Source: Limnothrix sp. FACHB-406
Lineage (GTDB): Bacteria > Cyanobacteriota > Cyanobacteriia > CACIAM-69d
Reading direction: 5' to 3'
Length of the DNA stretch: 64,000 nt
NCBI RefSeq assembly: GCF_014698235.1
Contig: NZ_JACJSP010000003.1
Coordinates: forward strand, 310,001 to 374,000
Shown: positions 1 to 64,000 of the stretch, piece after piece
Layout: the number at the start of each line of letters is the position of its first letter
Numbering within the stretch: position 1 is the stretch's first letter
Position numbers and translations under genes: made by a program
Notes under the pieces: model-generated
Seen by the model: the letters and a program-made list of their open reading frames with translations, nothing else
What the model was told of the DNA's origin: nothing
Database searches by the model: none

Positions 1-2
1 AT

Positions 3-1070
3 GATTGTGCGCAGTTTGTGCGGCTCACCAGTCGCTTGCTGGTGCGGTATGGCGATCGATTGCAGTTTTTGGAGCGACAACGATTAGCCCTGGAAAGTTG
101 GCTCCATGAACATCGCGATCGACTGATTTTGATGGAAGCGGAACAGGAAAAATTGCAAGTGGCCCTCGCCCAGGCCCAAGACCGAATTCGACAGTTGGAA
201 GGCGTTGATCTGGAAACGGGTTTGGCGAATCATCATCGCTTTTATGAAGCGTTGCAGCACACTTGGCAACAGGCGCTGCGATCGGAACAGGTGCTATCGA
301 TTGTGGCCTGCGAGGTGGATCATTTGGCGGATTGGGTGAATCTCCAAGGCGAGGCCTTTGGTCAACAAACGATCCACAATCTGGCAACGGTCTTAAAACA
401 ACAGGTGCAGCGCAGTTCTGATGTGGTTGGCCGCGATCGGGGCGATCGATTCTTGATTCTGCTGCCCAACACCGACTCGATCGGCGCTTTGGCCGTCGCG
501 GAATCGATTCGCCATCAGTTCAATCGCTGCACGACTCAGCAGGCCATGACTCCCACGGCTCACCATTGGCCAAGCCACTACGATGAGGCTCCGGCTTCTC
601 CTTGGGCTGCCGGTTCGTCTTTGCATTTGGATATGGATTTTCCCCCAACGCGCGATCGGCCCCGGAGCAACTCCAACACCGCCAATGACCGGGTTCATGC
701 TGGGCAAGAGGCATCCAGACCGATCAATACCAACACTAATGTTGGCAATGTTGGCAATGTCGGCATCGATGCCAGCGCAGATTTAGCCGATGCGTTCTTG
801 GTCACTGGTTCTGAGGCTGCAATGGCTGCTGAAGTGGCCCCTGAAGTCTCTTCCGAAGTCCCTGCCGGAGCACCAATGGATCGCTCCCCATCCGCCCAGG
901 AGCCGATCCCAATCGCTGGCGGAGAAGTGACCCTATCCTTAGGCATTGGCACGTTAGTACCTGACCTCCAGCAACTGCCCGATGCGGCCGTGCGATCGGC
1001 TTTGCGGGCCCTTGAGCGGGCCCGTCGGCATGGGGGGAATTGCGTTGAGATGGACGGGCTGGAATATTAA
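3..1070 (+). CDS. GGDEF-type signalling protein with degenerate motif (5' partial)
   Basis: The reading frame is open to the left edge of the window, so the gene probably begins upstream; the first in-window start is GTG at 18. A coiled-coil-like segment (about residues 15-60 from GTG) leads into a GGDEF domain. The usual GGDEF signature appears as RGDRF within GRDRGDRFLILLP, so cyclase activity is doubtful. About 120-130 residues of low-complexity sequence rich in N, A, P and S separate this from the final part of the fold (VTLSLGIG, then ALERARRHGGNCV). The family makes or senses cyclic di-GMP. Here a regulatory or degenerate role is inferred from the altered motif. Similar cyanobacterial proteins often carry an N-terminal receiver domain, which would lie outside the window. 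Confidence 0.75.
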   Translation, partial: DCAQFVRLTSRLLVRYGDRLQFLERQRLALESWLHEHRDRLILMEAEQEKLQVALAQAQDRIRQLEGVDLETGLANHHRFYEALQHTWQQALRSEQVLSIVACEVDHLADWVNLQGEAFGQQTIHNLATVLKQQVQRSSDVVGRDRGDRFLILLPNTDSIGALAVAESIRHQFNRCTTQQAMTPTAHHWPSHYDEAPASPWAAGSSLHLDMDFPPTRDRPRSNSNTANDRVHAGQEASRPINTNTNVGNVGNVGIDASADLADAFLVTGSEAAMAAEVAPEVSSEVPAGAPMDRSPSAQEPIPIAGGEVTLSLGIGTLVPDLQQLPDAAVRSALRALERARRHGGNCVEMDGLEY

Positions 1071-1269
1071 CCCGGTTGTTGGTTGTATTAGCTGGTTGTA
1101 TTGACTGGTTGTATTGGCTGGTTTCGTTCGTTGATTCTGTCTGCTGATTTTTTGTGGGTTTGGTTGGTCTCGGTCTGGCTCTGTTGATCCCTTGGTATAG
1201 ATTGGGGTAATCGATGGATTGGAGTAATCAGCAGTTAAGTTATGGCTACGATCGCATAGTTCAGATGGT
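1071..1269. repeat. Spacer with 13-bp tandem repeat
   Basis: Three consecutive 13-bp units (GGTTGTATTAGCT and close variants) lie at 1081-1119, just after the GGDEF stop codon. The remainder is T- and G-rich with no gene that I can support. Confidence 0.5.
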
Positions 1270-2457
1270 GTGTTAGCAGTGAATCGCAATTGGTGGATCG
1301 CAGGCACGGTCGCGTTTAGCTTAGGTCTTGGCATTGGGGTTGTGACCGATCGCCAATGGCAAAAGGCCCTCGGTCTCGGAGCCATTGCCCTGTCCGGTGC
1401 AGCGGCGATCACCGCCTTAACGCCCGATCGCTCCCGATCGCAGTCCGAACCCTGGGATCCTCGCCTCAGGGAAACCATCTCCCCCGAATATGCCAACTGG
1501 TTACCCAGCGATCGCCGCCCACCAACCATCAACCCGCCCCTCAGCAGCGACCTCGCCAGCGCCTTGCGTGTGGAGGTCGATCGCCTCGAACGAGAACTAG
1601 AGCAATCCCTCACCCGTAAGCAGCAACTCGAAGCCGTGATTGGTGTTCTGCGCAAGGAAAAAGAAGCAATTCAGTCCCAAATTGATGAAGGCAGCGGCCG
1701 AACGCAGAAGGTCTATCGCGTTTTGGCTGATTTGGAAACCCAGCGCCAGCAACTCGAAGACAAAATTGCTCAGCATCAAACTCAACTAGCCAATCTTGAC
1801 AGTCGCAAGGCAAGCATGGAGCGCGACCTTGCTCAGGTCGATCGACTGCGCGCCGAAACAATTGCCCTAGAACAAGAGGCCCAAGAACGCCAAGCCAACC
1901 TCAGCAACCTCCGCCAGCGAGAACAAACCCTCCTTAACAACTGCACCAGCCTTGAGGCCCAAGCGGCCGAACTCAGCGAGCGCACGGCCACCCTCACGCG
2001 ATCGCTCGCTGACACCATGCGAGAACAGCAGAGCGTAGAAATGACCCTGCAACAGCAGCAAGCGGCCCTCGAACAAATTCGCACCCAAGCCGATGCCCAT
2101 CACCGGCGGCGCTACGAACTTCGCCAACAGATCGAAACCCTGCAACAGCAATACGACGGACTGCCCTCCACCGTCGCTAAACTACAGGCAGAGCACGATC
2201 GACTCGTGGCCCTCTGTCGCGATCGGCAAGTGGAATTAAACCAAATTCACGAAAATATGGCCCAAGCTCGTGCTCAGCAGCAAGCAATCCAAGCCGAGTT
2301 ACAGCGCGATCGCCAAGCACTCCTGCGGGTCAACCACAAAAAACAACAGGAAACCAACTCCTTGCGGCTGTGGCTCAGTTTTCTTCTCAAAGACCTGTCC
2401 GCTAACGAGCCACCAGCACCCAAGCACCGCCGCGCCCCCCGCAAGCCCAACGCCTAG
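1270..2457 (+). CDS. membrane-anchored coiled-coil protein of unknown function
   Basis: The 395-residue product has an N-terminal hydrophobic region (about residues 8-50, two possible membrane segments). A long stretch rich in Q, E, R, A and L (about residues 90-350) then has the heptad character of a coiled coil. The C-terminus is basic (KHRRAPRKP). Start choice is uncertain: GTG at 1270 is the longest, and GTG at 1279 is equally plausible. No enzymatic motif is visible. Such proteins can act as scaffolds or in chromosome or envelope organisation, but nothing here fixes a function. The preceding gene is on the same strand, about 200 bases away. Confidence 0.65.
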   Translation: MLAVNRNWWIAGTVAFSLGLGIGVVTDRQWQKALGLGAIALSGAAAITALTPDRSRSQSEPWDPRLRETISPEYANWLPSDRRPPTINPPLSSDLASALRVEVDRLERELEQSLTRKQQLEAVIGVLRKEKEAIQSQIDEGSGRTQKVYRVLADLETQRQQLEDKIAQHQTQLANLDSRKASMERDLAQVDRLRAETIALEQEAQERQANLSNLRQREQTLLNNCTSLEAQAAELSERTATLTRSLADTMREQQSVEMTLQQQQAALEQIRTQADAHHRRRYELRQQIETLQQQYDGLPSTVAKLQAEHDRLVALCRDRQVELNQIHENMAQARAQQQAIQAELQRDRQALLRVNHKKQQETNSLRLWLSFLLKDLSANEPPAPKHRRAPRKPNA

Positions 2458-2694
2458 TGGCAAGTCAGGTAAACTCGCTTAAAAATTGGACTATAACTGC
2501 TGAACTCACGGCTCAAACCAGCGAACCCATGAACCAAACTTGAGCTTGGCATTGAATTAATGTTGTTAATATTGATCTGCCATTGATCTTAAATTGTTCT
2601 ATTTTTGAGTTCGTTTTGAATTTATTTTGACTGTTTACGAATATTGTCCCAGATTCGCTGCCAAACCCCTTGACTAGTATTTGATCAAAAAGAA

Positions 2695-4107
2695 ATGAGC
2701 ATTTTTTTGATTACAAAGGAAGCAACAGCAAAACTCAAAGAGGTTTATAACCGCAATCCTCTCTTTCTCTTAGAACACATTTTTGTTGTTTTCTTTCTCA
2801 TTCGCTACTCCCTTGGCATTCTGGAGGTTATTTTAACCAATGGAGCCAGTGAAGGTGATGGGCAAGATATCTTATCTTTTAATTATAAACCGAGCGTGGC
2901 GCTCTATTTTTTGAACTACATCGTCACTAATATTTTATTAATTATGCGATGGAAAAAAGTCATTGTGATGCTAATGGCAGCTCCCACAGTGGTTTTTCTC
3001 ATTGCTATGTTTCCCATTTCGTTTCTCTGGTCGATCGAGCCGTCTAAGACCCTTAACGCCTCGATCGCCATGATTGGCACCTTTCAATTTGGTCTTTATC
3101 TCGCCACTCGCTACTCCCTCAGGGATCAAGTGCGCATCTTGGGAGTTATGTTTGGTATTTCCCAAGTACTCTGCTTCGTCTTTGGTGTTGCCCTGCGTAA
3201 ATATGGCGTGATGGGCGCAGTTCATGCCGGCAAATGGCGTGGCATCTATTCCCACAAAAATCAACTGGGTAAAATGATGGCCCTCGCTTCCGGGGTCTTT
3301 GTGCTGCTTGGTATTTCCGAAACCTATCGACGATATCGCTATTTAGCTTGGTCTGGCCTCCTCACTGCCTTTGTTCTTATTCAACTCTCTGGCTCCAAAA
3401 GTCCCTTTATTAATATTGGATTGCTGATTGGCATGAGCGCATTTGGCCAGATTTTTCGCCTACCACACAAATGGATGGTTCGCTGCCTAATCTGGTCAGC
3501 CGTCATTGGAATTAATTTATTTTTTTATTGGGATGACATCGTAATTAATATCCTGGGCGCGTTAGGTAAGGATGCTAGCCTAACAGGTAGAACAGATGTT
3601 TGGGAATTTGTGATTGATCGAATCAAAGATCGACCAATCCTGGGTTATGGCTTTGGCACATTCTGGAATGGCTTAGATGGGAAATCAGCCTATGTTGTTC
3701 GTGCAGTTCGGTGGCCCGTTCCTGATGCGCATAATGGATTTTTGGAAATATGTATTGATTTAGGTCTTGTGGGCTTAGCAGTTTACGTTTGGGTTGTTTT
3801 CCAAACAATTGTCAAAACCATAGCGCTCATGCGTGCCACCAAAAATAACGAATATATTTGGGTTCTGATGTTCTTTACCTACAGCACCGTTGCTAATCTT
3901 TCGGAAAGCTCCTTGCTGTTTCGTAACTCTTTGCCAAGTGTCATTTTTGCCGCTGTCTCCTTCACAGTGGCAGCAAACTATTATCAACAATTTAAAGTCA
4001 ACCCTCCAAATTTTTCCACTCAAATTCCGGAACAACCCTTGCCCGAGACCGCTGAGTTCTTGTCGGATGAGTCAAGAGTTGGAATTGAGTATAAGTCCAA
4101 TTCTTGA
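2695..4107 (+). CDS. O-antigen ligase / Wzy-like polysaccharide polymerase
   Basis: The 470-residue polytopic membrane protein has about ten hydrophobic segments. It has the O-antigen ligase (Wzy_C) layout: a large periplasmic loop in the second half containing TGRTDVWEFVIDRIKDRPILGYGFGT and a conserved His in DAHNGFLEICIDLGLVGL. Family members polymerise or ligate lipid-linked oligosaccharides at the periplasmic face of the membrane. It heads a cluster of polysaccharide-related genes reaching about 7.9 kb. ATG at 2695 follows an AAAGAA stretch that could serve as a weak ribosome-binding site. The DNA is clearly AT-richer than the flanking genes, suggesting transfer of the locus. Confidence 0.85.
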   Translation: MSIFLITKEATAKLKEVYNRNPLFLLEHIFVVFFLIRYSLGILEVILTNGASEGDGQDILSFNYKPSVALYFLNYIVTNILLIMRWKKVIVMLMAAPTVVFLIAMFPISFLWSIEPSKTLNASIAMIGTFQFGLYLATRYSLRDQVRILGVMFGISQVLCFVFGVALRKYGVMGAVHAGKWRGIYSHKNQLGKMMALASGVFVLLGISETYRRYRYLAWSGLLTAFVLIQLSGSKSPFINIGLLIGMSAFGQIFRLPHKWMVRCLIWSAVIGINLFFYWDDIVINILGALGKDASLTGRTDVWEFVIDRIKDRPILGYGFGTFWNGLDGKSAYVVRAVRWPVPDAHNGFLEICIDLGLVGLAVYVWVVFQTIVKTIALMRATKNNEYIWVLMFFTYSTVANLSESSLLFRNSLPSVIFAAVSFTVAANYYQQFKVNPPNFSTQIPEQPLPETAEFLSDESRVGIEYKSNS

Positions 4108-4582
4108 TTACGAGAAAAACTGAAGGTACTTTAAGAAAATTCAAAATACTTACTTGTAAGCAAATTCTTTAAGAAAAATTCACTTTTTACAATTTACAAA
4201 TTCTTCTTGATCAAAAATAAAAATTCCTCGAAAATTCTCAAAAAATTCTACAAAGCTAAATACAAATCAATTTCGGCAATGCAGTATAATAATAGCGAAA
4301 ATCCTTGGCTTACAATGGGTGCTTGAAACATAGCCTGAGAAGTTGCTTGAACATTACTTCAGGCTTACAAAGCTTCAAGCTTGAAAATAGAACAATTCAT
4401 TTCATGATTGAGAAACTTTTTCTTGATTCACTTTTTCCTGATTCAAATAAAATCAATAAGAATAATTGTTCAGTGCCTTGCTTTCAACTGTCCTGTTTTT
4501 AAAAGAACCCTTTGAGTCAGTACTTCGCTTGAAGACGCTCAAAAATCGATAACCTAGCTCTGCCTTCAACACCAGTCATCCC
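4108..4582. other. AT-rich non-coding spacer
   Basis: This 475-base spacer is rich in A and T with many AAAATTC-like tracts. A short open frame at 4305-4502 has no family resemblance and an unlikely composition, so I do not call it. No clear promoter, RNA or repeat was recognised. Confidence 0.5.
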
Positions 4583-5464
4583 ATGCAAGTCGATAATTCT
4601 CAAAATCTGTCTTCCTTTGCAATCATTACGCCAAGCTATGATCAAGATTTCCAACGCTGTCAACTTCTCTGCAAAAGTATATCGCGATTTGTTCAACCAC
4701 CTTTCAAGCATTACATTGTTGTAGAAAAGCGCGATCTAAAATTGTTTTCACAACTCAAAAATCAACACACAGAAATTATTATTGTTCAAGATCTGCTCCC
4801 CTTTTGGCTTTTTAGGCTACCCAAAATCCGAAAAACCTGGTTCAGCCTAAAAGGAGTTCCAGTGCGTAGCTGGATTATGCAGCAAATTTCCAAAATCGCA
4901 CTTTCTAGAGTCATTGATGAAGAAATTTCAGTATTTTTGGACTCGGATGAAATGTTTATCCGAGACTTTGGCATTTCGAACCTGGTCAAAAATAACCAAG
5001 TTCGATTCTATGCTGAGCCAGAGGGCAATCCGATCGGAATGGATACGCCGCATCAACATTGGCATCAATCGGCTAGCCGGTTATTGGGTTTAACGGCAAC
5101 ACCCATGCCAGCTCCCGACTACATTGCTGATGTGATCACTTGGAAACGAGAAAATGTAACAGCGATGTGTCGTCACATTGAGCGAATTTATCATCAATCA
5201 TGGTTCGAGGCAGTTTCAAAAACCTGGCATTTTTCTGAATACACACTCTATGGAACCTATATTGACCGGGTGCTTCAAGACCGAAGCGGTCATTACTGGG
5301 ATCCAACCAAAATTCTCAATTCCTATTACGATCCCAATGTGATGACCGAAGAAGAGTTGCGCAACTTTGTTAACTCAACTCGACCTGAGCATGTTGCCAT
5401 CATGATTTCTGCTAAGGCTAAAATAGCAGTTGATCGATACGCGAGCTTGTTAGAGCTTGAATAG
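4583..5464 (+). CDS. DUF6492-family protein, glycosyltransferase-like
   Basis: The 293-residue product begins with SFAIITPSYDQDFQRCQLLCKSI, the start typical of DUF6492 proteins, which have a glycosyltransferase-like fold. VFLDSDEMFIRDF (about residues 115-127) looks like the DxD metal/nucleotide-sugar site. Its position between a polysaccharide polymerase and further sugar-related genes supports a role in making a surface glycan; the specific transfer is unknown. ATG at 4583 has no strong Shine-Dalgarno sequence. No membrane segments are visible, so it probably acts in the cytoplasm or at the inner membrane face. Confidence 0.7.
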   Translation: MQVDNSQNLSSFAIITPSYDQDFQRCQLLCKSISRFVQPPFKHYIVVEKRDLKLFSQLKNQHTEIIIVQDLLPFWLFRLPKIRKTWFSLKGVPVRSWIMQQISKIALSRVIDEEISVFLDSDEMFIRDFGISNLVKNNQVRFYAEPEGNPIGMDTPHQHWHQSASRLLGLTATPMPAPDYIADVITWKRENVTAMCRHIERIYHQSWFEAVSKTWHFSEYTLYGTYIDRVLQDRSGHYWDPTKILNSYYDPNVMTEEELRNFVNSTRPEHVAIMISAKAKIAVDRYASLLELE

Positions 5465-5762
5465 ACTGGTTGCTAGGGGTGTGCATGTGTAGTCGATCGC
5501 TCTTCATGATGGATGGAGGGTAAATGTTGAGCGAGTCGAAGAAGCCAGCATACGATCAAAAACCCTCGGGCTACTTTCAATGATCCGGTTCCTGGCCACA
5601 AATCTTGGTAAAGGATGAAAATTTGGCCAGGTTTGTGGGGGCCCGCTGCCCAAGGAGTTGGCCAATAGTGATGTTCTTGATCCTGAGACCGCCAAAACTG
5701 GCTGACTATTTGGGGCATCCCCCTTGTTCTGTTTTTGATCAATATAGACGGGCAATAGTTCC

Positions 5763-6890
5763 ATGAATGTTGCATTGATCGGCTGTGGATTTGTTGCTGA
5801 TTATTATGTGCGAACCCTCGAAAATCATCCTTCATTAAAAATTCTGGGCGTAATGGATCGAGATTCAGCACGCACAGAGCATTTTTCTCAATTTCATAAA
5901 CTTCCTAAGTACCCCAGTTTGGCAGCGGTGCTCGCAGATGAGCGCGTGCAAATTGTCGTAAACCTAACCAATCCTCGCAGTCACTACGAAGTTTCCAAAG
6001 CAGCTTTGTTGGCGGGCAAACATGTTTACTCAGAAAAACCGCTGGGGATGACTTTTGAAGAGGCCAAAGAACTGGTTGAACTAGCGGAATCTAAGCAACT
6101 GGAAATTTCCGGTGCGCCTTGCAGCCTTTTGGGCGAAACGGCACAGACAATTTGGAAAGCTTTGCGCGAGCAAGCGGTTGGCCAAGTCAGCTTGGTTTAT
6201 GCAGAAATGGACGATGGGTTTGTGCCTGCGATGGCTTACCAAACCTGGCTGAGTGAATCGGGAATACCGTGGCCCTACAAAGATGAATTTGAAGTGGGTT
6301 GCACGTTGGAACATGCGGGCTATTACTTAACTTGGTTACCTGCTTTCTTTGGGTCGGCTGTTAGCGTTACTGCCTTTGCGGATTGTACGATTCCCAATAA
6401 GGGTGTTGATCATTTAGATCCACCCAATACGCCGGATTTTTCAGTTGCCTGTATTAAGTTTGCCTCGGGAGTTGTGGCTCGCTTGACCTGTAGCATCGTG
6501 GCTTCCCACGATCACGAATTACGAATTTTTGGAGATCAGGGGGTGATGTATACGGAAGATTGTTGGTTTTATCGATCGCCCGTTTATATTAAACGTCGTC
6601 TACGAATTCGTCGCAAAACGATCGAGGGGCCGCTCGCGCAACGTTACCCATTGGTGGGGCCAGTCACCAAGCGTCAAAAGTATCGGGGCGCTCAACAAAT
6701 GGATTTTGCGCGGGGAATTGCCGACTTAGCCGAGGCAATTGAAAATAAGCGATCGCCCAGGTTATCAGGACGCTATTCATTGCATGTGAATGAAATGGTC
6801 TTGGCTATTCACTACGCAACGGCTCAAGGATGTACCTATCAAATGCAAACCGATTGTCCGGCGGTGGAACCGTTGCCTTGGGCGCTTTGA
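5763..6890 (+). CDS. Gfo/Idh/MocA family NAD(P)-dependent oxidoreductase
   Basis: The 375-residue protein opens with a Rossmann motif (VALIGCGFVADYYVR) and carries the family hallmark EKPLG (about residues 94-98), whose lysine is part of the active site. The C-terminal half is the mixed alpha/beta substrate domain (GCTLEHAGYYLTWL). Family members oxidise or reduce sugar-derived substrates such as UDP-sugars or inositol. Within this cluster it most likely makes or modifies a nucleotide sugar for the glycan, which is inference. About 300 bases separate it from the preceding gene, and that spacer shows no convincing gene. Confidence 0.88.
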   Translation: MNVALIGCGFVADYYVRTLENHPSLKILGVMDRDSARTEHFSQFHKLPKYPSLAAVLADERVQIVVNLTNPRSHYEVSKAALLAGKHVYSEKPLGMTFEEAKELVELAESKQLEISGAPCSLLGETAQTIWKALREQAVGQVSLVYAEMDDGFVPAMAYQTWLSESGIPWPYKDEFEVGCTLEHAGYYLTWLPAFFGSAVSVTAFADCTIPNKGVDHLDPPNTPDFSVACIKFASGVVARLTCSIVASHDHELRIFGDQGVMYTEDCWFYRSPVYIKRRLRIRRKTIEGPLAQRYPLVGPVTKRQKYRGAQQMDFARGIADLAEAIENKRSPRLSGRYSLHVNEMVLAIHYATAQGCTYQMQTDCPAVEPLPWAL

Positions 6891-7010
6891 TCGTGAGGCT
6901 TCGATTCAACGAGTCATCATCGCAAAATGAGGGATCACGGGCGGTTTAGGTGCGATTGGTGAGTGCGACTGATTGAGTGTGGCTAATTGAAGGTGATCAA
7001 TTAAATTTTC

Positions 7011-7922
7011 ATGAAAGTTTCCATCTGCGTTGCCACCTATAAACGACAAGATTTACTGCATCAACTGATCTTGAGCTTGCAGGCACTCAAGTTTGAGCAA
7101 ATTGCAACTCCTGAAATTGAAATCATTGTGGTTGACAATGATGCAAATGGATCGGCGCGCGAAACCTTGTCCACTTGGCAAGAAAGCTCCCACTGGCCAA
7201 TTCGCTACGATATTGAAATGCGATCGGGTGTGACCTATGCCAGAAATCGTACCATTCAAAATGCGGCTGAAGATAGTGACTTCATCGCCATCATTGATGA
7301 TGATGAACAAGCTTGCCCCTCTTGGCTAGAAGCACTTTTGACTGCGCAAGCGCAATTTCAAGCAGATATTGTGGGCGGGCCAATCTTGCCCGTGTTTCAA
7401 TCCAATCAAGTGCCTAACTGGATTCATCAGGGACAATTCTTTGCGCCTCCTGCCTATAAAACAGGTCAGAACTTGCACGTGGCTTTCACGAACAATGTGT
7501 TGCTCCCTGCGCCGTATCTGAAGCAAATGCCCTGTGTTTTTGATGAGCGATTTGCGGTGGGAGGTGGAGAAGATACGCACCTATTTATGCGACTCCATCA
7601 AGCGGGCTTAAAAATTGTTTGGTCAGCAGAGGCGATCGCCTATGAATCGATTCCAGCTAGTCGAACCACGTTTCAATGGTTGTTACGGCGTAACTATTGG
7701 GGTTGGAGCATTTACAGCTTGGTTGAAAAAGAACTCTACCCACAGCCCAAGATATTTCTAGTTCGGCTCTGCAAAGGGCTTGCGTTAATGATTTTGGGAA
7801 TTCTGGCACTAATTCCTGGATTATTGCGAGGAAAGCATCATTTATATCGAGCTTGTATCCGAACGGCGCAGGGAGCGGGCACAATTATGGGATTACTGGG
7901 ACGCAGAACCACTTGGGTTTAG
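7011..7922 (+). CDS. glycosyltransferase family 2
   Basis: The 303-residue protein has the GT-A start KVSICVATYKRQDLLHQLI, a sugar-nucleotide region VVDNDANG, and the DxD-type motif IIDDDEQACPSWLEALL (about residues 90-106). RFAVGGGEDTHLFMRL (about residues 182-197) is the acceptor-side motif with catalytic-base acidic residues. A hydrophobic segment near the end (ALMILGILALIPGLL) probably anchors it to the membrane. It closes the polysaccharide group as the last plus-strand sugar gene, and transfer of one glycan residue to a lipid-linked intermediate is the expected role. ATG at 7011 is used. Confidence 0.88.
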   Translation: MKVSICVATYKRQDLLHQLILSLQALKFEQIATPEIEIIVVDNDANGSARETLSTWQESSHWPIRYDIEMRSGVTYARNRTIQNAAEDSDFIAIIDDDEQACPSWLEALLTAQAQFQADIVGGPILPVFQSNQVPNWIHQGQFFAPPAYKTGQNLHVAFTNNVLLPAPYLKQMPCVFDERFAVGGGEDTHLFMRLHQAGLKIVWSAEAIAYESIPASRTTFQWLLRRNYWGWSIYSLVEKELYPQPKIFLVRLCKGLALMILGILALIPGLLRGKHHLYRACIRTAQGAGTIMGLLGRRTTWV

Positions 7923-8123
7923 CGATCATCTAAGCTCAGCTTAATAAAGTTCAGTGAGGGATTGTTGATGCTGCTAAAACCTGGGAGCTAACTCAGGATT
8001 TCAATCAAAGCTTAATGTGTAAATCCCTCAATGTAGATATCCTCAAAGTTGAATGCATGATTGATAAATATTGATAAGCTTAGGTGAACGAAGTTCGATG
8101 AATAAAAAATTTCTGAGGTTCCA

Positions 8124-8828
8124 GTGTCTTGGGAATTTGCAAAGCGTGCTGAAGCACCAGCCCAAAATCTGTTGAAAATTGGAGAGGTGCGATCGCGCAG
8201 TGGCTGCTCCATTCAAACGATTCGCTACTACGAAAGTTTGGGACTGATCCAAGCGATCGATCGAACGGCTGGCGGGTTTCGGTTGTTTGCACCGTCCACG
8301 CTCGATCGCTTGGCCTTTGTGAAGCAGGCCCAATCTTTGGGCATGAGTTTGCAAGATATCAGTGAGCTGCTGACGGTTTATGACAGTGGCAATGCTCCCT
8401 GTTCAACGGTGAAGCATAAGCTGCGGGATAAGTTGGCAGATCTAGATCGCCGCATTCAATCGCTTCAGCGGCTGCGAGATGAGTTGCAATCCCTGTTGGC
8501 GGTGGCGGATGACTTGGAACAATCCCCGGGCAATATTTGTCCGATTGTGGAGCGAGCAAGTCAGCTTCATCAGGCGATGGAGGGTGCTGCTTTGGAGGCG
8601 GAGACTGCGGCTACTCAGGGTTTAACGATCGCCCAGTCATCAATCGCCCAGTCATCGATCGCCCAGTCATCAATCGCCCAGTCATCAATCGCCCAGTCAT
8701 CAATCGCCCAGTCATCAATCGCCCAGTCATCAATCGCCCAGTCATCAATCGCCCAGTCAACCCCGCCGCCGTCTGCTGCTGCCGGTTGCTGTGCGAATCG
8801 ATCGCCAAGCCCTGGCACTGAACCTTGA
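8124..8828 (+). CDS. MerR-family transcriptional regulator with repetitive C-terminal tail
   Basis: The 234-residue protein has a MerR winged helix-turn-helix (about residues 16-85: LLKIGEVRSRSGCSIQTIRYYESLGLI). A dimerisation helix follows, with Cys in NAPCSTV, a candidate metal loop SPGNICPIV, and Cys-Cys near the C-terminus (AGCCANR). This resembles ZntR/CadR-type metal sensors. Between the helix and the last Cys pair sits a run of nine IAQS(S) units encoded by a 15-bp tandem repeat. GTG at 8124 follows GAGG about 6 bases upstream. No metal exporter adjoins it, so the regulated gene is not evident. Confidence 0.8.
   Translation: MSWEFAKRAEAPAQNLLKIGEVRSRSGCSIQTIRYYESLGLIQAIDRTAGGFRLFAPSTLDRLAFVKQAQSLGMSLQDISELLTVYDSGNAPCSTVKHKLRDKLADLDRRIQSLQRLRDELQSLLAVADDLEQSPGNICPIVERASQLHQAMEGAALEAETAATQGLTIAQSSIAQSSIAQSSIAQSSIAQSSIAQSSIAQSSIAQSSIAQSTPPPSAAAGCCANRSPSPGTEP
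8626..8760 (+). repeat. 15-bp tandem repeat, nine units, inside the MerR gene
   Basis: Nine consecutive units of CAATCGCCCAGTCAT (units 1 and 3 begin CG instead of CA; the last ends AA) keep the reading frame and encode the repeated peptide SIAQS. Units carrying CGATCGCC resemble the genome's HIP1 octamer. Five of the six reading frames stay open through the array. Confidence 0.95.
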
Positions 8829-8897
8829 AGCCGATCGCGCCCTCTAAAATCTTCAGAATTGCCCGTTGCAAGCTGCCGCCAGAATGGCGCAAAAGTC

Positions 8898-9572
8898 ATG
8901 CCCAGTCTTACTCGTGTTGCTAACCGTGCTGCTATTGGTTGGGCCGTTGGTTTAGGGCTGGGGTTGGGGTTGCCGGTGGCAATTGCGCCCGGGGCGATCG
9001 CCCGGGAAGGGCCACCCAAGACCGAGCCGGTGCAAATGTCCGTGTCGCCAGCCGTGGAAACTTCGGCTTCGGAGGCCGCGGCAGCAGCCGTCACCAGCGG
9101 CAGCGATGCACTGTCCGATCAACCCTTGGGGGATCCGGTGGCCGTGGAACTGGAGCCAACCCGAATCTTTCGACGGACGGGCTGTTTTGGCGATCAACCC
9201 ATGGCCACCGATCAGGAAATTCGCCAACAGGGCCTGACTCCGCCTAGCCTCTGGCTCACGCGGGATTTGCTGGGGGGAAAAATTGTCGATCGCTGGACGA
9301 TCCACCGGGGTGATGAGCAATTGCCGCCTTGGGTGGAAGTGACGTTTAATTTGCAACCTTGGAATAATTTGGAATACCCGCGCCAATATGCCTACCTGAA
9401 TGAATTTGGGCGAGTGGCCAGGGAATATGGCTTTAATGTGCGAGTTTGCAATGGCTCGGGCGATGCGCTGGCGGCCCAGTTCTGCGACTGGTCACAAATG
9501 CGGGCGGGGGTCACTTGTCCGATTTATCTGCCGGGGGGATTTTCGGCGCGGGCACGATCGCGACTGTTTTAG
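8898..9572 (+). CDS. exported protein of unknown function
   Basis: From ATG at 8898 the product is 224 residues. It has a signal-peptide-like start (hydrophobic GWAVGLGLGLGLPVAIA ending near an AIA-type cleavage site). An Ala/Ser-rich linker is followed by a globular part with three or four cysteines (TGCFGDQP, RVCNGSG, FCDW, VTCPIYLP). A longer frame starts at TTG 8859, but the signal peptide fits the internal ATG. The last 62 bases overlap the 3' end of the convergent GTPase gene. I do not recognise a family; a periplasmic or lumenal location is inferred. Confidence 0.65.
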   Translation: MPSLTRVANRAAIGWAVGLGLGLGLPVAIAPGAIAREGPPKTEPVQMSVSPAVETSASEAAAAAVTSGSDALSDQPLGDPVAVELEPTRIFRRTGCFGDQPMATDQEIRQQGLTPPSLWLTRDLLGGKIVDRWTIHRGDEQLPPWVEVTFNLQPWNNLEYPRQYAYLNEFGRVAREYGFNVRVCNGSGDALAAQFCDWSQMRAGVTCPIYLPGGFSARARSRLF

Positions 9573-10998
9573 CGGGGTCGGTGGGTTTGGCATCAAGGCC
9601 ACCCAGGCCAATGCGCGATCGCCACTCGTCTCGCAGTTGGTGCAAGACGGTTCCCGGCTCTACAAAATCCAGCAAGTCCTTGGCGAGGGTGTCGGGGCCG
9701 TCATCTCCCCAAGTGCAGCCCGCTTCGAGAGAACTGCGGGTGGTTTTGGCGATCGCTAAGCTACCAAAGGCCGCCGCCGCCGCCTGCACCAGGGCCGCCC
9801 CCAGGTAACCGCTGAAGCCGTCGCTGCCCGCTTGGAGCGATCGCCCGTCATTCCCACCCAGGAAGCCGCCCCCCACTTCTCCAAGCAACATGGCTCCCAA
9901 GCTAACCAAGCCCGTTTTCCAAAACGACTGCCAAGCCGATCGCACCAGGGGCAAGCCATAGAGCCGCGACAGCGATCGCACCAAAAACCAATCCACCAAC
10001 ACCGCCGCGATCGCATCCAACAGCACAAAGGGACTGAGGGCCACGATTACGGCCTTCACTTGAATGAATCGCCAAGTTTGGGCCTCCGCATCGTCGCGCA
10101 GGTGGGTGAGGGTTTTTTGGGCGATGGTTTGCTGGGCAGTGCGGGCCTGCATCAGAGCATTCAGGGCCAGCAGGGCTTCTCCTTCCCGATCGATGGTGGC
10201 CAAGATGGCCGATCGCAAGGTCTCAATCTCCGGTGGGGGCGACTCCCAACCATAGGTCACCCGGCCATCGGGCCATTCTTCCCGCACTTGAATTGGAGCC
10301 GGTTCCGCCGCCGCCAGCACAATTTCATCCACGGGCAAGAACGGATCCCAGCGACGTTCGGCGGGATTGCTGGGCGGGTGGGTGGGTGGGGGCTGGCCGG
10401 CCGCTTCCAACTGCATGAGCGATCGCAGCCGCTCCACAATCGCCGGCCGCTCCGTTTCGGGAAACAAATCAATTTTGTTGAAAACCAAAATCAGGGGCTT
10501 ATGGGCCTGGCGCAAGGTTCGCAAGGCCGCATATTCCACCTGGGTTAAGTCGCCAGCGGTGATGAATAGGATCAAGTCCGATCGCTCGGCCACTTCCCGC
10601 GAGAGTTCGGCGCGGCTTTCTCCATCAATTTCATCCAGCCCCGGTGTGTCAATGAATTCCACCTCGATCGGGCGATCGCGCCCGGGAGGATGCCACCGCA
10701 CCGATCGGGGCAAGCGCGTCAGGCCATTCAGGGGCCCCGTTTCCAGCAGGTGTTCCCCCAATAGGGCATTCAAAACGGCGGATTTGCCCCGGCTAACCAA
10801 GCCAAAGGCCGCAATCCGCACCACGAATCGATCGAGCTTGTCGAGAGCCCCCGCTAACCGATCCAAATCCGGCTGAATCAGGGCATTCCACCGTTGTGAA
10901 TCGCGAGCACCCAACTGCTCGATCGCCCGTCGCAGGCTCGATCGGACGCGCTCAAATTGTTCCGACTGGGGCGCGTTCAAGGCTGTGAACTCATCCAA
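9511..10998 (-). CDS. membrane-associated GTPase with DUF697 domain
   Basis: The 495-residue protein carries a full Era/dynamin-like G domain: G1 GLVSRGKSAVLNALL (about residues 90-104), G3 DTPGLDE, and G4 FNKIDLF. The second half has hydrophobic helices (FVLLDAIAAVLVDWFL, GLVSLGAMLLGEVGGGFLGG) typical of DUF697. Cyanobacteria carry several such GTPases of unknown role, probably acting at membranes. The 5' end is TTG at 10998, directly downstream of an in-frame stop; a later start is possible. Its 3' end overlaps the convergent exported-protein gene. Confidence 0.8.
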   Translation of the reverse strand: MDEFTALNAPQSEQFERVRSSLRRAIEQLGARDSQRWNALIQPDLDRLAGALDKLDRFVVRIAAFGLVSRGKSAVLNALLGEHLLETGPLNGLTRLPRSVRWHPPGRDRPIEVEFIDTPGLDEIDGESRAELSREVAERSDLILFITAGDLTQVEYAALRTLRQAHKPLILVFNKIDLFPETERPAIVERLRSLMQLEAAGQPPPTHPPSNPAERRWDPFLPVDEIVLAAAEPAPIQVREEWPDGRVTYGWESPPPEIETLRSAILATIDREGEALLALNALMQARTAQQTIAQKTLTHLRDDAEAQTWRFIQVKAVIVALSPFVLLDAIAAVLVDWFLVRSLSRLYGLPLVRSAWQSFWKTGLVSLGAMLLGEVGGGFLGGNDGRSLQAGSDGFSGYLGAALVQAAAAAFGSLAIAKTTRSSLEAGCTWGDDGPDTLAKDLLDFVEPGTVLHQLRDEWRSRIGLGGLDAKPTDPAKTVAIVPAPKIPPADKSDK

Positions 10999-11215
10999 AT
11001 CAAACTAGTCGCCCCCATTGTAGAAGCGAGGCGATCGTCTCGTTGCATTGGCTCCCGAAAATCCAGCTAGCAGGCGCAGATCGGGTCATTCCTGCCATCA
11101 GCACCACGGCCATAGGGCAACTCCTTAGGGAACAGGAGTTCAAGGAATTTAAGGAATTGGAGTTTTTAGAAAGTCATGGGATTGGAACGATTCAGCAGCG
11201 AATTAGCTAACACAA

Positions 11216-12202
11216 CTAATTCAACTGGGAAACGAACGGGAGCAATAGGGTCGTGAAGTAATACACCAGGGGAGCCGTGAAAATGTAGCTGTCGGCGCGA
11301 TCGAGAATGCCGCCATGGCCCGGAATCAAATTCCCGGAATCTTTGACCCCCGCGTCTCGCTTCATCAGGGACTCAATCAAATCCCCCAGCAGACTGGAAA
11401 CGCCCACCAGCAGCCCCAACAAAGGCCCCGTGATGAACCACAGGGGCCAATGGCAATAGGCCGCACCCAGAGTTCCCACCAGTGCGCTGCCCAGCGTGCC
11501 GGCCAAAGAGCCTTCCACGGTTTTCTTGGGGCTGATGTCCGAGAGGCGAGTTTTGCCCACCCATTTGCCCATGATGTAGGCCCCAATATCGGCCGCCCAA
11601 ATGCAGCAAAAGGCCAGAATCGTCACCGTCAGGGCCTCGGGCCAGGCGGCCGGGTTCCAAGATTCGGGCCAGAACCCATTCAGCGGCAACCGGGCCACGG
11701 CTCCATCGTCCAAGGCCAGCCCCGCCCCGACCCGCAGTCGCACCCAATAACTGGGCAAATAGCCACAGTAAAACAGGCCCATCACCGAGCTGGACAGATC
11801 GGCGATCGAGGCCATCTTGGGCATAAACAGCAAATAGAAACAAACCAGGGTGCTGGCGATCGGGACGATCGCATCGGCCACGGACGGCATCCAAGCCGAA
11901 GCGGCCACAATTGCCAAACAAGCAATGGTGACGGTTTTCACGGCGGGAACTGCCCCTTTGGCCTGCACCAGGGCGAAATATTCACCCAAACCCAGGTAGA
12001 CCAACAGGCCAAACCCCGCCGTGAAATACCAGCCACCCAACACCAGCATGGTGAGGGCGATCGAGATTCCCACCACGGCACTGAAAATCCGCCGCCAGGG
12101 CCACCCTGCTAATCGATCGCCCCAACTGCGGCCGGCATTGCCCTGGGCCGCTTTTGGCAAAGCAGACTTGATCGCAGCGGAACTTGATTCACTCAAAGAC
12201 AT
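11216..12202 (-). CDS. cdsA: phosphatidate cytidylyltransferase CdsA
   Basis: This multi-spanning membrane enzyme of 328 residues makes CDP-diacylglycerol from CTP and phosphatidic acid, the branch point to phosphatidylglycerol. The C-terminal signature is intact: GDLIESLMKRDAGVKD, then PGHGGILDRADS. ATG at 12202 (MSLSESSS) is preferred over the in-frame codon nine residues upstream, because family members begin shortly before the first hydrophobic segment. nadK follows on the same strand in the opposite direction of reading order (upstream, about 200 bases away), so co-transcription is possible but not shown. Confidence 0.93.
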   Translation of the reverse strand: MSLSESSSAAIKSALPKAAQGNAGRSWGDRLAGWPWRRIFSAVVGISIALTMLVLGGWYFTAGFGLLVYLGLGEYFALVQAKGAVPAVKTVTIACLAIVAASAWMPSVADAIVPIASTLVCFYLLFMPKMASIADLSSSVMGLFYCGYLPSYWVRLRVGAGLALDDGAVARLPLNGFWPESWNPAAWPEALTVTILAFCCIWAADIGAYIMGKWVGKTRLSDISPKKTVEGSLAGTLGSALVGTLGAAYCHWPLWFITGPLLGLLVGVSSLLGDLIESLMKRDAGVKDSGNLIPGHGGILDRADSYIFTAPLVYYFTTLLLPFVSQLN

Positions 12203-12400
12203 GGGACGCAACCAGCACGAGGACAGCAAGGGCGAGCGCAGCGACCAAGAACTGCGACACAGGGTTAAGGAAACGGGGAACCGAGGTTAAGTTGGCCTTA
12301 ATTAAGGATAAGGCAGTGCGCCTCGGTGTTGTGTGCCGTAGCCAACTAGGGTGATCGCTCTAAAGCCGTCCCTATTTCAGGTTTAGGCTGGGTGCTGGGC

Positions 12401-13348
12401 CTAATTGCGGCTGGCATGGCCATAGTCAATGCGGGCCCCGGCCCAAAGCAATTTCTCGCGCAGGGTACGGTAGTAGGAATAGTTTTCCCGCAGGATCACA
12501 AACTTGGCCACGCAATCCGCCATCCGCACATCAATCCGCTGGCCGGGCCAAAGGGAAGCCCCAAAAACACCATCCGTCCAAACTTTGGTGGCCAGCTCGT
12601 AATCCCCCAAGGGCCAAATGCTGACCACACAGCGGGGAGGCAACACGATCGGGCGGCTAGACAAACTGAGGGGGCAAATGGGGGTAACGGTGATGGCATC
12701 CAGGCCAGAATGGAGAATGGGCCCGTTGGCGGAAACGGTATAGCAGGTGGAACCGGTGGGGGTGGCCACAATTAGCCCGTCGCCGTGGTAGCGATCGACG
12801 ATTTCGCCATCAATTTCCACTTCCAGCATGGTGGTCATCAGGCGATCGTTGGAAATGGGCTTCACGCAAATTTCGTTCAGGGCCAGGAAGGTTTCCCCCA
12901 CCGGTTCCGTCCCCTTGTAGCTGCCATCTTCGATCGCGGCGAGGGTTTTCCCTTCAAAAACCTGCCCTTGCAACATCATCCGTTGTTGAACGGCGAAGCG
13001 ATCGCTCTGGAGCCGTTCCCACACCGCTTGGGAGTTTTCAAACAGCTCAAAGGGTTCCGTTAAAAACCCCAAGTGCCCTCCCACGTTCACGGCCAAAATG
13101 GGCACTTGTTCCGGGGCCAGGTGTCGAGCAGCGGCCAACACCGTGCCATCCCCCCCCAAGACAATCGCCAGGTCGATCGGCTGGGTGACCGAAGCCAAAA
13201 ACACCGGGTAGGGATTGTCCTTTGGGCCGCTGGGGCCCACGAGCGATCGCGTGCCTAGGGCATCCAGTTCCCGTGAGCAACGCTCTGCCCAGCCTTGGCT
13301 GCGAGAGTCTCCGGCTTTATAGATGATGATGACTTGTTTCAGATTCAT
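12401..13348 (-). CDS. nadK: NAD kinase
   Basis: The 315-residue protein phosphorylates NAD to NADP. It shows the GGDGT motif (LAIVLGGDGTVLAAARHL, about residues 60-77) and the second conserved block DGLIVATPTGSTCY, both diagnostic of the NadK/PpnK family. ATG at 13348 is the only sensible start (MNLKQVIIIYKAGD). Length is normal for cyanobacterial members, which often occur in two copies. It lies upstream of cdsA on the same strand with about 200 bases between. Confidence 0.95.
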   Translation of the reverse strand: MNLKQVIIIYKAGDSRSQGWAERCSRELDALGTRSLVGPSGPKDNPYPVFLASVTQPIDLAIVLGGDGTVLAAARHLAPEQVPILAVNVGGHLGFLTEPFELFENSQAVWERLQSDRFAVQQRMMLQGQVFEGKTLAAIEDGSYKGTEPVGETFLALNEICVKPISNDRLMTTMLEVEIDGEIVDRYHGDGLIVATPTGSTCYTVSANGPILHSGLDAITVTPICPLSLSSRPIVLPPRCVVSIWPLGDYELATKVWTDGVFGASLWPGQRIDVRMADCVAKFVILRENYSYYRTLREKLLWAGARIDYGHASRN

Positions 13349-13674
13349 GGCAAAGGGGAAATGATTCGGTGCAGGTCAGGGCGATCGGCCAAGAGAACGC
13401 AGAACAAGACGAGAACTTGGCCCTTGCACCATGTCTCTCTTGCACCATGTCTTTTTGTAGCGTTTCTGGCCAATGCGGAATGCTCGAATCGCACCACCAT
13501 GCCACCGCAACCGCAATTCAACCGTTGCGATCGGCCCCCATGATTTGGCTGCTGGCTGAGCTGCTGGTTAAGTTAGCTGCTGAATTAGCTGCTGGGTTCA
13601 GCCCTTGGTTGATTAGCCCTTTGATTAGCCCTTTGATTAGCCCTTGATGAGTCTCTGATTCGCCCCGATCGGGA
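13349..13674. other. Spacer between amylase and nadK
   Basis: These 326 bases contain a near-duplicate CACCATGTCT pair at about 13430-13450 and a short tandem repeat, CCCTTTGATTAG, at about 13615-13647. No gene or clear terminator is recognisable. Confidence 0.5.
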
Positions 13675-15153
13675 TCAAGCCTGCTGAATCCAAACCGATA
13701 CCGATCCCCCGGCACAGCGGAACTCACCCCAGCCCCACTCATTGGTGTAAACCAGTTCCTTCACATGATCCGTTAGGTCATAGAACGTGGCGTTCGATTG
13801 CCCCGTTTCCATCCAAAGGCTGCTGGGGCCACCATTGCTCAACACCACCGCCATGCTCAGGGGATGAGTGGCATCGCCTAACCGAGTCCAGCCGATCGTG
13901 TTGCTGCCGGAGAAGTAGTCATACTGCGGCCCCCAACCAAAGCGCCGACGGGCATACAGAAACTTATCCAACAGCCAATTGTGTTTGGACAGCGAAACGG
14001 TATGTTGATGGCCATCCCGTCCCCGATCGGTATATTCCGCACCGTAATAGTCCCCGTAGAACACACAGGGATAGCCCTCCCGCCGCAGCAAAATGATCGC
14101 GTAGGCAAGGGGTTTAAACCAAGCTTCCACAGGCGATTCCAGGGCTTGCAGGGGTTGGCTATCGTGGTTGTCCACAAAGGTGACGGCCAAGGTGGGCTGC
14201 TGTTGCATCAGGGTGTGATCGAGAATGGTGCGCAGGTCATAGGCACTGCCCGATCGACTGGCCTGGTGGAAGTTGTAGTGCAACGGCACGTCAAACAGCG
14301 ACATCCGCCCCTCCGTGGCCGCCAAATACCGATGCAGGGCCTCCACGTCGTTTTCCCAATATTCCCCCACCGCAAACAGCTTTCGATGGGGACAGTGACG
14401 GCGCACCGCATCGAGCCACTCATTGAAAAAGCTCGATCGAATGTGTTTCACCGCATCCAACCGAAACCCATCCGTGCCCAGGGTGTCTTGGATCCATTGG
14501 CCCCAATGCACCAACTCCTGGCGCACCTCCGGGTGATTCGTATCCAAATCGCAAGCCATCAAAAAGTCGCAGTTGCCATAGCGATGGCTCACTTCCGACT
14601 CAAAGGTTTTGGGACTGAGGCGATAAATGGCGCGATCGTCCGGATCGTTGGCATTGTGGTTCACCGAATCAAAACAGCGGGCATCCCACTTCATGGCCGA
14701 GTAGCGATCGCCCCGACCGGGAAAGGTGAACTTCGACCAAATGCTAATTTCCCGGGCCGCTCCCAACTCCCAATTGCGGTTATCGCTGGCGACGGGCGTG
14801 GCCCACACCGTTTCCGTGGCATCGCCCCCGTTTTTGTGATTAAACACCGTGTCCAAGTAAACCTGCAAACCCGCTGCCCGCGAAGCTTTCACGGCTGCGA
14901 TCAGCTCTTCTTTAGTGCCATATTTGGTGCGAATAGTGCCTTTTTGGTCAAACTCGCCTAAATCAAACAGGTCATAGGTGCTGTAGCCCACATCAGAACT
15001 GCTGGTGCCCTTATAAACCGGCGGTAACCAAAGGGCTGTGATCCCTTTTGCGGCCAACTCCCGAGCTTGATCCTGCACCTGACCCCAAAGGGAGCCATCG
15101 GCGGGGCAGTACCACTCGAAGTACTGCATGATGACACCGTTTGTTTCTACCAT
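13675..15153 (-). CDS. alpha-amylase, GH13 (cytoplasmic type)
   Basis: The 492-residue enzyme hydrolyses internal alpha-1,4 bonds of glycogen or maltodextrin. Visible GH13 motifs are: region I YLDTVFNHK, region II GFRLDAVKHI (nucleophile Asp), region III FAVGEYWEND (acid/base Glu) and region IV FVDNHDSQ (third catalytic Asp). The start MVETNGVIMQYFEWYCPADG matches the bacterial intracellular GH13_5-type amylases, and no signal peptide is present, so it probably acts on stored glycogen in the cytosol. ATG at 15153 is used. Length fits the family. Confidence 0.93.
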   Translation of the reverse strand: MVETNGVIMQYFEWYCPADGSLWGQVQDQARELAAKGITALWLPPVYKGTSSSDVGYSTYDLFDLGEFDQKGTIRTKYGTKEELIAAVKASRAAGLQVYLDTVFNHKNGGDATETVWATPVASDNRNWELGAAREISIWSKFTFPGRGDRYSAMKWDARCFDSVNHNANDPDDRAIYRLSPKTFESEVSHRYGNCDFLMACDLDTNHPEVRQELVHWGQWIQDTLGTDGFRLDAVKHIRSSFFNEWLDAVRRHCPHRKLFAVGEYWENDVEALHRYLAATEGRMSLFDVPLHYNFHQASRSGSAYDLRTILDHTLMQQQPTLAVTFVDNHDSQPLQALESPVEAWFKPLAYAIILLRREGYPCVFYGDYYGAEYTDRGRDGHQHTVSLSKHNWLLDKFLYARRRFGWGPQYDYFSGSNTIGWTRLGDATHPLSMAVVLSNGGPSSLWMETGQSNATFYDLTDHVKELVYTNEWGWGEFRCAGGSVSVWIQQA

Positions 15154-15346
15154 GACCGTTCTCTCCGCTTCCTGGGCTGGCCCTTATCCATGACTGTAGG
15201 CCGATCGCCCAGAACTCAGCCCGGTAGTTTGCACAAACTTAAACTCTTTCAGAAAGGGTGCTATTGCACGGATTGGTCGCGATGGCGTTGAGGAGGATGG
15301 TGGTGGGTTGGGTGTCGGCAAGCGGTTCCGAGAAAGCGGCAGCGAC

Positions 15347-17833
15347 CTAGCTCACGGCAGCCACAGCCTGGGAGAGGGCCGGGCTGGGAATGTCTTGATG
15401 CATCGGGATTTCGATGTGAAACGCCGTACCACGCCCCACTTGCGAATCAAACCAGAGCCGACCTCGATGGGTTTGATGAATCACCTGGTGACTGATTGAA
15501 AGCCCCAAACCTGTACCTTTGCCCACGGGTTTTGAAGTCACAAAGGAATTGAACACTTGGCTCTGCAAATGGTCAGGAATGCCACTGCCGTTATCGGCGA
15601 TCGTGATCCGAATCAGCCGTCCTTCACAGAGGCGCGTTTGAATCCGAATAATGCCAGGATTTTCCCGAATTTCATCAAAAGTCCAACCGGATTGGGATTC
15701 CTCGATCGCGTCGATCGCATTGCTCAAAAGGTTCATGAACACCTGATTCAGAGGCCCTAAACAGCATTCCACCAAGGGCAAATCCGCATATTCCCGTAAT
15801 ACTTGAATTTCTGGCCGCTCGCTGGAAGCCTTAATGCGATGGTTCAAGATAATTAAGGTGCTGTCGAGGCCCTCATGGATATTGGTGACCTGAAAATCGT
15901 TGTCATTGGCTCGCGAGAAGGATCGGAGCGATCGCACGATATCTCGTACACGCTCGGATCCCAACCGCATCGATCGCACCATTTGGGTCAAATCATCTAA
16001 CAGAAAATCAGGATCAACTTCCTCCAACACCTCTTGTAACTCTTCTGGCACTTCGGGAAAGTAATGTTGATAGCTGCGAATAATGCGGCCCAAATCCTGA
16101 ACATAGTGGCCCAGGTGTTCCACATTGCCGGAAATAAAGCTAATGGGATTATTAATTTCGTGGGCTACCCCTGCCAGCATTTGCCCAACCGCCGCCATTT
16201 TTTCGCTTTGAATCACCTGAAGTTGGGTATCTTTCAGTTGATTCAGGGTATTTTGCAAAGAGCTAAGCGAGGTTTCCAATTGCCGATACATGGCCTGGAA
16301 AGCATCTTGCAAAAGATCAATCTCATCGAGTCCCAGGGTGGGATCGATCGGGGCGGCGGGCTTGGTTGCTAAGGCTGCGGAAGGGTCGATCGACCCCACC
16401 GCGCCCGCTCCTGCGCCGGGAAAGGGCGGCGCGGCGCTGGCTAAGGTAGCCATCGGGGCGATCGATTCGGGCGATCGCGCCGACTCCGGCCCCTTGGGAT
16501 TGCTGGGGATGCCACCTGCCGGGGGCGATGTTTCCTCTTCATTGGTAATTCCGCTGGAAAGCAGCGCCATTTGGCTGCTGTGAACCAGTTCCCGGCAGCC
16601 ATCAATCATCGGCTTCAAGCGCTGATTCAACCGGTGTACGAAAAACCAAATGCTGCCCAACAGCACCAAACTGGCCACTAAGCTGGTTCCCAAGGCCGTT
16701 TGAAAAATGGGGGCAAACAGTCGGCGGCGCGGCACCACCGCCACCATCATCCAGTCCGTTCCCGCGATCGGGCGATAGGCCAAAAACTCAGCGGGAGTTG
16801 TCCGAAAACCCAACCGAGATTGGCGAATTTTGGGCCAAATTTGTTCCAGGGAGGGAATTTTCTGGTAGCTCGATAGGCCCGTGGCCCGCTGCGGATCCGG
16901 TGGATAGGCCAGCAGTTCCCCCTCATAACTCAGCAGCACGAAATAGCCGTCCTGTCCCAGCACCGGCCGCGCCAAACGTTCACTGAGATTGGTAATGTCA
17001 ATATCCACCACCGTGGATCCCACCTTGTGGCGATCGCGACTGCGCACCGGACTCAGCAGCGTCACCAGCACCTGTTGATTCCAGCGGTAGGGCTTGAGCC
17101 ACCTTGGCTCCGCTGCACTTGCCTCCTTGGGAGACACCAGGCGAGCTTCCGAAGGGGTCAGCCGCTCCGTCAGGGATTCGGCGCGATCGAGTTGGGCCAA
17201 GCGATCGGGGGTTGAAGGCGTGGCTGTGGGCGATGGAGTGGAAGGGGGAATGCCATCGCGGATCAACACATAGGGCGGAGCCAGCCGCTTATGGATCATG
17301 CTTGGCTCCGAAAAAGCGGTTTTCGGTTCCGACACCGTGGATCGGGGGCTAGTAGGCGTGGGCTGCGATCGCCCCAGTTCCGAAACCCGGTTTACCAACC
17401 GCTGCGGCACGATCGAATAATACGGATCGAACTGCTCCCGGCTCTTCAGCAGGGCAAACGGTTCCTGTTGCAACCCCAAGCCCGCCACCAGAGGCGGCCG
17501 GTTTTTCAAAAATTCCAAAATAATCTGTTCACAGCTTTGGGCGATCGCCGCCTCATCCTGGCCCAGTCGGCTGACCTCATAGACAGCAACTCCGAACCCA
17601 TCCGCAAATTCTTCCACCTGCTTCAGATCGCTTTCGAGGCCTTGCACCTCAATCCTCAGGGTTTTTTGAATCTCATCAACCGTCTGATCCTTCAGCAGGT
17701 TGTAAGTAATCCCGGTCATGATGCCCAGCGTTGACAAAATGCCCAGCATCGTCCACAAGAGCATCTGAGCACCAATGGAAGAAAGCCTCGTGGCCTTCAG
17801 AATCAGTAGCAGTTCAAAGACGCGATGTCTCAT
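15347..17833 (-). CDS. sensor histidine kinase with extracytoplasmic sensor domain
   Basis: From ATG at 17833 the protein has 828 residues. The layout is a membrane helix (about 20-42), an extracytoplasmic Cache-like sensor region (about 45-370), and a second helix (about 378-402). A coiled-coil linker and HisKA follow with the phospho-accepting His in GVAHEINNPISF (about residue 558), then HATPase_c with an N box (NLLSNAIDAI), G1 (IADNGSGIP) and G2 (GKGTGLGLSIS). The frame continues upstream into the adjacent tnpB element, but this part is element sequence and not protein. The start codon lies 3 bp from the element end, and GGGAGG inside the element (17844-17849) sits 10 bases before the ATG. 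No cognate regulator adjoins it. Confidence 0.9.
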   Translation of the reverse strand: MRHRVFELLLILKATRLSSIGAQMLLWTMLGILSTLGIMTGITYNLLKDQTVDEIQKTLRIEVQGLESDLKQVEEFADGFGVAVYEVSRLGQDEAAIAQSCEQIILEFLKNRPPLVAGLGLQQEPFALLKSREQFDPYYSIVPQRLVNRVSELGRSQPTPTSPRSTVSEPKTAFSEPSMIHKRLAPPYVLIRDGIPPSTPSPTATPSTPDRLAQLDRAESLTERLTPSEARLVSPKEASAAEPRWLKPYRWNQQVLVTLLSPVRSRDRHKVGSTVVDIDITNLSERLARPVLGQDGYFVLLSYEGELLAYPPDPQRATGLSSYQKIPSLEQIWPKIRQSRLGFRTTPAEFLAYRPIAGTDWMMVAVVPRRRLFAPIFQTALGTSLVASLVLLGSIWFFVHRLNQRLKPMIDGCRELVHSSQMALLSSGITNEEETSPPAGGIPSNPKGPESARSPESIAPMATLASAAPPFPGAGAGAVGSIDPSAALATKPAAPIDPTLGLDEIDLLQDAFQAMYRQLETSLSSLQNTLNQLKDTQLQVIQSEKMAAVGQMLAGVAHEINNPISFISGNVEHLGHYVQDLGRIIRSYQHYFPEVPEELQEVLEEVDPDFLLDDLTQMVRSMRLGSERVRDIVRSLRSFSRANDNDFQVTNIHEGLDSTLIILNHRIKASSERPEIQVLREYADLPLVECCLGPLNQVFMNLLSNAIDAIEESQSGWTFDEIRENPGIIRIQTRLCEGRLIRITIADNGSGIPDHLQSQVFNSFVTSKPVGKGTGLGLSISHQVIHQTHRGRLWFDSQVGRGTAFHIEIPMHQDIPSPALSQAVAAVS

Positions 17834-17960
17834 GTGTTGACATCCTCCCTGTCCTAAAGGAGCGTGGATTCCGGCCCTAGGCAAACAACCGAAGTTGCTC
17901 GACTAGACCACGGGTTGACGCTTCATCGGCTGCCACCAGCGAACTGGATTTACGCTGGCC
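17817..17960 (-). ncRNA. predicted omega-RNA (reRNA) of the tnpB element
   Basis: By analogy with characterised tnpB elements, a guide RNA should overlap the 3' end of tnpB and the right end of the element. Here it would finish at ...GTCAA (17837) and continue into about 16-20 bases of flanking DNA as guide. That guide begins CACATGAGACATCGCG and contains the kinase start codon. The 5' limit is a guess, and no expression evidence is available. Confidence 0.45.
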
Positions 17961-19155
17961 TCCACGTCCGTTTTGAGTCTCGGACTGCCCGCCCGCGACT
18001 TGGATATTGATTGCGGCATTCACATCGCGATCATGTACCGCACCACAGTGCATACACGTCCACTCGCGTACATCAAGGGGTTTCTTGCCGCCCAATTGAC
18101 CACAAGATGAACAACGCTGGCTAGTCGGTTCCCATCGGCTAATCACCTGGAAATCCCGCCCATAGCGAGTTGCTTTTCCCTCGATCATTTGACGGAAGCT
18201 GTACCAGCCAGCATCCGAAATTGCCCGCGCCAACTTGCGATTTTTCACCATGCCCGACACATTCAAATCTTCCAGAACGATCGCTTGGTTCTCGCGAACG
18301 ATTCGGGTTGATAACTTGTGCAGGAAGTCGGTTCGTTGATCCTTGATGCGGGCGTGAATCCGGGCCACCTTGCGGCGGGCTAGATATCGGCGCTTGCTGC
18401 CCTTAACCTTGCGGCTGAGGGATTTTTGAGCACGGCGCAATCGCTTGAGGGATTTGGCTAGAGGCTTGGGACTTCGTACCTTTTCACCCGTGGACAGAGT
18501 GGCAAAGGTGGTCAATCCTAAGTCGATGCCAACTCCATTGTTGATAGCCTTCAGAGCGATCGGATCCACTTCACAGACAAACGATGCAAAGTAGTGATCG
18601 GCTGCATCCTTGATGATCGTCACTGATGATGGATCCGATGGCAGTTCTCTTGACCACTTGACCCGCACACAACCGATCTTGGCTAAGTAAACCGAGTTGG
18701 GTTTAACCGAAAAACCGTTAGTTGTGAAGCGAATGGATTGAGTTGAGTGTTTCTTTTTGAACTTCGGAAACCCAACCTTGCGGCCTTTCCGCTCACCCTT
18801 CAAGCTTTTGAAGAAGTTACGAAAAGCCAGATGGGCATCTTGCAAGGATTGAACTAACGGTACAGATGCAACTTCCGATAGCCATTCACGTTCAACGGTT
18901 AGCTTGGCTTGGGTAATCACCCGTTTCTGAATTTCAGTATCGCTAACTTTCTCCCCTTGCTGATAGAGGTCTTGACGCAATCGAATTGCATCGTTGTAGA
19001 CCACACGAGCACAACCGAACGTCTTCGCCAGCATTAATCTTTGCAGGCGATTGGGATAAATTCGGTAGCGAAATCGTGCTCTCATAACTAACATTATAAG
19101 TGGGGTTGATCGAAAAAGCCGCCCTAGAAGAGCGGGGCTTGTACCCTTTCTTTTG
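17837..19155 (-). mobile_element. tnpB-only IS200/IS605-type element (IS1341-like)
   Basis: The boundaries are read from end features. On the minus strand the left end follows TTGAC (19156-19160), a plausible target-adjacent motif. The right end reads GCTCCTTTAGGACAGGGAGG, then ATGTCAA ending at 17837, the typical 3' end of tnpB-associated reRNA/omega-RNA. A GC hairpin (GCCCCGCTCTT/GGGCGGC region, about 19106-19135) lies inside the left end. There is no tnpA and no target duplication, as expected for the family. Exact ends need an empty-site comparison. Confidence 0.75.
17877..19085 (-). CDS. tnpB: TnpB-family RNA-guided nuclease (IS200/IS605 accessory protein)
   Basis: The 402-residue protein starts at ATG 19085 (MRARFRYRIYPNRLQ), the standard N-terminus of the family; the longer frame upstream belongs to the element's left end. 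An N-terminal helix-turn-helix/OrfB region leads to a RuvC-like nuclease. Its three acidic residues are all present: GIDLGLTTFA, VLEDLNVSGM and HDRDVNAAINI. A CxxC...CxxC zinc ribbon (CSSCGQ, CMHCG) lies between the last two. TnpB proteins cut DNA guided by an RNA made from the element's right end, next to a short TTGA-type motif. No frameshift is seen, so it may be active. Confidence 0.92.
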   Translation of the reverse strand: MRARFRYRIYPNRLQRLMLAKTFGCARVVYNDAIRLRQDLYQQGEKVSDTEIQKRVITQAKLTVEREWLSEVASVPLVQSLQDAHLAFRNFFKSLKGERKGRKVGFPKFKKKHSTQSIRFTTNGFSVKPNSVYLAKIGCVRVKWSRELPSDPSSVTIIKDAADHYFASFVCEVDPIALKAINNGVGIDLGLTTFATLSTGEKVRSPKPLAKSLKRLRRAQKSLSRKVKGSKRRYLARRKVARIHARIKDQRTDFLHKLSTRIVRENQAIVLEDLNVSGMVKNRKLARAISDAGWYSFRQMIEGKATRYGRDFQVISRWEPTSQRCSSCGQLGGKKPLDVREWTCMHCGAVHDRDVNAAINIQVAGGQSETQNGRGGQRKSSSLVAADEASTRGLVEQLRLFA

Positions 19156-19906
19156 GTCAATGACATGACCATCACTGCAAAACTAGGTAATCTCGGGGTG
19201 CGATGGCATTACAATGCCTCGGCTCTCTCGACAACTACATATTTCCTATATCTCAATCGAACTTTGCAGATTCGGGAAACTTCAGAACTTTCTGACCCAT
19301 TTCATCCTAATGACCTCATCCCAATGACGGACTTTTGATGAAATTTCGGCTAAATTTATCCCAAAAAATGCATCTTTGGCGACAATTAGCGACAAAACAG
19401 ACCATTGGCAACTGAATAATAAACCCAATGATTTAGGTTTTTTCTCGATTGCCATTGTGAAGGGTGACGCAATGATGGTCAGGACAGAAATTGCCTAATG
19501 CTAATTCGCTAGGCCTTTCTGCAAATCGACTAAAACCAAAAAGAATTATTGAGAAATGACTGCGTTTTTGAATCATCTCTTAAATTAATCATTCTTGAAA
19601 TTAGTCTTTTTTGAAATTATTGGTTCACTCTGAATTTACTCCTAAATTTACTCCTCATCAAACTTCCTCAAGATTGACAAATTGATCCCAAGGACTGGTG
19701 CAATTGACTGTTGCCTGAAAACCACCGAGTTAGGGCATTAGCTAAACGGTCTGGAATGCACCCATGGGGAGTAGAAAGGCCAATTTGATTTATCCAAAAT
19801 TCCCCTTAGCTTAGGAGATCACCTGGACTGATCTTGTATTCAAGACTACCGTATTCCGATGATGATGCTTGGGATTCGCGCCCCAGGTTTCACGAGGTCT
19901 TGCGCG
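19156..19906. other. AT-rich spacer upstream of the tnpB element
   Basis: About 750 bases without a supportable gene. An open frame on the plus strand at 19153-19338 is short and begins within the insertion junction, so it is not called. If the element was inserted between the kinase gene and its promoter, the original kinase promoter would lie here. I saw no clear promoter pair. Confidence 0.5.
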
Positions 19907-20197
19907 AAGGATGCCTGAAAAGCCAGAGTTGGCCGCGAGAAAACGGGCTACCTTTGCTGAGTCAACTTCGCTGATTCAACATTGACGATTGGTTTTTGAA
20001 GTCCCGATCGACCGCCCGATCGATCGCCCCAACATTTCCCCCTGAACGCCCTCGGGAATCCTGAGGGGATGGGCGAAAAAGCCAAATCGGCGACCTTGTG
20101 GGTGGCATCGATCGACGAAGACAAGGGACTTAAGCCCCTTGCCCTGATAGCTACTAGTCCCTTGGCAAGTGCCCCAAGTTACTGCTCAGGCATCCTC
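19907..20197. repeat. Small inverted-repeat (MITE-like) element with CTTAAG core
   Basis: The left end AAGGATGCCTGA (19907-19918) is matched in inverted orientation by TCAGGCATCCT (20186-20196). Inside, at 20122-20141, lies CAAGGGACTTAAGCCCCTTG, one base from a perfect 20-bp palindrome that recurs at 35685 and 48316. No transposase is encoded. It abuts the 3' end of the response regulator gene. Confidence 0.6.
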
Positions 20198-20207
20198 TTA
20201 GAACATC

Positions 20208-20930
20208 CTATTGAGCCGGTGGTGCAGCATCGGGAGGATTAAATCGATAACCAACTCCGCGCACCGTTTGGATAATTTGGGTTTTCGCTCCTGCACTTTC
20301 CATCTTTTTGCGAATTTGACCAATGTGGACATCAACAACCCGCTGGTCGCCCACATAGTCGTAATCCCAAACTCTTTGCAAAAGTTCTTGGCGATTCCAG
20401 ACCCGTCCTGGATGATTGGCCAAAAAATGCAAAATATTGAACTCTAAGGCCGTTAGGGTAATTAATTGATCATCAAGGGTGACTTCGTGGCGTTCCGGAT
20501 CGATGATTAAGCTGCCAAAATTAAGGGAAGGTTGCGGTAAATCACGCGGAGAATTGCCCCGCCCCCGCTTGAGAATGGCACTAACGCGCACCCCTAATTC
20601 CATCAAGCTAAAGGGTTTTGTCAAGTAATCATCTGCCCCTTGACGAAACCCTTTAATTTTATCGGCTTCATCGGAACGACTGGTGAGCATCAAAACGTAG
20701 ACACCCGTTTTGGCTTGCATTTCCCGACACAGTTCGTACCCCGTTGCATCCGGTAGATTGACATCCAAAATCACCAGATCGGGTTGAAACTTTTCAAAGA
20801 GCGCTAAGGCCGTCTTCCCGTCAGGAGCCGACTCCATTTGATATTGCTGCTTGCTTAAGAAGCGATGGATCAACTTTCGGATCGCTGGATCGTCATCCAC
20901 AACCAGCAGCTTTGGAGGCGTGTCAGTCAT
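20208..20930 (-). CDS. OmpR/PhoB-family response regulator
   Basis: The 240-residue protein has a receiver domain (about residues 7-120) with the acidic pair DDD, phospho-acceptor Asp in DLVILDVNLP, conserved Thr in VLMLTSRSDE and Lys in DDYLTKPFS. A winged-helix DNA-binding domain (about 135-232) follows, ending in VWDYDYVGDQRVVDVHIGQIRKKM...TVRGVGYRF. It is therefore a two-component transcription factor. It resembles cyanobacterial regulators of the RpaB/Rre type but is not clearly one of them. No kinase gene is adjacent; the nearest is on the far side of the tnpB element. The upstream region carries four TTGTCCAA boxes. Confidence 0.92.
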   Translation of the reverse strand: MTDTPPKLLVVDDDPAIRKLIHRFLSKQQYQMESAPDGKTALALFEKFQPDLVILDVNLPDATGYELCREMQAKTGVYVLMLTSRSDEADKIKGFRQGADDYLTKPFSLMELGVRVSAILKRGRGNSPRDLPQPSLNFGSLIIDPERHEVTLDDQLITLTALEFNILHFLANHPGRVWNRQELLQRVWDYDYVGDQRVVDVHIGQIRKKMESAGAKTQIIQTVRGVGYRFNPPDAAPPAQ

Positions 20931-21762
20931 CGCTTTGAAGCCAAGATAATCGGCAGAGAAATATTATGGGGCCATTGGGGGTGCGACGGTCATCGCGGGG
21001 TGGAGATTTGGGTAGCTGTGATGAACCCAAATAAATAGGGGCTGCTCAATTGTGCCCCTTTCACTCAATCAGGTGCAAATCGTTGTCCAACGATCCAACT
21101 AAAATTTGTCCAAATTTGTCCAAATAGGATGATTGTCCAAATCATTTGCGGGGCTGATTGGGGTTGCACGCCAGTTTATTGACCCTTTCTACGGGGATCA
21201 GGGATCAACCGGATGTGACCAAACGCATTTCTAGCTTATTTGGGCGCTTGATTGCTTACGAGGGAGTGTTTAGGAAAGTTTTGGACAGTGGGCTGCATGT
21301 TATTGCGCGTATTCTATCAAACCGGCACTATTTCACTAACGGTTGTGGCGATTCGCCTTTGACCAACGGATGATTGGCAATTGACGGGCCATCATCCCAA
21401 ACCCTTGGGAGCTGACTGGTGCAAGGTTTTGGCCCAAGGATCCGACTGGTCTGGCGCAGTGGGTCGATTCTTATAGATCCGGATAGATCCGGACAGATCC
21501 CGTAGATCCGGCTGCAGATTCGGCTGATCTGGCGCAAGGCTTGGGGGAGGGACTGACTCAATGATGAGGACTTGTTGCCAATCCGAACTGCTCAGGTGCC
21601 GGTTGCTTAGAATTTAGACTAGATTTAAATAGTGTTTTCACGGTATTAGGGCGATCGCCAAGTGCCGCGATCATGCAGTGATCACTAAAACAGTACTGAA
21701 CAGATAGCGTCGAAGGCGCTGTTCCACTCGATCGCCGCCAAGAGACTAGCCCCACCCAACGC
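20931..21762. other. Divergent promoter region between response regulator and CPP1-like gene
   Basis: About 830 bases without a supportable gene. It includes the TTGTCCAA boxes annotated separately and an AGATCCGG-type short repeat at about 21475-21530. A 71-codon frame at 21158-21373 shows no recognisable domain and is not called. Confidence 0.5.
21083..21140. promoter_or_regulatory. Four TTGTCCAA boxes, candidate operator
   Basis: Exact copies of TTGTCCAA start at 21083, 21106, 21116 and 21133, all in the same orientation. The middle two are 10 bp apart, one helical turn. They lie about 150-210 bases upstream of the response regulator start (minus strand), compatible with a protein-binding array. 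Regulatory function is inferred. Confidence 0.4.
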
Positions 21763-22383
21763 ATGAGCAACCCGAACCCCTACGAACAGCTTGGCGTGAC
21801 CGAGGATGCGTCTTTTGATGAGATTCAATCGGCGCGCAATCGGCTCCTCAAGGAACATGAAACAGACCGCCAACGGATGGAAGCGGTTGAAATGGCCTAT
21901 GACGCAGTGTTGATGGATCGGCTGCGGCTGCGGCAGGAGGGACGCATTAAAGTCCCCGATCGAATCCGGTTCGCGGAACAGGACGATCGCCCCGCACCGG
22001 CCGCTCCCCAGCCCAGTCAGCCGCCGCAACTGCCCAATTGGTTAGCGGGGTCGATCGATCAGCCCACCCGTACCGATTGGATCCAGGCCGGCGGCACATT
22101 TTCGGTGCTGTTGGTGCTGGGGTTATTGAACCCTGGTGGTGATGGTGCGCTGCTGCAATTGGTGCTGGCGATCGGGGCAGGGGCCAGCTTGTTTTTCCTC
22201 AATCGCAAGGAACGGCGCTTTGGCCGAGCGGTGTTGCTGACGCTGCTGGGGCTGATTGGTGGTCTGATTTTGGGTTCGTTGATCACGGGTCTGATTCCGC
22301 CTGTGGTTGGCCTGCGCACGGAGCAGTTGGTGGCGGTGGTGACGCTGATTATCCTTTGGCTTACCAGTTGCTTGCTGCGATGA
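21763..22383 (+). CDS. CPP1-like (DUF3353) J-domain-like membrane protein
   Basis: The 206-residue protein starts NPYEQLGVTEDASFDEIQSARNRLLKEH, a J-domain-like module (about residues 5-65) lacking the HPD motif. A Pro/Ala-rich linker and three to four hydrophobic helices follow. This is the layout of CPP1-like proteins, conserved in cyanobacteria and plastids, where the plant protein chaperones protochlorophyllide oxidoreductase. A thylakoid-associated chaperone role here is inference from the family. ATG at 21763 is used. A strong hairpin terminator follows. Confidence 0.85.
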   Translation: MSNPNPYEQLGVTEDASFDEIQSARNRLLKEHETDRQRMEAVEMAYDAVLMDRLRLRQEGRIKVPDRIRFAEQDDRPAPAAPQPSQPPQLPNWLAGSIDQPTRTDWIQAGGTFSVLLVLGLLNPGGDGALLQLVLAIGAGASLFFLNRKERRFGRAVLLTLLGLIGGLILGSLITGLIPPVVGLRTEQLVAVVTLIILWLTSCLLR

Positions 22384-22520
22384 GCAGGGCGATCGCCATT
22401 GCAGACAAGGGCCAAGACTCGGAATTCAAGAGCAAAATTTAATTTAAGGGCACAATTCAAGGCAAACGGCAACAATCAAGAACTAAAGCTTGAAAGTTAG
22501 AGCCAAGCCTTGAAAGCCCA

Positions 22521-22563
22521 AAATGCCCAGCGATCAACAGTTATCTTTGATCGCTGGGCATTT
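22521..22563. terminator. Bidirectional hairpin terminator
   Basis: A 16-17 bp inverted repeat (arms AAATGCCCAGCGATCAA and TTGATCGCTGGGCATTT) with a 9-base loop sits between the convergent CPP1-like and protease genes. The ends give a short T run on either strand. Confidence 0.8.
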
Positions 22564-22608
22564 GCCGTTCAGAGGGGTTGTTTTCTGGTTATTTCACGGA
22601 ACGCTCCC

Positions 22609-24156
22609 CTAGTTGCTAACCTCGCGCACCGTGAGTTGATAGCGTCCTCGCCCTTGGGGATCGTAGGCATTGACGATGATCCGGTAGGTTCCGGTGCTGG
22701 GCAACTGCACCACGAGAGCAGCGTTGGTGTTGGTGTCGCTGATGTCGTCGGCATCGGCCAGTTTTTCATCTTGGGGATCCGCCACCATGAGGTAGGGATC
22801 AAAGTCATTGCTCTCCAGCAGGATTTCAATTCGTTGGCCGGCCCGCCCATTGAATCGATATTCCTGGTAGGGGCTGTTGTCGGATTGCAGACGGGGCGAA
22901 CTGGCGGTTAGGCTGCCGGCATCTTGCAGGATGAGGGAGCCGGCCTGTTGTGTACCGGGCTGCGTGCCGGGCTGCGTGCCGGGGTTGGTGGCGGCGGGGC
23001 CACCCGATCGCGCCCGCAGGGTATAGCGTCCTTGTTGGTTGGTGGCGGCGGTGTTCACAAACACGGTGTACAGACCGCTGCTGGGCAGGGTGGCGGTGAC
23101 GCGGGCGTTGGTTTGGCCGCCGCTGTCGTCGTCCTGGGCTAGCTCTTCTCCTTCGGGATTGAGCACGATCAGGTAAGCATCGAAGTCGCCGCTGGCCAGG
23201 TCGATCGTGACTTGGTTGCCCGCTTCGCCCGTAAAGGTGTAGATGTCGTAGAGGGTTTGGTCTTGGCTCAAAACCCGATCGCCCTCGGCCAGTTCGCCGG
23301 CCAGGGGCTGATTATTCAGAGCCAGGGTGGTGACGGGGATGGAGGGACGCAAATCTCCCGATCGCGCCTTGGCCAGGAAGTCCAACACGCGATCGGTGGA
23401 GATGGCAAAGCCAATGCCGATGTTGCCACCGCCGTCGCGATCGACATAGATCGAAGTGTTGACCCCAATCAGTTGCCCTTTGCTGTTCAGGAGTGGGCCG
23501 CCGGAGTTGCCGGGGTTGATGGCCGCGTCGGTTTGAATTAGCCCTTCAATGTTGTCCAGGCGGCTGACAATACCCACGGTGAAGGTGTTTTGGAATTTGC
23601 CAAAGGGATTCCCGATCGCAAAGGCCCGCTGCCCCACTTCCACGGAACCGGGTGGCGCAATGGGTACCACCGGCAACCCACTCGCCCCCCGCAACTTCAG
23701 CATGGCGAGGTCTAGGCTGCCTTCCGCAAATCCCAGAATATCCGCCTCAAATTTTTGACCATCGGCCAACACCACAGTCACGGGGCTGGCGGCATCATCC
23801 ACCACATGGGCGTTGGTCAGAATCAGGCCATCGGCGCTAACGATGCTGCCGCTGCCGGTGCTGCTGCTGGTTTCGATCGACACAACGGCGGGGCTGGCGG
23901 TGCGATAAACCCGCACGTTCACCTCTTCATCACTGTTGCCTTGGGCTCGGTGACCGGGAACCACGGGGCGCAACGGCTCGATCGACTCGTTCGCCGGGCC
24001 CAGTCGTCCTGCGTCGGGGGGCATTTGCCGCGCTGCAACGGGACTGGCCGCCCAGCCAATGGAGCCGATCGAGAGGAGGATCATTCCTCCCAGCCCCCAG
24101 AGGGCATGGGGAAGCCGATATGGCGGCATAGGCTGCGATCGCTGATTGATACTCAT
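22609..24156 (-). CDS. exported trypsin-like (HtrA/S1C) serine protease with two PPC domains
   Basis: From ATG at 24156 the protein has 515 residues: a signal peptide (about 12-42), then a chymotrypsin-fold protease (about 85-270). The catalytic triad is visible: His in LTNAHVVDD, Asp in GSLDLAMLKL, Ser in NPGNSGGPLL. In place of PDZ domains there are two pre-peptidase C-terminal (PPC) domains (about 290-375 and 415-505), each ending in a GxYxxxVN/VNAYDPQGRGRYQL-like strand. A proline/glutamine-rich linker PGTQPGTQPGTQ separates them. It probably works in the periplasm or outside the cell. The in-frame codon ten residues upstream is a less likely start. Confidence 0.88.
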   Translation of the reverse strand: MSINQRSQPMPPYRLPHALWGLGGMILLSIGSIGWAASPVAARQMPPDAGRLGPANESIEPLRPVVPGHRAQGNSDEEVNVRVYRTASPAVVSIETSSSTGSGSIVSADGLILTNAHVVDDAASPVTVVLADGQKFEADILGFAEGSLDLAMLKLRGASGLPVVPIAPPGSVEVGQRAFAIGNPFGKFQNTFTVGIVSRLDNIEGLIQTDAAINPGNSGGPLLNSKGQLIGVNTSIYVDRDGGGNIGIGFAISTDRVLDFLAKARSGDLRPSIPVTTLALNNQPLAGELAEGDRVLSQDQTLYDIYTFTGEAGNQVTIDLASGDFDAYLIVLNPEGEELAQDDDSGGQTNARVTATLPSSGLYTVFVNTAATNQQGRYTLRARSGGPAATNPGTQPGTQPGTQQAGSLILQDAGSLTASSPRLQSDNSPYQEYRFNGRAGQRIEILLESNDFDPYLMVADPQDEKLADADDISDTNTNAALVVQLPSTGTYRIIVNAYDPQGRGRYQLTVREVSN

Positions 24157-24390
24157 GGCCCCAAACCCTTCTGCAACGATGGTCACAACGTGGTCACAAC
24201 AAAACCGCCAGCGCCGGGCCCCACTGGTGGGTGCGCTGGCGTTGGCATTGTACTTTTCTTGAACTTAGCAGACCGATCGGGAGATACCGATGCGATCGCA
24301 GACAAATCCTGTCTTGGTTTCTGTCTTAGCGGCTCGCTGGGTTGGCGGTTGGAAGCTGAAGAACGTGAGGTTAATCCACCGAAAATTCAC

Positions 24391-26199
24391 TCAGGAACGG
24401 GGCCCAAAGGGGCCTAGTCCCGATCGCCATTGGTCGATCGCCTGAGCCAAGGCGGGCCGAACCTGCTGCCAAACGCCCGCCCAATCTCGGGGTTGGAGCT
24501 GACGAAACAACCGAGCCGTGGGATACCAAGGGCAATCGGCGCGATCGAGCATCCAGCGCCAATTGGGCATCTGTGGCAACAAAATCCAGGTGGGCAAGCC
24601 CAGGCCGCCTGCCAAGTGGGTGACAGAGGTGTCAACACAAATCACCAAATCCATTTGGGCCGCGAGGGCGGCGGTGTCGGCAAAATCCCGGAGTCGATCG
24701 TGCCAGGCCTGGACTTGCGGAAATTGGGCGATCGCCCCGGCATCATGGCCCACTTGCAAGCTATGCAGTTGCACCTCAGGGCAATTCAGATGCTCCACAA
24801 ATTGGGCTAGGGGAATCGATCGATTGTGATAGTCCCGGCGGCCGTCGCGATTGGCTTGGTAGCCACTGGCCCAGGCAATGCCCACATGGAGTCGATCGCG
24901 CCGAAAGGTAAATGCCTGCTCTGGTCGCCAGTCCGTGGCCTGGGCTGACAGGTAAGGCATCGATCGGGGAATGGCCGCCAAGCTGGGCGTGAACACCTTG
25001 GGCAGGCTCAGGAAGGAAATTTGCCAATCGAAGGCCGGCAGGGCCGCCCCTTGAACCACCACTTGCGCCACCCCTGGCAGGGCCGCCAAAATTCGGGCCG
25101 TGGGCGGCGGCGACTCCACCACCACCCTCGCGCCCCGAGCCGCCAACAGGGGCAAATATCGCGCCAAGTGCAAAATATCGCCCAAACCACACTGGGCATA
25201 GACCAAGATGGTTTGCCCCGCGATCGGCTCCCCATTCCAGGCCGGTTGCTGGAAGGGCCGCCGGGGCAAAACGTTGGGCCAGCGCCATTCAAATTCCGCA
25301 AAGCCCCGTTCATAGTCGCCTTGGTGTAACCAAAGGTTGGCCCGTCCCCAGTGAACATCCGCTTCATCGGGTTGATGGCGGAGGGCGGCTTCGTAGCAGT
25401 CGGCGGCGGCGGCCAATTCCGCTAGCTCAAAGTGGCAATTCCCGATCGCCCCCAGGGCCCGCGCCTGCACACCGGAATCGGGCGGAGCCAGGGTCAGTCC
25501 CCGTTGGTGGGCGGCGATCGCCTCCCGAAATTCTTGGCGATAAAAACAAACCCGTCCCAACTGGAACCAAGCACCGGGATAGTGAGGATCCAATGCCAAC
25601 GATCGCTGAACCGCCGCATAGGCCAGCTCAGGATCGTCCCCAGCTTCGCGATCGAGCGCAATCCAACTTTGCAGCAGGTGGGCCAGGGCGCGATCGGGGT
25701 TGCGTTGCAAGGCCTGCTCGATCACCGCCGCCGCTTCCGGCCACCGACATTGCTGGCAAAGACTTTGGGCCAGGTAAAGATGCAAGTCCGGTAGCTCAGG
25801 GTTAGCCTGAATGGCTTGCTGATAGTGCTCGGTGGCCGTTGCCCAATCCTGTTGTTGCAGGGCAGTGGTGCCCCGATTAGCCCAGACTTCTGCCCAATCG
25901 GGTCGATAGTGCAAGGCCCAGCCATAGGCGCGATCGGCCGCGGCCCACTGACCTTGCCCCTGCAAACCATTGCCCAACCAGCGGTAAGGCTCTGGCCGAT
26001 CGGGAATCAGCCGAATGGCCCGACGGGCCTGCTCGATCGCCCCTTGGGCCTGGCCCTGTCGCCAAGCCGCCTCGGCCGCCGCCAAAGCCTGGTCAAACTC
26101 CGTCACCAGCATTTTCAAGGCGATCGGGAGCGCAGTTTTGGGGGTGATTGTTGCGATCGTTTCTTCCTGTCTGGGGGCTGTGGTTTCGCCTGCTTGCAT
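24391..26199 (-). CDS. TPR protein with C-terminal glycosyltransferase (GT9/GT41-like) domain
   Basis: The 602-residue protein has about seven TPR units (about residues 30-310, for example DWAEVWANRGTTALQQQDWATATEHYQQAI). The C-terminal half starts ILVYAQCGLGDILHLARYLPLL and contains VGIAWASG and DLVICVDTSVTHLAGGLGLPTWILL. These are features of TPR-containing glycosyltransferases related to heptosyltransferases and O-GlcNAc transferases. Substrate unknown; protein or glycan glycosylation in the cytoplasm is likely. ATG at 26199 is preceded by a good GAGG-type ribosome-binding site. Confidence 0.85.
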   Translation of the reverse strand: MQAGETTAPRQEETIATITPKTALPIALKMLVTEFDQALAAAEAAWRQGQAQGAIEQARRAIRLIPDRPEPYRWLGNGLQGQGQWAAADRAYGWALHYRPDWAEVWANRGTTALQQQDWATATEHYQQAIQANPELPDLHLYLAQSLCQQCRWPEAAAVIEQALQRNPDRALAHLLQSWIALDREAGDDPELAYAAVQRSLALDPHYPGAWFQLGRVCFYRQEFREAIAAHQRGLTLAPPDSGVQARALGAIGNCHFELAELAAAADCYEAALRHQPDEADVHWGRANLWLHQGDYERGFAEFEWRWPNVLPRRPFQQPAWNGEPIAGQTILVYAQCGLGDILHLARYLPLLAARGARVVVESPPPTARILAALPGVAQVVVQGAALPAFDWQISFLSLPKVFTPSLAAIPRSMPYLSAQATDWRPEQAFTFRRDRLHVGIAWASGYQANRDGRRDYHNRSIPLAQFVEHLNCPEVQLHSLQVGHDAGAIAQFPQVQAWHDRLRDFADTAALAAQMDLVICVDTSVTHLAGGLGLPTWILLPQMPNWRWMLDRADCPWYPTARLFRQLQPRDWAGVWQQVRPALAQAIDQWRSGLGPFGPRS

Positions 26200-26578
26200 G
26201 GATCTCCTCGCATCCGCCCGCGTTTGGCTGCTGATAACCGGGCTGGCTCAATCTAATGGGTTAAATCGGGCTGGGTAAATCGGGCTGGGTAAATCGGGCT
26301 GGGTAAATCTAGTGGGGTAAATCGGGCTGACCGAACTTGATCGCTTGGATTTTCTTGATCGCTTCAATTGGCTTGATGGAATCTGAATTGATCGAATTTG
26401 GCTGATGGCACGACACCTGCTCCAGGTCACGGTTTAGGGCCTGGGTTTCCGGATCCCGCTGCAATCTCGGCCGCCGGAACTCGCGATCGGGTCAGCCATC
26501 CGGTGTTTAATTGAACCCGGTTTGCATAACCCGATCCCCCTGAGATCAATCTTTCAAAACTTCACAGGAGTTTGACCC
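26200..26578. repeat. Spacer with 14-bp tandem repeat upstream of rpiA
   Basis: Units of TAAATCGGGCTGGG run from 26262 to 26330: three exact copies, one diverged copy (TAAATCTAGTGGGG) and a partial copy. The rest is the divergent promoter region between the TPR gene and rpiA. No gene is seen. Confidence 0.75.
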
Positions 26579-27289
26579 ATGAGCCAGCTCGATCCCGCAA
26601 CCATCATGAAGCAACAAGTGGCCCGGGCCGCCGTGGCCCGCGTCAAGTCGGGAACCGTCGTGGGGTTGGGCAGCGGCTCAACGGCGGCCTTTGCGATCGA
26701 ATATTTGGGCGATCGGCTCAAGTCCGGTGAACTCACCGACATCATCGGCGTGCCCACGTCGTTCCAGTCGGAAGTGCTGGCCAAGCAGTTTGGCATTCCC
26801 TTGGCCACGCCCAACGATGTGGATCGGATTGATGTGGCGATCGACGGGGCCGACGAAGTGGATCCGCAAAAGAACCTGATCAAGGGCGGCGGCGCGGCCC
26901 ACACCCGGGAAAAAATTGTGGACTGCTTGGCAGCGGAATTTATTGTGGTGGTGGATGCCAGCAAATTGGTCGATCGGCTGGGAACCACCTTCCTGTTGCC
27001 TGTGGAAGTGTTGCCCATGGCTTTGGAGCCGGTGAAGCGGGCGATCGTCGCTCTGGGTGGTGAGCCGCAATTGCGGATGGCCGTCAAAAAAGCCGGCCCC
27101 GTGGTGACGGATCAGGGCAACTTGGTTCTGGATGTGAAGTTCCCCAACGGCATTGACGATCCCGCTACGTTGGAAAAAGCCCTGAATAACATTCCCGGAG
27201 TCCTGGAAAACGGCCTGTTTGTGGGAACCACAGACTGCGTGCTGATTGGGGAAATTGTGGACGGGGAACCGCAAGTCCGCCAAATGTAG
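26579..27289 (+). CDS. rpiA: ribose-5-phosphate isomerase A
   Basis: The 236-residue enzyme interconverts ribose 5-phosphate and ribulose 5-phosphate, a step of the Calvin and pentose phosphate cycles. Motifs of type A isomerases are intact: [19 protein letters not shown] near the N-terminus, [26 protein letters not shown] (catalytic Asp and Glu region) and the C-terminal [27 protein letters not shown] at 26579 follows CACAGGAGTTTGACCC, a good ribosome-binding site. Length is normal. Confidence 0.96.
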
Positions 27290-27306
27290 GATGAATGCCG
27301 TCTGGG

Positions 27307-27501
27307 CTAGATCGGGGTGGGTAATGCCCACCCTGCTAGTGAGTCAAGGTCTAACTGAATGCCCGACTCAGTAACTGGCTGAATGTCTGCCCCATCGCTA
27401 ACCAATTCATAGAAATTCATTAGCCGCTGAACAACACTCGAACGATTGAAGGGCCCGCGATCGCCATCATGGTCAATTCTGTCGGTCAAAATCTTTGCCA
27501 A
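27307..27501 (-). CDS. possible small protein of unknown function
   Basis: A 64-codon frame beginning with TTG encodes MAKILTDRIDHDGD...SVVQRLMNFYELVSDG, which has a plausible amphipathic composition. It has no recognised family, a weak start codon and no clear ribosome-binding site. Its last codons run into a GGGTGGG...CCCACCC hairpin of a kind that occurs as dispersed repeats. It could be a small gene, a fragment, or chance. Confidence 0.3.
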   Translation of the reverse strand: MAKILTDRIDHDGDRGPFNRSSVVQRLMNFYELVSDGADIQPVTESGIQLDLDSLAGWALPTPI

Positions 27502-27695
27502 TTGCAGGATAGAAAGATGATTAAATATCTGTGCGATCGCTAATTACTCCTAAGTTGGGTCTTGTGCGCGATCCTTGCCCGAATGTCTACCTGTTTCGGT
27601 CATTCGGCAGAATGACAATCCAGTCAAAATTGAGCGCAGAGTGAAGCGCAGGGTTGAGTGCCAATGCCATCTGCAACCACTCAACGCAAGAGATC

Positions 27696-28595
27696 ATGGC
27701 TCCTCAATTTTGCTCTCCCCCTCGCACGTTTAAGCCCATGGTGCAAGCTCACACGCGAATGTTGGATCGTTCAGTTCCCCAAGCCGTAAAAGCCGCAGTC
27801 ATGGTCATTGGCGGCGCAGAAGACAAGATTCACGGTCGTGAAATTCTGCACGCCTTCTTTCAGCGATCGGGCGGAACCGGTGCCAGAATCGCCATCATTC
27901 CGAGTGCTTCGCGGGAGCCATCGGTGATTGGCAGCAAGTACCGCATGATTTTCGAGAGCATGGGAGCCGAGTCGATCGAAATTCTTGATGTGCGCGATCG
28001 CGACCAAGGCTCCAACGAAAGCTATCTAGAATATGTCTACAGTTGTACGGGCGTGTTCATGACCGGCGGCGATCAGTTGCGGCTGTGTGGCCTGCTGGCG
28101 GAAACGCGGCTGATGGAAAGCATTCTGGAGCGGGTGCGGCGACGGGAAATTTCCCTGGCCGGAACCAGTGCCGGGGCGGCGGTGATGGGCCACCACATGA
28201 TCGCGGGCGGTGGCTCGGGCGAGTCCCCCAATCGATCGCTGGTGGATATGGCCACGGGGTTTGGTGTGTTGCCCCATGTGATCGTGGATCAGCACTTCCA
28301 CAACCGAAATCGGATGGCGCGGCTCTTGAGCGCCGTGTCCTTGCATCCCGATCGCCTGGGCATTGGCATTGATGAAGATACCTGCGCCTGTTTTGAGGAT
28401 GACGGTTCGATCGAAGTGCTGGGTAAAGGCACGGTCACCATCATTGACCCGGGCGACATCACCTACACCAATCAATCCCTAGTGGGAGCCAACGATCCCG
28501 TTAGTCTGCATCACCTCCGCCTGCATGTGCTCAGCTACGGCGATCGATACTCGATTCCCATGCGGCGTGTGGTCAGCACCGGGCAACCGCGCTAG
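27696..28595 (+). CDS. cphB: cyanophycinase (peptidase S51)
   Basis: The protein degrades cyanophycin (multi-L-arginyl-poly-L-aspartate), the nitrogen store of cyanobacteria, to beta-Asp-Arg dipeptides in the cytoplasm. Visible family features are VMVIGGAEDKIHGREIL near the start, MTGGDQLRL, the nucleophile Ser in LAGTSAGAAVMG and the following DQHFHNRNRMARL. I prefer ATG 27696 (299 residues), which has an AAGAGA stretch upstream, over GTG 27654. The usual partner, cyanophycin synthetase cphA, is not next to it in this window. Confidence 0.94.
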   Translation: MAPQFCSPPRTFKPMVQAHTRMLDRSVPQAVKAAVMVIGGAEDKIHGREILHAFFQRSGGTGARIAIIPSASREPSVIGSKYRMIFESMGAESIEILDVRDRDQGSNESYLEYVYSCTGVFMTGGDQLRLCGLLAETRLMESILERVRRREISLAGTSAGAAVMGHHMIAGGGSGESPNRSLVDMATGFGVLPHVIVDQHFHNRNRMARLLSAVSLHPDRLGIGIDEDTCACFEDDGSIEVLGKGTVTIIDPGDITYTNQSLVGANDPVSLHHLRLHVLSYGDRYSIPMRRVVSTGQPR

Positions 28596-28693
28596 TCGTT
28601 AAACCATTTCCGTGAGCTTCAGTGATCTTCCGTGATCTAACGACTCTCGCGCTCCTGGGCTAAGCCAACCGAAAGAGCACTGTTCAAAACCAC

Positions 28694-28734
28694 AAAACCC
28701 AGCCTCAGTGATGCACCGGGGCTGGGTTTTGCGT
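28694..28734 (+). terminator. Hairpin terminator downstream of cphB
   Basis: Inverted arms AAAACCCAGCC (28694-28704) and GGCTGGGTTTT (28720-28730) are followed by GCGTTT. It lies about 100 bases after the cyanophycinase stop and could also serve the minus-strand petM from the other side. Confidence 0.75.
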
Positions 28735-28863
28735 TTGAGCTTTGAAATCTTGACCCGATCGCGCGAACCGGCATTGAACGGGCAGCGAATTGAGACTCGA
28801 GGATTGAGCCGATCGACGCTGGGCTAGCCACCGATGAAATCGGCAAACGCTGTTCCAGGTTGC

Positions 28864-28968
28864 CTACTTATCGGCCCCTTGCAACCGCAGCAACAGGAAA
28901 CCACCGCCCAAGCCAATCAAAATCAAGGTGAATGCCAAAAAAGCCGTGCTAAAAATTTCGCCGCTCAT
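28864..28968 (-). CDS. petM: cytochrome b6f complex subunit PetM
   Basis: This 34-codon gene reads [17 protein letters not shown] then a Gly-rich turn and [11 protein letters not shown] single transmembrane helix is flanked by an acidic N-terminus and the terminal LQGxxK/E characteristic of PetM (subunit VII). PetM is a small stabilising subunit of the thylakoid cytochrome b6f complex, which links photosystems II and I. Length (34 residues) matches known PetM. It is commonly missed because of its size. Other petite photosynthetic subunits are alternatives, but the C-terminus favours PetM. Confidence 0.85.
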
Positions 28969-29009
28969 GGTGTTATTTCGGTTTCGGTAACGTGCCTCGC
29001 CATTGTATC

Positions 29010-29125
29010 AACGCGCGTAGGACTGGGACTCGAATTGAGACTCGAATTACGGTTGGAATGGCGGCTTGCATGGCGGCTTGAATAGTGGCCCGAATTGCGG
29101 CCCGAATTGAGACTTGGATTCAGCC
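29010..29125. repeat. Short imperfect direct repeats upstream of petM
   Basis: Repeated words such as GAATTGAGACT, GGCGGCTTG and GCCCGAATTG recur every 14-16 bases in the region between petM and the pentapeptide-repeat gene, a degenerate tandem array. Confidence 0.5.
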
Positions 29126-29186
29126 CTTTGCTGGCCTTCCCCGCGAGCCAACTGGTGGCCTGGCTGGCCACCCAACCCAGCCAAAC

Positions 29187-29930
29187 TTACGGTGCGCTGC
29201 GAATCAACAGGGCGGTGCTTTCCTTTTGGGTTGCCAAAATAGTGCCCTGCAAGCGAGCGTTTTCCAAGCGGGCATTCGCCACATTCGCCCCATGCAACTT
29301 GGCAAACCGCAAATCGGCATTGGTTAGGTTGGCCCCGGCCAAGTCAGCCCCTTCCAAGCTGGCGCGGCTGAGGGAAGCGTTGTGTAAATTCGCATCCCGC
29401 AAATTAATCCCCGCCACATCCATCGGCACATCCATGTTGCCGTAGCTGGCCTGTTGCCACCGCAGCAACCCGGCCATGGTCTGGCGAGCATTGTTCAGGT
29501 TGGCCCCAGCTAACTGGGCCCCTTCCATGTTGGCTCCCAACAGGTTGGCATCCTGGAGATTCGCCGAGCGCAAATCTGCCAACACCAATCCCACCAGAGT
29601 CAAATCCGCCTGTTGCAGGTTGGCTTGGGCGAGCTTAACTGCGTGCATCCGCGCCTCGATCGCGCTGGCTCGGCTCAAATTAGCGGCCGTCAAGTCCGTG
29701 CGCCACAGTTTGGCTCCATTCAAATTCGCCCCTTGCAGGTTAGCCCCAGCCAGATCAAGATCAGACAGGTCAGCACCACTCAGGTCACAATTTGCGCAAC
29801 TTTTGGTTTCCAGCAGTTGGCGCACATGGGCAGGGTTTTCCGCAACGCTCGGGAGCGCCGTCACTGCCAATGTGCTGGCGAAGAATGCAACGCCCGCCAC
29901 TACTTTCGTCAACACTTGAACTGAATTCAT
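29187..29930 (-). CDS. exported pentapeptide-repeat protein
   Basis: The 247-residue protein has a signal peptide (about residues 1-30, ...VTALPSVAE). A CANCDLSGADLSDLDL start then leads into A(D/N)Lxx pentapeptide repeats that fold as a right-handed beta-helix. The repeats are broken by a non-repetitive insert (about residues 150-175: TMAGLLRWQQASYGNMDVPMDV). Cyanobacteria encode many such proteins, several of them lumenal or periplasmic, and their functions are mostly unknown. The CxNC pair at the repeat start is common in the exported class. Confidence 0.88.
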   Translation of the reverse strand: MNSVQVLTKVVAGVAFFASTLAVTALPSVAENPAHVRQLLETKSCANCDLSGADLSDLDLAGANLQGANLNGAKLWRTDLTAANLSRASAIEARMHAVKLAQANLQQADLTLVGLVLADLRSANLQDANLLGANMEGAQLAGANLNNARQTMAGLLRWQQASYGNMDVPMDVAGINLRDANLHNASLSRASLEGADLAGANLTNADLRFAKLHGANVANARLENARLQGTILATQKESTALLIRSAP

Positions 29931-30753
29931 TGCGCCTTCCCCTCGTTCAACCTGCCTCTAATATCTAGGATAAATTGGGTGGGGGCGGTGACCGCTTGCT
30001 GTTGCGGAATGCGATCGTTACGCTTTAATACGCCGGCCGCCATTACAGAGCAATGGTGATCTCGATCGCACATCCCATCAAATACCCTTGGTTTCCATTG
30101 ACTCGCGAAATTGTGCGGCAAAAAATCGCGATGTGACAGTTTCTGAACCAGATAAATCAACGGTTCCAGGCTTTAGTTCGGAAATCCGTCCCTACAACCG
30201 AAAATCGATTCAGCAGTCGATCGCGCCGATCATCACCACCTCGCTCGATCAAAGCAACTCAACGCTTGCGGGGATCAATTTTGTTAGGATCTGCTGAGAA
30301 AAATGATTCCGCTCCAGTAAGAACCCTATTGATTTATCCTACATTTCAAATTCAAATTTACAGAATGTAAAGAATCGATTGTTGTTTTCACGCAACTATG
30401 ATCGATTGGGTTAAACATTGTTGCCGACTTTCAACTATTGATCTGAGTGTCGATATTAAGTGTCGATTTGAGTATTGATTACGATCGCGGATCAAGTGCC
30501 GACTTAGCAATCGACCCCATATCCACCCGATATTCACATCCCAGCGATCGGGTCTGGGCCAAAGTATTGCTTAAAGGGCAATTGGAATATTGGTTAGAGT
30601 CTGCATTGGAGAAACATCAAGTTTCGATGAAGATTCTTGACAGTTGCGCAACAATAGCTGACTACCTTAGCCCATGGTTCTGTTACGGTCTGCCCCAAGG
30701 GCGGTAGGCTAAATGCGGGCGATCGCCCCTAGCGTCTTCCTGGCGACTGAACC
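29931..30753. other. Spacer without supportable gene
   Basis: Over 800 bases of regulatory or degenerate sequence. Short plus-strand frames at 30088-30297 and 30447-30707 have no recognisable features. AT-rich patches at about 30300-30440 may hold promoters, but I cannot define one. Confidence 0.45.
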
Positions 30754-31776
30754 GTGACTAAGCTGATTATTCAGATTCCCTGCTTCAACGAAGAAGAAAC
30801 CCTGGGCATTACGCTCCAAGCCTTGCCCCGCGAGGTGCCCGGCTGTGATGTGGTGGAGTGGTTGGTGATTGATGATGGCAGCGTCGATCGCACCGCTGAG
30901 GTGGCTTTGGCCCATGGGGTAGACCACGTTGTGCGACTGTCCACCAATCAGGGACTGGCAAAGGCGTTCATGGCCGGTTTGGATGCTTGCCTGAAGGCCG
31001 GAGCAGACATCATCGTTAATACCGATGCGGACAATCAATATTGTGCCGATGACATTCCGGCGCTGGTGTTTCCAATCCTGGCCCATCAAGCAGAGATGGT
31101 GATTGGGGCCCGCCCGATCGCAGAAATTGAGCATTTCTCGCCCGTCAAGAAGGCCCTGCAACAGTTTGGCAGTTGGGTGGTGCGCTTGGCCAGCGACACG
31201 GACATTCCCGATGCACCCAGCGGTTTTCGGGCCCTGAGTCGGGAGGCGGCCCTGCGGGTCAATGTGTTCAATGGCTATACCTACACCCTGGAAACGATTA
31301 TCCAAGCGGGGCAACAGGGAATCGCAATTGTTTCCGTGCCGATTCGCACCAATGGCTACCTGCGCCCCTCACGCCTGGTCAAGAGCATCCGCAGCTACAT
31401 CCAGCGATCGATCTTCACGATCCTGCGGATTTTCATGACCTACAAGCCCCTGCGATCGTTTCTGATTTTGGGGACAGTTCCTTTCTCGATCGGGGTGTTG
31501 CTGGGAATTCGCTGGCTGCTGCTTTACTTTGGCGGCTCACCCCGGGCCCACGTGCCTAGCTTGATCCTGGCGGCGATCGGGATTTTGGTGGGGGTGCAGC
31601 TCTGGATTTTGGGATTGGTAGCGGATTTGCTGGCCGTGAACCGCAAAATGCTCGAAGACATCCAACTGCGGGCCCGCCGGGCAGAAATTGAAGCCGCCCG
31701 CCAAGAAAGCGATCCTCCGGTTAGCGGCCCCCTGGCTTCGCTATATCCCATGCATGACAACCGTTCTAGCCGCTAA
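30754..31776 (+). CDS. glycosyltransferase family 2, polyprenyl-phosphate sugar transferase-like, membrane-anchored
   Basis: The 340-residue protein has a GT-A domain: IIQIPCFNEEETLGITLQAL, then the nucleotide-binding VIDDGSVDRT and the catalytic-type DADNQYCADDI (about residues 90-102). Two C-terminal membrane helices follow (about 228-255 and 262-290). This resembles DPM1/GtrB-like enzymes that load a sugar onto a polyprenyl phosphate for surface glycan or protein glycosylation. It starts with GTG at 30754. It is not within the 2.6-7.9 kb cluster but could serve the same pathway. Confidence 0.88.
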   Translation: MTKLIIQIPCFNEEETLGITLQALPREVPGCDVVEWLVIDDGSVDRTAEVALAHGVDHVVRLSTNQGLAKAFMAGLDACLKAGADIIVNTDADNQYCADDIPALVFPILAHQAEMVIGARPIAEIEHFSPVKKALQQFGSWVVRLASDTDIPDAPSGFRALSREAALRVNVFNGYTYTLETIIQAGQQGIAIVSVPIRTNGYLRPSRLVKSIRSYIQRSIFTILRIFMTYKPLRSFLILGTVPFSIGVLLGIRWLLLYFGGSPRAHVPSLILAAIGILVGVQLWILGLVADLLAVNRKMLEDIQLRARRAEIEAARQESDPPVSGPLASLYPMHDNRSSR

Positions 31777-31991
31777 AGTGACCTTGCATCACGTCGCATC
31801 ACGGCAAAATTTGATCGACTGGCGGATCAATTTGGCGCAATTGGGCGCAATGATTTGCAACGATCAGTTGACGAGCTTCAAAAAGCCTGCTAGATTAATC
31901 ACCCGTGTTCGGAATTTCACTGCGACACCCAACCGGCCCGGTTGTGCTTGCAGTCCCCAACACCGCCTCATAGCCCCCAACAGGGCGATGG

Positions 31992-32063
31992 GGGTCGCTA
32001 ACTCAACGGTAGAGTACTCGGCTTTTAACCGATTAGTTCTGGGTTCGAATCCCAGGCGACCCA
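31992..32063 (+). tRNA. tRNA-Lys (anticodon UUU)
   Basis: The 72-nucleotide cloverleaf has acceptor stem GGGTCGC/GCGACCC with discriminator A. The anticodon arm TCGG-CTTTTAA-CCGA gives anticodon TTT, and the T arm is CTGGG-TTCGAAT-CCCAG. CCA is not encoded beyond the discriminator. A T run follows at once and probably ends transcription. Confidence 0.95.
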
Positions 32064-32505
32064 TTTTTTTAGAATCCACAGTCCCCAAAAATAGTCTTCA
32101 GAGATAGTCTTCAGATCCTGTCTTTGGGATCCTGCTCTGGATTGAACTGACCGGATCTCTCCACAATCCGCCATGCCTGCGCAACACCCCAAGGGCTGGT
32201 TTTGGGCGATCGAGTCGATCGGGAGATCAAGTCACTTTCCAAAACTCCCTGCCACAACTCCCTGCAACTCAGGATTTTCCACGGGCCAGAATCGCCCGAA
32301 TCCTTTCGAGATCAGGTCTCTAGGCTTGGTCGATCGGGCGCTGGGTCAATTCAAGATCTCCAAAACCGCCAAATCGCCGAAATTTTAATTCTTGCTTCCA
32401 GAAAAACAGAGGGGCTGGCAACAATTGTTTTAAGATTAGTGCCAAGCACTCGACCGGCCGAGAGTTATCGAGGCATCGATATAAATCTATCTTAGGAGGA
32501 TTCCT
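32064..32505. other. Leader region of the aldolase gene
   Basis: These 440 bases between tRNA-Lys and fba contain no supportable gene. The end carries a strong ribosome-binding site, AGGAGGA at 32494-32500, five bases before the fba ATG, in keeping with high expression. Confidence 0.6.
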
Positions 32506-33579
32506 ATGGCGCTCGTACCCATGCGGCTTCTGCTCGACCACGCGGCAGAAAATGGCTACGGCATTCCTGCCTTCAACGTCAACAACATGGAGCAGATCCA
32601 AGCGATCATGCGGGCAGCCGATGAAACCGATAGCCCCGTGATCCTGCAAGCGTCGCGTGGTGCTCGTAACTACGCTGGCGAAAACTTCCTGCGTCACTTG
32701 ATCTTGGCAGCTGTGGAAACCTATCCCCACATCCCCATCAGCATGCACCAAGACCACGGTAACGAGCCGGCCACCTGCTACTCGGCCATCAAAAACGGCT
32801 TCACCAGCGTGATGATGGATGGCTCGCTGGAAGCTGATGCGAAGACCCCCGCGAGCTACGAGTACAACGTGAACGTGACCCGCGAAGTGGTGAAAGTTGC
32901 CCACTCGCTGGGTGTGAGCGTGGAAGGCGAACTGGGTTGCTTGGGTTCGCTGGAAACCGGCATGGGCGAAGCAGAAGATGGTCACGGCTTTGAAGGCAAG
33001 CTGGATCACTCCCAACTGCTGACCGACCCCGATGAAGCAGCCGACTTCGTGGAAAAGACCCAAGTGGACGCTCTGGCAGTGGCGATCGGCACCAGCCACG
33101 GTGCTTACAAGTTCACTCGCAAGCCGACCGGCGAAATCTTGGCCATCAGCCGCATTGAAGAAATCCACAACCGTCTTCCCAACACCCACTTGGTGATGCA
33201 TGGTTCGTCTTCGGTTCCCGAAGATCTGCTGGCGCTGATCAACCAATACGGCGGCACGATCCCCGAAACCTACGGCGTGCCCGTGGAAGAAATCCAAAAG
33301 GGTATCAAGTGCGGTGTGCGCAAGGTGAACATCGACACCGACAACCGCTTGGCGATCACCGCTGCGGTGCGCGAAGCCCTGGCCGGCAACACCAAGGAAT
33401 TTGACCCCCGTCACTTCCTGAAGCCCTCGATCAAGTACATGCAAAAAGTGTGTGCCGATCGCTATAGCGAGTTCTGGACCGCTGGCAACGCTAGCAAGAT
33501 CAAGCAAGTCTCGGTGGACGAGTTTGCTCGCAAGTATGCCAAGGGTGAATTGGTGGCTAAGGCTGCTGCCAAGGTCTAA
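32506..33579 (+). CDS. fbaA: fructose-bisphosphate aldolase class II
   Basis: The 357-residue Zn-dependent aldolase cleaves and forms fructose 1,6-bisphosphate (and sedoheptulose 1,7-bisphosphate in the Calvin cycle). It shows [17 protein letters not shown], the metal-binding [47 protein letters not shown] and [11 protein letters not shown]. Codon use is more biased than in its neighbours (AAC, GGT, GAA, CGT), and it has a near-perfect Shine-Dalgarno sequence, both signs of high expression. A hairpin terminator follows about 180 bases downstream. Confidence 0.97.
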
Positions 33580-33649
33580 AAGGTTCGATCGGGAAGTTGG
33601 GTGATGGATGATTCAAAATGAATCGGGCGATCGCCCAACTCTGCCTTCG

Positions 33650-33745
33650 CTTGATCACTGATTGATCATTGATTGAGCACTAATTGATTACTGATTAGTC
33701 ATTAATTGGTCATTAATTGGTCATTGATTAATCACTGAATTTTTG
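33650..33745. repeat. Degenerate ATTGATCA/ATTAATTGGTC short tandem repeats
   Basis: The words ATTGATCACTG, ATTGATCATTG and ATTAATTGGTC repeat head to tail for about 90 bases between the fba stop and its terminator. Confidence 0.6.
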
Positions 33746-33758
33746 ACCCAAAAATGAC

Positions 33759-33796
33759 AATAGCGGTGAAGCCAAGTGCCTCGCCGCTATTTTTTC
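33759..33796 (+). terminator. Rho-independent terminator of fba
   Basis: Arms AATAGCGG and CCGCTATT enclose a loop and are followed by TTTTTTCTG on the plus strand. Confidence 0.8.
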
Positions 33797-33883
33797 TGTT
33801 TAGGGGGGTTGCCTTTGGGTTATTGGCCCTCGGGTTTGTGGCTTGGGTTGATTGTTGATGTCGATCGGCCAACAGCAACAAGC

Positions 33884-34279
33884 TTAATGAACCGGAACCA
33901 CCCAATCGTTATGGCCCGTCAGGTTGCCGCCTTGAATGTGGTATTGCATGGTGTCAGCAATGGCATTGTTTTCATCACAAAAAACAACGGGAGCCGTGAA
34001 GGGTCGATCGCTCAAGCGATAGGCGATCGCTAAACATTTGTCGCCCACTTCTCCCAACCGCGCAGAACCACCATTGAGCGTAAATTCGCCCGGCCCGGCG
34101 GGAATGGCGTAGGTGACCCAACGTTCACCATTGCGCAGATTAACCAAATGCACTTGCTCATAGGCTTCAATGCCAGCGCGCTCCATCAACGCCGCATCAA
34201 TGCCGACGCTGCCGTTGTAATCCACACTTTTGTCGGTGACGCGGATACCGTGAATTTTCCCGGAAACAAAGGTCTTCAT
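33884..34279 (-). CDS. panD: aspartate 1-decarboxylase
   Basis: The 131-residue proenzyme makes beta-alanine for pantothenate and coenzyme A. It begins MKTFVSGKIHGIRVTDKSVDYNGSVGID. The Gly-Ser bond in YNGSVGID (Ser about residue 24) is the expected self-cleavage site that generates the pyruvoyl cofactor. NGERWVTYAIPAG and the later NGGSAR block also fit the family. Length is close to the usual 115-130. The gene stands alone between the aldolase terminator and dus. Confidence 0.92.
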   Translation of the reverse strand: MKTFVSGKIHGIRVTDKSVDYNGSVGIDAALMERAGIEAYEQVHLVNLRNGERWVTYAIPAGPGEFTLNGGSARLGEVGDKCLAIAYRLSDRPFTAPVVFCDENNAIADTMQYHIQGGNLTGHNDWVVPVH

Positions 34280-34375
34280 TAAAGAAGCGATAAGAGAAGG
34301 ATTGCCGATGATTATTTCAGAGTCTCTCCTGTTTCAGGGCCTTTGAGGTAACAGGTTCTGAGGAGTCGATCGGGG

Positions 34376-35473
34376 CTAGGCCAAAACGGGTTCGTTGATT
34401 GGCTCGTTAATTGGCTCGTTTGGTTGTTCTGATTCTGGGCCGATCGCGCCGAATTCGGCTTCGTGGCGTTCAATTTGGGCAATGGTGCGATCGATCAGGG
34501 CCACCCCTTCAGCGGCCGTTTCAATCCGGCAGAGTTGGCCGCGCAACTCCGCCGCCCCATAGAACCCCTTGGCATACCAGGTCATGTGCTTTCGGGCCTG
34601 GCGAACACCCCGATCGCCCTTGTAAGCGGCCAACATGGTCAGGTGTTCTTGGGCACAACGCAACCGCTCGATCGGGCTGGGCTGGGGGCGCAACTCGCCG
34701 GTTTTCAGGAAATGGTCAATTTCACCCACCAAGAACGGATAGCCCATGGTTCCCCGCGAGCACATCACCCCATCCGCGCCGGTTTCCGCCAAACAACGCA
34801 CCGCAGCCTCCACGGCAAAAATATCCCCGTTGGCAATGACCGGCACGGAAACCGCTTCCTTCACCCGTTGGATCCAGATCCATTTGGCGGGGCCGTTATA
34901 GCCCTGGGCCCTGGTGCGACCGTGAACGGTCAGCATGGCTGCGCCCGCCGCTTCCATCCGCCGGGCAAAATCCACGATGTTAATTTCGCTTTCGTTCCAG
35001 CCAATCCGTGATTTCACGGTGACCGGCACGTTCACCGCCGCCACCACGGCCCGCACGATCGCCTCGGCCGTTTCTGGGTCGCGCAACAGGGAAGAACCAC
35101 CACCGTTTTTGGTGATTTTGTTCACCGGGCAGCCCATGTTGATGTCCACGGTGTCGGCCCCTTCTTCAACGGCCATTTGGGCCGCCTCGGCCAAAAATTG
35201 CGGGCGACAGTCAAACAGTTGAATGCTGATGGGGCGCTCTTCGGCGGAAACCTCCATGATTTGCGGAAGTTGCCGTGCGTAGTGCAGCCCGGTGGCGTTC
35301 ACCATTTCGGTGTACATCATTGAGGTGGGTGCATAGCGCCGCACCAAACGCCGAAAGACCAAATCCGTGACACCAGACAGGGGCGCTTGCAACACGCGGC
35401 TCTGAAGGGTGACGGAACCAATTTGGAGTGGTTCGGCCAAACGGGCTTTGAGTTCAGGGGATAGGGTCAACAT
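34376..35473 (-). CDS. dusB: tRNA-dihydrouridine synthase (DusB-like)
   Basis: From ATG at 35473 (MLTLSPELKARL) the product has 365 residues. It reduces uridines in tRNA D-loops using FMN and NADPH. Family motifs are VLQAPLSGVTDLVFRRL, the INMGCPVNKITKNGGGSSLLRDP block with the catalytic Cys, VHGRTRAQGYNG and ADGVMCSRGTMGYPFL. The C-terminal tail repeats NEPI three times (NEPINEPINEPV) from a short DNA repeat at about 34388-34420. The in-frame extension upstream of 35473 is not conserved-looking. Confidence 0.9.
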   Translation of the reverse strand: MLTLSPELKARLAEPLQIGSVTLQSRVLQAPLSGVTDLVFRRLVRRYAPTSMMYTEMVNATGLHYARQLPQIMEVSAEERPISIQLFDCRPQFLAEAAQMAVEEGADTVDINMGCPVNKITKNGGGSSLLRDPETAEAIVRAVVAAVNVPVTVKSRIGWNESEINIVDFARRMEAAGAAMLTVHGRTRAQGYNGPAKWIWIQRVKEAVSVPVIANGDIFAVEAAVRCLAETGADGVMCSRGTMGYPFLVGEIDHFLKTGELRPQPSPIERLRCAQEHLTMLAAYKGDRGVRQARKHMTWYAKGFYGAAELRGQLCRIETAAEGVALIDRTIAQIERHEAEFGAIGPESEQPNEPINEPINEPVLA

Positions 35474-35869
35474 GGGCGATCGAAAGGGGCGATCGAGGCA
35501 TTGGTCACCGGCTGCAACCGTGGGCAATGCGATCGGGACAGGAAACCGTGGCTGAGGGATGGGGAATTTCCCCTAAAAGTTGGCTTTTGAATATCGCCTA
35601 AGAAATATTGCCTAAGAAATATTGCCTCAAGAGGATGTCTGGAAAGTGTCTTTCGACACGGGCCAAGCATCAACCGTCGCGGGGCAAGGGGCTTAAGCCC
35701 CTTGTTTATGTTGATCGCTGGGGCCCGCAAGGTAGCCATTGGGGCTGTTCAGACATTCCCTAAGCATCTTTTTTAAAATCTTTCTTTAAGAATACATGGG
35801 AATTTGATCGCCCTTTCTGGAAATCGAGCGGCGGCAGCAGGGCCTTAGATTGGCACTGTTGCCAAGGGT
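35474..35869. other. Spacer containing an inverted-repeat element
   Basis: No gene is supportable here. It holds two copies of GCCTAAGAAATATT at about 35598-35625 and the inverted-repeat element at 35630-35764 described separately. Confidence 0.5.
35630..35764. repeat. Small inverted-repeat element with perfect CTTAAG palindrome core
   Basis: Left end AGAGGATGTCTG and right end CAGACATTCCCTAA (inverted) border about 135 bp. The core at 35685-35704 is the perfect palindrome CAAGGGGCTTAAGCCCCTTG. The ends resemble those of the element at 19907-20197 (GATGYCTGA). Confidence 0.6.
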
Positions 35870-36571
35870 TCAGCGCTTCGTGGGGGCCCCAGCGGGCGGC
35901 AGTTCTCCACCGATGACGGTCGATCTCTCAAAGAGCAACTGTCGAGCGCGGGCGGCTCCCAATTCTCCATAAACCCGCAAGGTGTAGGAACCGGGCGGCA
36001 AGGGGCCGATCGTGCCGGTAATTTGGTAATCGCATAGACAGCGACAATGTTCCCCCTCATTGCGTTCCACGACGGTGATGATCGATTGGCCGCCTTCGCG
36101 ATCGAGGGAGCGATCGAGCACAAAAGCCGCACAGCAGGTGTAGGTCAAATCATGGCCAAAGACCAGCGTTCTGCCTTCGGTGCTGATGGCGATGTTGCTG
36201 ACCAACTCTCGTCCCAAGGCCAAGGGGGAACGGGTCAACCCCTCGGATGCCCCACTTTTGCAGGTTAGGGCCCGAGCCGCTGCCCAAAGAGGCGCAACCG
36301 CAGGCGATATCGAGGCATCTTCGCAACCGGAAACCGAATAGTCAAACTTCAGCTCACGATCCGGGCCGGGCGCAGTCACCCGGGGCGCAGGCTGAGGTTG
36401 CCCAACTCGGTCGATCGCCCCCGGGAGCGCCTGGGCCACCGCCGATCGCCCTTGATCAATCGCCTCAATGGTCAACAGGGCCACACAACCCAGCACCACA
36501 GCCCAGCCCAAGGGCGCTCGGGAGGGCGATCGCTGGCCCGATCGGTCACGCGATCGATGAATTTGTTGCAT
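35870..36571 (-). CDS. exported cysteine-rich protein of unknown function
   Basis: From ATG at 36571 (MQQIHRSRDRSG) the protein has 233 residues. A basic N-terminus and hydrophobic segment (WAVVLGCVALLTIEA) form a signal peptide or anchor, followed by a Pro-rich linker and a globular domain. Cysteines include YSVSGCED, LTCKSG, TYTCCAAF and EHCRCLCDYQI. The end has a beta-rich PPGSYTLRVYGEL. An oxidising compartment (periplasm or outside) fits the cysteines. I do not recognise a named family. Confidence 0.65.
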   Translation of the reverse strand: MQQIHRSRDRSGQRSPSRAPLGWAVVLGCVALLTIEAIDQGRSAVAQALPGAIDRVGQPQPAPRVTAPGPDRELKFDYSVSGCEDASISPAVAPLWAAARALTCKSGASEGLTRSPLALGRELVSNIAISTEGRTLVFGHDLTYTCCAAFVLDRSLDREGGQSIITVVERNEGEHCRCLCDYQITGTIGPLPPGSYTLRVYGELGAARARQLLFERSTVIGGELPPAGAPTKR

Positions 36572-37099
36572 TCCCCCAATCCTCCCTTGCGCCTCGTGCA
36601 ATTTACCAGTTCCCGATCGCCCCAATACTCCACTTATTCATGGCTGCCCGTCGCCATTCCGCCAGGGTGGCCAACCAATCTCGCTCGATCGCCCCAGGCT
36701 TCCGCAGTCAAACATCAAACGGGCTGGTTTGGGATCTGGCCGGCGCTGAATCGGGCTGGTCTTGGATTTTGTCTAGGATCTGCTCCAATCATAACGAGCA
36801 CCCCCAAGCCGGAGTCATCCATCAAAGCAGTTGCCACCGCGTCCTGAACCGGTGCATCGTGCAGGTTAATGAAGTGACCGCTGGCTAACCCGAGCGATCG
36901 GGACGCTGAGATCAATTGTTAACGATTGTTAAGAATTAATTGAGTGCTTGACACTTCTAGAGGAGTTCGCTAATTTAGATATCGCGAAAGGCGCGGACGG
37001 CAAGCGAAACGCGAGCGAAACGCCCACAGCAAAAGAACTCAAGCAATGGTAAAGTAAGTTTACCGAGCCTGAGCGCTCCGAGCGAAAGCTTAATGATAC
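36572..37099. other. Spacer with tRNA-Glu promoter region
   Basis: No supportable gene. A strong sigma-70-type promoter at 36948-36976 is annotated separately. The remaining sequence is rich in GCGA words. Confidence 0.5.
36948..36976 (+). promoter_or_regulatory. Predicted sigma-70 promoter upstream of tRNA-Glu
   Basis: A perfect -35 hexamer TTGACA (36948-36953) and TAATTT (36971-36976) are separated by 17 bases. Transcription from here would read through about 115 bases before the tRNA. A closer promoter is not excluded. Confidence 0.5.
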
Positions 37100-37172
37100 G
37101 CCCCCATCGTCTAGAGGCCTAGGACACCTCCCTTTCACGGAGGCGACGGGGATTCGAATTCCCCTGGGGGTA
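37100..37172 (+). tRNA. tRNA-Glu (anticodon UUC)
   Basis: The 73-nucleotide cloverleaf has acceptor stem GCCCCCA/TGGGGGT with discriminator A. The anticodon arm CCTCC-CTTTCAC-GGAGG gives anticodon TTC, and the T arm is GGGGA-TTCGAAT-TCCCC. In cyanobacteria this tRNA also feeds tetrapyrrole synthesis through glutamyl-tRNA reductase. Confidence 0.95.
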
Positions 37173-37232
37173 TCAAAAATAGAACTGACTGACGAGCCGG
37201 GTAACACCAGAGGTTAGGAAGGATTAAGAGTC

Positions 37233-37262
37233 GAGAGCCTGTCGTAATTACGACAGGTTCTC
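37233..37262. terminator. Hairpin downstream of tRNA-Glu
   Basis: A near-perfect inverted repeat, with CCTGTCGTAATTACGACAGG at its centre and GAGAG/TTCTC flanks, lies 60 bases after the tRNA. It lacks a strong T run, so it may be a terminator or a processing or binding site. Confidence 0.5.
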
Positions 37263-37460
37263 AGCCCATTTGGGGGTTCCCGTAATCCTTGGGTGTTCCC
37301 AGGGGTGGACAGGGTTGTGGCGATCGCCCGGGTTAGGGTTAGGAGACCCAACCCCTACGGCGATGGAAATGACGACAGGCCCTAAGCCCCTTGTCTAGGG
37401 CGGCGGCGACCGTTGAGGGATGGAAACAACCGTTATTCCAGGAAATCGACCCTAACGCCC

Positions 37461-37901
37461 TTACAGAACCGCGCCGAGTTGTCGCTCCAGTTTCCGAATC
37501 AGGCCCGCACGACTGACCACGGTGGCCGTTTGCCGCTCGATGCGCACAAACACACGCCCCGAAAACCACTTGCGCCAGGAAGCGCGTTCATAAACCTGGA
37601 TGCCGGTGCGATCGCCCAGCACGGTTGTGGGATCCACCGTCACAAATTCCCAGCTCGTGAGCAGTTGCTCCAGTTGCGTTTGCAGATCATTGCCCGATCG
37701 CACCGTCAGCTCCAGCGAAGCCGTGCGGTTAAAATAAGCCCCCAACAGCCCCAACACCAGCCCGATCGGCAAGGCTGTTTCGATCGCCTCCAGGCCCAAC
37801 CGTCCACCAAACAGCAACGGCGCACTCGAGAAAGTGGCCACCACCGTCGCCATCACGGTGTAGTAGACAAATGTGAACAAAAATCCTGGCCCCTGTGGCA
37901 T
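37461..37901 (-). CDS. conserved membrane protein of unknown function
   Basis: From ATG at 37901 (MPQGPGFLFTFVYY) the protein has 146 residues. Two membrane helices (about 8-30 and 38-60) are followed by a soluble C-terminal part (LTVRSGNDLQTQLEQLLTSWEFV...GIQVYERASWRKWFSGRVFVRIERQTATVVSRAGLIRKLERQL). The longer open frame upstream runs into the TPP riboswitch of thiC on the opposite strand and is rejected. The gene is divergent from thiC. I do not recognise a family. Confidence 0.65.
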   Translation of the reverse strand: MPQGPGFLFTFVYYTVMATVVATFSSAPLLFGGRLGLEAIETALPIGLVLGLLGAYFNRTASLELTVRSGNDLQTQLEQLLTSWEFVTVDPTTVLGDRTGIQVYERASWRKWFSGRVFVRIERQTATVVSRAGLIRKLERQLGAVL

Positions 37902-38101
37902 GGTCTGGCGACTCCGTACAACGTTTCCAACACAATTTCCCACCCAATTTAGACGCGATCGCCCGCCAATCAAACCCCGATCGCGATTCTGTGGCTTTCC
38001 CCAATTGATCCTTTCCCCAGTCGATCCCCGCCCGGTTTTCCAGCCAATGGCAGCCAAGGCAAAATGGTAGGATGAAACCTCAGCGCCAGCTCCACCACTG
38101 G

Positions 38102-39598
<1,497 letters not shown>

Positions 39599-39720
39599 GC
39601 GTCAATCACAGGACTGATGGGTGGTTCGATCGTCCCGTGAGGTTCGATCGAGCCGCCTAACCAGACAGGGGTGGGATTTTCCTATCCCTTTTTTTATGGG
39701 TTTTGGGGAGGTGTTGCGGC

Positions 39721-39911
39721 TCAAAAGGTCGGTTTCAACCACCACGTTGAAGGCGGCGGCGTTTTTGAAGGCAGCCCAGAGGGTTTGCTACCAAGTGAAA
39801 TCTTGGATCATCACCCGGTTTTGCAGTTTGGTGGCGGTTGGCGAGGCGATGTTGCAGGCTTTCCCAGGTGTAGGTGTGGGGTGTTTGGCTACCTTGGCAC
39901 TGACTGCAATT
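39721..39911 (-). pseudogene. Decayed C-terminal tail of the first Roco gene
   Basis: Directly after the stop at 39912-39914 the same frame continues NCSQCQGSQTPHTYTWESLQ, matching the tail of the second Roco protein. It then jumps to KLQ..., loses the frame, and ends in a CGACCTTTTGA matching the second gene's stop. Compared with the second copy, about 345 bp and two stretches of about 70 bp are missing. This is a remnant, not an independent gene. Confidence 0.8.
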
Positions 39912-42392
39912 TCAGGGGATCAGGACTTCATAGGTGAGGCGATCGTAGCTGCGGTTAATTTTGTCGAGTTCGTGACCCACAATGGTCATCAGTTGGCGTT
40001 TGTTGGAGCCAGAAACGCGAATGGTGATGTTGGCTTCGGAGTAGCGATCGTCTTCAATAATTTCGGCGCGGGCGGAACCGTTGGTAATCACCATGCCATG
40101 TTTCCAGACGCAGAAAGTCTCCTCAATTTGCTCGATTTGTTCGTGGAGCGCCACGATTAGCTGCGGGAAAATGGCTTTGGGTTTGAATTGGTAGCGATAG
40201 CTGAGGATTAGGTTATCGGTGTTGTCCCAATCATAATCAAGGCGTTCTTTTTCAAGCAGTTGAGGGGCAATGTAGCGACCTTTGCAATCGGGAATTTCAT
40301 AGCAAAGGGCAAACTCTTTCATCAGTTGCAAGAGTGCGTTGCGTGTTTGCAATTCATTGCTCTCATCCCACAGTTGTTCAAGGGTGTCGTCATTGAAGCG
40401 GCCAAAGTTGGCTCTAACTTCTGGGTTATCAAGAATTTTGTAGAGCGAAACAGTGGCCCATTCAGGTCTGAGAATCAGGAATCTCTTGAGGGATGGGACA
40501 TTTTGAAAATGTAGGCAGATGCCCAAGTCGTGCAGAAATTGGCTGGCAGCTAGCATATCTGCTTCGGTGCTGAAGCCATTTTTACGACAAAGATCGAAAT
40601 AGTTCCTGAGTTCTAGAATGTTGCGGCTTTGGGAATAGTTGTCAATGACGGTGCGAATGTTAGCCCAGTGAGCAGGAATGATTTGCTGAGCGTGATCAAG
40701 GCTGCTGAGATACTGTTGAATTTTGGCGCGAATGGTGTCTAGTCCGCGATTGGTTTCTAGGTTGGTGCTGAGGGATTCTTTGAGATTTCTGAATTCGCCG
40801 CGTAGGGTGCGATCGTCGGGCTGATATTGGCGATCTTGTTTTTCATTTTTGATGATGAGCAGTGGGCTATTATCGCCAAAAGTTTCTACAACATTTAGCC
40901 AGTAATAGAAGTTGGTTTCATCTTTTTGATCATCGACCACCAGCAAATACAAGGAGCGCTTAGTTAGGAAAAATTGGTGAGTAGCGTGGTAGATTTCTTG
41001 ACCGCCAAAATCCCAAATAGTGACGCGCATTGGTGTGCCGTCTAGGTGGCAAATCTCCCAAGGCAGAACATCAATTCCTTCAGTCGATTTTTCCTCAGGT
41101 TCGAGTTGATAAGTGTCGTCTTGGAGCTTTTGGGTGAGGCTGGTTTTGCCTGCGCCTCCTGTGCCAATAATCAGCAATTTGGCTTCGTAGAGGGGTTTGG
41201 GGTCACGTTGGCTATTGAAATAAAAATCCAGAATAGTTTGTGACTCGTAATAAAGACCCCATAAATTTTCAGACAACTGTTCTTGTCTACATAGAATTTC
41301 TGGAGGAATGGGGAGAGGATTTCCAGACAAATCTAGATGTTCAAGTTTTGGTAATTCTCGAATAGATGCTGGCAACTCACTCAGATGGTTATCGCGGAGG
41401 TCAAGATCTGTCAAATTTTGCAGTTGTGCGATCGCGGCTGATAGCTCTCTCAGTTGGTTATAGCTGAGGTTAAGCATAGTTAGATTTTGCAATTGCGCGA
41501 TCGCCGTCGGTAGTTCCCTCAATTGGTTATCACTGAGGTCAAGCGATGTCAGATTTTGCAATTGTGCGATCACCACTGGTAGCTCGCTGATTTGGTTGCC
41601 ACTGAGGTCAAGCGATGTCAGATTTTGCAATTGTGCGATCACCACTGGTAGCTCGCTGATTTGGTTGTTGCCGAGGTCAAGCGATGTCAAATTTTGCAGT
41701 TGCGCGATCACCGCTGGTAGCTCACTGATTTGGTTGTTACCGAGGTCAAGCGATGTCAGATTTTCCAGTTGTGCGATCACCACTGGTAGCTCGCTGATTT
41801 GGTTGTCGCCGAGGTCAAGCAATGTCAGATTTTCCAGTTGTGCGATCGCCGCCGATAACTCCCTCAGTTGGTTTTCGCGGAGGTCAAGCTCTGCCAAATT
41901 TTGCAGTTGGGCGATCGCCGCTGGTAGCTCCCACAGTTGGTTTTCGCAGAGGCTAAGCGTAGTTAGATTTTGCAATTGTGCGATCGCCGCCGGTAGCTCG
42001 CTGATTTGGTTGTTGCCGAGGTGAAGCGTAGTCAAACTTTCCAGTTCACCAATTGCCGTCGGTAGCTCACTCAGTTGATTGTCGCGGAGGTCAAGCAATG
42101 TCAGATTTTTCAGTTGCGAGATCGCCGCTGGTAACTCGCTAATTTGGTTGTAGCTAAGGTCAAGATTTGTCAGATTTTGCAGTTGACCAATTTCGGGCGG
42201 CAGCGTCGTTAATTGATTGCCCTTCCATTTTTCGGTTTCCTCGTCCCACTTCCCCAAAATCAAAACCTGAAGCTGAGTTAGCTCACCAATTTCCGGGGGC
42301 AACTCCACCAAATCCAGCCCCGCCAGATCCAGTTCCGTCCAGCCCTCCGCTTTCGCCCGCTCCAGCAGCGCCAACAACTCCGCCCGTTCCAT
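39912..42392 (-). CDS. LRR-Roc-COR (Roco family) GTPase, copy 1, tail-truncated
   Basis: The 826-residue protein has about thirteen 23-residue leucine-rich repeats (LTSLDLGNNQISELPAVIAQ type, about residues 15-365). A Roc GTPase follows, with G1 IGTGGAGKTSLTQKL (about residue 410), G3 WDFGGQEIYH and a G4-like KNEKQDR, and then a COR region up to the end. Roco proteins are dimeric GTP switches related to human LRRK2 and mostly occur in cyanobacteria and some other bacteria. It ends exactly where copy 2 continues into a further 229 residues: TGC (Cys) in copy 2 is TGA here. The core domains are intact, so the shortened protein may still function. Confidence 0.85.
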   Translation of the reverse strand: MERAELLALLERAKAEGWTELDLAGLDLVELPPEIGELTQLQVLILGKWDEETEKWKGNQLTTLPPEIGQLQNLTNLDLSYNQISELPAAISQLKNLTLLDLRDNQLSELPTAIGELESLTTLHLGNNQISELPAAIAQLQNLTTLSLCENQLWELPAAIAQLQNLAELDLRENQLRELSAAIAQLENLTLLDLGDNQISELPVVIAQLENLTSLDLGNNQISELPAVIAQLQNLTSLDLGNNQISELPVVIAQLQNLTSLDLSGNQISELPVVIAQLQNLTSLDLSDNQLRELPTAIAQLQNLTMLNLSYNQLRELSAAIAQLQNLTDLDLRDNHLSELPASIRELPKLEHLDLSGNPLPIPPEILCRQEQLSENLWGLYYESQTILDFYFNSQRDPKPLYEAKLLIIGTGGAGKTSLTQKLQDDTYQLEPEEKSTEGIDVLPWEICHLDGTPMRVTIWDFGGQEIYHATHQFFLTKRSLYLLVVDDQKDETNFYYWLNVVETFGDNSPLLIIKNEKQDRQYQPDDRTLRGEFRNLKESLSTNLETNRGLDTIRAKIQQYLSSLDHAQQIIPAHWANIRTVIDNYSQSRNILELRNYFDLCRKNGFSTEADMLAASQFLHDLGICLHFQNVPSLKRFLILRPEWATVSLYKILDNPEVRANFGRFNDDTLEQLWDESNELQTRNALLQLMKEFALCYEIPDCKGRYIAPQLLEKERLDYDWDNTDNLILSYRYQFKPKAIFPQLIVALHEQIEQIEETFCVWKHGMVITNGSARAEIIEDDRYSEANITIRVSGSNKRQLMTIVGHELDKINRSYDRLTYEVLIP

Positions 42393-42536
42393 GCCGCCGC
42401 CCCCTCACATCACCGCTCCAATTGTAGGAGCCTATCCCCTAAGAATGTTGGGGATATGGGAGCAATGCCACAGAGAAACTCGCAAGGGGTGGGATTTTCC
42501 TGCCTCTTTTTTTGGTTTTTTAGGAAGCGTTGCAAC

Positions 42537-45500
42537 TCAAAAGGTTGGTGTCCCAAAGGGGTTGTCTTCACCGGGGGGCAGTGCGTCACGGGCATCTAGG
42601 CCGCCGCGCACTCCTTCGACCACCACATTAAAGGCGGCGGCGGCGATCGCGCCGGGTAGACCAGCGCTGGCTAGGGCGATGCCAACGGCACTTTTGGCGA
42701 GTTCGGGGCCGGCGTTTTTGAAGGCGGCCCAGAGGGTTTGTTGCCATTCCAAATCTTTGAAGGTGACTTGGGTTTGCAGTTTGGCGGCGGTGGTTTGTTC
42801 GTCGATTTTCAGTTGTTTCAGCAGGTCTTGGATCGCCTGTTGGGCGGCTTCGGGGGTTTGGGGGGCGTGGTAGTTGTTAACGGTTTTGTTGCCTGCTACG
42901 TTGTCGCCGCTGCCGTGGTGGTTTTGGGTGATGTTGGTGGTCATGGGTTGATTGTCGTTTTGGTTGTAGATGTTGATTGTGGGGCTGAATGGGGAGGCGG
43001 ATTGAGTTTGGTTGGGTTGCTCGAATCTCTCCATTTTGTCGAGGTTGTCGCGGGGTTGGGGTTCGGCGATGTCGTCGATGAGGCGGTTCACATCGACATC
43101 TTCATAGCTTTGGTCGCATTCGACGGTGCGGCGGCCGTTGGCGAGGCGGCGTTGCAGGCTTTCCCAGGAGTAGGTGTGGGGGGTTTGGCTGCCTTTGCAT
43201 TGGCTGCAATTGCAGGGGATTAGGACTTCGGTGGTGAGGCGTTCATAGCTGCGGTTAATTTTGTCGAGTTCGTGGCCAACAATAGTCAGCAGTTGGCGTT
43301 TGTTGGAGCCAGAAACGCGGATGGTAATTTCGGCTTCGTAGTAGCGATCGTCTTCAATGATTTCGGCGCGGGCGGAACCGTTGGTGATCACCATGCCATG
43401 TTTCCAGACGCGGCAATTCTTCTCGATTTGTTCATGGAGCGCCACGATCAGTTGCGGGAAAATCGCTTTGGGTTTGAATTGGTAGCGATAGCTGAGGATT
43501 AGGTTATCGGTTCTGTCCCAATCGTAGTCAAGGCGTTCTTTTTCGAGCAGTTGGGGGGCAATGTAGCGACCTTTGCAGCCGGGGATTTCATAGCAAAGGG
43601 CAAACTCTTTCATCAGTTGCAAGAGTTCGTCGCGCATTTGGGATTCATCGCCCTCATCCCAAAGCTGTTCGAGGGTGTCGTCATTGAAGCGGCCAAAGTC
43701 GGCTCTGACTTCTTGGTTATCAAGAATTTTGTAGAGTGTGCCGGTTGCCCATTCGGGTTTAAGGATCAGGATTCTTTTGAGAAATCGGACATCTTGAAAA
43801 TGGAGGCAAATACCTAAATCATGCAGAAATTGGCTGGCAGCCAGCATATCTGCTTCGGTGCTGAAACCATTTCTGCGGCAGAGATCGAAATAGTCCCTGA
43901 GTTCTAAAACGTTGCGGCTTTGGGAATAGTTTTCAAGGACGGCGCGAATATCAGCCCAGTGAGCGGGAATGATTTGTTGAACGTGGTCGAGGCTGCTGAG
44001 ATACTGCTGAACTTTGGCGCAGATGGTGTCTAGACCGCGATTGGTTTCTAGGTTGGTGCTGAGGGATTCTTTGAGGTTACTGAATTCGCCGCGTAGGGTG
44101 CGCTCATCGAGCTTGCATTGGCGATCTTGTTTTTCATTTTTGATGATCAGCAGGGGGCTGTTGTCGCCAAAGGTTTCTGCAACCTTTAGCCAGTAATAAA
44201 AATCAGTGTCATCTTTTCGTTCATCGGCAACCAGCAAATATAAGGAGCGCTTAGTTAGGAAAAATTGGTGGGTCGCGTGATAGATTTCTTGACCGCCAAA
44301 GTCCCAAATATTGATGCGCATTGGCGTGCCGTCTAGATGGGGAATTTCCCAGGGCAATACGTCAATGCCCTCGGTGGATTTTTCCTGGCTTTCGAGTTGA
44401 TAGGTTTCGTCTTTTAGCTTTTTGGCCAGGCTGGTTTTGCCTGCGCCGCCTTCGCCAATGATTAGCAGCTTGGCTTCGTAGAGAGGTTTTGGATCGTGTT
44501 GGCTGTTGAAATAAAAATCCAGAATTGTTTGTAAATTACCTGGATTTTCCCAAGGCTCTTTGGGCCCCAAGATTTCTGGAGGAATGGGAATTGGGTTGCC
44601 GCGTAAGTCCAGCTTTTCGAGTTTGGGCAATTCTCGAATGAAATCCGGGAGCTGACTCAGTTGGTTATTGCTGAGGTCAAGCGATTTCAGATTATGCAGT
44701 TGCGTGGTTTCCGCCGGAAGCTGACTCAGTTGGTTGTCGCTGAGGTCAAGCGATTTCAGATTATGCAGTTGCGTGATTTCCGCCGGGAGCTGACTCAGTT
44801 GGTTGCGGCTGAGGTAAAGCTTTGTCAGATTTTGCAGTTGCGTAATTTCCGCCGGGAGCTGACTCAGTCGGTTGCTGCCGAGGTTAAGCTCTGTCAGATT
44901 TTGCAGTTGCGTAATTTCCGCCGGGAGCTGACTCAGTCGGTTGCTGCCGAGGTTAAGCTCTGTCAGATTATGCAGTTGCGTGATTTCCGCCGGGAGCTGA
45001 CTCAGTTGGTTGTAGCTGAGGTCAAGCGATTTCAGATTATGCAGTTGCGTGATTTCCGCCGGGAGCTGACTCAGTTGGTTGTAGTGGAGGTTAAGCTCTG
45101 TCAGATTTCGCAGTTGACCGATTTCCGCCGGGAGCTGACTCAGTTGGTTGTAGCTGAGGTTAAGCTCTGTCAGATTTCGCAGTTGACCGATTTCCGCCGG
45201 GAGCTGACTCAGTTGGTTGACGAAGAGGTAAAGCTTTGTCAGATTTTGCAGTTGCGTGATTTCCGCCGGGAGCTGACTCAGTTGGTTGCCGAAGAGGTCA
45301 AGCTTTGTCAGATTTTGCAGTTGCGTGATTTCCGCCGGGAGCTGACTCAGTCGGTTGTCGCTGAGGTAAAGCTCTGTCAGATTTTGCAGTTGCGTGATTT
45401 CCGCCGGGAGCTGACTCAGTTGGTTGCGGCTGAGGTAAAGCTTTGTCAGATTTTGCAGTTGCGTGGTTTCCGCCGGGAGCTGACTCAGTTGGTTGCCGAA

Positions 45501-45638
45501 GAGGTTAAGCTCTGTCAGATTTTGTAGTTGACCGATTTCTGCTGGTAATTCTCTCAATCCCTTCAGTAAAAGATCCAGCTTTGTCCAGCCCTCCGCCTTC
45601 GCCCGCTCCAGCAGCGCCAACAACTCCGCCCGTTCCAT
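42537..45638 (-). CDS. LRR-Roc-COR (Roco family) GTPase, copy 2, full length
   Basis: The 1033-residue protein has about fourteen leucine-rich repeats of 23 residues (LTELNLSYNQLSQLPAEI type, about residues 20-360). Roc follows with G1 IGEGGAGKTSLAKKL (about residue 395), G3 WDFGGQEIYH and KNEKQDR, then COR to about residue 800. The 229-residue tail has a CNCSQC pair, an Asn-rich linker, the motif NHHGSGDNVAGNKTVNNY (about residue 910) and a helical end with a hydrophobic Ala/Gly stretch (SAVGIALASAGLPGAIAAAAFNVVVEGV) that may insert in a membrane. The G-S-G-D-N-V-A-G motif recurs, as I recall, in cyanobacterial multidomain signalling and conflict proteins. Its 69-bp DNA repeats are nearly identical, suggesting recent expansion. 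Confidence 0.87.
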   Translation of the reverse strand: MERAELLALLERAKAEGWTKLDLLLKGLRELPAEIGQLQNLTELNLFGNQLSQLPAETTQLQNLTKLYLSRNQLSQLPAEITQLQNLTELYLSDNRLSQLPAEITQLQNLTKLDLFGNQLSQLPAEITQLQNLTKLYLFVNQLSQLPAEIGQLRNLTELNLSYNQLSQLPAEIGQLRNLTELNLHYNQLSQLPAEITQLHNLKSLDLSYNQLSQLPAEITQLHNLTELNLGSNRLSQLPAEITQLQNLTELNLGSNRLSQLPAEITQLQNLTKLYLSRNQLSQLPAEITQLHNLKSLDLSDNQLSQLPAETTQLHNLKSLDLSNNQLSQLPDFIRELPKLEKLDLRGNPIPIPPEILGPKEPWENPGNLQTILDFYFNSQHDPKPLYEAKLLIIGEGGAGKTSLAKKLKDETYQLESQEKSTEGIDVLPWEIPHLDGTPMRINIWDFGGQEIYHATHQFFLTKRSLYLLVADERKDDTDFYYWLKVAETFGDNSPLLIIKNEKQDRQCKLDERTLRGEFSNLKESLSTNLETNRGLDTICAKVQQYLSSLDHVQQIIPAHWADIRAVLENYSQSRNVLELRDYFDLCRRNGFSTEADMLAASQFLHDLGICLHFQDVRFLKRILILKPEWATGTLYKILDNQEVRADFGRFNDDTLEQLWDEGDESQMRDELLQLMKEFALCYEIPGCKGRYIAPQLLEKERLDYDWDRTDNLILSYRYQFKPKAIFPQLIVALHEQIEKNCRVWKHGMVITNGSARAEIIEDDRYYEAEITIRVSGSNKRQLLTIVGHELDKINRSYERLTTEVLIPCNCSQCKGSQTPHTYSWESLQRRLANGRRTVECDQSYEDVDVNRLIDDIAEPQPRDNLDKMERFEQPNQTQSASPFSPTINIYNQNDNQPMTTNITQNHHGSGDNVAGNKTVNNYHAPQTPEAAQQAIQDLLKQLKIDEQTTAAKLQTQVTFKDLEWQQTLWAAFKNAGPELAKSAVGIALASAGLPGAIAAAAFNVVVEGVRGGLDARDALPPGEDNPFGTPTF
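44630..45560 (-). repeat. 69-bp tandem repeats encoding LRRs in Roco copy 2
   Basis: About thirteen in-frame 69-bp units, each encoding one 23-residue leucine-rich repeat, share long identical stretches such as TTTCCGCCGGGAGCTGACTC. The repeats in copy 1 (about 41350-42200) have the same period but differ in sequence. Confidence 0.9.
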
Positions 45639-46200
45639 GCCACCGCCCCCTCACATCACCGCTCCAATTGTAGGAGCCTACCCCCAACATCCCGTAGGGT
45701 GCATGGGAGCAAGGCCAAAGAGAAACGACGATTTCGCCTCATCTCCCATGCACCGTAACTCGTGATGATTTCGCCTCATCTCCCATGCACCACAATCCGT
45801 CACGCACTTAACGACCATTTCTTGAAAGCATCTGATCGTGAGGGAGCGATCGCGCTGCGGTGCATGGGAGAACCCATCCAGCGTGTTTTAACCATTGGGC
45901 CGTCCTCCCATGCACCCTACGGTTTTTGTTTTGATCAGCGCCGATCGCCCATCACGACAAGCCCACCCCAAAAATGCAAGACTGAATTGCCCAGCCGCCC
46001 GATCGCGATTGGAGTCTCAAACCATGCTGAAACGACCCATCCTCGATCCAAACCATCACCCAAGATCTGCAACAACGCTCAATTTTCAGCAATTTGCCAG
46101 AAATTGCCAGCATCCTCGTGGGCATCCTCAAGCCGATCGAGGCAAGCTCCCACCAATCCCCAGCCGAATCAGCCCCCCGATCGGGATGATGGCCATGGTT
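45639..46200. other. Spacer upstream of Roco copy 2
   Basis: The first 80 bases match the upstream flank of copy 1 (CACATCACCGCTCCAATTGTAGGAGCCTA), so the promoter region was duplicated with the gene. An inverted-repeat element follows at 45692-45922. Overlapping plus-strand frames at 45762-46382 look like chance reading of repeats and antisense sequence. Confidence 0.55.
45692..45922. repeat. Inverted-repeat element with 18-bp perfect ends (GTGCATGGGAG family)
   Basis: CCGTAGGGTGCATGGGAG at 45692-45709 is exactly inverted at 45905-45922. Inside are three more copies of the GGTGCATGGGAG word in either orientation, including a direct duplication of GATTTCGCCTCATCTCCCAT at about 45727-45786. 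No protein is encoded. It fits a MITE or nested palindromic repeat. Confidence 0.7.
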
Positions 46201-47259
46201 CTAGCGTCCCCAAATCCAATGCAAGAGCAGAATCAGCAAATACACCACCGCCAAAATCGCCAGACCATAAAACAGAATCGATCGCTCGTCCTTGGGGCTG
46301 GGTAGCGAGGGATCCGCCTCCACCGGACAAAAACGCACTAAACTCCGATTTACAAAAGCCTCGCCTAACACAGGATTGCTGAAATAGGCCAACAGTTGCT
46401 TACCCAACGTGGTTTCAATGCCCAGCCCATCGCGGGACACACCCACGCGGGAAATGCCCCCATAGGCAAAAGCAGCCAGCTCCCGCACCGGTTGCTGGCT
46501 CCAAAAAGAGGGCAGGGCGATCGCGCAAAGTCGGGTACTGGTCACCAGCAACACCGCCGGCCCGTCATCAATGCGCACGGAAACCACGTCAATGAGCTGT
46601 TCTTCCGGTGCGTTCAGGAAATACACCAAAAATTCCGCCAGCTTGGGAATTGCCCCCTGCATCGGGAAACCCAGTTGGCCCGTTTCCGCCAGCCAATCTT
46701 CATAGACCTTTTCCGGTTGAATCAGGTCGATCGCCTCTTCGGGGTTGGGATAGGTCGGCTCAGGATAAATCGGCGGGAGTTGGGGCGCGGGGGCTGGGTT
46801 GGGCGCGGGGGCCGGCGCAACAAACCCGGTATTTCCCGGATCGTAGGTGGCGCTGATCTCCGAGGGCGCGGGGGCTGGGCTGGGGGCGATCGTGTAGCTG
46901 GGCGAACCGGTCAGGCCCAGAGCGCTCAACGGGGGCGTGGCCAAGGACATGCCAGAGCCATCATTGGCCAGGTAGAGGGCATCAGTCCAGGTGGGTGCGC
47001 CGGCCCCGGCCGCCCAACCGGAGACCCGCACCACGCCCACGGGTTCCACCTTCAAGATGTTCATGCCCTTGCGAACAAAGGTCATCAGCGCCGGGCGATC
47101 GGGGGCGCGATCGGCCCCCAACAGATTCAAAATTAGGCAATTGCCATCAAGGCTCACTTCCACCGCAATCCCCGCCGTCTGTAACTTGCGGTTCATGAGG
47201 GTGGCGATCGCCTCTACATTGCCCTGCCGGGCGAGCAGTAACAATTCCGTCTGAGACAT
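46201..47259 (-). CDS. conserved protein of unknown function with C-terminal membrane anchor
   Basis: From ATG at 47259 (MSQTELLLLARQGNVEAIATLMNRKLQ) the protein has 352 residues. An N-terminal alpha/beta module (about 1-85, ending VGVVRVSGW) leads to a long Pro/Ala linker, then a second globular domain (about 210-310: LAEFLVYFLNAPEEQLIDVVSVRIDDGPAVLLVT). A single C-terminal transmembrane helix (ILFYGLAILAVVYLLILLLHWIW) ends the protein. Tail-anchored topology with the bulk in the cytoplasm is inferred. The 140-residue in-frame extension upstream is Pro/Arg-rich and spurious. I recognise the N-terminal module as recurring in cyanobacteria but not its function. Confidence 0.72.
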   Translation of the reverse strand: MSQTELLLLARQGNVEAIATLMNRKLQTAGIAVEVSLDGNCLILNLLGADRAPDRPALMTFVRKGMNILKVEPVGVVRVSGWAAGAGAPTWTDALYLANDGSGMSLATPPLSALGLTGSPSYTIAPSPAPAPSEISATYDPGNTGFVAPAPAPNPAPAPQLPPIYPEPTYPNPEEAIDLIQPEKVYEDWLAETGQLGFPMQGAIPKLAEFLVYFLNAPEEQLIDVVSVRIDDGPAVLLVTSTRLCAIALPSFWSQQPVRELAAFAYGGISRVGVSRDGLGIETTLGKQLLAYFSNPVLGEAFVNRSLVRFCPVEADPSLPSPKDERSILFYGLAILAVVYLLILLLHWIWGR

Positions 47260-47471
47260 AGACCGGTGGTTCAATTGCCTGAAAGCCTGGAGGCTGCTCA
47301 CCCAATCAACAGGGGCCCGGGGGGCTGCTGTTGGCCGGAAGCGCCATTTCTCGCAATCATACACCTGGTTTTCGGTGGCTCGCCCATGGTGGCTCGCCCA
47401 TGGTGTCTTGCCGTGGGGGGGCGGCATCCTCAGGCGCGATTCCTCAGGCGCGACTCCTCCGACCCAGCCTC

Positions 47472-48176
47472 TCAGGCCCGGCCATAGTGGGCTAAGGGCT
47501 GACCGGTGCGATCGGCCCACAGTTGATCGCCCCAGGAAAAGTGCCACCACTCTTGGGCATGTTGGGCAAACCCGCCCGCGGCCATGGCCCGTCGCAACAG
47601 TTGGCGATGGGCGTGGAACTGCTGGTGTTGGGAATCGGTGGCTGGGGCGAAGTGGTCGGGAAATGAACGATCGGAACATTCATCGATCGGGGATCCCATA
47701 TCCAGCAGCCGCCCGGCCGCGTCAATCAGGGTCAGATCCAGGGCGGCTCCGGTGCTGTGGGGTGGCGGGGTGGCGGGGTGGTCGCTGGGGCTGGCCCAAA
47801 ACTGGCTAACGCGCGATCGCAGGGCTTGGGTTTGGGGATGCTGGGGATTTTGCGCCAGGGCAACGGGATCCAACCCTTCCATGAGGGCCAATTCGGCAAA
47901 GGTGTAGTCCACCATGAATTGCTGAACGGCCAAGGGGCGATAGGCATCAAAGATGGCCAGTTGCCAGCCCGGTTGTTGTTGGGCTAACCATTGGGCGGCC
48001 TGCAACAGCCGATCGAGCACGCCCGATCGCACCCAAAAGGGCGATTGGTCACCATAGGGCGCACCCAACACCGCGTAGGGATGCGGATCCCAGAGCTGGA
48101 AGCGATCGGGCGGGATGGGCACTAGGGGTTCGCCACAGTCCGCGATCGGGATTTTTTGATAGGGCTTGAGGGCCAT
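47472..48176 (-). CDS. D-alanyl-D-alanine dipeptidase (VanX family, M15D)
   Basis: From ATG at 48176 (MALKPYQKIPI) the enzyme has 234 residues. Zn ligands and catalytic residues of the VanX/DdpX family are visible: FDAYRPLAVQQ (conserved Arg), HSTGAALDLTL (SxHxxGxAxD type) and EWWHFSWGD (catalytic Glu and third ligand His). It cleaves D-Ala-D-Ala, probably in murein turnover and not vancomycin resistance, because no vanH/vanA neighbours exist. ATG at 48185 (MNPMALK) is an alternative start. It probably acts in the cytoplasm; no signal peptide is seen. Confidence 0.88.
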   Translation of the reverse strand: MALKPYQKIPIADCGEPLVPIPPDRFQLWDPHPYAVLGAPYGDQSPFWVRSGVLDRLLQAAQWLAQQQPGWQLAIFDAYRPLAVQQFMVDYTFAELALMEGLDPVALAQNPQHPQTQALRSRVSQFWASPSDHPATPPPHSTGAALDLTLIDAAGRLLDMGSPIDECSDRSFPDHFAPATDSQHQQFHAHRQLLRRAMAAGGFAQHAQEWWHFSWGDQLWADRTGQPLAHYGRA

Positions 48177-48255
48177 GGGGTTCATGGGTGCGGCGGTTGC
48201 GGAGCCTGAGGGCAAAGCTTGAGGGTAAAGCTTGGGGGTTCATCAACGGCGAACC

Positions 48256-48394
48256 CTAGGGCGTGTCATCAAATGAAGCTGGAACGACTAATTTTCCTAG
48301 CTCAACCACCCTAAACAAGGGGCTTAAGCCCCTTGCTCCCCACGATCTCGCAACGCAAGAATCAGGGTTTCGGGGATTTGATGACAGTTCCTAA
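48256..48394. repeat. Small inverted-repeat element ending in the proC stop codon
   Basis: Ends with TGTCATCAAAT (left, 48264-48274) and its inverse ATTTGATGACA (right, 48376-48386), plus partly matching TAGG outer bases, border about 139 bp. The core at 48316-48335 is the same perfect 20-bp CTTAAG palindrome seen at 35685. The proC stop (48391-48393) lies in the outer right end. Confidence 0.65.
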
Positions 48395-49224
48395 GCGCGG
48401 CCCAATTCCTGCGATCGTTGCCAGGCCGCGCGTACCGCTTCGATGGTGGCGGAACGGAATCCAGCCTGCTCCAGGGCGGCCACCCCCGCGATCGTTGTGC
48501 CGCCGGGACTGGTGACCCGATCTTTCAGGATCGCCGGGTGTAGTTGGCTGTCTTGCAACAGTTGGGCGGTTCCCAAAACCGTTTGCAGGGCCAGGGTGCT
48601 GGCAGTGGCTCGGGGCAACCCGGCCGCCACGCCCCCATCGGTGAGCGCTTCCACAAACAAGGCCACAAAGGCCGGCCCTGACCCAGACAACCCGGTGACC
48701 GCATCCATCAAAGATTCCGGCACTTCCACCACTTGTCCGATCGCCCCAAAAATCTGGCGAGCCTGTTCCATGGCCGCCTGCTCGGCCAAAGAACCGGGGG
48801 CGATCGCCGTGACCCCTGCGCCCACGGTGGCCGGTGTGTTGGGCATGGCTCGCACCACCGGACAGCCACCGAAGGCCGCTTCCAGTTTGGCCAAGGTTGT
48901 GCCGGCCAAAATCGACAGGATCAGGGGCGATCGCGCGGGATCCCAAGCACCGGCCACCTGGGCCGCCACCGTGGCAAAAACTTGGGGCTTGATGGCCAAA
49001 AGAACGATTTGGGATTGGGCCAGGAGCGATCGATTGTCATCGGTGACCTGTACCCCATAGCGCTCGGCCAGGGTCGCTCGGCGCTCGGCCATGGGTTCAC
49101 TGACGCAAATTTGCGCTCCAAGAATCACGTCCCGATCGCACAACCGGGCCAAAATTGCCTCGGCCATCACGCCCCCGCCAATTACGCCCAACTGCCAAAC
49201 CGCACCGGCCCCGGAATCCGTCAT
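48391..49224 (-). CDS. proC: pyrroline-5-carboxylate reductase
   Basis: From ATG at 49224 (MTDSGAGAVWQLGVIGGGVMAEAIL) the enzyme has 277 residues and reduces P5C to proline with NAD(P)H. The Rossmann motif GVIGGGVMAEAI and the C-terminal signature (DAVTGLSGSGPAFVALF...LKDRVTSPGGTTIAG) are intact. It closes the order pipX-pipY-sepF-proC typical of cyanobacteria. A hairpin with a T run sits between sepF and proC, so proC may be partly uncoupled. Its stop codon overlaps the end of a small mobile-like repeat. Confidence 0.95.
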   Translation of the reverse strand: MTDSGAGAVWQLGVIGGGVMAEAILARLCDRDVILGAQICVSEPMAERRATLAERYGVQVTDDNRSLLAQSQIVLLAIKPQVFATVAAQVAGAWDPARSPLILSILAGTTLAKLEAAFGGCPVVRAMPNTPATVGAGVTAIAPGSLAEQAAMEQARQIFGAIGQVVEVPESLMDAVTGLSGSGPAFVALFVEALTDGGVAAGLPRATASTLALQTVLGTAQLLQDSQLHPAILKDRVTSPGGTTIAGVAALEQAGFRSATIEAVRAAWQRSQELGRA

Positions 49225-49283
49225 AAACCTTGTCTCATGCTGAATTTTTCGATCCAATCGATGCGGATTGGATTTAGTCAAGA

Positions 49284-49320
49284 GCAAAAATATAGGGCAA
49301 TAGATTGACTACTGCCCTAC
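49284..49320 (-). terminator. Hairpin with T run between sepF and proC
   Basis: On the minus strand TAGGGCA...TGCCCTA forms a 7-bp stem with a 13-base loop, followed by TATTTTTGC. It lies after the sepF stop and before the proC start and could act as a terminator or attenuator. Confidence 0.6.
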
Positions 49321-49402
49321 AGTTTGGCCCGGTGTTCAAGGGCCCCTCGATCGTGATTGATCGTTGAAGATTGAGCCGTGATTAAACCGACTGGGCGGCG
49401 GC

Positions 49403-50104
49403 CTACTGAGCGGCAGCCTGCTGGAAGCGATCGGTTGCCCAAACGGGGGCTTGGCCAGGGCGAGCGGCAGCCTGGGCCGCAGCCTGGGCCTGGAACACTT
49501 CGCGCACCAAACCGCTGTGGGTGCTGACCTGCACACAACTGGGCGTGAACAGGAAAATGCTTTCGCCAATCCGCTCTTGGTGACCATCCAGGGCGTAGGT
49601 TCCGCCAGCGATGAAGTCCACGGAGCGTTGGGCCTGGTCGGGATCCATCATCGTCAGGTTCAACACCACCGACTTCCGCTCCCGCAGGGCCTGAATCGCT
49701 TGGGGCATTTCCTCAAACGAGCGCGGCTCCATCACCACCACTTCGGAAATTCCGTTTACCGCACCCGGCATACCAATCACGTTGCTCATAGAAGAAGTTG
49801 TTGGGGTTCCAGTTGTCGCGCGGGGGCTGGGCGGCACAATCGGCTCGGGCGATCGAGCCGCAGCCGGTGCCGGAAACCCACCGGCCAACGAAGCGGATGC
49901 ATCAGCAACGGCGGCATAGCGACGGCTACGGCGGGCGTTGGCCTCATCCGTGGGAGCCGCAGCGGGCTGGGATTCCGCCGCTGGCTGCTGATACGAACCA
50001 CGGTAGCCATTGTTATTGCTATCGTTTTCGTCGTAGTCGTAATCGTATTCCACTGGATCACCCAGACCCACAAAATCCCGAAGTTTCGTAAAAATAGCGT
50101 TCAC
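49403..50104 (-). CDS. sepF: cell division protein SepF
   Basis: The start is GTG at 50104 (encoding [26 protein letters not shown]), the conserved N-terminus of cyanobacterial SepF, preceded by a GGAGAGGA ribosome-binding site; the frame upstream is spurious. The 233-residue protein has an N-terminal membrane-binding amphipathic helix and a long variable linker. A C-terminal SepF domain (about 125-215: [48 protein letters not shown]) polymerises and binds FtsZ. An Ala/Gln-rich tail follows. It anchors the Z ring to the membrane. Confidence 0.95.
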
Positions 50105-50763
50105 CTCGTCCTCTCCACTTACTAACCACGTTGGGGGCTGGAGTACCGACGAGTTTCTAGGGGCTGATTGAACGCCGCCAAGACTCCGTCGGCTTGGTTG
50201 CCTAACATCCACTCCTCGACGAACCACCATTAACCACCATTTAAACCGCCATTGACCACAAGAGTTGCATCCTTGCTGCCGATGGGATTGATCGTCACCT
50301 TCAGCGTTTTCGGCGCTTGTTGTCTTGAAAATGGGGTTCCAGCGCGGGGCTGTTCAATGATTGTTGAATGGGTTGGGGTTTAGGTCGCCCCGATTTTATC
50401 AGACTGGGCTAAAAGCCGCCTGCTTAAGGGTCTGAATCCAGACCTAATTCCCCAATCTGCACCCCAATGAGCTATTCAAAAGGAGCCGTAATTGATTGGC
50501 TGCCCGTTTTTTGGTCAACAGTCTACTCCAATTTTTTTGATTCCACCACGATCGGGTTGGCCACTGAAGGATGGGTGGTTGCCAAGGGCGATCGAGCGAC
50601 GGAGGGGGAGCGATCGGGGTTGGCGGTTACCTATGGTCACCATTCACGAAGATCAGTGGTCGATCGGGTCAAAATTGGTCACTATTCAGACAGATCTTGA
50701 CAGGTCTTGCTGAATGGTTGGGGAATTTTTTGTGCAATCTCCTCAATTCAACGGGTGAGGAAT
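50105..50763. other. Spacer between pipY and sepF
   Basis: About 660 bases, unusually long within this operon-like group. Plus-strand frames at 50467-50713 overlap one another and show no domain. No clear promoter or terminator was defined. Confidence 0.45.
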
Positions 50764-51477
50764 CTAGGCCCGATCGCCAAATAGGGTTCGTCCTAGGCGA
50801 ATCATGGTGGCTCCCGCTTGCAGGGCGATCGGCCAATCGTTAGACATGCCCATCGATCGCTCCGTCATGGCCAAGCGTTGCCAAGGTTGGGCTTGGATTT
50901 GATCCGCCAGCGATCGGGCTTCGGCAAAAAAGTCCGCTAATTCCGCTTCGTTTAAGCCCAGGGGAGGAATTGCCATCAATCCTCGAATTTGCAGATGGGT
51001 TAACCGATCCAGCTCGGGCAAGGCCGCTTGCAGTTCACTCGGCGACCAACCGGCCTTGTTGGGGTCGGGCCGCAACTTCACTTGCAGACAAATTTGGGGC
51101 GGGCGATCGCGTTCGGCGGCCAGGCGATCGAGCCGTTGGGCCAACTCCAATCGATCGACCGAATGAATTGACTCAAACAGTTCCAGGGCTTTTTTGGCCT
51201 TGTTGCTTTGCAGTTGGCCAATTAAGTGCCAGCGAATATCCGTCAGGTCACTGAGGGCGGCGCGTTTTTCTGCCGCTTCCTGCACGCGATTTTCCCCAAA
51301 GTCCCGAATCCCGCATTCATAGGCTTCTCGCACACATTCGGGGCCAAAGGTCTTGGAAACGGCCATGAATCGCACCGAGTCCGGCAAATGATCGCGCAAA
51401 AATTCGACCCGCTGGGACAAACGGGGCAGCATAGCCAAAGCCTGCACCCAATCCTGGGACATAGACGGCGCACTCAT
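50764..51477 (-). CDS. pipY: YggS/PipY family PLP-binding protein
   Basis: The 237-residue protein is of the PLPBP family: fold-type III with PLP-binding Lys in FMAVSKTFGPECVREAY (about residues 37-53), then GENRVQEAAEKRAAL, WHLIGQLQSNKAKKAL and the phosphate-binding SMGMSNDWPIALQAGATMIRLGRTLFG. Members keep free PLP in balance and have no proven catalytic reaction. It lies 27 bases after pipX, the linkage known for pipX-pipY in cyanobacteria. Start MSAPSMSQDW at 51477; an internal ATG five codons later is possible. Confidence 0.93.
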   Translation of the reverse strand: MSAPSMSQDWVQALAMLPRLSQRVEFLRDHLPDSVRFMAVSKTFGPECVREAYECGIRDFGENRVQEAAEKRAALSDLTDIRWHLIGQLQSNKAKKALELFESIHSVDRLELAQRLDRLAAERDRPPQICLQVKLRPDPNKAGWSPSELQAALPELDRLTHLQIRGLMAIPPLGLNEAELADFFAEARSLADQIQAQPWQRLAMTERSMGMSNDWPIALQAGATMIRLGRTLFGDRA

Positions 51478-51504
51478 GGCAACAGGATGATTCGTAAGGC
51501 GATT

Positions 51505-51774
51505 TTACTGGAAGGTGCGCTGGTAGGCGGCCCGCACCGCTTGATATTCCTCCCGGTTGCCGTTGCGCTGAAGCGCTCGCATTCTGACCTCGACCATGGT
51601 TCGGGCATCGCTGCGGGTAACCGGTTCAAACCGGAGGCCCGTCTCCGCGATCGACACCAAAAAGAACAGACGATGGGCGTATAGCGTCGTAAATAATTCG
51701 CGACTGTTTTCCAGCCGACAAATCATCAGCAATAACCCAAACGTGGGGTGATTTAGATAGGCTTCGAGGCTCAT
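51505..51774 (-). CDS. pipX: PipX, PII- and NtcA-interacting regulator
   Basis: From ATG at 51774 (MSLEAYLNHPTFGLLLMIC) the protein has 89 residues, the standard PipX length. ELFTTLYAHRLFFLVSI and FEPVTRSDARTMVEVRMRAL match the Tudor-like domain, and the end RAAYQRTFQ matches the C-terminal helices. PipX coactivates NtcA under nitrogen shortage and is held by PII when nitrogen is ample. The 21-residue extension upstream is not PipX-like. It is the first gene of the pipX-pipY-sepF-proC group. Confidence 0.96.
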   Translation of the reverse strand: MSLEAYLNHPTFGLLLMICRLENSRELFTTLYAHRLFFLVSIAETGLRFEPVTRSDARTMVEVRMRALQRNGNREEYQAVRAAYQRTFQ

Positions 51775-52418
51775 TCCAGCTCTAGTGGGGTAGGACAGCA
51801 AGCCGGCCACCCAGAGCGCTTGGCTCGGGATGGCCAAGGAAGTGCGATCGGGTTAGTTTATGGCGTGCAGATTGCCATCAAATCATGACGCAGCAAAACG
51901 TTCGTGTCGAACAGTTGCATCGAACAGTTAATAGTATCGGAATGCGATCGCCTTTCGCCGGGATAGTCCGTGAAATCTCTACGGGGTTTCTCCAATTTCC
52001 AGGGATTTTGCAAGGCGTTGCTAACGGGCGATCGGGATTTTGGGTCGAGATTCGATCGGGGGTTGACCCAAATTCAGCCCAATTCGGTTGAAATTCTTAA
52101 TTCCGATCACTGCGCCGGGATCAGAAACCGGGGATCAATCAAACACAATCCTTGCCTGGGTTTGCTGCTTTGTGGGGGCGATCGGCTCGATCGGCCCACA
52201 GATCCGATTCTGGATGGTTTGGCTGCCTAACGTTGAGCCGTGGGGCCGGGGCGAGAACCGTTTTCATGGTCAGGATCATCCCGGAACCCAAGATGCTGCG
52301 GTCTCAGGGAAATGTTACGGCGGGCTAACTTTCTCAGGATCCGTCGAATTCCACCCCAAATTTTCACCCCCAGAGACAGCGCCCAATTCAATCTCTGATC
52401 CAATACCTAATCCAATAT
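51775..52418. other. Spacer between acpS and pipX
   Basis: About 640 bases without a supportable gene. The pipX promoter should lie in the right-hand reading upstream of 51774, but I could not identify a convincing NtcA box or -10/-35 pair. Confidence 0.4.
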
Positions 52419-52964
52419 TCAACATTCAACATCCGATCCTGTGCGGGTTGCCTTGGGAGCTGGGCCCAAAGAGTCAGACCCCGATCCACAAACCAGAATG
52501 GCGGAAGCGGTGGCATAGTCCCGATCGTGGCTGAAACTGACTTGCCAATGGGCTTCGGGCCCAGCACTGGCAGCGACGGGATGGGTTTGGCAATGGAGGG
52601 TACAGCGGCGATCGAGGGCGACCAGGGCCCGGCCACGCAAACAAACGCCCGGTTCGCCCGTGGCCCGGCGGGTAATTTCCACATCCTTGTAACCCACTCC
52701 ATGCCAGCCTGTGCCCAGGGCCTTGACCACGGCTTCTTTGGCAGCCCAGCGGCCCGCCAACCGGTTCACCACATCGGGCGTGAGGTGGTCGTTCAGCAGA
52801 GTTTCGGGACTGAGGGTTTCCCAGGGGATCGATCGAGCCAGTGATCGCCAACAAGTTCGCTGTTCCTGGGGAGTATAGACCCGTTGCAGAAAGCGGCCCC
52901 CGAATCGATCGAGGGCTGCTCGGATGCGGGGGATATAAACCAAGTCAGTACCCAGATAAAACAC
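52419..52964 (-). CDS. acpS: holo-[acyl-carrier-protein] synthase, unusually long
   Basis: AcpS transfers 4'-phosphopantetheine from CoA to acyl carrier protein. The signatures YLGTDLVYIPRI (residues about 3-14, Mg-binding Asp) and RLAGRWAAKEAVVKALGTG are present, as is a late WQVSFSHDRDYATASAIL strand. It starts with GTG at 52964. At 181 residues it is longer than the usual about 125: there is an insertion between RVYTPQEQ and the KEA block (WRSLARSIPWETLSPETLLNDH), plus a tail of about 20 residues after the last core strand. Confidence 0.9.
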   Translation of the reverse strand: MFYLGTDLVYIPRIRAALDRFGGRFLQRVYTPQEQRTCWRSLARSIPWETLSPETLLNDHLTPDVVNRLAGRWAAKEAVVKALGTGWHGVGYKDVEITRRATGEPGVCLRGRALVALDRRCTLHCQTHPVAASAGPEAHWQVSFSHDRDYATASAILVCGSGSDSLGPAPKATRTGSDVEC

Positions 52965-53022
52965 GGCGACCTAATATCCAAAGTCCAAACCCGAAATCTA
53001 AACCCCAATCCCTGCCCCCTGC

Positions 53023-54396
53023 CTAGTCCGCAGAGCCAGCGGAGTTCAGCCGCTGTTGCCAGGCCCGATCGACCGCTTCCGGGTTCAGGGCTTCTTGCTC
53101 CGTCACGTCCATTTCTGTGGTGTAGGTCAAATCCCGATCGGTGATTTGGTTGCGGGCTTGGGTCAGTTGTTGTCGGGCAGCCAGCTTGTGAGCCAAGTCT
53201 GGATCGGGATGGGTCACCAAATCCGCCAGGGCACTGCGCTGCTGGTTGCGCCGCTCGATCGCCCGATTGCGCCCCGAAATCACCCACCAGCGAACCGCCG
53301 GAATGCTCAGAAATGCGCCGCTGTAGCCCAATCCCAACAGGCAGGTAAAGCGCAAGAACCCATAGGCCTTGCCAAAGGTTGCCGCATCCCCCGCCGCAAT
53401 CAGCCCCCCTAACACCAAGGACAACACCAACAGCGCCACCCCGAGGGCGATCGCCCCAGCCCGTTGCCCCGAGCTAGCGCGACTGAAGTTATAGATACGC
53501 TCCGACTGGAATCGCGGCAGGGTTTCGGGCAGATCGGCCAAATCCTGCACGGTGGTTTGTAAGTCGGGAAACTGATAGATAATTTCGCCGCGATCGGTCA
53601 CCTGGGGATGGCCATTAAACCGCACCAAAACTGGCAACATCCAATCTTCATCCAGGTCTTGGGCCTTGGGCATTGCCCGATCGGGCAGTTCCAGATAGGG
53701 AGCCACCTGTTCCACCACCACCGCCCCTTGGTTTTGGCGAATCACTTGGGCAATCAGTTGCCAACGTTCCTTTTCCAAATACAAATTCGGGTTGCCATCC
53801 CCAAACAGAAAGGAATAGATCGCCTCTAAAAAGTTGAGATCGGGCTTTTCCCGTCGCCGTTGGTAAGCGTAGTTGTCGTAGTCGGGCCACCAGATCCAAA
53901 TCCAATCGGACCAGCCGTAGTAGCCACCCCCGATCGGGAAACCAATATTCCAACTGCCCGAGCTGGAGCCAGACCCCCGCGAATCGCCGCCACCACCACT
54001 ATCACTATCGCTGTCCCGAGAACTGCTGAGGGCCACCAAAGCCACCACGATCGCCGCCACCACTGCCACAATCAACAGCAACAGCACAATGCCAACGGAA
54101 AGCCGAATCAGATAAAACAGGACTTTCCAAATCTTGGCCCAGGTTTCCTGAAGTTGGAGTTGCCAGAACTTGTTGCGCAGAATGTCGCGAAAGTCGCGGG
54201 AAAAGACGTAAACCACGTCACCGGACTCGGCCACCTGTAGGTTACCGCCGGCCGAAGTCGCCAACACCATCAGCCCCCGTTCCGCCAGGTTTAAATCCAA
54301 ACCCGCTTGGGCAGCCACATCGGCCACGGTGACACGGTAGTTCAGTTGCTCAACGGCTTCTAACAAGCCAGATTCGATCGCGGGCACAGAAGCCAT
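53023..54396 (-). CDS. conserved cyanobacterial/plastid-type membrane protein of unknown function
   Basis: The 457-residue protein has an N-terminal winged-helix-like region (about 1-75: VTVADVAAQAGLDLNLAERGLMVLA) and a membrane helix (about 95-125). A Ser/Asp/Gly-rich linker and an aromatic patch (WSDWIWIWWPDYDNYAY) follow. A central domain contains the conserved SFLFGDGNPN, and two or three membrane helices lie near 310-370. The FGDGNPN block marks a family shared, as I recall, by cyanobacteria and plant chloroplasts, with no settled role. It is upstream of acpS on the same strand, 58 bases apart. Confidence 0.75.
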   Translation of the reverse strand: MASVPAIESGLLEAVEQLNYRVTVADVAAQAGLDLNLAERGLMVLATSAGGNLQVAESGDVVYVFSRDFRDILRNKFWQLQLQETWAKIWKVLFYLIRLSVGIVLLLLIVAVVAAIVVALVALSSSRDSDSDSGGGGDSRGSGSSSGSWNIGFPIGGGYYGWSDWIWIWWPDYDNYAYQRRREKPDLNFLEAIYSFLFGDGNPNLYLEKERWQLIAQVIRQNQGAVVVEQVAPYLELPDRAMPKAQDLDEDWMLPVLVRFNGHPQVTDRGEIIYQFPDLQTTVQDLADLPETLPRFQSERIYNFSRASSGQRAGAIALGVALLVLSLVLGGLIAAGDAATFGKAYGFLRFTCLLGLGYSGAFLSIPAVRWWVISGRNRAIERRNQQRSALADLVTHPDPDLAHKLAARQQLTQARNQITDRDLTYTTEMDVTEQEALNPEAVDRAWQQRLNSAGSAD

Positions 54397-54534
54397 AGGT
54401 CTATAAATCAGCCGCTCTGGGTCTTTTGCGGTTTTGCTCAGTGCTGTTCCCAGTATAGGGAAGCTGTCTGGGTTTGAGCTTGGGTTTGAGCCGATCCCAA
54501 CCGGTTCGGGCCGCTGGGCTGAGCCTGAGATTGC

Positions 54535-55794
54535 TTAAGCAACCGATCGACGCATCGCCACCCACAGGTCTTGATATTGCCGTAGCGACTCGGCCGGCAA
54601 CGGTTGCAACAGTTCGCAGCGATCGAGCTGCTCAGGTGTCGGCAGCAACACATCCCGCTGAACGCTGGCTGTCATAGCCGTGCGATCGCCCTCCAGCCAA
54701 GGAGCCGGAGCCGCATCCAACCACCCGGCCAACCCTTGGGCAATGTCCGATCGCCAAGCAAGACTGGCCCACAGGGTCGCCAAATCCAGCGATTCCGGAG
54801 CCGCATGAACCGGCCGCACCCACAGATCCGCCCAAAGGGCCGTGCCCGACTGGGGAACCACCGCCCGCAAACTCCGTTGGCGAGCCAGGGCCGTCACCAC
54901 CTCATGGGACCAACCCACTGCCACCCAAGCATCCCCCAACAGCAACGGCTGCAAATAATCCTGAGTGGCATAGATCAGGGCCTGTTGATTGAGGGCCGCC
55001 AAAGCAGCGGTCAAGCCGGTTACGGACTGGGGTTGAGCTTCGTTATACGATCGCCCCAGTCGCTTCAGAGCCAGACCAATCACCTCCCGAGGCCGATCGA
55101 GCAGCACCACCTTGCCCCGCAGCTCCGGCCGCCACAAGTCCGCCCAATCCTGGGGTTCCCATCCCAAGGCCGCAAACCGATCGGGCCGGTAAACCAACAC
55201 CGTCGTTCCCCAACGGTAGGGAATTCCCCACAGGGATCCGGCGCGATCGGGTAATCCTTGGCGATTGAGTTGGATGACGGACTGCCAGCGATCGCCCAAA
55301 GTTACCCCCGCCGGGCGATCGGGCCAGGGTTGGATCCAACCGCGCCGCACTGCCCCCGCCAGCCATTCATGGCCCAGCAATCCCGTTAATCCCACCGGCC
55401 CCGCCCCTGCCGGCCGCAAAAACGGAATCCACGATCGCCAATCACCTTGACCCATGGTGGTTCCCGCCGGATCCCGCTGCCAGTCTTGCAACTGTTGCAT
55501 CAATAATTCCGCCTGATCCAACAAAGTCAGGTGAATGCCTCGGGTGGCTCCCTGCGCATTCGCCAGCCGCTGAAAGGCTTGGAGCAGTTGGGCAGGAACC
55601 GTATTTTCGATCGCCAGCACGGTCAAATCATTGGGATTGCGCCGTCCACAGCCCCCCAGCAACAGGCCCGCCGCGATCGCCCCCGTGCCGAGCAACCACT
55701 GCCGCCGCCCCCACCGAGGCTCCAGATCCACCGCCATTCCGGGCGATCGATTCCCCTTCAACTCCGCCCTTGCCTCGGGATTTTGCAAAGCCAT
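54535..55794 (-). CDS. polyamine-type ABC transporter substrate-binding lipoprotein, orphan
   Basis: The 419-residue protein has a twin-arginine-like RRQWLLGTG followed by a hydrophobic segment and lipobox LLLGGC (Cys about residue 49). The mature part resembles PotD/PotF-type binding proteins (LWGIPYRWGTTVLVYRPDRF, DWADLWRPELRGKVVLLDRPREVIGLALK). It would sit on the outer face of the cytoplasmic membrane and bind a polyamine or similar small cation. No permease or ATPase genes are adjacent, so its transporter partners must be elsewhere. The true start may be the ATG 19 codons downstream (MAVDLEPRWGRR). Confidence 0.85.
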   Translation of the reverse strand: MALQNPEARAELKGNRSPGMAVDLEPRWGRRQWLLGTGAIAAGLLLGGCGRRNPNDLTVLAIENTVPAQLLQAFQRLANAQGATRGIHLTLLDQAELLMQQLQDWQRDPAGTTMGQGDWRSWIPFLRPAGAGPVGLTGLLGHEWLAGAVRRGWIQPWPDRPAGVTLGDRWQSVIQLNRQGLPDRAGSLWGIPYRWGTTVLVYRPDRFAALGWEPQDWADLWRPELRGKVVLLDRPREVIGLALKRLGRSYNEAQPQSVTGLTAALAALNQQALIYATQDYLQPLLLGDAWVAVGWSHEVVTALARQRSLRAVVPQSGTALWADLWVRPVHAAPESLDLATLWASLAWRSDIAQGLAGWLDAAPAPWLEGDRTAMTASVQRDVLLPTPEQLDRCELLQPLPAESLRQYQDLWVAMRRSVA

Positions 55795-56170
55795 GGCCGC
55801 CTAGATTGCCTTAATTGATGCGAAATTAATGCGAAATTGATGCGACTTGCGCGTCGCTTGTCCGTTAATGGCGAATTCATCGCGAATTCATCGCGAATTT
55901 ATTGCGCAGTGTTTTGCCAGGTCATTTTAGCGATCAACTCTCGATATTTGAAGTTTTATAAAGTTTTGACAAGTTTTTTGTGCATATTTTTCTAAAAGAT
56001 CATTCTTTGGAAAAATGCGAAACACTTTCCAAAACAACAATATCCTGCACAATCTACCATGCGGATAATCGTTAAATGATTCAGCGATTGCTGAACTTTT
56101 GAGGATGGGTTATTTACGATAAAAACACAAGCCTCCGCCAGTGCAATCTAAAACCATGCGCTGACCTCCT
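55795..56170. other. AT-rich divergent promoter region
   Basis: No gene is supportable. Short direct repeats (GAATTCATCGC, GCGAATTT) occur at about 55870-55900, and the stretch 55940-56110 is AT-rich as expected of promoters for both flanking genes. Confidence 0.5.
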
Positions 56171-56554
56171 ATGGAACCATTGCAAGATCAAATTACACTC
56201 CTCAACCACAAGCTCGATGCGCTACATCAGTCGATTGAAACACTCTTGGGACGCTTAGCAAGTCGTGTTTCTTCCGAAGAGTCATCGTCCTTACATGAAC
56301 CAATGGCTCAGATTCTTCAACGGGGTGCAGCCTTGGTTGATTCCCCCAGCCCTATCCTCCATTCCATGGCTGATCTGAATGCTGAATATAAAGATATTCT
56401 GATCGATGATAGCTATCGGGAACCGAGCGATCGCGCGGGTGACAAGGAACTCACGCCGGAAATTCAAGTGCAACGGTTAATGGCTCAATTAACTGCTGCC
56501 TACAATCGGATTGCCGACTTAGAGGAACAACTCCTTTCGCGACGGATCCATTAA
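56171..56554 (+). CDS. small coiled-coil protein of unknown function
   Basis: The 127-residue protein has a predicted coiled coil at each end: PLQDQITLLNHKLDALHQSIETLLGRL and VQRLMAQLTAAYNRIADLEEQLL. A less ordered middle (about 45-95) separates them. No catalytic motif or membrane segment is seen. Composition and codon use look genuine, including a HIP1-like GCGATCGCGC in the coding part. ATG at 56171 lacks a good Shine-Dalgarno sequence. I do not recognise a named family. Confidence 0.6.
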   Translation: MEPLQDQITLLNHKLDALHQSIETLLGRLASRVSSEESSSLHEPMAQILQRGAALVDSPSPILHSMADLNAEYKDILIDDSYREPSDRAGDKELTPEIQVQRLMAQLTAAYNRIADLEEQLLSRRIH

Positions 56555-57287
56555 CTTGGATGCCTCCAAGCAACGAGTCGATCGACCCTTTGCCTTGGCC
56601 TCAATCCGATTGTAGGCAAGTCTGAAATTGGCAGTCATTCGCCGATGACGGTTCGGATTTGGGTCAACTTCATCATGCCTTTCTCATCTCCCAGAGGGGC
56701 AACTTTGAGACTACTGCTGTTAGTTTGCGATCAAAAATTTGATCAGATCCTTGAAGGTTTCTTGAAGGAATTTCTCTGAATTTTGTGGGATCAGCGGATC
56801 GCGTGGAAGTAATTCTGCTAGAGATCCCCAACCATTGCCCATGCTTTACGCATCAGGCCTCAGCAATTACAGAGCCTACCAGGGCTGATCGATCACGATC
56901 GGTACGCAATATTCAATTCTGGAACCTTCATGCTCAGTGGTTACTCCAGAATTCGTAATCACCCTCTGACTTCCTTAGCAAATCGGTAGGAAGACTTTAC
57001 AAAGTATTATGTGGCTGCTTACCCTCTGGCTCAAAGGGGGGATGTGATGCCAATGACCGATTCAGGGGCGCTCTGGTTGCGATCGATCGCCCCCTGAAAG
57101 CCCTGAACAGCCCTGCAAAGTCCTGCAAAACCTTGAACAATCAGCGTTGTTGCTCAGTCCAAAATGATGGGACGGGATGATGGATCGGGGCGCACCGCTG
57201 TGCATTCCGATCCGGACTCTCGGACAGGATTTTGGGACAGAATTCTTGATCTAACTTGATTGGATTGGTTTTGGCTTAGTTGTTTGC
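56555..57287. other. Spacer without supportable gene
   Basis: About 730 bases. A fragment GGGGCGCACCGCTGTGCATTCC near 57187-57208 resembles the palindromic GGGCGCAC/GTGCGCCC repeat at 58151-58214. No other structure was recognised. Confidence 0.5.
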
Positions 57288-58106
57288 TCAGTTGTCGGCC
57301 ATTTGCACCACGGCCAAAAATTCCGCCAAATCGGGAGCCGATCGCCCCGCAATTTCCGCGTCACGCAACCAAAGTAAAAATTCCACATTGCCCGCCGGGC
57401 CCGTAATGGGCGATCGCACCAGGCCGCCGTAGTGCCACCCGATCGCCTCAGCCCCTTGCCAAACCGTGGCGATCGCCTCAGCCCGATCGCGCGGATTGCG
57501 CACCACGCCGTTTTTGCCCAGGCGATCGCGCCCCACTTCAAATTGCGGCTTCACCAGCAAAATCACCTCGCGCGGCGGTTGCAACAGCGCCCACAGGGCC
57601 GGCAACACCTTCGTTAGGGAAATGAACGACACATCCGCCACACCCAAATCGGGCATCGGATCATCGGGGCCGTACAGCTCCGCCGGGGTCAGGTGGCGCA
57701 GATTCGTGCGTTCGCGCAACACCACTCGCGGATCCTGGCGCAGGCTCCAGGCCACCTGCCCATAGCCCACATCCACGCCATAGACCTTGGCCGCACCCGC
57801 CTGCAACAGGCAATCGGTGAAGCCGCCCGTGGAAATGCCGCCATCCAAGCAAACTCGACCCGTGGGATCGATCGGGAAGGCCTCCAGGGCGTGGATCAAC
57901 TTCTCGCCACCCCGGGACACAAAGCGCGATCGGGCCGCCACTTCAATTTCGGCATCTTCGGCGATTAGGGTTCCGGGCTTGTCGATGCAGGCGCGATCGA
58001 CCCGCACTTCGCCGGCCCGAATCCAGCGCTGAGCCAACTGGCGCGACTCGCACAACCCGCGACTCACCAACAGCGCATCTAATCGTTGTTTGCCCGTTTT
58101 TGCCAC
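57288..58106 (-). CDS. tlyA: TlyA-family rRNA 2'-O-methyltransferase
   Basis: The start is taken as GTG at 58106 (MAKTGKQRLDALLVSRG), giving 272 residues, the usual TlyA length; the frame upstream reads through a repeat. An N-terminal S4 RNA-binding domain (about 5-65) precedes an FtsJ-like methyltransferase with the SAM motif CLDGGISTGGFTDCLLQAGAAKVYGVDVGYGQ. Later blocks are DVSFISLTKVLPAL and LVKPQFEVGRDRLGKNGVVRN. Members methylate 16S and/or 23S rRNA. The alternative name hemolysin A is historical. Confidence 0.92.
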   Translation of the reverse strand: MAKTGKQRLDALLVSRGLCESRQLAQRWIRAGEVRVDRACIDKPGTLIAEDAEIEVAARSRFVSRGGEKLIHALEAFPIDPTGRVCLDGGISTGGFTDCLLQAGAAKVYGVDVGYGQVAWSLRQDPRVVLRERTNLRHLTPAELYGPDDPMPDLGVADVSFISLTKVLPALWALLQPPREVILLVKPQFEVGRDRLGKNGVVRNPRDRAEAIATVWQGAEAIGWHYGGLVRSPITGPAGNVEFLLWLRDAEIAGRSAPDLAEFLAVVQMADN

Positions 58107-58150
58107 CCAATCAACCGAAATTAAGGGATTTTTGCCAAGATCCTGGATTT

Positions 58151-58214
58151 GGGCGCACAGCGGTGCGCCCCTACCCAATATTTCCGGTCTGTAGGGGCGC
58201 ACGGCAGTGCGCCC
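58151..58214. repeat. Nested palindromic repeat (GGGCGCAC/GTGCGCCC)
   Basis: Two 24-bp arms (58151-58174 and 58191-58214) are inverted copies with two mismatches, separated by 16 bases. Each arm is itself palindromic (GGGCGCAC...GTGCGCCC). It could fold into a large hairpin between leuB and tlyA. Confidence 0.75.
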
Positions 58215-58303
58215 TCCGGTTCGATACGCCCGATACGCCCTCCGGTTCGATGCGCCCGATGCGCCCTCCGGTTCGATACGCCCGATGCGCCCTCCGGTTC
58301 AAT
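58209..58303. repeat. 26-bp tandem repeat
   Basis: Three full units (58209-58234, 58235-58260, 58261-58286) and a 17-base partial unit share GCGCCCTCCGGTTCGAT followed by (A/G)CGCCCGAT. The first unit begins inside the right arm of the nested palindrome and the array ends just before the leuB stop. Confidence 0.85.
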
Positions 58304-58307
58304 GCGC

Positions 58308-59399
58308 CTACGCCTCGTTCAACACCGCGATCAGGGCCTCACCCATGGCCGTGCAACCCACCAGGGTTTTGCCTTCGGACATGATGTCACCCGTGCGGAA
58401 ACCCCGATCGAGCACTTCATTCACAGCTTTTTCAATCCGGTCAGCGCCCTCCGGAAGATCCAACCCGTAGCGCAACATCATCGCCGCGCTCAACACATGG
58501 GCCAACGGATTCGCCTTATCTTGGCCCGCAATGTCCGGCGCGGAACCATGCACCGGCTCAAACACACCCGGCGTACCCGGTTCGCCCAAGCTGGCCGAGG
58601 GCAACATGCCGATACTGCCGGTCAACATCGCCGCCGCATCCGAAAGAATGTCGCCAAACAGGTTGCCCGTGACGATCGTATCGAACTGTTTCGGGGCGCG
58701 AACTAACTGCATCGCCGCATTGTCCACATAGAGATGAGACAACTCCACATCGGGATAGTCCGCAGCCACGGCCGTCACCCGATCGCGCCACAGTTGCGAC
58801 ACTTCCAACACGTTCGACTTATCCACCGAGCAAAGCTTGCTGCCCCGACGCTTGGCGGTTTCAAAGGCCACGCGGGCGATTCGATCGACCTCGCTTTCGG
58901 AGTAAACCATCGTGTTGACACCGCGCTTTTCGCCGTTTTCGCCCTCAAAGATGCCGCGCGGTTGCCCAAAGTAAATGCCGCCGGTCAGCTCGCGCACCAC
59001 CATGATGTCCGTACCTTCGACGACTTCCCGCTTCAGGGTCGAGGCATCCACCAACTGGGGCAAAATCGTTGCCGGCCGCAGATTGGCAAACAGACCCAAA
59101 CCGGCCCGCAGCCCCAGCAGGCCGCGCTCGGGCCGTTGGGCATTGGGCAGGCTGTCCCACTTGTAGCCGCCGATCGCCGCCAACAACACCGAGTCACTGT
59201 TACGGCAAATTTCCAGGGTGCTGGCGGGCAAGGGTTCGCCGGTTTGGTCGATCGCGCAGCCCCCGATCGGCGCTTCGGTGAATTCAAAGGTCACCCCAAT
59301 CTTTTGGGCGACGGTTTCGAGCACCTGAACAGCAACGCGGGTAATTTCGGGGCCAATGCCATCACCGGGCAGCAGCGCAATGCGATAGGTCTGGGTCAC
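58308..59399 (-). CDS. leuB: 3-isopropylmalate dehydrogenase
   Basis: The 363-residue enzyme oxidatively decarboxylates 3-isopropylmalate in leucine synthesis. Motifs are [13 protein letters not shown] at the start, [24 protein letters not shown], the substrate/metal block [42 protein letters not shown], and [29 protein letters not shown]. It starts with GTG at 59399. No other leu genes are adjacent. Its 3' end adjoins a tandem repeat shared with the tlyA upstream region. Confidence 0.96.
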
Positions 59400-59541
59400 G
59401 GGTCGGTCAAATGTCGGGAGGGTTGAACGGATTTCATCATAGGACGGGAGGCGGCCCTTTCCATGGGAGATTTTCCCGATGACTTAGGGCATAGTCGTGA
59501 AGACAAATGATTGATGGTTATCCAGATAAAAGGTCTAAACC

Positions 59542-60558
59542 ATGAGTTCCAAAGTTGATATCACAGCCCAAAATTTTCAGACCGAGGTGGTGAGCAAATC
59601 CAGCGAGAAGCCGGTGGTTCTGTACTTTTCCTCGCCCACTTGCAGCGCCTGCCAACAGCTCAGCCCGGTTCTAGAAGAGATCGTTAAAAACTACGACGTG
59701 GTTTTGGCCAAGGTGAACACCCAACAGGAGGTGGGATTGGTGCAACAGGCGGGGGTGCGATCGACCCCCGATGTGCGCTTGGTGCAAAGCGGCCGCGCAA
59801 CGGATCAGTTTGTGGGTGCAGTGTCCGGCAACGAGGTACGCAGCTTCCTCACCCGCAACAGCGTGAACTTGTTGGCGGGGCCCAAATTTCTGGACTTGAC
59901 CAACGACAGCGATAACCGCGTTATCCCCGTCAACAGTCTCAGTGAATATCCCAGCGGGGTGCGGGCCTTGGGGGGCAATGACACCGTGACTGGTTCCAGT
60001 GATGTGGATGTGCTGTTTGGCAATGCGGGCAATGATCTGTTGTTGGGCAACGATGCCAACGATGTGCTCAATGGCGGTGCTGATAATGATGTGCTGGATG
60101 GCGGCTTGGGCAATGATCTGCTGAGCGGCAACCGGGGCAACGATTCCCTGGTGGGCGGCGATGGCAATGACATCCTGCGGGGTGGTCGGGAGAACGACAC
60201 GCTCTTGGGTGGTGATGGGGATGATGTGTTGTCCGGCGACTTTGGCACGGATGTGCTGACGGGGGGTGCGGGCCGAGATTTGTTTGTGCTGCGAGCTGAG
60301 GAAGCCGTGGCCGGAGCCGGGGTGCAAACGGTCGATCGAATTACGGATCTCAGCGTGAGCCAAGGAGATGTGGTGCTGTTGGCGGCAGATTTCGCCATTG
60401 CTGATGTGACGGTGACCGCTGGCAATGTGGACAACAGCGGAGCCGCCGATGCCATCATCAGCCGTACCTCCACCGGGGCCCTGTTGGGGGTGGTGCTGGA
60501 TCAAACGCCGGATGTGGTGCGATCGGCCTTGCAGGTGATTCCGCCCTCTTCTCTCTAA
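59542..60558 (+). CDS. thioredoxin-like domain fused to RTX calcium-binding repeats
   Basis: The 338-residue protein has an N-terminal thioredoxin fold (about residues 1-108) with a CSAC active site (Cys34/Cys37, replacing the usual CGPC) and the cis-Pro in RSTPDVRLV. After a short linker come about ten RTX nonapeptides (about 145-250, GGxGNDxLx type), followed by a beta-rich C-terminus that could carry a type I secretion signal. There is no N-terminal signal peptide. RTX repeats bind calcium and fold outside the cell, so a secreted redox-active protein is inferred. Partner transporter genes are not in the window. Confidence 0.85.
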
Positions 60559-60579
60559 ACCGGCCCCGTTCGGGGGCTG

Positions 60580-60616
60580 GGGGCTGCTAGGCGATCGCCC
60601 TGGCAGCCCCTTTTGT
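60580..60616 (+). terminator. Rho-independent terminator after the thioredoxin-RTX gene
   Basis: GGGGCTGC and GCAGCCCC arms border a GC-rich loop with GGCGATCGCC at its centre and are followed by TTTTGTTT. Confidence 0.75.
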
Positions 60617-60891
60617 TTGAGTTGGTCTGGATATCAGGCTGCCCCGGTTCCAAGGGAGGTTCCTAGAGCGGAGATGGTTAAAAACCAGTTACAAAACTGG
60701 ACGCTGAATCGCCGCCACCGCCAACGAGAGGATCAGCCTTTCAGCGATCGGGCGATCGGCCAGCCTCCGTAGTTTCACGGCTGCCCCTCTCCGGATTTGC
60801 AACGCCCACGACAGTAAGAGTCATCAGGAGCGCGACGCAATCCAATCGCGACCCTGGCTGACCTTCACGACTCGCATCAGGGGCTTGAATC
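60617..60891. other. Spacer without supportable gene
   Basis: About 275 bases with a small inverted pair, AACCAGTT/AAACTGG, near 60680. Nothing else was recognised. Confidence 0.4.
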
Positions 60892-61104
60892 ATGACCGCG
60901 CTTCAAACTTGCACCCGCATTGGCCAAAGCTTGACCCTCGTGGGCGTAATTCTGGGTTCGGCCGCCGTGATGCAACCGATCGATGGCCATTCGATCGATG
61001 CCGCGCTGGTGGCGGCCGTTGCGCCCCAAAGCGCCTCAGCCGCCCAGCCCACGCCTCCCGACAACGGTGGCCCCAGCCGCACCCAAGGCACGGGCACTCG
61101 CTAA
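60892..61104 (+). CDS. small exported protein, possibly a truncated DUF928 protein
   Basis: The 70-residue product has a basic and hydrophobic start (MTALQTCTRIGQSLTLVGVILGSAA) and a stretch ending SASAAQP that could be cut by signal peptidase. The C-terminal PTPPDNGGPSRTQGTGTR resembles the segment that, from memory, begins the mature part of cyanobacterial DUF928 proteins (PPxxRGxPGRxxGxGTR). The gene then stops, so it may be the remnant of a longer gene or a genuine small secreted peptide. Confidence 0.5.
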   Translation: MTALQTCTRIGQSLTLVGVILGSAAVMQPIDGHSIDAALVAAVAPQSASAAQPTPPDNGGPSRTQGTGTR

Positions 61105-61194
61105 TTCTTGAGGGCAGGGGGTTCGGTTAGGGCCCTGCGTTAATGATTAAAATTTCAGTCTGAGCAAATTAATCAAAACTGGGACTGAAATCCA

Positions 61195-61752
61195 ATGGCT
61201 ATTAAGCTTTATGGCGGTGCGCGCAGCCGGGCCTCGATCGTGCAGTGGTACCTCGAAGAGTTGGGCCTAGACTACGAGTTCATTTTGCTGGACATGCAGG
61301 CCGGCGAACACCGCCAACCACCGCTGACGGAGATTAACCCCTTTGGCAAAGTGCCAGCCATTGAAGATGACGACTTCAAATTGTGGGAATCCGGTGCGAT
61401 TTTGCTCTACTTGGATGCGAAGTACGGCCCCGAAAAATCCACGGAGCAGCGAGCAGTGGATCAACAATGGACGCTGTTTGCCAATTCCACCGTTGCCACC
61501 GGAATTTTTGTGGAAGCCAACCGCGATCGGGAAGCTCCGCGCTTGCTGGGCGGCATCAACGAGCTGTTGAGCCAGTCGTCCTATATCACGGGTGAAACTT
61601 TCGGGGTGGCCGATGTGGCCCTGGGGTCAATTTTGGCCTACATCCCCATGATGCTGAAGATGGATCTGTCGCCCTATCCAGCGCTGGGCGCTTACCTGAA
61701 ACGACTGAGTGAGCGGCCGGCCTTCCACAAGGCGATCGGCTCGCGAGCTTAG
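61195..61752 (+). CDS. glutathione S-transferase
   Basis: The 185-residue protein has an N-terminal thioredoxin-fold GST domain (IKLYGGARSRASIVQWYLEELGLDYEFI, then NPFGKVPAIEDDDFKLWESGAILLYLDAKYG with the cis-Pro and Glu-Ser that hold glutathione). An all-helical C-terminal domain with GVADVALGSILAY follows. The Ser in ARSRAS is the likely catalytic residue. It conjugates or reduces substrates with glutathione in the cytoplasm. ATG at 61195 is used. It is slightly shorter than most GSTs (about 200). Confidence 0.92.
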   Translation: MAIKLYGGARSRASIVQWYLEELGLDYEFILLDMQAGEHRQPPLTEINPFGKVPAIEDDDFKLWESGAILLYLDAKYGPEKSTEQRAVDQQWTLFANSTVATGIFVEANRDREAPRLLGGINELLSQSSYITGETFGVADVALGSILAYIPMMLKMDLSPYPALGAYLKRLSERPAFHKAIGSRA

Positions 61753-61956
61753 ACAGCACGGCCAGCCCAGGGATAGGGATCAACCTCAAGATCTCAACAA
61801 AAAATCCCAACAAATACGCAAAGGAAAGTGGGGGTCGATCGGGCGATCAACCCCCATGCTTTGTGCTCAATTCGTCATCAACCTGAACGGATTAGTTCGC
61901 TCACGCCCCGATCGCCCGCTGGTGGGTGGCAACGGGAATCGCAAGCATCACAGGAA

Positions 61957-63162
61957 CTACTTGCCTTCCACAAACGCCTGGCAGCAACAGAAGGGTTGCG
62001 CGGCCGGCGCAGGCGTTGGCGTAGGGGTTGGCGCAGGGGTGGGAATCACCGTCTTGCTGCCGCAGATTACCTTTTGCAGCAGCCCCGTGAAACCGCTCAG
62101 GGCATCTTGCGAAGTGAAACCCTGCCCGCCGGTTTCCTTAGCCACACGGGCATATTCACCCTCGATTTCTTTTTTCACACTGGCCTTCACACCGGAAGTC
62201 CCCAAATAGGTGTGGACTTTCACCTTGGTTTGCTTGGCCGTGGCGATCGCCCGGTTGGCGGCTTCGATGTCTGCCTGATCCTGCTTGGCGTTCTCGTTGC
62301 CCCCTTCCAAGGACTCATCGCCCAGGAAGAAGACGGCCCGCGATGCGGCCGATCGCCAGTCAAAATTCAGGGACACATCTTCGATCGCCCTTGCGCCGTC
62401 CTCTTGGGCCCCGCCGCCGGCCACCGTGCCCACCTTGCGGCCCTTCAGCGCCGATTCCGACACCTTGGCCGTTTCCGTCAGGTAATTGCGCACGGTGCGA
62501 TCGAACCGCGTTCCCTTAAACACCCCCTCAATTCCCAAATAGGTCACCCGCAAATCAGAAGGGCAACTGGTTTTGGCCGCCTCGATCGCCGCGCCTACCG
62601 CCTCACTCAGGGCCGTCGCCTCATCCTTCATCGACACGCTGGAATCGATCACCACCACCAGATCCACCTTGGGAATTGTCAAGACCTCCGTGGGCGAGGG
62701 CGTTGACACGGGGGCCGGTGCGGGAACCGGCGTGGCGGAGCCGCCCTGGCCGGTCATGGTGGCCGGAGCCAAGGTGGGCCATTGCAGCCGCTTTTGGGTT
62801 GAAACATCCCCATTGCCCCGGTGACCGGAAATGGGGCCCAGGCGGTTCGGTTGGGCTTGGCCAGCGGTCATGCCGTGGCTGTTGTAGGGATGGTTCCAGA
62901 GGTTGAAATCAAACCGATAGTGGGCCCCCTGCCAACCATTCGTCCAGTTGAAATTAATCAGTGCGCTGATATCCAGCGTGCCCGTCACCGGGTCGCTATA
63001 CCAAAACGACAGCATCTTATTCGCCGTTCCGCCGGCCGACGTGCCGAAGTTGTATTGAATATCAACCCCGTCCGGCGGCCCTTCATAGGCAAAACAGCCC
63101 CGGCCATAAACCGAACCATCCGGATTCAAGGTGTGAAAAACAAAACTCGTGACCTGAGGCAT
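61957..63162 (-). CDS. von Willebrand A domain protein with C-terminal CCCQ motif, copy 1
   Basis: The 401-residue protein has a beta-rich N-terminal domain of unknown type (about 1-135, MPQVTSFVFHTLNPDGSVYGRGCFAYEG...) and a Pro-rich linker. A vWA domain (about 165-370) has the MIDAS motif VIDSSVSMKDEA. After a second Pro/Thr linker the protein ends in PFCCCQAFVEGK. ATG 63162 has AGGAA eight bases upstream. No signal peptide is visible. It is paralogous to the next gene over the vWA domain and the CCCQ end. vWA domains bind metal and protein partners; the job here is unknown. Confidence 0.8.
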   Translation of the reverse strand: MPQVTSFVFHTLNPDGSVYGRGCFAYEGPPDGVDIQYNFGTSAGGTANKMLSFWYSDPVTGTLDISALINFNWTNGWQGAHYRFDFNLWNHPYNSHGMTAGQAQPNRLGPISGHRGNGDVSTQKRLQWPTLAPATMTGQGGSATPVPAPAPVSTPSPTEVLTIPKVDLVVVIDSSVSMKDEATALSEAVGAAIEAAKTSCPSDLRVTYLGIEGVFKGTRFDRTVRNYLTETAKVSESALKGRKVGTVAGGGAQEDGARAIEDVSLNFDWRSAASRAVFFLGDESLEGGNENAKQDQADIEAANRAIATAKQTKVKVHTYLGTSGVKASVKKEIEGEYARVAKETGGQGFTSQDALSGFTGLLQKVICGSKTVIPTPAPTPTPTPAPAAQPFCCCQAFVEGK

Positions 63163-63233
63163 AGCAGCAAATTCCTGTGAGGTTTGGGCTTGGTGATCGT
63201 GAAACGTTGGGCAGGCCGCTGACTGGTGAACCC

Positions 63234-64000
63234 CTAGGATTCAACGTAGGCCTGGCAGCAACAGAAGGGATGTTCAATGCGGCGCGGTGCGGGCTTGCTG
63301 CCGCAAATCACGTCTTGCAACAGGGCTTGGAAGCCCCGCAGCGCATCCTGGGAGGTGAAGGATTGACCGCCCGTTTCCCGAGCCACCCTGGCGTATTCCC
63401 CTTCAATTTCCCGGCGCACTTTGTCTTTCACCGAGGAAGTTCCAAGATAGGTATGCACCCGCACGCCAGCTTCCTTGGCCACCGCGATCGCGAGGTTAGC
63501 GGCTTCGATGTCTCCTTGATCTTGCTTGGCATCCTGGTTCCCGCCATCCAAGGACTCATCGCCCAGGAAGAACAGGGCCCGCCCAGCCCCCGGCCGCCAG
63601 TCAAAATGGCGACTCAGATCCTCGATCGCCCTTGCGCCGTCTTCTTGGGCCCCACCGCCGGCCACCGTGCCGCGTTGGCGACCCCGTAACTCGGCCTCCG
63701 CCGCGTTGGCCGTTGTGGTCAGGTATTTGCGAATGGATTGATTAAAACGGGTGTCTCGGAACGTGCCTTCAATGCCCAGATAGACCACTCGCAAGTCAGA
63801 GGGGCAATGGGCCCGGGCCGCCTCGATCGCGGCGGAAACGGCCGCATCCAGCGCCACCGCTTCGTCCTTCATGGAAACGCTGGAGTCGATCGCCACCACC
63901 AAGTCCACTAGCGGGATCGTCACGCCATCTTCTTCGATGACCTCGATCGTGGGCTGCCCGATCGCCACCCACTCCAACTTGCGTCCTTGACAGCTTCCGT
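63234..64000 (-). CDS. von Willebrand A domain protein with C-terminal CCCQ motif, copy 2 (5' partial)
   Basis: The frame stays open to the right edge of the window (GSCQGRKLEWVAIGQ...), so the N-terminus lies outside; TTG 63977 is only the first in-window start. The vWA domain has the MIDAS motif AIDSSVSMKDEA, a conserved CPSDLRVVYLGIEG, GTVAGGGAQEDGARAIED and FFLGDESLDGGNQDAKQDQGDIEAAN. The end is PFCCCQAYVES. It is clearly a tandem paralog of the downstream gene (71 bases between), and both are probably co-transcribed. Confidence 0.8.
   Translation of the reverse strand, partial: GSCQGRKLEWVAIGQPTIEVIEEDGVTIPLVDLVVAIDSSVSMKDEAVALDAAVSAAIEAARAHCPSDLRVVYLGIEGTFRDTRFNQSIRKYLTTTANAAEAELRGRQRGTVAGGGAQEDGARAIEDLSRHFDWRPGAGRALFFLGDESLDGGNQDAKQDQGDIEAANLAIAVAKEAGVRVHTYLGTSSVKDKVRREIEGEYARVARETGGQSFTSQDALRGFQALLQDVICGSKPAPRRIEHPFCCCQAYVES

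Follow-up and report, generated by a model that had tools for sequence, protein, structure and literature searches.

The TnpB protein of ISDra2, an element of the IS200/IS605 family from Deinococcus radiodurans, uses a reRNA whose last ~16 nt are provided by the flank of the element, and its target-adjacent motif (TAM) is the target of insertion (PMC8612924). TnpB can process the 5' end of its omega-RNA out of its own mRNA (PMC10278001), and its action as a gene drive among DNA copies has already been described for plasmids (PMC11870625). TldR proteins, which are TnpB-derived RNA-guided transcription factors, are nuclease-dead and act on other promoters (PMC13418256).

Here we describe a locus of Limnothrix sp. 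FACHB-406 where a tnpB element stops 3 bp short of the ATG of a sensor histidine kinase gene. The features of this locus are listed in Table 1, and the whole stretch of 64,000 nucleotides that was analysed is referred to as the window. As in ISDra2, the element is inserted 3' of a TTGAY-type pentamer, its guide is expected to derive from the right flank, and its TnpB is homologous, with conserved RuvC residues. However, the pentamer is YTGAC rather than the TTGAT of ISDra2, and the element lacks tnpA; the single weak match to a Y1 transposase elsewhere in the window genome points to a tnpB-only element with no evident current partner. No structural difference distinguishes it from the IS1341-type elements, which likewise carry tnpB alone between IS605-type ends, are multicopy and have a conserved right-end hairpin; what sets the window copy apart is its distance to a start codon and a weakening of this hairpin. 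It resembles the TldR systems in that its predicted guide overlaps the start region of a gene, but it has retained the nuclease residues, and the window genome was found to contain no second target. We regard it as highly probable that an ordinary tnpB-only element of the IS605 type has altered the kinase leader by accident and that its guide protects the site at which it inserted.

Table 1. Features of the kinase locus and of the inserted element, in window coordinates.
Feature	Position	Strand	Basis
Sensor histidine kinase, 828 aa	15347..17833	minus	HisKA and HATPase_c above cut-off, dCache below cut-off (Pfam); start kept in relatives
Predicted 16-nt omega-RNA guide CACATGAGACATCGCG	17821..17836	minus	ISDra2 rule (PMC8612924); exact TTGAC + guide match in G001
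GATGTC/GACATC inverted repeat across the junction, start codon in loop	17824..17844	minus	Folds
tnpB-only IS605-type element, 1,319 bp	17837..19155	minus	Ends match sister copies at unrelated flanks; absent at G001 locus
GGGAGG, SD-like motif, 10 nt before ATG	17844..17849	minus	Sequence; -10.9 kcal/mol with anti-SD
Right-end hairpin region, predicted to be weakened by two derived substitutions	17847..17867	minus	Copy alignment; folds
tnpB, 403 aa from ATG at 19088	17877..19088	minus	RuvC D/E/D and zinc-finger residues present; Pfam; ISDra2 TnpB alignment
Left-end hairpin followed by T-run, terminator-like	19113..19135	minus	Pattern scan, not above shuffle expectation; conserved in sister copies
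TTGAC target and presumed TAM at left end	19156..19160	minus	Sequence; YTGAC flanks sister-copy left ends
Response regulator	20208..20930	minus	Upstream of kinase; Pfam; 99.6% identical in L201 (G001); order same in G001

The element and its TnpB protein

The limits of the element that had been proposed in a sequence-only reading of this DNA were borne out by sister copies in the same genome, the ends of which agree with those in the window; a full copy on contig C2 has the same length, starts with CAAAAGAAAGGG after CTGAC and ends with GGGGAGGATGTCAA. Two further left ends are preceded by TTGAC or CTGAC. The left end CAAAAGAAAGGG is common to the copies of this genome, one of which has CAAAATAAAGGG instead, and the right end GGG(G/A)AGGATGTCAA is shared by copies at unrelated flanks. 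GGGGAGGATGTCAA is the conserved right end of the element family wherever it is inserted. Because two right-end halves and two left-end halves of the element are found at contig ends, the genome contains about four close copies. In the sister copies, subterminal hairpins are present at both ends, the right one being weakened in the window copy. Insertion occurs 3' of a short target of fixed sequence, which is not duplicated, as seen from the YTGAC before the left ends and from the intact TTGAC and right flank in an uninserted relative (see below). A search of positions 17000-20300 against Rfam gave no real match.

In the tnpB product, Pfam identifies OrfB_IS605, Cas12f1-like_TNB and HTH_OrfB. 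ISDra2 TnpB (8bf8), the closest among natural solved proteins, aligns with an E-value of 6.5e-80 and with conservation of the RuvC residues D/E/D. Between the tnpB genes of the window and the C2 copy, 47 codons differ synonymously and 13 non-synonymously, a bias suggestive of selection at the protein level. With these RuvC residues intact, the window TnpB would be expected to act as a nuclease on the uninserted site.

The kinase start and the uninserted site in relatives

On the minus strand, the junction consists of GGGAGGATGTCAA (17849-17837), CAC and the kinase ATG (17833-17831), which is followed by AGACATCGCG; read across the junction, the strand is CCACGCTCCTTTAGGACAGGGAGGATGTCAA-CAC-ATGAGACATCGCG. 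The kinase reading frame is intact (17833-15347), and its ATG is located 43 nt downstream of the tnpB stop codon. The start peptide MRHRVFELLLILKATRLSSIGAQMLLW is identical in Limnothrix sp. CACIAM 69d (G001; 98% protein identity) and in a second relative, G002 (59%), in agreement with the start previously assigned to this gene. An N-terminal fusion from an in-frame TTG at 17884 was excluded because the kinase start is conserved in these relatives, and the ATG within GGAGGATG is in a different frame from the kinase.

The close relative G001 has the kinase locus without the element. The order of response regulator, intergenic region and kinase is the same as in the window, the two intergenic regions are 92% identical along a gap-free alignment of 828 bp, and the kinase DNA is 96% identical. 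The G001 leader reads CATTGAC CAATCAGCATCGCGTCTTCACCCCCTCTTGAC CACATGAG, and TTGACCACATGAGACATCGCG is present in G001 with zero mismatches. The comparison with an empty site, which had been proposed as a check, thus confirmed the part of the earlier claim that concerns the match of the 16-nt guide next to TTGAC, this match being perfect. It did not confirm that the joined window flanks represent the empty site: in G001, 32 bp are located between two TTGACs (CATTGAC-CAATCAGCATCGCGTCTTCACCCCCTCTTGAC-CACATG), whereas in the window the left flank extends only as far as the first TTGAC and the sequence resumes, in the right flank, after the second, so that 32 bp are missing and the joined flanks do not give the G001 sequence.

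The two TTGAC units of G001 form an imperfect direct repeat (0 of 2,000 shuffles scored as high), and the element's own left end extends this repeat to TTGACCAA, an arrangement in which slippage before or after insertion would yield exactly the missing 32 bp. When leaders were aligned to that of G002, the G001 leader with its 32 bp fitted weakly (shuffle p ~0.04) and the joined window flanks did not (p 0.86), which provides weak evidence that a loss from the window lineage, and not a gain in G001, probably accounts for the difference of 32 bp. Misassembly at the element locus was judged unlikely because the window flanks are contiguous in G001 except for these 32 bp. The 32 bp (within L201, 3960-4003), which are missing in the window, were also seen to be an imperfect direct repeat of the 5' end of the kinase gene. 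In addition, a stretch that follows the response regulator once in the window appears to be duplicated in the G001 intergenic region upstream of the kinase.

The predicted guide and its expected target

Following the ISDra2 rule, the guide of the window element would be CACATGAGACATCGCG, and it would include the kinase start codon. Preceded by TTGAC, this guide occurs once in G001, without a mismatch, as expected if TTGAC is the TAM and the uninserted kinase allele the likely target of TnpB; both views had been put forward from the sequence alone. In the window genome, the only site within 3 mismatches of TAM and guide is the filled site itself, which has GTCAA in place of TTGAC (3 mismatches). 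This contrast suggests that the RNP should cut uninserted alleles and spare its own site. The idea that the resident kinase could be silenced is not supported, since the filled site lacks the required TTGAC and the catalytic residues of TnpB are kept. It is conceivable that TnpB drives the spread of the element among the several chromosome copies of a cyanobacterium.

The Shine-Dalgarno-like motif and folding of the leader

The spacing of GGGAGG relative to the kinase ATG, as read from the sequence, is as had been claimed, and with its strong pairing to the anti-SD (Table 1) the motif is a candidate SD with workable spacing. Energy calculations detected no anti-SD pairing in the uninserted leaders of G001 and G002 or in the joined flanks, which upholds the view that the kinase would have no Shine-Dalgarno sequence without the element. 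However, window genes carry SD motifs hardly more often than expected from background, 13 of 43 passing the energy cut and 11 of 43 carrying an SD 4-mer, while 22% of random positions pass the same energy cut; cyanobacteria have been listed among the phyla with small fractions of SD genes (PMC5397173). GGGAGG belongs to the right end of nearly every copy examined. Because GGGGAGGATGTCAA is conserved in the family irrespective of the insertion site, the motif is a by-product of the element end that was not acquired for the kinase, and it may incidentally act as the kinase ribosome-binding site.

The stem of the sister copies, if placed before the window kinase, encloses the motif in a stable hairpin (-21.4 kcal/mol). 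This stem is broken in the window copy (-13.6 kcal/mol) by one derived change in each arm (element positions 1290 and 1305); in the remaining fold, GGGAG is still paired and the ATG is located in the loop of GATGTC/GACATC. The two substitutions are therefore predicted to weaken the terminal hairpin and might expose the SD motif. Since two changes in ~40 non-coding bases fit the 3% divergence of the copies elsewhere, decay explains them as well as adaptation does.

Placement of right ends beside start codons and its possible explanations

We searched 116 genomes of the class for exact matches to the right end and read 108 distinct junctions. The right-end 14-mer was present in 40 of these genomes and absent from 76. 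The terminal hairpin folds at 91 of the 108 junctions, the 17 other GGGGAGGATGTCAA matches being coding sequence or lacking the hairpin. A co-directional open reading frame of at least 100 codons starts within 12 nt of 2 of the 91 right ends, compared to 9 of 383 intergenic YTGAC sites, a null that was built on simple ORF calls and not on curated genes. The placement beside the kinase start is therefore real, but it recurs at about the rate predicted by chance and is not statistically special. An independent case of the same layout was found at L188 (1500-2346), where the right end precedes the ATG of a DUF975 gene by 1 nt, the GGGAGG-ATG spacer is 8 nt and an open frame of 391 codons lies upstream; at L179, the right end precedes a phosphorylase-superfamily gene by 8 nt. 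An excess within 30 nt of starts (12/91 versus 19/383, p=0.008) was set aside, because gene-disrupting insertions can mimic new starts and the copies are not independent.

In the explanation that we favour, the element would have inserted 3' of TTGAC in the kinase leader, and its omega-RNA would take the first ~16 nt past the right end as a guide, as in ISDra2, with inclusion of the kinase start codon by chance. Cleavage of TTGAC-flanked uninserted alleles by the RNP would then help to retain the element. We infer the production of omega-RNA, the cleavage, the read-through transcription and any effect on kinase expression. Some observations speak against so simple a course of events: the 32-bp loss indicates a locus history beyond a clean insertion, the window copy with its weakened hairpin may have lost the ability to transpose or to form the usual omega-RNA, and pairing of GATGTC at the scaffold end with GACATC in the guide could impair the RNP. 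It is possible, though rather unlikely, that the insertion was co-opted, the kinase being translated from the GGGAGG of the element after its own leader had been moved 1.3 kb upstream, with the SD exposed by the hairpin substitutions and perhaps with transcription reading through from tnpB. The absence of an SD in uninserted relatives, the -10.9 kcal/mol of the window leader, the derived changes in both hairpin arms, the intact kinase and the nearby tnpB stop would all suit such a history, but the near-background frequency of SD motifs among window genes, the fold that still pairs GGGAG and holds the ATG in a loop, and the agreement of the two changes with neutral decay argue against it.

We give very little credence to a feedback on kinase translation, in which TnpB and the omega-RNA would block or process the kinase leader on a tnpB-kinase read-through transcript. 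The start codon within the predicted guide and the known 5' processing of omega-RNA from the tnpB mRNA (PMC10278001) are in its favour, but the arrangement shows no sign of selection and is not enriched elsewhere (2/91 versus 9/383). Equally improbable is that the hairpin substitutions turned the right end into a working ribosome-binding site and that TnpB, by binding the omega-RNA or the kinase-leader RNA, tunes kinase translation; if true, the guide RNA of a mobile element would double as a regulated 5' UTR. The least credible of all is a domesticated repressor of the TldR type, in which a TnpB without nuclease activity would be guided to kinase alleles and silence them. The overlap of the guide with a gene start is in favour of such a repressor, but it is unsupported because the RuvC residues are intact and align with those of ISDra2 TnpB, and the sole match in its own genome within 3 mismatches is the filled site, which has no TAM. 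Returning to the accidental alteration of the leader by an ordinary element, this tnpB family is widespread in cyanobacteria and its conserved right end is strongly complementary to the anti-SD; therefore, wherever a copy inserts a few bases before a start codon, it supplies a candidate ribosome-binding site and places the start codon within the predicted guide. If functional, such an arrangement would offer a simple system in which to study cross-talk of guide-RNA formation with translation.

Lastly, in five genomes (L103, L104, L108, L115 and L157) GGGGAGGATGTCAA is followed by a conserved AGA(G/A)TATTACTT frame and apparently represents gene sequence rather than element ends. The right-end 14-mer is multicopy in some cyanobacteria, with 16 copies in G002, 21 in G034, 13 in G093 and 11 in G090.
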